From a virus, in the IMG/VR virus record IMGVR_UViG_3300012012_000430, positions 1 to 23,680 of that record: DNA of 23,680 nucleotides, one strand, 5' to 3'. Of this stretch, positions 1 to 23,680 are shown piece after piece. The notes under the pieces are model-generated. The model saw only the letters and a program-made list of their open reading frames with translations. It was not told where the DNA came from and made no database searches. Each line of letters begins with the position of its first letter. Position 1 is the stretch's first letter. The translations under genes were made by a program, and so were the position numbers.

Positions 1-2582
1 GCGTCCACCTGTGCTTTGCTTAGGATTGTGCCCTTGTAAGTCTCGACGCCGTCTATGACCTCCATGCGGAGGCCGGGGCTTCCGTCATCTTTAACGGCTT
101 CGATGGCCTTGAAGATTGCCAGCGACCTTTTCTCGTCCACCTTCTTACGCTCTGCGGCTGTCAGGAACACGGGCTTGCCGCCCATCATTCTGATCTCGCC
201 CTTATCGTCGAGCGCGAACATCCCAGAGTTCTTCCAGCGAGCCAGCATCTCAGGAGTGGTGCTGGCCTTGGCTAAGTCACGCGCATTGACAACCTCTGTA
301 ATTGGAGACTCATCGAAGTCCACACTCATGCGGGTGGTGATCTTGTCCTTCGCACGGAGGTAGGCTGACAGCTTCTCGCGCACGTCGTTGGACATCGAGA
401 GCGGCTTGCCCGTCTCAGGATCCTTGAAGATGCCGCTGGTGACCACCTCGCCGCCGCCATCGAACACAATGCCAAGTGACTCAAGCCCCACCCTGGTGCG
501 GCCCAGCACTCCAAGTGCAGCGCGTCCAAGAGCGGTGGATGGATAGCGGGAAGCCTTGCCAATATCGCCACCCGATAAGCGACCCAGCATCCCGGCGTGT
601 TCAGCGGCCATCTCGTCCGCGATGTAGGCCACACGCTTTGTCATGGGTTGACCCATGTGTGCAGTCATCTCGGCCTCGCTCAAGGGGCTCCTCGAAAGAT
701 ACTGATCCTCCAGCTTCAGGAACTGAGCCTCGTTGTATTTGCCGGGAACGGTCTGCTTGCCCGATGCGTCGTATGACCCGAAGTAGAAAGCCTTGAGTTC
801 TGCGCGTGTCTGATCGAGTGCGGCACCGGCATCGGTCTGCTTACCAGCCTTCTCCTCGGGAGCGAGCTTGTCGAAGCCGTGCGTGGTCTCATGCCAGAGC
901 GTGTAGGCTGGGTCTCTGGCTACGTCGAGGTTGATGAACAGCACCGGCTTTTGGGTAGTTTCCGTGACGCCTTGCATCCCCTTCGCTACCAGCGGATCAA
1001 ACCCGGCATCAATCATGCCCTGAGTGTCGAGGAAGCGCACGTCCATGTCCTCGCCAGTCAGACGGTTCGCGCCCTTCGCAGCAGCCTCGCCACGGGCTAG
1101 TTCAGCCAGTTGGGCCACACTGAGCCTTTCGGCCAGCACGGTGCGCTCTGGGAGGCTCCTGGAGGCCAAGAATGACACGGCCAGGTCTTGATCCTTCGCC
1201 AGCGAGGCGGGGGATTCCGACACACGCACCCACTTGCCGTCAGCGTCGGGCTTGTGGAAGGCGACTCGACCCGCCTGATCAATGCCGATGGACTGGAGGC
1301 GACCCATCGGGCCACCGACGATGCCAGCACCGATGCCGGAGCCGAGGCCGGACACTTCTGGGTCGTTGTTGACTGCGTAGCCTAGCCCGCCACCGATGAC
1401 CAAGCCATTGACCGCAGCGTCGGCAAGCTGTGCGGACTGCGACAGGAGGAAGTTGACTGCGGGGGTGTCGAGCCGTTTGGCGATGGCAGACACCTTCTCG
1501 CCGGCAACGCCTGATTTAGCCGCCACGTCGAGACCTTCGCGTGAGGCAAGGGCTGCGACTTGTGCGGCTTCGCCTGCGGTTACGAGAGCCTTTGGTGCGG
1601 TCTTGAGGATGCTGGGGAGAGCCGTTCGCGCACCAGCACCGATAAACGCACCCGTCAGCGGGTTCTCGTCGTTGCTGGCGGCACCGATGGCAGCACTGCC
1701 TACCGTTGCCCAGTTGGGATTCGCTTTCTCCCACGCCACAAGACTGTCTGCTACAGATTGCAGACCGCGCCCGGTCTTCTCGGCACCCTTGCCAGCCAAC
1801 TCCGTCGCTTTCGCAACTGGTTCGTTCCAGTTGATAGGCGCGGGGCCGTCTCTGATGGGGGGCACGACCTTTGCCGTCGTCTCGGCGACTTCAGCACTCA
1901 CCTTCTCGGCAGCTTGGAGTGCCTTCTCGCCGGCCACCGCAGCCTTCTCGCCGGCCACCGCGACCTTCGTGCCCTTACCGGCAGCCATCAATGCCTTGCC
2001 CGAGCCGCCGCCGACGAGGTTGGTCGGGTCCAGCACCATTGAAAGCGAGTTAGCTACCTCCTGATCGATGCTCTCGTCCATCGTCGCAGCGTGTTCAGGC
2101 GCACCGATGGCGCGGAAGAAGTCGCCCACCCGTGACCGACTGCGCTTCACTTGCTCAACGCTGCGCTCGGCCACTTCGCGGTAGTTCGCGTATTGCCGGT
2201 CAAGGTCTTGCTCCTCGCTCATGCCGGTGACAACGGCGTAGTTCTTACTCGCTACGGTTTTAACGATGTCAGCCCAGCCCTCGCCAGCGGCAAGCATGGC
2301 TTCCGGCAGGTTGCCAGAAGCGCCGGTGAAGCCCTTGGCCCTCACCACCTCGGGTATCTTGGCAAAGCCATTCCACAGTCCCTTAGCTGCCTGCACTGCG
2401 CCCTGTAGGATGTCCGTGTCGGTAGTCTTCTTGCGGTATCGCCACCCAGCCTTCGTGAGAATGTCGTCCTCACCGTAGATGGGCGCACCATCCGGCGTGA
2501 CCTCACCACCGATGACGAACTTGCTCTCGGTATCGCTATCAAAATCACCCTTGATGGGGTCTTTGCTGATGACGAATGGCAT
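1..2582 (-). CDS. Giant internal virion / ejection protein with HETTH metallopeptidase-like motif (3' end beyond window)
   Basis: An open frame starts with ATG at 2582 and runs to the left edge without a stop, giving at least 860 residues; the C-terminus is missing. The N-terminal part is mixed helical. Residues about 206-220 hold an AGEK heptad duplication, and glycine/alanine-rich hydrophobic stretches occur near 295-320 and 390-425, which might insert into membranes. Residues 564-568 read HETTH in the context LWHETTHGFD, the zincin HExxH pattern. A later acidic helix (DEMAAEH, glutamates near 657 and 661) could supply a third zinc ligand. It follows two other internal-virion-like genes downstream of the tail genes, the usual place of podoviral ejected proteins such as T7 gp14-gp16. 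I infer a protein delivered with the DNA, possibly a protease; catalytic activity is not shown. The start lies 15 bp after the preceding stop. Confidence 0.8.
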   Translation of the reverse strand, partial: MPFVISKDPIKGDFDSDTESKFVIGGEVTPDGAPIYGEDDILTKAGWRYRKKTTDTDILQGAVQAAKGLWNGFAKIPEVVRAKGFTGASGNLPEAMLAAGEGWADIVKTVASKNYAVVTGMSEEQDLDRQYANYREVAERSVEQVKRSRSRVGDFFRAIGAPEHAATMDESIDQEVANSLSMVLDPTNLVGGGSGKALMAAGKGTKVAVAGEKAAVAGEKALQAAEKVSAEVAETTAKVVPPIRDGPAPINWNEPVAKATELAGKGAEKTGRGLQSVADSLVAWEKANPNWATVGSAAIGAASNDENPLTGAFIGAGARTALPSILKTAPKALVTAGEAAQVAALASREGLDVAAKSGVAGEKVSAIAKRLDTPAVNFLLSQSAQLADAAVNGLVIGGGLGYAVNNDPEVSGLGSGIGAGIVGGPMGRLQSIGIDQAGRVAFHKPDADGKWVRVSESPASLAKDQDLAVSFLASRSLPERTVLAERLSVAQLAELARGEAAAKGANRLTGEDMDVRFLDTQGMIDAGFDPLVAKGMQGVTETTQKPVLFINLDVARDPAYTLWHETTHGFDKLAPEEKAGKQTDAGAALDQTRAELKAFYFGSYDASGKQTVPGKYNEAQFLKLEDQYLSRSPLSEAEMTAHMGQPMTKRVAYIADEMAAEHAGMLGRLSGGDIGKASRYPSTALGRAALGVLGRTRVGLESLGIVFDGGGEVVTSGIFKDPETGKPLSMSNDVREKLSAYLRAKDKITTRMSVDFDESPITEVVNARDLAKASTTPEMLARWKNSGMFALDDKGEIRMMGGKPVFLTAAERKKVDEKRSLAIFKAIEAVKDDGSPGLRMEVIDGVETYKGTILSKAQVD
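879..893 (-). other. HExxH zinc-binding motif codons (HETTH, residues 564-568)
   Basis: Read on the minus strand, these 15 bases encode His-Glu-Thr-Thr-His, preceded by Leu-Trp and followed by Gly-Phe-Asp. In zincin metallopeptidases the two histidines bind zinc and the glutamate is the catalytic base. The match is seen directly; activity is inferred. Confidence 0.6.
1920..1961 (-). repeat. Tandem 21-bp direct repeat inside the giant virion gene
   Basis: A 20-base unit beginning gccttctcgccgg on the plus strand occurs at 1921-1940 and again at 1942-1961, one base apart. This is a 21-bp period that preserves the reading frame and duplicates seven codons (A-V-A-G-E-K-type unit). A further related AGEK copy is encoded near 1500. 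It looks like a recent in-frame slippage duplication in an alanine-rich helical region. Confidence 0.75.
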
Positions 2583-2597
2583 GGCTTGATTGTTGGA

Positions 2598-4082
2598 TCA
2601 GGGAGTCTTCTTGACCTCGAAATACTGGTTTCCGACCTTTAGCTTCTTAACGTCCGCATTCGGGTTCGCCGCTAGGTATGCGTCGCCAGCCTCCTTGCTG
2701 GGTGCATAGAGGACTCCATTCTCGACTCTGGTGCTGCCGCCGCCGCCACCCGCGCCCTTCAAGGCCCGACCAGCCGAGACCTTCATGCTGTTCGTAGCCT
2801 CAAGACGCATCGCAGCCTTCTGCGCGATTACCTCCGGCTTGTCTCCTACCTGCGGGAAGTAGGTCGCAATTTCTTGTGCCATCTCATCCTTGCCGATTGC
2901 GGCACCCGACTCCTTCCGCAGCTTCGCCCGAACCCAAGCCTGAGAAGCCTGCACAAACTTCTGCGTCTCAGGAGACTGAACGGATCGACTCGATGCGCCC
3001 CCAACAATAGGGATGCTGCCAAGGACGCCTGAACCAGCGCCCGGTTGAGAACCGGCAGGAAGCCCGTTGAGGATGGATTCTGAGGCTTCCATCAATTTGT
3101 AGAAGCCCGCCGCATTGGCCTCGCCCTCGGTGAGCTTTGGATCGACTGGCTCCTTCGGGTCACGTCCGGCTTCCGCCAGCGCTTTGATTGTGGCGAGCTT
3201 CTCGTCCTTAATCATTTTGAAGGCCGCTGCGTAGTCAGGCAAGCCGTCTGGCTGAAGGGGGAACTTACCGTGACGGATGACCTTTTTGAACTCCACAAGC
3301 GTCAAGCGTTCCGAATCATCTTCCGGCAGCGGGATTGCGGTTTTGAAAAGCGACTTGATGGCCTTACCAACAACCTCATTATCCTTGGCCTGAAGGTTGA
3401 TTTCATCGGACTCGCGCTTCTGCTGCTCCTGTTTTGTTTTGAAGGTGGCTTCGCTTAATCTGTTAGTCCCCTCCGCCGACATAATTTCAAACATTTCGGA
3501 ACTCTTGGCTTCGCCCTTCATCTTGCCAGCGAATGCCGACCGACTTAGCTCCACATCCTTCACAAGTGCCTCCGTCCCCTTGCGGTCAAAGATTCTGATG
3601 CCGTCCTTCTCGGCGAACACGGGGTCCACGCCGAACTTATCTTTGGCAAACATCGCGAACTTGCTGTCCTGATAGGAGATGCCAGCGGGAGCTTCCCCGA
3701 ACATGGCCGTGTAGTCGGTGGCCGTGCCTCGTTGATCCATCTCGGCCTCGATCTGCTTGCGGGCGTCGAACCTGTCGTAGAACTGGCGCACCATCGGCAC
3801 CGCCTTCTCGTAGGCGGCGGGGGACAGGTCGCTCATCCGCGTCTTGGCAATGCCCATCAACTGACTCGCGTAGCCGGGGTGGGTCTTGTCAAGGGCCGCG
3901 GCGTCCTTTTTTGCGTAATCCAAGAAGTTCTTCACCTCGGCGTCCACCTCCATGTCCTTGATGATGTCGTTGGCCTTGAGCCTGTTCATCTGGGTGATCA
4001 ACTCGCGATCCTCTCGGGTCCGGTTGTTTTGCTGATAGTTTTCAAGGATGCGTAGCCCAGCTAGGTGGTCTTGTTCTGACAT
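2598..4082 (-). CDS. Internal virion / DNA-ejection structural protein (494 aa)
   Basis: A 494-residue, largely hydrophilic, lysine- and glutamate-rich protein without signal peptide or membrane segment. The N-terminal 230 residues look mostly alpha-helical. The C-terminal third has a glycine/serine linker near 345-365, then a helical block with a GKDEMAQEIATYFPQVGD segment and the downstream IAQKAAMR. This kind of block (small-residue/E-x-x-x-Y-F-P-x-x-G-D, then a lysine/arginine helix) recurs in large podoviral internal virion and injection proteins. Position between a Gly-rich virion protein and the HETTH giant supports an ejected or inner-core role. The start at 4082 lies 21 bp after the previous stop, behind an A/C-rich leader without an SD. 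No enzymatic motif was recognised. Confidence 0.75.
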   Translation of the reverse strand: MSEQDHLAGLRILENYQQNNRTREDRELITQMNRLKANDIIKDMEVDAEVKNFLDYAKKDAAALDKTHPGYASQLMGIAKTRMSDLSPAAYEKAVPMVRQFYDRFDARKQIEAEMDQRGTATDYTAMFGEAPAGISYQDSKFAMFAKDKFGVDPVFAEKDGIRIFDRKGTEALVKDVELSRSAFAGKMKGEAKSSEMFEIMSAEGTNRLSEATFKTKQEQQKRESDEINLQAKDNEVVGKAIKSLFKTAIPLPEDDSERLTLVEFKKVIRHGKFPLQPDGLPDYAAAFKMIKDEKLATIKALAEAGRDPKEPVDPKLTEGEANAAGFYKLMEASESILNGLPAGSQPGAGSGVLGSIPIVGGASSRSVQSPETQKFVQASQAWVRAKLRKESGAAIGKDEMAQEIATYFPQVGDKPEVIAQKAAMRLEATNSMKVSAGRALKGAGGGGGSTRVENGVLYAPSKEAGDAYLAANPNADVKKLKVGNQYFEVKKTP

Positions 4083-4103
4083 AAAGTGTGCTAGTTGTTT
4101 TGG

Positions 4104-4988
4104 TTACTCGCCCCTGAAGCCCTTTCCTAATCCAGACTTGAAACCAGACCCTCCCGGCAACATTCCTCCGAACCCGCCCAAAGCCCCACCTGTAACAGCG
4201 CCTCCAAAGGAACTAACCGCACTGTTGAAAACTTTGTTGAAGGGGTCATTGTTTTGCTTGTCTTTGAAGGCTGCAAATTCCTGTTGCCACTTGTTCTGTT
4301 CAAATTGAGCGCCTATCGCGCCAGCGTTAGCATTCAATCCCATGCCCTGCTGGATGCCCATAGGGTTCCACGCAGAGGCTCCCTGCTGCGCTCCGCTGAT
4401 CTGCCCAAACTGTGCCACCGGAGTCGTGCCAGAGAGGAATGCCGAGGCATTGGCGAGCCGCTGCTGACGCATACGGAACCCGGCGTCGCCCACCGACATG
4501 GCTTCTGCTGCTGCGGGTGCGCCTCCAAAGATGTTGCCCCGCGCAGCCTGTGCCCCACGCTCGGCTTGCGTGACCTGATCCTCCTGCTCTTTGGTCAAGT
4601 TGGTGCCGAAGCCCTCTCCGGCGATACTCTCGCCCATTTTCTTCCGCAGCGCGTAGCCAGTGGGGTCAGCCGCCTCAAGCTCCTTGCTTCGTTGTTCAAC
4701 ATAGCCCAGACCATACTTCTGCTGGCTTTCCAACTGAGACTTCGCCAGCGCGTCTGCCGCCTCGGTCATAAAGCCGATCTGACCTCGCATCTGGTCCGCA
4801 TCGCCAGCGCCGGTGAAGTCCGCCTCCTTCGTCTCGCCAGTGCGCGGGTCTTTGTATGAGATCTTGGTTCCCATCTTAGCAGCGGCCTCGATCTGCTTCT
4901 GTAGTGGGAGCAGTTCAACCCCGGTGAGGACACCCTCACGGTTGGCCGCTGCGTAGTTCGGTGGTTCTGGTGCGCTACCTTTGCCCAT
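4104..4988 (-). CDS. Internal virion protein with Gly-rich hydrophobic C-terminus (294 aa)
   Basis: A 294-residue protein beginning MGKGSAPEPP. Residues about 25-150 are helical and charged, 150-215 are Ala/Gln/Gly-rich, and the last 45 residues are glycine-rich with a hydrophobic stretch (GGAVTGGALGGFGGMLPGGS) that might insert in a membrane. This architecture resembles small podoviral internal core proteins such as T7 gp14 by general character, not by a specific motif. It overlaps the end of the preceding gene by 14 bp. Unlike most genes here it has a clear SD: AGGAG, 8 bp before its ATG. That suggests independent or high-level initiation. Function is inferred from position and composition. 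Confidence 0.7.
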   Translation of the reverse strand: MGKGSAPEPPNYAAANREGVLTGVELLPLQKQIEAAAKMGTKISYKDPRTGETKEADFTGAGDADQMRGQIGFMTEAADALAKSQLESQQKYGLGYVEQRSKELEAADPTGYALRKKMGESIAGEGFGTNLTKEQEDQVTQAERGAQAARGNIFGGAPAAAEAMSVGDAGFRMRQQRLANASAFLSGTTPVAQFGQISGAQQGASAWNPMGIQQGMGLNANAGAIGAQFEQNKWQQEFAAFKDKQNNDPFNKVFNSAVSSFGGAVTGGALGGFGGMLPGGSGFKSGLGKGFRGE

Positions 4989-5394
4989 AATTAAATCTCC
5001 TGTGGAGTGTGTTGATGTTGTAGATGCTGCCCCTGCCGCAGTGCTTGTCTCTAGCCCAACAGATCTTCTCGCAAGCCTTCATGCCCGCATCCATCGCCAT
5101 GTGGTAGAGATGGCGCATGATGCCCGCCGTCTTGCCCGTGCAGAGCGCGACGAATGCCAGCTTGCCGCCCGTGTCCCTGTAGTCGTGTTGGGTAACGTCT
5201 TCCTCCACGTCAACGAAGCGATACATCGCAACCCCGACCACCCTGCCGCCCTCGGTGATGCCTTGGAATCGGTCGTGGTCGATGAACCACTGCACCCACG
5301 CCAGCAGAAGTTGACGCGGCCAGCGGCGGCATCCCTTCCAGTGGCGGCGAACGAACGCAGCCACCCGCACCGTGGTTTTAGGATAGTCACTCAC
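4975..5394 (-). CDS. Possible GNAT-fold (acetyltransferase-like) virion-region protein (139 aa)
   Basis: A 139-residue basic protein starting at a GTG that overlaps the previous stop (GTGA). The middle reads GRVVGVAMYRFVD then GKLAFVALCTGKTAGIMRHL, followed by a helix and a C-terminal RGSIYNINTLHRRF. A central beta hairpin, a hydrophobic strand, a helix and a terminal basic strand are typical of the acetyltransferase-like small proteins often found between tail-nozzle and internal virion genes of podoviruses. The classical R/Q-x-x-G-x-G/A acetyl-CoA loop is not clearly present, so enzymatic activity is doubtful and it may be a structural derivative. It is preceded by the best SD in the window. 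Confidence is high for the gene, low for the fold. Confidence 0.7.
   Translation of the reverse strand: MSDYPKTTVRVAAFVRRHWKGCRRWPRQLLLAWVQWFIDHDRFQGITEGGRVVGVAMYRFVDVEEDVTQHDYRDTGGKLAFVALCTGKTAGIMRHLYHMAMDAGMKACEKICWARDKHCGRGSIYNINTLHRRFNYGQR
4997..5001 (-). promoter_or_regulatory. Shine-Dalgarno AGGAG for the 294-aa virion gene
   Basis: AGGAG on the minus strand lies 8 bases before the ATG at 4988. It fixes the start of this gene and stands out because most genes in the window lack such a site. Confidence 0.7.
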
Positions 5395-7289
5395 TCCATC
5401 ACCTCCAGCGTCTCGACGAATGCGGAAGCGACTATGCCGCGAATCTGGAGAACCTTGGACTGCTCGGCCTCGCCTACGGTAAGGCCCGCCGCCTGCGTGA
5501 TTACGACCTGCATCTCTCGCGCCGGGTTCACGTCATCCAGTGCGCTCAGTGTGGTCAAGCCAGAGCCGAGCAGGGAGATGCGCTTGCGGGTGATCGCGCC
5601 TTTGGGCAGGACGAATGGGAGAACCACCGGGAGCAGAACCGTATTGCCGCCGCCCGTGTTGAGGTTCGCCGCGACCAACGTCTCGTCGGAGTTGTCGAGG
5701 ATGACGCTCACATCGACTCGCAAGTTGCTGCCGCGATCAAACTCAAGCTCGATGTAGTCCGGCGTCTTGGGATTGAGCGGCTCGCCAAACGTCAGCGCAC
5801 GGGAGATGAGCTTGATCGTGGGGGAGACGCGAGGCGCGTAGGTGAGCGTGCCAGTCACGGGAGCCAAAGGCGTGCCTGTGAAGTTTGCGTAATTAACGGT
5901 GGCAGTGAACGAGCCGCTTGCGTAGTAGGTGTTGGGAAGTGCGGAGAAAAACGTCTCGTTGGCACCCAGCGTGAATGTGTAATTTTCGCCCACCACAAGG
6001 CCCGAGAAGCTGAATGCTCCAAGCGCACCGTAGGTTCCGACTGCTATTGAAGTCGGAGCAGGAATGTCCTGATGGTCTGTCGGCACAAGGTTCGACTCCT
6101 TGATGTAGTCCCGATACTCGCTGATGGTGGTGGCCGAAACCACCAGCAGCTTGCTCTCGCCGAACGACACGTTGACGAGATCAATCGGCAGCACCCCGGT
6201 CCACATCGACCACCCGCCAGAGGCCGTGTCGAACACTACGATGTGGCTGGGAGCTAGTGCCCCGTCCAAGGGCAGAGCGAGGATGTATTTGCGGTCCCGA
6301 TAGACTGCCGTCGCCGTGTGTGCGTAGTCCCAGTTGATGCGCCCGATCACGTCGTTGATCGGCTCCGAGATCGGCGGCTGGATTGCCGTCATGCCGTCCG
6401 CGAGTGTGCGCTGTAACGTCCGCACGCCGTCGCGGGACAGGAAGAAAGTGTCGTTGCCAATCTGAACCACCGTGCGAGCCGACACGCAACCGATGTCGCG
6501 AGACAGTTGGCGTATGGTGAAGGCGGACGAGAGCGTCGGTGTGGAGGTGGTCGAGAAGGGCGCTGTTCCGATGGCGTAGCAAGACCGTTCCTTGAAGACG
6601 TAGAGCAGGAAGTCCGTGCCGGCAGCAAGTGCGGTAATGTCGTCGTAGTCTTGACCCACATCGAAGCTGACGGCTCCGTTGAACACCGTTGGCGTGCTAG
6701 GAAGGAAGCCTGACGTGTAGATCGAGGAGTTGGTCGCCACCGAAGTCGTTGCATTGGCTACCGAGAACAGGCGGAAGTTCTGCGCCACCATCAGTCGGTG
6801 AGCGTAAAGGCTCTCGGTGGACAGTGAGAACACGGGCAACACGGGCGGGCCGACTGCCATGCTAATCTGCACCAACTTCTCGGTATTGCCACCTGTGCTG
6901 ACGAACATCTTGTCAGCGATCTGGGCGAACGAGGCGCGGTTTGTCGTGTTGCCGTTGTTCAATGTGAAGTTGTCGTAACTGCTCCCGACAGTGGCGTAGG
7001 TGGAGTCGAGGACGTAGATGATGCCGCCTCTAACCACCACCAGATACTCAGCCAACGAATCAAAGAAGGCCGCACCTTGCACCGTGCCGCTACCGGGCAG
7101 TGCCGCAACGTAGTGGAAGCCCCGGCGCGACTTGCACACACCCGTGCTGCCAGTGGAGACGTTCTGGAGTAAGGCACACTCGGACTCGCCCAGCAGGTTC
7201 GCCCGTGCGTTGCTGCGCTGTTGAGCAAACACAGCCTGCCTGTCCAGCACAGGCATATCGTCAATCGCGTCGTTGAAGAGGACGGGCAT
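5391..7289 (-). CDS. Tail nozzle / hub-like protein (632 aa)
   Basis: A 632-residue, beta-rich protein with few charged clusters. Residues about 60-400 contain repeated short strands with aromatic and glycine turns (for example GGIIYVLDS, YVFKERSCYAIG, FLSRDGVRTL, RKYILALPLDG, SGGWSMWTG). This pattern is typical of beta-propeller-like podoviral tail stabilisation or nozzle proteins such as P22 gp10 and T7 gp12-type proteins. Residues about 410-510 look like an added Ig-like or beta-sandwich domain rich in Thr, Phe and Gly. The gene follows the predicted adaptor by 3 bp, the usual adaptor-then-nozzle order. Assignment rests on size, strand pattern and order. The start at 7289 has no SD and is probably translationally coupled. 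Confidence 0.7.
   Translation of the reverse strand: MPVLFNDAIDDMPVLDRQAVFAQQRSNARANLLGESECALLQNVSTGSTGVCKSRRGFHYVAALPGSGTVQGAAFFDSLAEYLVVVRGGIIYVLDSTYATVGSSYDNFTLNNGNTTNRASFAQIADKMFVSTGGNTEKLVQISMAVGPPVLPVFSLSTESLYAHRLMVAQNFRLFSVANATTSVATNSSIYTSGFLPSTPTVFNGAVSFDVGQDYDDITALAAGTDFLLYVFKERSCYAIGTAPFSTTSTPTLSSAFTIRQLSRDIGCVSARTVVQIGNDTFFLSRDGVRTLQRTLADGMTAIQPPISEPINDVIGRINWDYAHTATAVYRDRKYILALPLDGALAPSHIVVFDTASGGWSMWTGVLPIDLVNVSFGESKLLVVSATTISEYRDYIKESNLVPTDHQDIPAPTSIAVGTYGALGAFSFSGLVVGENYTFTLGANETFFSALPNTYYASGSFTATVNYANFTGTPLAPVTGTLTYAPRVSPTIKLISRALTFGEPLNPKTPDYIELEFDRGSNLRVDVSVILDNSDETLVAANLNTGGGNTVLLPVVLPFVLPKGAITRKRISLLGSGLTTLSALDDVNPAREMQVVITQAAGLTVGEAEQSKVLQIRGIVASAFVETLEVME
5398..5406 (-). 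promoter_or_regulatory. Near-perfect Shine-Dalgarno GGAGGTGAT
   Basis: The nine bases GGAGGTGAT match the 16S anti-SD complement without mismatch. The GGAGG core lies 7 bases before the GTG start at 5394, inside the last codons of the upstream tail gene. It supports the GTG start and shows that SD pairing is used at least here. Confidence 0.75.
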
Positions 7290-7292
7290 AGG

Positions 7293-8033
7293 TTAGAAAC
7301 CAAGCTCAGACCTGGAGTCGCTCGCACCCCACGGGATTATGACGGTCTCGGAGGCGAACTGGTTCTTGTGCGCCTCACGCATCTGGGTGAGCAGGACGCC
7401 GGCCTCGTTCATTTTGAGTTGCGCCTTCCCATACTGCCGGTGGCGCTCCAGCATATCTGCCTCGCACATCGCCAGCAGCGTGTTCTCGATGCCGTTGATG
7501 GTCGGCGTGTCCGAGTCAGCGGGTTCCGCCCACTTCAGCTTGCCAAGGACATACACCGTGCCGTCCGTGTCAGGCGAAGGGACGAGGCGGATGCGAGCGG
7601 GAGTGGCCGTCCCGGTGTTGACGCGAGGGAGGTGGATGAACCGAGTGGGCCGCGCACGATGGCTGGCGTCGTTGGTCAGGATGTTCGGATCGATCTGGAA
7701 GAACGTCCACCAGTCGGAGGGGACAAGCTCGATGCCGTCCGTCTCGGCGGTCACGATGAAGCGCACCGAGATGGGGATCTCCAGCCGGGGCGCAGTGGAG
7801 CCTGACACGCTCTGGTTGGGCGCGTAGTAAACATCGGGGTCTTGGTCTAGCGTAACGTCCGGCGAGCCCGCCACGACCGCCTTGGACACCGTAGCGAGCG
7901 ACTCGGCCCACAGCGCGGAGTCGTAGATCATCTGGTAGCGACGCTTGAGCAGGCTCTTCGCCACCGAGAGTGTGTCCGAGTCGGTGCGACCCATCTTGGT
8001 GCAGACCAGTGTTGCGATGTCAGAGATGGTCAT
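7293..8033 (-). CDS. Head-to-tail adaptor protein (246 aa)
   Basis: A 246-residue protein with an N-terminal helical region (MTISDIATLVCTKMG, then AKSLLKRRYQMIYDSALW) followed by a mixed beta core and a C-terminal helical bundle (LAMCEADMLERHRQYGKAQLKMNEA). Helix, repeat of R-Y-x-x-I-Y-D, beta insert, then C-terminal helices is typical of podoviral connector/adaptor proteins (T7 gp11-like, P22 gp4-like). It sits directly upstream of the nozzle gene, as expected. A weak SD (GAGG about 9 bp upstream) comes from the end of the previous gene. Function is inferred from architecture and order; no unique motif proves it. Confidence 0.65.
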   Translation of the reverse strand: MTISDIATLVCTKMGRTDSDTLSVAKSLLKRRYQMIYDSALWAESLATVSKAVVAGSPDVTLDQDPDVYYAPNQSVSGSTAPRLEIPISVRFIVTAETDGIELVPSDWWTFFQIDPNILTNDASHRARPTRFIHLPRVNTGTATPARIRLVPSPDTDGTVYVLGKLKWAEPADSDTPTINGIENTLLAMCEADMLERHRQYGKAQLKMNEAGVLLTQMREAHKNQFASETVIIPWGASDSRSELGF

Positions 8034-8037
8034 TAGG

Positions 8038-8931
8038 TTATACCTCTAATATCACTAAGCTCCACGGTAAATTGTTAAACGTGGCGTTAGCGGATGTTTG
8101 TATATTGCACGTCGTTTGCGTTGTGCTACTGAAGTTAGCGGTGTAACTACTTTGACCACTCGACACAATAGGGATGTAGTTTGCGCTTCCAAGAGCCGGG
8201 AATGTGACGGTGTAGTTACCTGTGGTTGGGTTTGTCACGCTTGTGACATTCAGGGCCGTCCCAATGATGTTCCCGCTTGCGTCACACCGCACAGCCACCT
8301 TGATATACTGCGCCGGCAATGATGCCGACTTGAGCTTGTTGCTGTCGCTCACGTCCTTGATCAACATCTTGTCGCCAGATGCGGGGGTGCCGACATCGGT
8401 CAGGTCCACCACCGGCTCTCCTTTGAGGGTGCCTGAGATCGTGCAGTTCAGCACCACCGGGTCAGCGGCGGCGTTGCCGAGGTTCGCACCCCCGTTGAAG
8501 TTAGGAGCCACATCAAACGTGGCCGCGCCCGTGAACGCTGCCGTGGATGCGAACGTCGCTGCTCCCGTGTGTGCGCTGGTGCCACCCACCGACAACGAGC
8601 CAGCCGTTGCAAGACCAGTGCTGGTCAGCGTGCCCACGGTGGCTAGGCCAGAGGTGGTCAGCGTGGTGGACGCCAGCGTCGTCGCCGTCACCGCTGCGGG
8701 TGTGGTGCCACCGATGATGGGCGACACCTTGAGCAAGTTGGCGAGGGTCACCTTCCTCAGCGTAGCACCTGACGTGACTAGAAACGTGTCGCTGGTCGCA
8801 AGCACCGGCCTGTCAGTCTGCGCGTCGATTGCGTCCGCCTGAAGCGTCGCATTATCGACGAGGTTGTTCAGGTTCGTGTCTGTGACGGTCCCGCCGGAAG
8901 TGTAGGTCGTGCCTTTTAGAATCTGTGCCAT
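8038..8931 (-). CDS. Tail fibre / adhesin-like structural protein (297 aa)
   Basis: A 297-residue Thr/Ala/Ser/Gly-rich protein. It starts with a segment (MAQILKGTTYTSGGTVTDTNLNNLVDNATL) like the virion-attachment ends of phage fibres. Residues 80-150 are a low-complexity run of short TxGLATxGTLTSTGLA-like units ending in FNGGANLGNA, suggesting a trimeric beta-helical shaft. The last 90 residues form a beta-rich head with few charges. No chaperone or peptidase S74 domain is seen. It lies between the lysis-like genes and the adaptor, so it is probably a tail or head fibre. The receptor is unknown. Confidence 0.7.
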   Translation of the reverse strand: MAQILKGTTYTSGGTVTDTNLNNLVDNATLQADAIDAQTDRPVLATSDTFLVTSGATLRKVTLANLLKVSPIIGGTTPAAVTATTLASTTLTTSGLATVGTLTSTGLATAGSLSVGGTSAHTGAATFASTAAFTGAATFDVAPNFNGGANLGNAAADPVVLNCTISGTLKGEPVVDLTDVGTPASGDKMLIKDVSDSNKLKSASLPAQYIKVAVRCDASGNIIGTALNVTSVTNPTTGNYTVTFPALGSANYIPIVSSGQSSYTANFSSTTQTTCNIQTSANATFNNLPWSLVILEV

Positions 8932-8951
8932 AAATTATTTGACGTTGACCT

Positions 8952-9203
8952 TCATCGGGTTTGCACCTCGCGCTTGCCGAGGGCGTCTAGGATCTCAAGC
9001 ATCTTCGCTTCAGGGACGAGGTAGCCCTCCTTCGGGCTGGGTTGGTGCAGCTTGAGATACACGATCTCTTTGTCCGCCGGGATTACGACCAAGCGCACGC
9101 AGCCGCTCGTCAAGGATAGCGTTGACGCGCTTAATATCGCGGTCAGCAATAACCTCGCGAGCCTCGTCTTCGTGGCGCTTGAGTCTTGTTGCGGGCAGTT
9201 CAT
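8952..9203 (-). CDS. Putative o-spanin (Rz1-like outer-membrane lipoprotein), 83 aa
   Basis: An 83-residue product whose first 194 bp are nested out of frame in the i-spanin gene. Its N-terminus has positive charges (TKTRLAR), a hydrophobic core (LLLTAILSASTL) and a lipobox-like LTSGC with Cys35, as in signal peptidase II substrates. The lipobox is imperfect (Thr at -3). The mature part is about 49 residues and modestly polar. In lambda-like phages Rz1 lipoproteins are encoded overlapping Rz and join the inner-membrane subunit to fuse the membranes at lysis. The overlap plus paired topologies is the main evidence. A shorter start nearer the signal sequence is possible. Confidence 0.7.
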   Translation of the reverse strand: MNCPQQDSSATKTRLARLLLTAILSASTLSLTSGCVRLVVIPADKEIVYLKLHQPSPKEGYLVPEAKMLEILDALGKREVQTR

Positions 9204-9279
9204 CGAGGGCGGCTTTGCGTTTTACCAGCCAGATCACGAACGGCACCAACGCCGCCAAGATGGCTAGCACTGCGCTCAC
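9010..9279 (-). CDS. Putative i-spanin (Rz-like), 89 aa
   Basis: An 89-residue protein starting at a GTG that overlaps the stop of the preceding holin-like gene (GTGA). Residues about 2-20 form one hydrophobic segment (VLAILAALVPFVIWLV), followed by KRK and a charged heptad-like helix up to about residue 65, then a polar Pro/Gln-rich tail. This N-in, C-out type II topology with a periplasmic coiled coil is the i-spanin pattern. A lipoprotein gene starts inside it in another frame, as in Rz/Rz1. The protein is shorter than lambda Rz (about 150 aa). Together with the neighbours it suggests a lysis cassette. Confidence 0.7.
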   Translation of the reverse strand: MSAVLAILAALVPFVIWLVKRKAALDELPATRLKRHEDEAREVIADRDIKRVNAILDERLRALGRNPGGQRDRVSQAAPTQPEGGLPRP

Positions 9280-9479
9280 AGCGAGCCGACATCCTCGCTG
9301 CTCTTGTCATTGTCCCGAGCGGCGATGAGGCCGATGCCGGCTCCGACGGCGGCGATGACAGCCGTCCAGTCGGGGTTGGTGTTGGGGTTCGCATCGAACA
9401 GCAGGTTCAACGCACCAGCAACCGAGGCAATAATAGCCGAGAGGCCGGCGGCAGTTGTCTTCCAAGAGGATGTCTTCAT
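9276..9479 (-). CDS. Holin-like small membrane protein (67 aa)
   Basis: A 67-residue protein beginning MKTSSWKTTAAG, with two hydrophobic segments (about 9-28 and 38-54) separated by a polar turn (DANPNTNPDW) and a charged tail (ARDNDKSSEDVGSL). Two-helix small proteins of this type, often starting with a W-K-T-T-x-x-G motif, are common beside lysis genes in phages and are usually annotated as hypothetical or holin-like. Its position just upstream of the spanin pair favours a holin. The longer in-frame ORF upstream is not used because the start here matches the family-like N-terminus and follows the previous stop by 4 bp. Confidence 0.65.
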   Translation of the reverse strand: MKTSSWKTTAAGLSAIIASVAGALNLLFDANPNTNPDWTAVIAAVGAGIGLIAARDNDKSSEDVGSL

Positions 9480-9483
9480 TATG

Positions 9484-9726
9484 TTAGTGTTTTCCGAACA
9501 GTTGACCAATCGCAGCGCCGACGCCACCCGCGCCGATGCCGGCACCGATTGCGATGCCGAGAATCTTCTTCTTGTCGCCCTCAAGCTCGGCCACACGGGC
9601 CAGCACCGCTCCGTGCGCTGCGTCGTTGGACATTCGATACAGCCGAGTCTCATCGACGTGCGCGTTGAGCGTGGTCTCGATTCGACTCAGCACCGCGTCC
9701 GTTGAGTTGGGATTAAAGTCAGACAT
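9484..9726 (-). CDS. Small protein with coiled coil and C-terminal Gly-rich membrane segment (80 aa), XhlA-like topology
   Basis: An 80-residue protein. Residues about 8-50 form a charged helix (LSRIETTLNAHVDETRLYR, then LARVAELEGDKKK), followed by a hydrophobic glycine-rich segment (ILGIAIGAGIGAGGVGAAIG) and a short basic end. A helical region plus one C-terminal membrane segment is the layout of XhlA-type phage lysis accessory proteins, but no specific motif was matched. Its start overlaps the previous stop (TAATG). It belongs to the run of small genes before the spanins, so it may be part of the lysis group or a virion membrane protein. Confidence 0.65.
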   Translation of the reverse strand: MSDFNPNSTDAVLSRIETTLNAHVDETRLYRMSNDAAHGAVLARVAELEGDKKKILGIAIGAGIGAGGVGAAIGQLFGKH

Positions 9727-9887
9727 TACGTTTTGTCCACGGCACTGGTGGTGTCTTTCTCGGTGGCTTTTTCGAGCGCCTGAATGGCTTGCTCGGCCAT
9801 CGATATGTCTTGTGAACTGAGCAGCAGCTTCACGGCGGGAGCGTTCAAGACGCTGCGGAGGACTTGGATTGCTTGGTTGGGTGCCAT
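9726..9887 (-). CDS. Small helical protein of unknown function (53 aa)
   Basis: A short gene with ATG at 9887 and TAA at 9728-9726. The peptide begins MAPNQAIQVLRSVLNAP and continues with two predicted helices (VKLLLSSQ and SMAEQAIQALEKATEK) and no membrane segment. It fits exactly between neighbours: its start follows the upstream TGA by one base and its stop overlaps the next ATG (TAATG). This coupled spacing is the main support for a real gene. The sequence suggests no function; position makes it the first member of the lysis-like group. Confidence 0.65.
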   Translation of the reverse strand: MAPNQAIQVLRSVLNAPAVKLLLSSQDISMAEQAIQALEKATEKDTTSAVDKT

Positions 9888-9888
9888 A

Positions 9889-10224
9889 TCAGTTCATAAC
9901 TTCTTGGACATTCGCGGTTAGGCTGGCGCTTGTGAGGGTGGCGCTGGACACGCTCACCCCTTCTATCTGAGTGGCGAGAAGGTCTTTCACCGTCTCGTAA
10001 AGCGCACCTTCACCGTTCCAAGAAGCATAGAAAGTGTTGTATGCGTCGCCAGTCAGGGTGACGATTAAGGCTGGTGCGTTTGGAACCATCTCGGAATCCT
10101 CACTCACGGCCACGAAGGACAGCACAGCGGTAGGCTTGCCCGTGGATTTCCCGGTGATATGAACCTCGTCGCTGATGAAGTTCTGAACAGCAACGAGGGT
10201 GATTGGTTTTGGCAGTGTGAACAT
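9889..10224 (-). CDS. Hypothetical structural-region protein (111 aa)
   Basis: A 111-residue protein beginning MFTLPKPITLVAVQNF. It alternates short beta strands (TAVLSFVAVSED, ALIVTLTGDAYNTFY) with a helix near 80-90 (LYETVKDLLATQ) and ends in a Ser/Thr-rich strand. It has no cysteine, signal peptide or membrane segment. The gene lies 12 bp after the 557-aa fibre gene and before the lysis-like group. The beta-rich composition would fit a small virion or fibre-associated protein, but I do not recognise a family. The leader AACAACTAAAACCT has no SD. Confidence 0.6.
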   Translation of the reverse strand: MFTLPKPITLVAVQNFISDEVHITGKSTGKPTAVLSFVAVSEDSEMVPNAPALIVTLTGDAYNTFYASWNGEGALYETVKDLLATQIEGVSVSSATLTSASLTANVQEVMN

Positions 10225-10236
10225 AGGTTTTAGTTG

Positions 10237-11910
10237 TTACCAAGTCGGGATGTATCGGGTCGTGCCTGCGTCGTTGATTGCAATCCACTTCGTTGGGTTT
10301 CCTGTGACAGGGCCAGAGGAAAGCGTTGGGACGTTGGCGGTGCTGCCAGCGGTGAGTGCCGCTTGCGTTTTAAGCAACGATGCTCCACCAGCTAGTTGTA
10401 AAGTTCCTTCAACGTATGCACCGCCCGAGGTGTGCAAGCTCCACCGGTTCGTCATTGTTACGTTTGCCCCGGCGTTCGGAGTGCTTTCGAGATACAGCGT
10501 CGAAGCGTTTGTGTAGGTGGTGGCAGCGGTAGCAGAAATGTTCTGACCAGCCATCGAGTTGAGGCAAACCGTGGCAACGGTTCCCGTGGATGAGGAGTCA
10601 TTGTAGGTGACACTGCCGTTCTGTGCTGTTCGTGAAACGACTCCCTGAATTGTCCACGATGATGTGGAGATGCCTGTAATGCCTTGCCCATATTTCATGG
10701 TAGCATTGGCATCTACCGAGAACGCGGCTACCGTCGTTGACTTGGTGAAAATGCTGACATACTGAGTGCCGTCGCGGGAGCGAAGCGAGAGGCCATATCC
10801 ATCAGACTCGATGCGAGCATCGGTTACTGTGGTTGAGAAGATTAAGCTCTGTGTAGCATTGATTTGGCCCAAGTGCAGGTTGAAAACTGTCGCGGCAGAA
10901 TTTGTCGTGAGCTTACACACCCCAGCCGACGCGCTGGTTACGACCTCAAGGTAATTGCCAGTCTGGCTTGCCGCTCCTTTGATGAAAATGCCCTTGGTGG
11001 CGGCTGCGCTAGGGGCGATGTGGAGCATCCCGCTGGGTGATTCTTCGCCGATGCCAACCTGTCCCTCTGCCGTGAACCGAACGCGATTTGCAGTCGTTCC
11101 CGCCGCGTTGGTAGTCCGCAAAGCCAAGTCAACTGTTGAGTATCCTCCGGTAACATTTGCAGTAGCAATCCCCTTCAAGAACGACATTGTGTTCCACGCT
11201 ATCAAACCAACTTCTCCTCCGTTTGTAAGAGTGTTGGAGCCGGATTCTTTTTTGTTTAACCGGATTTGAGTCAGCGAAGAGGAGCTTGCGTTATCCACCA
11301 AAAACTGCGGAAACATCGAGGCTGTTGAGGAGAAGTCGAGGACGCTACTCGTTGCGCCCGCATCCTTGTTTCCGAACGTCTGCGCTTGAACCTGCGCGTA
11401 GTCGGAGTTGTCAGCCAGCCGAGCTTTTAATATTGTGCTGCTCCGTAACAGCATTGGGAACGAGCTGGTTGAACCACCAAACTGAATCTGCGTTGGTTGA
11501 TAGGCCAGCACGTCTGTTCCAATGGCAAGTCCCAGCGTGGTGCGTGCATTGCTGGCAGCAGCATCGTCAATTAGAGACAGTCCGAAGTCGGTGATTGGCT
11601 TTGCCGCCAAGCTCCCTGTGCTGGCTCGGGCAGGGAGAGTATTGGCAGCAAATGTGGTCTGCGTGAATGCGTCCGCTCCCGTTCCTATTGCTAGGCTGTC
11701 AGCCGCAATGGTGAGGCCAGCCAGCGCGGTGAGGGTGGCGTCTAGCGGTTGGGCGGAAGCCAAAATGGAGGAAGACAGGACCGCTTGCGTGACACGCTTG
11801 GTCGTGCCACTTGCAGCCATTGTCGTGTCCGAGATGTCAACGATGGGGATGAGGTCGCCCGCAGCCGGTGCCGTCAACACCGTCAAGTCGGAGATTCGTG
11901 TGTCTGGCAT
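10237..11910 (-). CDS. Tail fibre-like protein (557 aa)
   Basis: A 557-residue Ala/Thr/Ser-rich protein. The N-terminus (MPDTRISDLTVLTAPAAGDLIPIVDI) resembles virion-anchoring starts of phage fibres. Residues about 105-135 hold DDAAASNARTTLGLAIGTDVLAYQ, a segment very common in tail fibre shafts. A VGIGEESPSGMLHI stretch near 285 matches the V-G-I-G-x-x-x-P-x-x-x-L-x-I repeat often seen ahead of fibre heads with intramolecular chaperones; no S74 peptidase domain follows. The C-terminus (NDAGTTRYIPTW) is also a common fibre ending. It probably binds a host surface structure. It is the second-largest fibre candidate and sits unusually far upstream of the tail genes. Confidence 0.75.
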   Translation of the reverse strand: MPDTRISDLTVLTAPAAGDLIPIVDISDTTMAASGTTKRVTQAVLSSSILASAQPLDATLTALAGLTIAADSLAIGTGADAFTQTTFAANTLPARASTGSLAAKPITDFGLSLIDDAAASNARTTLGLAIGTDVLAYQPTQIQFGGSTSSFPMLLRSSTILKARLADNSDYAQVQAQTFGNKDAGATSSVLDFSSTASMFPQFLVDNASSSSLTQIRLNKKESGSNTLTNGGEVGLIAWNTMSFLKGIATANVTGGYSTVDLALRTTNAAGTTANRVRFTAEGQVGIGEESPSGMLHIAPSAAATKGIFIKGAASQTGNYLEVVTSASAGVCKLTTNSAATVFNLHLGQINATQSLIFSTTVTDARIESDGYGLSLRSRDGTQYVSIFTKSTTVAAFSVDANATMKYGQGITGISTSSWTIQGVVSRTAQNGSVTYNDSSSTGTVATVCLNSMAGQNISATAATTYTNASTLYLESTPNAGANVTMTNRWSLHTSGGAYVEGTLQLAGGASLLKTQAALTAGSTANVPTLSSGPVTGNPTKWIAINDAGTTRYIPTW

Positions 11911-11916
11911 ATTGTT

Positions 11917-12291
11917 TTACGCTTCCAAATCTATTGTGAAATAGTCTTCGGTCAGCATTGACCCACCAAATTCAAGGTCGAGGTCTGCATACTGCACCCT
12001 GCGATTCTCGATGTGAGCGATGACGCGAGCCGTTGCGTCCGTGTCCAAAGCCTTAAACGGGCCGTAAAGCACGGTCCCCGCCGGGTAGGTGATTCCGGTA
12101 AAAGTGCCGAGCAGCGGGTCTGCGCTTTCGAGGGTTGTCAGTTGGCCGGCGACTAGGAACCTGATCGATGCCATCGCCCCGGTGGCTGACGAGTTTGGTG
12201 GGACCATCCGCATCCCGAGCCGACCCATGTCGAGTGAAGTGTTCTCGTAGTGGACCTGCGCCTCTGCCGCCATTTGTTCCAGAACAGTCAT
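11917..12291 (-). CDS. Small head-region protein, paralogue of the 87-aa protein (124 aa)
   Basis: ATG at 12291 overlaps the stop of the upstream gene (ATGA), which sets the start rather than a longer in-frame ORF. Residues about 22-98 closely match the 87-aa protein encoded at 13285-13548: both have MGR-x-GM-x-M-x-PP, a GTFTGI-Y-AGTVLYGPF block and DATARVI followed by a tail ending RR. This copy has an extra helical N-terminus (TVLEQMAAEAQVHYENTSLD) and an added acidic C-terminus ending FTIDLEA. The beta-rich core without enzymatic motifs suggests a capsid decoration or fibre-anchor protein; this is inference from position. Confidence 0.7.
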   Translation of the reverse strand: MTVLEQMAAEAQVHYENTSLDMGRLGMRMVPPNSSATGAMASIRFLVAGQLTTLESADPLLGTFTGITYPAGTVLYGPFKALDTDATARVIAHIENRRVQYADLDLEFGGSMLTEDYFTIDLEA

Positions 12292-12530
12292 CGCGGTGCT
12301 GGATGGGCCCACGCTGGCTCTAGGAGCCTCACCTTGAGGTCGGAGAACGACATCGGGCCTTCCGATCCATTGATCTCCCAAACGAACGCTGGAGCCCCGC
12401 CGCGCCAACTGATGATGGCCTTCGTCCTGTCCACGCTGCGGCGGCAGGTAGCCGCACTGGTCTGCGTGACCAGCGAAAAGTCAACCTCCCCAAGCTCGGA
12501 CACCGGCACGATCATGCAGTTGAGGTTCAT
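12288..12530 (-). CDS. Hypothetical protein between LamG and paralogue genes (80 aa)
   Basis: An 80-residue protein. Its ATG overlaps the LamG stop (TGATG) and its stop overlaps the next ATG (ATGA), so it is likely translated by coupling. The segment PVSELGEVDFSLVTQTSAATCRRS followed by DRTKAIISWRGG looks like a compact alpha/beta fold of a kind often seen in phage head-region hypothetical proteins: E-L-x-x-V-D-F, T-S-x-x-T-x-R-x-S, then a strand with W-x-G. No function can be assigned. The overlaps on both sides make a spurious ORF unlikely. Confidence 0.6.
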   Translation of the reverse strand: MNLNCMIVPVSELGEVDFSLVTQTSAATCRRSVDRTKAIISWRGGAPAFVWEINGSEGPMSFSDLKVRLLEPAWAHPAPR

Positions 12531-13285
12531 CAGTATCTTGCTAGGTGGGCGTTGTAATTAGACAGCACCTCGGCGGCGGTGAGTCCCTTGCCTTTGTAGA
12601 TGCGGATCTGGGAGAGTTTCCCGTTCCAGCCGTAAAGCGAGTCAGTCGCAGGGGCTGGGTAGCTTGTGTAAAGGAGTTGGCTACCGATTGCCATTGGGTA
12701 ATACGATAAAAGGCTCTCTGTGAACTCCACCGGCGCTCCAGGCACGCCGTTGACATAGAACGTGACAAAGCCGGACTGCCTAGACGCGACGATGTGCGAC
12801 CACACGTTAATCGGCGTCTCGCCGTGGTTGCTGTAAGCCTCAGAGGTCTGTCCAAGGACTTGTCCGTATGCGTTTGCTCCGTTGACTCCGTTGAAGTAGT
12901 AGCCGCCGCCGACTCCTCCGTTGTGATTGCTAAGAAGAACCTGATAGTAGTCAGTCGCGTGGCCCTCGGTGCGTGCCCACGCCTCAAGCGTGAAGTCGTC
13001 AGCGCCGAGGGCGAAGTCCACGTCGTGTGCGATGGTCCCGTAGGTGTCCATGCCGTTGAAAACTATGCTGCCTCCGTTGCCACTACTATAAGTTGGCCCA
13101 TTGACAAGGTTGCACACGAAACCGTTGGTCGAAATGTCCGTCCACACCGTGCCAGTGCCGGGGTAGCTGGCGACGTTGCCGGCGTCCAGCCACAGCACCA
13201 AGTTGTCCATCACGATGCTGCCGGGTGCGATGGCTCCTGAAGTCGGCTGGGCGACGAACCCAAGTCTGTGTCCGAGTCCTAGCAT
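12530..13285 (-). CDS. LamG / concanavalin A-like lectin-domain protein (251 aa)
   Basis: A 251-residue protein with a short N-terminal segment, then NLVLWLDAGNVASYPGTGTVWTD, SIVFNGMDTYGTIAHD, FTLEAWART, WSHIVASRQSGFVTFYVNG and a final SQIRIYKGKGLTAAEVLSNY. These are the successive strands of a LamG-like jelly roll (Laminin_G_3 type), which usually binds carbohydrates. In phages such domains occur in capsid decoration or fibre proteins and may attach virions to glycans or mucus. Start overlaps the previous stop (TAATG). It is bracketed by two paralogous small proteins, suggesting a decoration module acquired or rearranged as a unit. Carbohydrate binding is inferred from the family. Confidence 0.8.
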   Translation of the reverse strand: MLGLGHRLGFVAQPTSGAIAPGSIVMDNLVLWLDAGNVASYPGTGTVWTDISTNGFVCNLVNGPTYSSGNGGSIVFNGMDTYGTIAHDVDFALGADDFTLEAWARTEGHATDYYQVLLSNHNGGVGGGYYFNGVNGANAYGQVLGQTSEAYSNHGETPINVWSHIVASRQSGFVTFYVNGVPGAPVEFTESLLSYYPMAIGSQLLYTSYPAPATDSLYGWNGKLSQIRIYKGKGLTAAEVLSNYNAHLARY

Positions 13286-13548
13286 TAGCGGCGGGTGTCG
13301 AAGTATCCGATGACGCGGGCCGTGGCGTCGGTGGTGACGGCGGTGAACGGGCCGTAAAGCACCGTGCCGGCAGCGTAGGAGATGCCGGTGAAAGTGCCGA
13401 TCAGGGGCTGGGAACTGGTCAGCACGTCAAGCTCGCCAGCCGCGATGAAGTGGAGCGCGGCGAACTTGGCCGTGACCCCGGTTGAGGGCGGGATCATCTG
13501 CATCCCGTAGCGGCCCATGCCCAGCGAAAGTTGCTCTTCGTGTTTCAT
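13285..13548 (-). CDS. Small head-region protein, shorter paralogue (87 aa)
   Basis: An 87-residue protein (MKHEEQLSLGMGRYGMQMIPP...) containing GTFTGISYAAGTVLYGPF and DATARVIGYFDTRR. These match the core of the 124-aa protein encoded downstream at 11917-12291. At DNA level the two share gggccgtaaagcac plus many near-identical codons, pointing to a gene duplication. It starts one base after the stop of the 85-aa gene and its own stop overlaps the LamG start. A structural or decoration role is inferred from position after the capsid gene; no family is recognised. Confidence 0.7.
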   Translation of the reverse strand: MKHEEQLSLGMGRYGMQMIPPSTGVTAKFAALHFIAAGELDVLTSSQPLIGTFTGISYAAGTVLYGPFTAVTTDATARVIGYFDTRR

Positions 13549-13549
13549 A

Positions 13550-13807
13550 TCAGATATTCCAAGCCTTCTTGATTTGGTTTTTGGTGAACTTGCTTTTGAA
13601 ATTGCTGCCCTGCTTCAATTCTTGGGCATAATACCCGCGCCGAACATCGTCCGTGTGGCTTCCGCTTGATAGCCCGACCACCGATACCGCGTGGATCTCG
13701 CTCGCCCGGTTCCACGCCTTGCCGTCCGCTTGGAAAAAGACGGTGCCGCCGGGGACTATGAACTCCCTGACGACACCGTCTTCGTTTTTGAAGTCGTAAG
13801 CAGGCAT
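13550..13807 (-). CDS. Hypothetical protein, possibly a cysteine-less FmdB-like remnant (85 aa)
   Basis: An 85-residue basic protein beginning MPAYDFKNEDGVVREFIVPG. The start resembles FmdB-type zinc-ribbon proteins (MPxYxYxCxxCG...), which are common in phage genomes, but every cysteine is absent, so a zinc ribbon cannot form as in the family. The C-terminal half is basic and polar (ELKQGSNFKSKFTKNQIKKAW). It lies 3 bp after the 91-aa gene and 1 bp before the 87-aa gene. The FmdB link is a weak resemblance; the gene itself is well supported by its packed context. Confidence 0.6.
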   Translation of the reverse strand: MPAYDFKNEDGVVREFIVPGGTVFFQADGKAWNRASEIHAVSVVGLSSGSHTDDVRRGYYAQELKQGSNFKSKFTKNQIKKAWNI

Positions 13808-13810
13808 GGC

Positions 13811-14086
13811 CTACATCATCGACTGTTCACGCTCGGCGAGCATCGCCAGCATCTCTTCGCGCTGGGGCGCACCCTCGGGCTTGACGGGCATCTCTTCCTT
13901 GACTTCCGCCTCGATGGGCTGGCCGTTGGCGGTCTTGGCGTAAACGCTGACCCAGCCGTCCTTGATGTCCACCACATCGGCCTCGATGGTGACGGAGACC
14001 ATGTCGCCCTTTTCAGGAGCGACCATGACGCCGGTTCCGTCATCAACCTGCACCGCCGCGAGCGGCACTTTGATACTGTAGGGCAT
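13811..14086 (-). CDS. Hypothetical small acidic head-region protein (91 aa)
   Basis: A 91-residue acidic protein directly downstream of the capsid gene. Residues 1-55 form a beta-rich part (PYSIKVPLAAVQVDD, KGDMVSVTIEADVVDI, GWVSVYAKTANG) and the rest is a Glu/Met/Pro-rich helical tail (REEMLAMLAEREQSMM). There are no cysteines or membrane segments. Position after the capsid hairpin and the beta-sandwich-like pattern would suit a decoration or stabilising protein, but I do not recognise the family. The leader ATTAAACAT before the ATG has no SD. Confidence 0.6.
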   Translation of the reverse strand: MPYSIKVPLAAVQVDDGTGVMVAPEKGDMVSVTIEADVVDIKDGWVSVYAKTANGQPIEAEVKEEMPVKPEGAPQREEMLAMLAEREQSMM

Positions 14087-14102
14087 ATGTTTAATGAGAA
14101 AG

Positions 14103-14134
14103 TCCCCGCCTCTGGTTTATGCCAGAGGCGAGGA
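14103..14134 (-). terminator. 13-bp hairpin after the capsid gene (weak terminator or mRNA-stabilising stem)
   Basis: Arms at 14103-14115 and 14122-14134 pair over 13 bp (one G-U on the transcript strand) around a six-base loop CATAAA. The stem follows the capsid stop by 12 bp and is followed on the transcript by CTTTCTC, a short imperfect U-rich tract. It could partly terminate transcription after the capsid gene, or protect its mRNA 3' end, while allowing read-through into the 91-aa gene. Confidence 0.65.
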
Positions 14135-14146
14135 TTGGGTTGCCTA

Positions 14147-15106
14147 TTAGGCAGCGAAACCAGTGCCGGTGTAGATCTCGCAGATGTGCTTCGGCTGAAG
14201 AACCTTCGCAGCGTAGAAGCTCTTAAACGCGACTGTGGTCTTGAGGGCGGCAGGGTCGGCTTTGTCGGCACCATCGGCCAGAAGAACGCGGGGAGAAAAG
14301 GGCGACTGGCTTGCGAGATTCGGCACGCCGAACGCATCCTGACCGATGAGGAACGAACTGAAGTTCGCGCCAGCACCCGCGTAGGTGTATTGGGTGGTGG
14401 AACGCCATCCGTTCGTGGTCTCCAAGACACGGCAACCGTAGATCTTCCCGACCTCGCCGTTGAAGAAGCCATCGGGCGCGGAGTAGGCGGACACGTTGAG
14501 CCAGTTGGTGTCGCGCTGGAGATCGCGGCTGACCTCGACGGGGACAACGAGCGCGTAGCTGTTGCCAACGGGCCGAGCCGAGTAACGCTTGATGCTGGTC
14601 GCCGCGTCGAGAACGTCGGACGCGCTCATGCCGGTGGTAGCTCCCACCGTGCCGTAGCTCGTCGCGCTGCCGCCGTAGAGATACTGCTTGTTCGCGATGT
14701 TGGACGCCAACTCGGCGCGGATGAGGTTGTCGCAGTGGAGCGCGGCGTCTTCACCCTGCTGGCGCACGGCTTCCTCGACGTGATTGAAGAGTTCGGTGGC
14801 CGTCAGGATGTCCGAGATGCCGATGGTCTGGACGTATTGCAGGAGCGTCGCCTCGACATACTCCAGCGCGAGCGACTTCTCGCTGCTGCCGGGGGTCGTG
14901 CCTTCCGTGGACACTTGCACGATGGTCGAGGTGGAGGGCTCGTTGAAGCGGAAGAAGCGGATGTTCTTGCTGCCGGTGCGCTCGGGCAACGCGGCCTTCT
15001 TAGCGAAAGCCTGAAGCTGGAGCTTGGGGGTGATCTTCTTCAGCAACTCCTTGCTGAAGTAAGTGCGAAACTGATCGCTGACCGTGGAGGACGTTGTCGT
15101 AGCCAT
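14147..15106 (-). CDS. Major capsid protein, N4 gp56-like family (319 aa)
   Basis: A 319-residue protein starting MATTTSSTVSDQFRTYFSKELL. It contains FFRFNEPSTSTIVQVSTEG, a helical segment EYVEATLLQYVQTIGISDIL, a spine-helix-like HVEEAVRQQGEDAALHCDNLIR and a C-terminal FGVPNLASQSP...KTTVAFKSFYAAKVLQP. This order (N-terminal arm, GTTP loop, YVQTIGISD, long helix with EDxALHxDxLIR) is that of the N4 gp56-type HK97-fold capsid protein. It lies directly after the scaffold gene and is followed by a strong hairpin, consistent with high expression. The start has an A/C-rich leader (ACATCAACATCAT) and no SD. Confident assignment. Confidence 0.9.
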   Translation of the reverse strand: MATTTSSTVSDQFRTYFSKELLKKITPKLQLQAFAKKAALPERTGSKNIRFFRFNEPSTSTIVQVSTEGTTPGSSEKSLALEYVEATLLQYVQTIGISDILTATELFNHVEEAVRQQGEDAALHCDNLIRAELASNIANKQYLYGGSATSYGTVGATTGMSASDVLDAATSIKRYSARPVGNSYALVVPVEVSRDLQRDTNWLNVSAYSAPDGFFNGEVGKIYGCRVLETTNGWRSTTQYTYAGAGANFSSFLIGQDAFGVPNLASQSPFSPRVLLADGADKADPAALKTTVAFKSFYAAKVLQPKHICEIYTGTGFAA

Positions 15107-15131
15107 ATGATGTTGATGTTATACCGTCAGT

Positions 15132-16091
15132 TTACCGACTGAGCGCCATGTCGTCCGACTCGCGAAAGCGACTCAGAAGGTAATCCCTCTGTGCGTCGCT
15201 CCCCAACGAATCAAACTGCTTACTGCGCTCGATGGGCGACGCGCTCGCGCCACCCGGCTGCAACTTCTTCTCCAGTTCCTGCACCTTTTGCAGCAGCGAA
15301 TCCCTCTCCTTTGTGATCTCTTGGGCCTTCTTGCCGTCGATGTAGAACCTTGCGACCTCCACGGCGTCTTTAATGCCGTCGGGATAGGTCTGCAACACAG
15401 GGCGTTGTTTCAGGATGTGCTTCACCGCGCTGTTAAGCTCGGAGCCATCCGTCGCCAGTTCTGGGCTAACATTGACGAGTTCTTGGAAGTTCTTGGCCCA
15501 CGCAGTCTCGGCCCGGTTTCGCTCAAACTCGGCTCGCTCTTTTTTGAGTGAGTCGCGCATGGCAGCGGCCTTGTCGCGTGCTGCCTTGGCAAGATCGTCG
15601 CGACCCTCTTCAGCGAAACGCTCGGCCACTTCTTCATACGACTCAGGCCGTATGTCAGCGTTCTGCCGTGCCTCCTTGACTTCTTGGAGCGCCTTGGTCT
15701 TATACGATTCTGCTTCGGCTTTCTCAGCAGCGGCGGCTTCCCGCTCGCGCTTGAGAGCTTCCTTTTCTTCCGTCAGTTTGCCCCACTGCTTACCGAGTCG
15801 GTCCTTTGCTTTCGCATACTTCGACTCTTCAGCGGGTTCTGTTTTCGCTGTTGCATCTGGCACTGGTTCAACTTGAGCCTCGATTGGCTTGCCTTCCTTT
15901 GGAACGTCCACTGTGAGGGGGAGGACTTGGCTACGCTCACTGAGCCCGCTACCTAATTCACCGCGACTGTCGTGCGCGGCCAACGATTTTATTAGGTTAT
16001 CGCGCTCACTCACTTCCACAGGCTTGCTCACCGACTCGGCTGGTTGCACCGGAGCTTCTGCTACAGATTGTTTTGATTCACTCATGGTCAT
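15132..16091 (-). CDS. Scaffolding protein (319 aa)
   Basis: A 319-residue highly charged protein. Residues 1-90 are Pro/Glu/Val-rich and likely disordered, about 100-200 form a long coiled coil (KLTEEKEALKREREAAAAEK and further heptads), and 250-280 is a second coil (KERDSLLQKVQELEKKLQ). There is no enzymatic motif. Charged coiled-coil proteins directly upstream of the capsid gene are typical podoviral/siphoviral scaffolds that direct procapsid assembly and leave before maturation. It overlaps the stop of the 100-aa gene by 14 bp. A second in-frame ATG two codons later is an alternative start. Confidence 0.8.
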   Translation of the reverse strand: MTMSESKQSVAEAPVQPAESVSKPVEVSERDNLIKSLAAHDSRGELGSGLSERSQVLPLTVDVPKEGKPIEAQVEPVPDATAKTEPAEESKYAKAKDRLGKQWGKLTEEKEALKREREAAAAEKAEAESYKTKALQEVKEARQNADIRPESYEEVAERFAEEGRDDLAKAARDKAAAMRDSLKKERAEFERNRAETAWAKNFQELVNVSPELATDGSELNSAVKHILKQRPVLQTYPDGIKDAVEVARFYIDGKKAQEITKERDSLLQKVQELEKKLQPGGASASPIERSKQFDSLGSDAQRDYLLSRFRESDDMALSR

Positions 16092-16380
16092 TGTCGTCCG
16101 CCGTTTCTACATACGCCAGCGCGTCGATATACGCGACGGCGGCTTTGATTCCGGCAGCCCGACCCACGCGGTATTCCAAGCTCTCGCTCGGATTGCCGTC
16201 TGATAGGAGACGCATCGACTCGGAAAAAACGAGGTGCCGCAAGTGAGAGCTAAGGCGTTTGCCGGCCTCCGTCTTAAGGAGTCCGTTCAACGCCAGCGCG
16301 TCTGCCGCGTTCCACTCTTCTGGCTCAGGCAACTGGAGCGCCGGGGGGCGGGCCAGTAGGGATTTGATTAGGTTGAACAT
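16078..16380 (-). CDS. Hypothetical protein overlapping portal and scaffold genes (100 aa)
   Basis: A 100-residue protein with ATG at 16380, inside the last 56 bp of the portal gene in another frame. Its stop lies inside the scaffold start. Residues 1-17 (MFNLIKSLLARPPALQL) are hydrophobic/amphipathic; the rest is helical with EWNAADALALNGLLKTEAGKRL, HLRHLVFSESMRLL and a C-terminal RVGRAAGIKAAVAYIDAL. The longer in-frame extension to 16755 is rejected because it is Arg/Ser/Pro-rich antiphase sequence of the portal. Small helical proteins are frequent between portal and scaffold genes; function is unknown. Confidence 0.65.
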   Translation of the reverse strand: MFNLIKSLLARPPALQLPEPEEWNAADALALNGLLKTEAGKRLSSHLRHLVFSESMRLLSDGNPSESLEYRVGRAAGIKAAVAYIDALAYVETADDNDHE

Positions 16381-18211
16381 TCGGTTGCTGTGACATTGCT
16401 TGCTGGCGCTGCGCCTCAAACTGCGCGACTTGCTCAAAAACCATTTGCACCGCGTCCTCGGCTTCCTTGGCCGTCTTCTTGTCGGTGGCTCGGATGGCCT
16501 CGATGTGGGCGACGATGTGCGCTTGAAGGGCTTGGGCTTCCAGTGGCTCGGTTGCGGACCCTGTTTGGACACGGGATTGCACATAAGCCAGACACGTCTG
16601 GATGTGCGTTTTGTGGTCATCGGTAGGTCGAACGGTAGCCGGGAAGCCCAAGCGTAGAATGGAAAGCTCCAGCGCCTGATCCTCGGACTGCTCGGCCTGT
16701 TGGCTCTGCGGCTCGACGAACAGGCGGCGGACCAGCGTGGCGTCGTCGGCCTCAAGCACCGACTTCACAAGCTCGCCCTGATCGATGAAGGGATTACCAC
16801 TGAGAAGCTGGTATCTTTGGAAGACCTTCTGGACGAGCAGGGGCTTGTTCACACCGTCGGCGGAACCACTGGGAATGATACCATACTGCTCATGCAGTCC
16901 GGCCTGCGGCACGCTCTTGACGGTGTCGATATACCAGAAGTTGAGGGAGGACTTATTGTATTGCAGCAACAGGCTCCAGGAGAGCCGGTAGAGTTCAGCC
17001 AGACCGATGCGGAAGATACGCATCCGCAAGTCCGAGGACTGCTGGTGCAGGCCGCTGATGGCTTGAATCTCCGTCGCCGTGCGGCGTTGCGCTGCGTCCA
17101 CCACCGACGAGATGCCGAAGTCCGGCGTGGTGATGCGCTGCTGGGCAAGCTCCCGCGCAATCATCATCTGCGAGTCAAATGAGATGGGCGGCTGCGGCAT
17201 CGGGATTGGCGCGATGTCGTAGGGCAGGATCGTTCCCGGCTTGAAGCGCAGGTTCGCGCTGTTGGGAATGTCCCGTGCGCTCTTGAACAGCGGGCGATTG
17301 TAAAGGGTGGTCGCGTCGTTCTTCTCGTTCATCGCCCGCGTGGCCTCGACCTCAAACACGGCGACCTGTTCCATGACGCCTCGCGGGCTATACCAGCCCT
17401 TGTCCTTGATCTCGTAGCTGAAGGCCACAAACGGAGGCTTGCCGTGGGCATACGGCGACTCCATCGGCGGGCGGATGTCCACCTCGGGCGCGGAGGGAGA
17501 GAACGTCTCGCACAGCCAGTTATTGCAGCCACAGTGCGTCCAGACTTCCCATACGATGATGTGTCCCTCCGCGCTCCATGTAATTCCCTCGCGGGAAAAC
17601 TTCTCTTGCGCCTTGCTGTCGTCGCCGGCAGTCGTGCTATACGAGCCAGTGATCTTCTCAATCAGCCCGTCGTCTTGCGCGAAGTTGCTGTTGCGACGGT
17701 AGGCGTCGGGAGAATACCGCTGCACATGGACGATGCGATCAGCGTCGGCGATGTCGCCCGTCCACGCCGGCAGGATCATGTGCTGCGGGTCCACCGCTTG
17801 AAATTCTAAGCGGCCCTTTTCGGAATTCCAGTAGGTCTTCATCACGCCTCGGCCACTCACTAGGATGTGGTCGATGACTGTGAGGATTTCACTCTCCAGC
17901 TTGGAGCGTTGCTTCAACTGGTAATCAAACCACTGAGACGCAGCCGTGGTGACGGCGCTCTGCTGTGCGATGATGGGAACGAACTGCGCGAGAACATCGG
18001 TGGCGAAGACTTGCTGGAAATAGTAGGGCTTCAGCTTCTCAATCGCCATGTCACCCACCGGGACGTGGACATCGGAAGCACCGGGCCAAGGCTTGTTCTT
18101 GCGACGCAGTCCGTGGTGACGCATCTCGTAGAACGTCCGCATACGCTCGTCCCAGCTACTGCGGTATTGCAGATCGCCGAGGATCGAGGCGTGAAGGTCG
18201 TTGCGAGTCAC
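16325..18211 (-). CDS. Portal protein (628 aa)
   Basis: A 628-residue protein starting at GTG 18211, the first in-frame start after an upstream TAA. Recognisable parts: NKPWPGASDVHVPVGDMAIEKL near 39-60 (a W-P-G-A-S/x-D-x-x-x-P motif common in podoviral portals), a helical stem region, DPQHMILPAWTGDIADADRIVH near 157-178, and a long C-terminal helical region ending in a Gln/Pro-rich tail (QPNVQPNQIPTGPPPG). Portals form the dodecameric DNA channel at the capsid vertex and dock the terminase. It lies between terL and scaffold, as expected, and its size fits the podoviral range. No SD is seen at the GTG, so the start is somewhat uncertain. Confidence 0.85.
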   Translation of the reverse strand: MTRNDLHASILGDLQYRSSWDERMRTFYEMRHHGLRRKNKPWPGASDVHVPVGDMAIEKLKPYYFQQVFATDVLAQFVPIIAQQSAVTTAASQWFDYQLKQRSKLESEILTVIDHILVSGRGVMKTYWNSEKGRLEFQAVDPQHMILPAWTGDIADADRIVHVQRYSPDAYRRNSNFAQDDGLIEKITGSYSTTAGDDSKAQEKFSREGITWSAEGHIIVWEVWTHCGCNNWLCETFSPSAPEVDIRPPMESPYAHGKPPFVAFSYEIKDKGWYSPRGVMEQVAVFEVEATRAMNEKNDATTLYNRPLFKSARDIPNSANLRFKPGTILPYDIAPIPMPQPPISFDSQMMIARELAQQRITTPDFGISSVVDAAQRRTATEIQAISGLHQQSSDLRMRIFRIGLAELYRLSWSLLLQYNKSSLNFWYIDTVKSVPQAGLHEQYGIIPSGSADGVNKPLLVQKVFQRYQLLSGNPFIDQGELVKSVLEADDATLVRRLFVEPQSQQAEQSEDQALELSILRLGFPATVRPTDDHKTHIQTCLAYVQSRVQTGSATEPLEAQALQAHIVAHIEAIRATDKKTAKEAEDAVQMVFEQVAQFEAQRQQAMSQQPNVQPNQIPTGPPPGAPVA

Positions 18212-18286
18212 GCCGCGAGATTAGGCGTCATCCTGAGTTGGGCAATGGTTGCAAGTGAGATAGGTCGGAAAGCCCAAACGCCCTAC

Positions 18287-18397
18287 CTAATGAAGGGGTG
18301 CGTGACCGATGCGGACGTATAAATGCTTTTTCCCAGACTTTTCCTCTAGGAGCTTCCGTGAGGAAAGTCTTGGGGAATTCCTGTTATACGTCCGCAT
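18287..18397 (-). CDS. Possible 36-aa basic ORF inside the terL-portal hairpin
   Basis: ATG at 18397 and TAG at 18289-18287 enclose 36 codons rich in Lys/Arg (MRTYNRNSPRLSSRKLLEEK and continuing). A GAGGTG SD-like sequence lies 6 bases before the ATG (18404-18409), better than that of most genes here. The ORF runs through the imperfect hairpin, so its codons may only reflect the inverted repeat. The plus strand reads a similar start (MRTYK) because of that symmetry. Treat as tentative. Confidence 0.3.
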   Translation of the reverse strand: MRTYNRNSPRLSSRKLLEEKSGKKHLYVRIGHAPLH

Positions 18398-18404
18398 ACA
18401 CCCC
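18295..18404. repeat. Long imperfect inverted repeat (hairpin) between terL and portal
   Basis: The arms ATGCGGACGTATAA (18309-18322) and TTATACGTCCGCAT (18384-18397) pair perfectly over 14 bp. Inside, TTCCC-AGACTTT-TCCTC pairs with GAGG-AAAGTCT-TGGGGAA with two single-base bulges (about 17 bp), and GGAGCTTCC forms a small apex. Outside, GGGGTG (18295-18300) can pair with CACCCC (18399-18404). It occupies most of the otherwise gene-poor gap 18212-18425. The rest of that gap, 18212-18286, holds only a weak TAGGT/ACCTA symmetry. Confidence 0.8.
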
Positions 18405-18425
18405 ACCTCGCCTTACTTAGCCTTG

Positions 18426-19856
18426 TCACCCCAGAAACACGCCCGCCAGCGGCGACTCGTCCTCGTCCCCCAGCACCTCGGAGAGCATCGAGCGAGTGAA
18501 CACATCCCCACCATCCCCGTGATACGCCGTGCCACCGAAGCACAGCACCAGCGCGTCCGCCCGGTCAGGTGAGGGAATGCCGCGAGCCCTGCACTCGGCC
18601 TTGCTCTCTAGGTTCAACTTACCGGACTTGATGACCGAGTAGCGGCGGTTGACCAGTTGGTTGATCAGCGTCTCGTCGTCGAGGAGCCTGATGCTCCTAG
18701 CCTCGATCTGCCTCGCCGTCTCCACCCACATCTCAGTGCCTCGGTTCAGGTAAGTCTCAGGATCACGCGCCCGGCCACCGAAGTTGACCCGGTTGACGTT
18801 GTAGCCCTCCTCGGCCAGCGCGTCACACATCGGCGTGCCCATGCCGCCCGCGTCGGCGAAGATGTGCGTGGGCTTGATGCCCCGTTGCTTGAACTCGATC
18901 AGGAAGCGACCCACGGTAGCCATCGTGTCCTTCTCCCTGAAGTGAACCATCTCGTCGAGGTGGTTGCCGCGCCTGATAGCGAGGACGTTCTCGTCACCAC
19001 CAGCCGCGAAATCACAGCCGGCATAGAGTTCGTTGCCCTCCAGCTTGGGCGGATCGTTGAGACACGCCTCGACGAAAGTCATCGGACACACCAACGACTC
19101 GCGATCCCCCTCCATCCAGTCGGCAAAGATCATGGAACGCACCAAAGGGTGGTCCTTGCCCCACTTCCTTAGCTGAAATTCGATCCAGTCCGCCCTGATG
19201 TGCGGGCAGTCGTAGGCCGACACCACATGGAGCTTCCACAAGTCGCGCTCTCTGGAGAAAGCACGATGAAACGCACCTTCACTGGCTCCCGGTGAGGAGA
19301 CAACGAGCAATCTGTCGGGCTGACACCGCTCCACCGCCTCAAAGATGGGGTCAGGGATGCTTTTAGCCTCGTCGAGTATGATTAGGAGGCTCCCATGCTC
19401 ACCCGTTGTGTGAAAACCTTCAAACATACCGGGGTCGGAGGCCGTGAAGCCCACGATGCGCGAGTCCATCGCACCGATAGTCATGTCACTGGTGTTGATG
19501 GTGATGTTCAGCGAGCCTTGGAACTTCCTCGCGATCTCTCTCAGCGCCGGCCAGAACTGTTCCTTGACCTGTCGCATCACGCCAGAGGTCACAACGGTGG
19601 TCGAGCCGGGGTTTGTCACCGCATTCCAGAAGGCGGCTGGGGCTGAGAGCATCTTCGTCTTGCCGCTACCATTAGCAGCACGCACCGCCACCCGAGAAAA
19701 CTTGGGCGACAGGTCAGCCATCGCTCTGTCTTGCCACGGATACAGCTTCAAGCCCAATACCTGTCGAGCAAAATTGTGCAAATCTGCGTCACTGGCTACC
19801 AGTGTGCCCTTTTGCCTCGCCGTGATCCTAACCTGCTCGCCGACGGGCTTGCTCAT
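18426..19856 (-). CDS. terL: Terminase large subunit (476 aa)
   Basis: The ATG at 19856 overlaps the upstream stop (ATGA), preferred over a TTG five codons earlier. The ATPase half shows Walker A ANGSGKT (61-67), Walker B LLIILDE (157-163) and a VVSSPG coupling-type motif near 185-190. The nuclease half shows AGCDFAAGGDEN (Asp282), HIFADAGGMG (Asp335) and SPDRADALVL (Asp431/Asp434), the three acidic clusters of the RNase H-like nuclease. It drives DNA translocation into the procapsid and cuts the concatemer, docking on the portal encoded next. Length is typical. The C-terminus is acidic and flexible. The assignment is firm. Confidence 0.95.
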   Translation of the reverse strand: MSKPVGEQVRITARQKGTLVASDADLHNFARQVLGLKLYPWQDRAMADLSPKFSRVAVRAANGSGKTKMLSAPAAFWNAVTNPGSTTVVTSGVMRQVKEQFWPALREIARKFQGSLNITINTSDMTIGAMDSRIVGFTASDPGMFEGFHTTGEHGSLLIILDEAKSIPDPIFEAVERCQPDRLLVVSSPGASEGAFHRAFSRERDLWKLHVVSAYDCPHIRADWIEFQLRKWGKDHPLVRSMIFADWMEGDRESLVCPMTFVEACLNDPPKLEGNELYAGCDFAAGGDENVLAIRRGNHLDEMVHFREKDTMATVGRFLIEFKQRGIKPTHIFADAGGMGTPMCDALAEEGYNVNRVNFGGRARDPETYLNRGTEMWVETARQIEARSIRLLDDETLINQLVNRRYSVIKSGKLNLESKAECRARGIPSPDRADALVLCFGGTAYHGDGGDVFTRSMLSEVLGDEDESPLAGVFLG

Positions 19857-20062
19857 AGGGGGGTGGGACAAGCAATGTCAGGGGGTGTCACGCCATCAGT
19901 GGCGTCTAGCGAGGCCAGCTTGCCAGCAGAGGCGTCAGGGAGGGGGGGGGTAGGCACAGCGGGTCTGGCGTCTAGCAGTGTCTGGGCGATGAAGTGGTCA
20001 AGGACTGTCACGGTGCTTCTAACGGCAGGGTGGAAACGGTGGAGAGTGGAGGGAGGCGTCAT
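19853..20062 (-). CDS. Hypothetical Pro-rich protein before terL (69 aa)
   Basis: A frame from ATG 20062 to a stop that overlaps the terL ATG gives 69 residues. A longer GTG start at 20113 would add 17. The sequence (MTPPSTLHRFHPAVRSTVTV, then LDHFIAQTLLDARP) has one helical part, followed by a Pro/Ala/Asp-rich low-complexity tail that covers a nine-G tract on the plus strand. No family is recognised. The terL overlap suggests translational coupling, but the low complexity leaves room for a non-coding leader. Confidence 0.45.
   Translation of the reverse strand: MTPPSTLHRFHPAVRSTVTVLDHFIAQTLLDARPAVPTPPLPDASAGKLASLDATDGVTPPDIACPTPL
19942..19950 (+). repeat. Nine-guanine homopolymer tract
   Basis: Nine consecutive G on the plus strand (C on the transcript) lie inside the frame upstream of terL. 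Such tracts are prone to slippage; a length change would shift the frame of the 69-aa ORF and uncouple its stop from the terL start. Confidence 0.8.
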
Positions 20063-20115
20063 TCCTGTGGGAAGGGTAAAGCGATGAGGAGTAAAATTAG
20101 GACGAGGAGGCACAT
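20059..20115 (-). CDS. Possible 18-aa hydrophobic leader peptide
   Basis: ATG at 20115 opens an 18-codon frame (MCLLVLILLLIALPFPQE) whose TGA overlaps the ATG of the 69-aa frame (ATGA). The peptide is almost one hydrophobic helix. No SD is visible. The overlap chain 18 aa - 69 aa - terL is suggestive, but an ORF this short may be chance. Confidence 0.25.
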   Translation of the reverse strand: MCLLVLILLLIALPFPQE

Positions 20116-20278
20116 GGGAAAAGTCTCACGTGAGGGTGAATTTTAACAAGGGGGTATGGTGAATGCCTCCACCCCGTCGTGGGGGGTGGTGGGTAGCGGT
20201 GTGAGGCACAACAGGTGGTGGTGTGGGTGGTGGCATACACTGCATATAGACTTTGCAAGCGCATGATGCACAACTGTG
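20116..20278 (-). promoter_or_regulatory. Leader region with C-rich, G-poor stretch and a small hairpin
   Basis: No convincing gene lies between the terS-like stop and 20115. On the transcript strand 20181-20235 is strongly C-rich and G-poor (CCACCACCCACACCACCACC and similar), the composition of Rho utilisation sites. CCACCCC and GGGGTGG (20169-20189) can form a 7-bp stem with a 7-base loop. The region lies just downstream of a promoter-like sequence, so it may form the 5' leader of the late transcript. Confidence 0.35.
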
Positions 20279-20308
20279 ATTATATACCGTTGGCATCTTC
20301 CTTGTCCA
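20279..20308 (-). promoter_or_regulatory. Sigma70-like promoter over the small-terminase stop codon
   Basis: On the minus strand TGGACA (20303-20308; five of six to TTGACA) is followed after 18 bases by a perfect TATAAT (20279-20284). It lies across the last codons and stop of the small terminase-like gene and points toward terL and the head genes. It is the best promoter-like match I found, but no experimental signal is visible. Confidence 0.5.
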
Positions 20309-20906
20309 AAGTCGTGGTCGCCGGCTGCACTGTCTCGACATCCACGACCAGCCCATCACGTTGCGCTCTAGACTGGGCAAGTGTGCGGAATGACTCCAGT
20401 GTATAGCCTTGGTGTTCAACGTGTCCCGTCACGTTGATGTCCTTCTTCTGTGCCCAGCTAGCATACCTCCGCTCCAGCACATCGAGCGCGAGTTTGGGAT
20501 GCTTTTCAAACCCGCCACGCACCACATTGAGCAACGCGCCCTCACACAGAGCTTGCGCGGACGCGATTGCGTTGCCGAGGTCTGGGTGGTCTTTTTTGAG
20601 CGTCCAGAACGTGTTCTTGTCTATGCCGGACAAGATCGCTGCACTCTCCTGTGGCAATCCTCTCACGATGTTAGCCAGCAGGGCTTTGACGTTATTGGGC
20701 GTGTAAACGATCCCCAATTTGACACCCGTCGCACCCTGCCTCGCTAGGTTGTCCCTTGCGCTCTGCGGCACCAGCGCCTCGCATTGCTTCATTAGGTCTA
20801 AAGGCAAATCCACGCTCACAGCCCTGATCGGATGATGCCCCTTAACAGTCAACGACTGTTCCTTCTTGGCCCGCTTGACCTTCGGTTTGGTGATTTCTTC
20901 GCTCAT
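20280..20906 (-). CDS. terS: Small terminase-like HTH protein (208 aa)
   Basis: The internal ATG at 20906, 4 bp after the previous stop, is chosen over an Arg-rich 24-codon extension that overlaps the upstream gene. The protein has a Lys-rich N-terminus (KPKVKRAKKEQ), then residues about 73-125 with LANIVRGLPQESAAILSGIDKNTFWTLKKDHPDLGNAI, a helix-turn-helix with the G-I-x-x-x-T-F-x-x-W/L-K-K-x-x-P pattern of phage small terminases. A central helix LDVLERRYASWAQKK follows, and then an acidic tail. Small terminases recognise phage DNA and present it to TerL. Position upstream of terL supports this. The symbol is functional, not a match to a specific terS. Confidence 0.75.
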   Translation of the reverse strand: MSEEITKPKVKRAKKEQSLTVKGHHPIRAVSVDLPLDLMKQCEALVPQSARDNLARQGATGVKLGIVYTPNNVKALLANIVRGLPQESAAILSGIDKNTFWTLKKDHPDLGNAIASAQALCEGALLNVVRGGFEKHPKLALDVLERRYASWAQKKDINVTGHVEHQGYTLESFRTLAQSRAQRDGLVVDVETVQPATTTLDKEDANGI

Positions 20907-20910
20907 AGCT

Positions 20911-21270
20911 CTAGGACTCGATATGGGAGACTTTAGCCTCCGAACCTGTCTCCACCGCGCTTTCAGCCTCCGACGCAACCTTGAGGCTGCTAGGCGGCAA
21001 GGAACGCACTTCCTGCTTCTTCTCCCTTATCGGCCTTGGTGGTGTCGCTCCGGTGAGTTGTGTTGCTCGACGCCAGATCGAGACACCCGTGTAGTTGTCA
21101 CGCCCAAGGCCGCGCTCGGTCACGAAGATGATGTCAGTGCCACGCATGTCGGCCTTAGCCTTCACCAGCCCTTCGATCTCCAGCACTGGCCTGTAAGGCA
21201 GCGTCACCGGCAGATAACCCCGGCTGATCGCCATCTCCGGTGAGATAGTGCCGTGGATTAGCGTGGGCAT
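20911..21270 (-). CDS. Hypothetical protein between helicase and small terminase (119 aa)
   Basis: A 119-residue protein (MPTLIHGTISPEMAISRGYL...). The first 80 residues look like an alpha/beta domain (YRPVLEIEGLVKAKADM, GTDIIFVTERGLGRDNYTG), and the rest is a charged Ser/Glu/Lys-rich tail that is probably disordered. No signal, membrane segment or catalytic motif was recognised. It starts 36 bp after the helicase stop behind an A/C-rich leader (AATTTACACAACTT) without an SD. A DNA-processing accessory role would suit the context but is unsupported. Confidence 0.6.
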   Translation of the reverse strand: MPTLIHGTISPEMAISRGYLPVTLPYRPVLEIEGLVKAKADMRGTDIIFVTERGLGRDNYTGVSIWRRATQLTGATPPRPIREKKQEVRSLPPSSLKVASEAESAVETGSEAKVSHIES

Positions 21271-21306
21271 AAGTTGTGTAAATTGAGCGGTTTAGTGTTC
21301 AAGCAG

Positions 21307-22644
21307 TCAAGCGGTGCGTGTGAGAGTGCGCCTTGTGGCTGGCACGTCATTGATGTGGATTGGGCCAACCTCGGTGAACTCGGTCAGCGGGCCATTAAAG
21401 CGGAAAGGAATCACCCCTCGGGGATTGCCTCGGTTCTTGGCTACAATGATGTCCACCTCTCTCATCAAGGTGCCGTCCTCCTTGGTGTGGATGAGCAGAG
21501 CAACGTCGGCGTGATGCTCAATGCCGCCCTCGCGGAGATCGTTCAAGCCGGGTCGCCTGTCCTCGTTGGCACTGGCTCGGTTCAGTTGCGCCAGTGCGAT
21601 CACCGGAACTTTAAGCTCCTTCGCCATCTCCTTCAGCCCCTTAGTGACCTCGCTCACTTCGACGGTGCGGGTGTCCTTGCGCCCGCTGCCGCTAACGAGT
21701 TGCAGGTAGTCCACCACAATGAGCGCCAGCTTGTGCCGCTGGTGAAGCCGGCGAGCCTTGGCCCTAATCTGTGCGATGCTAAGTCCTCCATCCTCGATAA
21801 GATGGAGCGGAGCCTTGGCGACCTGTGATCCGGCAGCAACGAACGCCTTGATGTCCCTCTCACTCGCACCGCTCGACGTTTCCCACCGCGCTCTCTGCCG
21901 AATAATGCGCTCGGTGATCTCCTCGCTGGTCATCTCTAGGCTGAAAACAGCCACGGGCAAATTCTCCTCCATCGCAACACGGGTCGCCATCTGCATCGCC
22001 AAGGCCGACTTGCCCATGCCGGTTAGCGCAGCGATGATGATGAGGTTCTGCGGCTTTAAGCCCTTCGTCCACACGTCGAGTGCCCTGAAGCCTGTGGAGA
22101 GTCCGCGCAATCCGTCCCCGCTCAAGTCAGCCTCGACCCTTGCGGTGACGGCCATGACGTGATCCTTCATCGTGGCCTCCCCTGCAACCTCCGTGCCTCG
22201 CACAGCCAGAAGCTGTTGCTCCGCTTGGTCGAGCAGATCGTCTGTGCCGAGAGGGCCATCAACACACGATCCAATCGCAGCGCACACAGCGCCGAGCTTA
22301 CGGCGAGTGTGCTTGTCGCGGATGCTTTCAAGGAAGTAGCTCCACATCGAGGGAGAGACACAGCTATCCAAACAAGCGTTGAGGTGAGCGACCCCACCAG
22401 AATGCTCTAGAAAACCTTTGTCATCCAGTTGCTGCCTCACCGTGACTAGGCTCACAGGCTTGCCAGCAGACACCATGTCCTCGACGCACCTAAAAACGGT
22501 AGCGTTCCGCAGATCGTAGAACATCTCACCCTTCGCCTCGGCTAAGGCAGCGTTGAGGTGTTCAGCCTCTCCGCTCAGGAGGCATCCGATCAATGAAGCC
22601 TCCATCTCTGGAGCGTTTGGTGGAAGCTGCGTTGTGTCGCTCAC
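21307..22644 (-). CDS. dnaB: DnaB-like replicative helicase (445 aa)
   Basis: A 445-residue protein starting at a GTG that overlaps the upstream stop (GTGA). The N-terminal domain (about 10-145) begins PPNAPEMEASLIGCLLSGE, as in DnaB. The RecA-like core has Walker A LTGMGKSA (207-214), FSLEMTSEE (234-242), Walker B LIVVDYLQL (308-316), the ALAQLNR motif (350-356), DLREGGIEHHADV and KNRGNPRG. All are DnaB family (SF4) signatures. It unwinds DNA at the fork 5' to 3' as a hexamer. Its pairing with a DUF1376-type initiator suggests the initiator loads it. Length matches phage DnaB proteins. Confidence 0.93.
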   Translation of the reverse strand: MSDTTQLPPNAPEMEASLIGCLLSGEAEHLNAALAEAKGEMFYDLRNATVFRCVEDMVSAGKPVSLVTVRQQLDDKGFLEHSGGVAHLNACLDSCVSPSMWSYFLESIRDKHTRRKLGAVCAAIGSCVDGPLGTDDLLDQAEQQLLAVRGTEVAGEATMKDHVMAVTARVEADLSGDGLRGLSTGFRALDVWTKGLKPQNLIIIAALTGMGKSALAMQMATRVAMEENLPVAVFSLEMTSEEITERIIRQRARWETSSGASERDIKAFVAAGSQVAKAPLHLIEDGGLSIAQIRAKARRLHQRHKLALIVVDYLQLVSGSGRKDTRTVEVSEVTKGLKEMAKELKVPVIALAQLNRASANEDRRPGLNDLREGGIEHHADVALLIHTKEDGTLMREVDIIVAKNRGNPRGVIPFRFNGPLTEFTEVGPIHINDVPATRRTLTRTA

Positions 22645-23534
22645 GGCTGCTGTCCTTTCATGGCTGCGATCTCCTTGCGGAGCGCTGTGAGTTCAGCTAC
22701 GCCGGCAGGATCTTTCTCCCTGTCCCAGCACTCCTTGAGCCTTGAAGAGAGCTTCCTCTCATCCTCCTCCAAGTCCTTGATTCTCTTCCAAGCTGGAATG
22801 GCTGGGGGCGCATTGCTGGATGCAATCCAAGCAGCCGGGTCGTCCTCGTATCGCTTCCCTGTGAACCATGAGGCGGGGTAGGGTGTGTAGGGGCTACCGG
22901 GAGTCTGAGAGGCTGCGTAGAGCTTGGTGATCTCCAGCAGGTCTGTGACCGGCGAGTCCTTCATCGCCTTCTTGATTGCCTTTATGGCATCGGCCTTTGC
23001 CACCTTCCGAGGGTAGACTTGGTATATCGCCTCAGCAGCGAGGTCTTCGCCGCTCTGGGGGTGGGTATTATTCTTCTTAGGAGTAATAGTAGGAGTAGGA
23101 GTAGGAGTAGGAGTAGGAGTAGGAGAGCCATCTCTAAGCATTGCTTGGGCGATGCTTGAGGGATGCTTAGGCGATGCTTGGGCGATGCTTAGAGGATGCT
23201 TAAGCATTGCTTGAGCATTGTTCCACCTCGCCTCTGCGCCGGCAGTCCCTCTTTTGCTCTGCTTCTCCCTGTGGCTGTCCTGCTGCGCCCTCACACCCTC
23301 CAACCTTGCGTTCCTGAGCAGCCCGTCGTCACCGACTTGGAACTTCGCCAGCACTCGCTTGAGGGGTGTGCCGCCTCGGCTGTGTAGCTCGATCTCGGCG
23401 TTGTCGTTTGGCAGTCCTCCAGAGTTCCACTGGTGGCACAGCAGACGTATGTAGAGGCCAACCTCTGCGTCGGTCATCGTGATCGTGCCTGACAGGAAGT
23501 CGTCAGGGTAGAACTGGAACGCGGGTGCTTTCAC
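22641..23534 (-). CDS. DUF1376-type replication initiator / replisome organiser (297 aa)
   Basis: GTG at 23534 overlaps the upstream stop (AAGTGA), so it is chosen over a start 32 codons earlier that lies inside the upstream gene. Residues 6-45 (FQFYPDDFLSGTITM, then EVGLYIRLLCHQW) are the DUF1376 winged-helix-like N-terminus of phage replisome organisers. Residues 108-135 are an Ala/Gln/Lys repeat over an iteron-like array, and 138-151 is a Thr-Pro linker. The C-terminal part (VYPRKVAKADAIKAIKKA, TPYPASWFTGKRYEDDPAAW) resembles helicase-loading domains in such proteins. Residues 250-297 are a charged coiled coil. It is likely to bind the origin and load the adjacent DnaB. Confidence 0.85.
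   Translation of the reverse strand: MKAPAFQFYPDDFLSGTITMTDAEVGLYIRLLCHQWNSGGLPNDNAEIELHSRGGTPLKRVLAKFQVGDDGLLRNARLEGVRAQQDSHREKQSKRGTAGAEARWNNAQAMLKHPLSIAQASPKHPSSIAQAMLRDGSPTPTPTPTPTPTITPKKNNTHPQSGEDLAAEAIYQVYPRKVAKADAIKAIKKAMKDSPVTDLLEITKLYAASQTPGSPYTPYPASWFTGKRYEDDPAAWIASSNAPPAIPAWKRIKDLEEDERKLSSRLKECWDREKDPAGVAELTALRKEIAAMKGQQP
23080..23127 (+). repeat. Hexanucleotide (GGAGTA)n tandem repeat encoding a Thr-Pro linker
   Basis: Five perfect GGAGTA units occupy 23092-23121, with one more at 23080-23085, a variant ATAGTA between, and a degenerate end (GGAGAG). On the coding strand this is a repeated Thr-Pro linker. Adjacent 23067-23080 is AT/pyrimidine-rich. A six-base unit can change length without frameshift. 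Confidence 0.85.
23136..23220 (-). repeat. Iteron-like array (about seven AAGCA(T/A) units) inside the initiator gene
   Basis: On the minus strand AAGCAT or AAGCAA recurs seven times at 10-13 base steps, most often as CAAGCATCGCC, AAGCATCC or CAAGCAATG, with a further partial unit at one end. It is next to the hexanucleotide, AT-richer stretch. Iterons inside the initiator gene followed by an AT-rich region are the layout of the lambda O origin. Origin function is inferred. Confidence 0.55.
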
Positions 23535-23680
23535 TTGGTCGTGGCCGGATAATAAGCGTTGATGCGCTGCCAGAGTTGATTGGCGAGCAGGAACGTCTGT
23601 AGCCCGTCCTCGACCTCCTCTGCCGGCCACAGCTTCTCCACTGGTGGTGAGGCCACATTGCTGTCAATCACCAAGGAGAG
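23531..23680 (-). CDS. 3' end of an unidentified upstream gene (49 codons visible)
   Basis: From the right edge an open frame runs 49 codons and ends with TGA at 23533-23531, overlapping the GTG of the initiator gene. The visible C-terminus is helical and acidic, then aromatic (VEKLWPAEEVEDGLQTFLLA and NQLWQRINAYYPATTK). The 5' part is outside the window, and no family can be assigned. The overlap suggests it is co-translated with the initiator. Confidence 0.6.
   Translation of the reverse strand, partial: LSLVIDSNVASPPVEKLWPAEEVEDGLQTFLLANQLWQRINAYYPATTK

Follow-up and report, generated by a model that had tools for sequence, protein, structure and literature searches.

The giant virion-operon protein encoded in the DNA analysed here very probably carries a zincin-like metallopeptidase domain of the kind found in phage polyvalent proteins, located at residues about 510-672 (positions 567..1055, minus strand) of the window, whose 23,680 bases make up the entire viral record. 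The domain possesses a conserved metal site and a zincin-like order of structural elements, is related to polyvalent proteins, and is retained among relatives across changes of the neighbouring cassette.

Results

The open reading frame of this putative polyvalent protein (positions 3..2582, minus strand) comprises 860 amino acids and is open at its 3' end. As the contig ends inside the frame, the C-terminus is absent from the data and 860 residues represent a floor; homologues in the same slot measure 1,877-2,354 aa and suggest a full length of about 1,900-2,350 aa. The sequence-only reading had described a protein of more than 860 residues ending the virion operon: the 860-residue frame does stand there, but it is truncated, and its gene closes the virion block only within the limits of this contig. 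Capsid, head-closure-like and conserved operon genes lie upstream on the same strand in an order that holds in relatives, so that the giant gene shows the late-virion-gene location typical of polyvalent proteins. Its immediate upstream neighbour encodes a 494-aa protein (2598..4082, minus strand), with a 499-aa protein at the same place in locus L010, followed by a conserved 294-aa virion-operon protein (4104..4988, minus strand) and a 632-aa stabilisation or head-closure-like protein (5391..7289, minus strand).

Searches with the window protein returned no Pfam family above cut-off, no PHROG and no sequence match to a solved structure, PDB sequence searches with the domain gave chance matches only, and the giant protein as a direct query retrieved no relative from IMG/VR or annotated phages. 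Relatives were therefore sought by synteny through the neighbouring genes, with alignments A1 and A5 of the 632-aa head-closure-like and the 294-aa conserved protein, respectively, serving as anchors. In the closest group, defined as loci matching the 294-aa anchor with E below 1e-60, a giant gene occupies the same slot, and every contig long enough (11/11) encodes an HExxH motif at residues 599-675. These contigs (L009, L013, L089, L095, L096, L098, L099, L100, L103, L104 and L105/L010) correspond to about eight distinct lineages, as three pairs among them (L095/L096, L098/L099 and L100/L104) are closely related. Outside the closest group most giants are devoid of HExxH.

Homology to the window protein rests on more than the motif, because two of the giants match it over long segments. 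The L099 giant aligns with residues 461-833 (E 1e-17) and with the N-terminal residues 16-193 (positions 2004..2537, minus strand; 31.5% identity, E 7e-15), and the L010 giant is colinear over residues 256-835. A segment following the zincin, residues about 690-835 (78..515, minus strand), is kept in the giants of L099 and L105. Loci L119, L122, L125 and L127 were fetched later with zincin-bearing queries and used for alignment only, outside the count of 11; as the queries carried the zincin, these loci are uninformative on how frequent the domain is. Three giants with an HExxH (L005, L069 and L111) were excluded from the family alignment owing to profile scores that were weak or mostly due to the motif, and their zincins may be separate from the window family. 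L009 was left out because its sequence ends before the third ligand. Together, these same-slot giants with weak or motif-only profile similarity (L005:17519-22267, L069:8234-13561, L111:1881-8597 and L009:14483-16546) possibly belong to other zincin clades. Annotated phages searched with the L010 and L013 domains gave no match, and the domain alignment A6 was too diverse to be used in scanning a collection.

The HETTH motif itself, reported by the sequence-only reading at residues 564-568, was found exactly there (positions 879..893, minus strand, read from 893 to 879) and would supply two zinc ligands and a general base. It is the sole HExxH in a protein that contains six histidines in all; composition alone predicts 0.003 occurrences, and 0.25% of shuffled versions contain one. 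The metal-site alignment A9, comprising 12 sequences 19-29% identical to the window, revealed N551, H564, E565, H568, Y628, E638 and E657 (window numbering) as invariant positions, and residue 661 is E or D in all 12. E657 (612..614, minus strand) is the candidate third zinc ligand; the acidic helix downstream of the motif, which had been proposed as a source of this ligand, is present as ADEMAAEHAG and contains it. Together with E661 (600..602, minus strand) it forms an ExxxE/D pattern comparable to the ExxxD that follows the HExxH of thermolysin, and by sequence the family thus displays the gluzincin pattern. Both a conserved HExxH and a conserved third ligand were hence recovered in homologues. 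In the window 93 residues separate the first histidine from the glutamate; the relatives span 82-142, in agreement with a variable insert reported for the metallopeptidases of polyvalent proteins (PMC5512222).

The earlier caution that such a motif may arise by chance has some ground, as HExxH alone is a weak motif and the window protein matches no database family. Nevertheless, the site falls in the same alignment column throughout the group, and the third ligand is kept with it, which argues against a fortuitous match within a structural protein and leaves that explanation with a negligible probability.

For the fold, an AlphaFold2 model of the trimmed domain reached a mean pLDDT of 69 and a pTM of 0.65, compared with a pLDDT of 57 for a longer fragment. 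In the trimmed model, three strands (13-17, 36-40 and 45-50) are followed by the HExxH helix at 57-72 and the glutamate helix at 146-168 (model numbering); the invariant N551 (930..932, minus strand) ends the strand ahead of the HExxH helix. With modest confidence, the order of elements in the model fits the published polyvalent zincin core: the invariant H564, E565 and H568 are placed on a helix, the invariant E657 on a later, C-terminal one, and the strands precede both in the order expected of a three-stranded core sheet. Foldseek searches of a library of predicted viral protein structures with this model returned an ART-PolyVal-like protein as best match (E 2.1e-6, probability 1.00) and also a large polyvalent-protein-associated-domain (LPD) protein (probability 1.00). 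In the PDB, Foldseek found nothing significant for the trimmed model, and the longer one, of lower quality, retrieved unrelated proteins only. A second look with VIA-align ranked anthrax lethal factor first among solved structures (Z about 4; in the catalytic-domain rows 137 residues aligned onto 595-775 with an rmsd of 4.8), while Z values of 2-3 were obtained for N4 gp50, MATCAP, lugdulysin and a Bacteroides metallopeptidase; these values are low and serve as support only, as a Z around 4 could reflect a common arrangement. A zincin fold is thus supported at modest confidence by the order of elements and the matches to polyvalent models, but the matches to known zincins are weaker and the model is of limited quality.

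Among the domains of polyvalent proteins, zincin metallopeptidases occur most often; they have been proposed to process these proteins and fall into 12 published clades (Iyer et al. 2017, PMC5512222). The window domain shares with them the HExxH helix, the later glutamate helix, the variable insert between the helices and, as predicted with modest confidence, a three-stranded core (PMC5512222), and its relatives fuse the zincin with PBECR and ART domains in a gene beside virion genes; it differs in being matched by no existing Pfam or PHROG model. Weak peptidase-family matches were obtained with relatives, namely to the metallo-protease phrog_87 (5e-4) and to M78 and DUF6782 (0.02-0.04).

Two individual systems also resemble the window family. 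The C-terminal metallopeptidase of P1 DdrB reads VNLND...ALWHELGHHLE where the window has INLDV...TLWHETTHGFD, and its glutamate lies 83 residues past the first histidine compared with 93. DdrB differs in its length of 995 aa and in being described with a ParB-like domain; no Pfam match to a ParB domain of this type occurs in the 860 residues of the window protein, whose C-terminal rest lies beyond the contig. The virion RNA polymerase gp50 of phage N4 is a giant ejected protein, as the window protein probably is, with an HExxH domain (C1); its gene follows the capsid genes as the last of the virion block. It is linked to the window family by hhalign and weak VIA-align matches, although neither the N-terminal part encoded in the window nor the full-length relatives scanned gave a match to an RNA polymerase domain. 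Profile comparison of A9 by hhalign scored 33.5 against DdrB and 31.5 against N4 vRNAP C1, where the best of 150 controls per target, in which HExxH was kept and the remainder shuffled, reached 26.5 and 27.1, respectively. Since both scores exceed all controls, the similarity goes beyond the motif, over aligned stretches that are short (26 and 47 columns). In both proteins a glutamate chosen by eye occurs 82-83 residues past the first histidine in comparable context. The likeness to the catalytic domain of anthrax lethal factor (M34), to whose fold the 2017 paper linked the N4 domain (PMC5512222), amounts to a distant fold resemblance at about 10% identity and implies no toxin function.

A further alternative is a metal-dependent HExxH enzyme other than a peptidase, for which alphaKG-HExxH oxygenases provide the example: HExxH occurs in radical-SAM-linked alphaKG-HExxH enzymes as well, according to a preprint on N4 vRNAP (PMC12633501). 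As the fold searches point to polyvalent proteins and zincins, and the ExxxE/D helix providing the third ligand is gluzincin-like, we regard an activity of this type as very improbable.

Comparison of the longer relatives revealed a fixed frame around an exchanged cassette. Across residues 1-1200, which include the zincin, the giants of L104, L125 and L127 are 44-82% identical to that of L105 in 100-residue blocks; at residues about 1200-1600 the identity of L104 and L127 to L105 falls to background or gaps, and it recovers in the C-terminal part (blocks and BLAST). Full-length relatives (about 1,900-2,350 aa) thus keep the zincin while the internal cassette differs. The exchanged segment corresponds to a PBECR5 nuclease in L105, L122 and L125 (E 4e-21 to 6e-22) and to ART-PolyVal in L104 (E 1.3e-10), so that multiple unrelated effector domains are seen among full-length relatives; the window copy ends before that region. 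A further observation concerns the L127 giant (L127:6321-12650), which has a second HExxH at residue 1315, near the end of the short segment replacing the PBECR5 cassette. This motif, possibly part of a second metallopeptidase, is devoid of the usual strand pattern ahead of it and was not counted.

More distant relatives (L109, L110, L117 and L080) have an LPD38 giant without HExxH in the slot, and the L111 giant combines LPD38 with HExxH. Because the giants in this slot, several with LPD38, can be devoid of HExxH, the zincin is dispensable in distant relatives. The occurrence of PBECR5, ART-PolyVal and LPD38 in one slot led to the conclusion that this is a polyvalent-protein slot in which the zincin marks one group, and it supports the polyvalent-protein idea put forward from the sequence alone.

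Several other features of the window were recorded. Two overlapping small frames (8952-9203 and 9010-9279, minus strand) resemble a nested spanin pair, one with a lipobox-like LTSGC and the other with an N-terminal hydrophobic helix and a weak Rz-like spanin match (E 0.078); such a pair would suit a Gram-negative host. Overlapping holin-like frames were seen at 9276-9653 and 9484-9726 (minus strand), the 80-aa one matching the phrog_689 holin (E 4.6e-4). Two proteins (11917-12408 and 13285-13548, minus strand) flanking a virion-structural-like protein (12530-13285) share PLxGTFTGIxYxAGTVLYGPF...TDATARVI and, on this similarity, are probably paralogues by duplication. The genome collection yielded a single short contig, L120 (RFJS01000089.1), which at 4738-4878 codes for a protein related to the 294-aa one of the operon; the contig is filed under a Verrucomicrobia MAG, a possible host hint that is too weak to name a host.

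Discussion

The giant protein is probably packaged in the phage head and delivered together with the DNA. Its domain would coordinate a single zinc ion by way of H564, H568 and E657 and cleave peptide bonds, with E565 in the role of general base. The most likely target is the giant protein itself, which the zincin may cut at head maturation or after entry, and cleavage would release the effector cassette from the N- and C-terminal regions common to these giants. We give an even chance to such self-cleavage being the main job of the zincin.

The alternative raised at the outset sees the zincin as an effector that, once injected, cleaves a host protein, e.g. a defence component. Delivery with the DNA is usual for polyvalent proteins (PMC5512222), and the retention of the catalytic glutamate and all ligands makes catalysis likely, to judge from the alignment. 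Yet the zincin stays constant while the neighbouring cassette is exchanged, which, as an argument, is easier to reconcile with general processing than with one specific host target; a host-directed function is therefore fairly unlikely in our assessment, and self-processing appears likelier than an attack on host defences. The sequence-only interpretation thus largely stands, with the likely job of the domain revised.

A second alternative holds that the domain is mainly structural, acting in packaging or ejection while catalytically idle, as may be the case for N4 vRNAP. There, the metallopeptidase-domain region is required for encapsidation and the protein, with such a domain, is packaged unprocessed (PMC5512222), which also means that self-cleavage is not universal. 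In the family described here, by contrast, the general-base glutamate and the third ligand are invariant at about 20% identity, and structure alone need not keep them; we consider a purely structural role unlikely.

Extending the self-processing reading to this phage group, the zincin could possibly function, as a tentative proposal, as a general release device for whichever cassette occupies the fixed N- and C-terminal frame. If true, cassettes such as a nuclease, an ADP-ribosyltransferase or others would be exchangeable without altering the delivery machinery. Overall, the findings add to the polyvalent-protein theme a divergent group of metallopeptidase domains that escaped the Pfam and PHROG models applied. 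Its relatives constitute a natural experiment, in which a protease-bearing frame remains fixed and the effector cassette is exchangeable, and the published proposal that injected phage proteins process themselves becomes testable on their cassette junctions and cleavage products.
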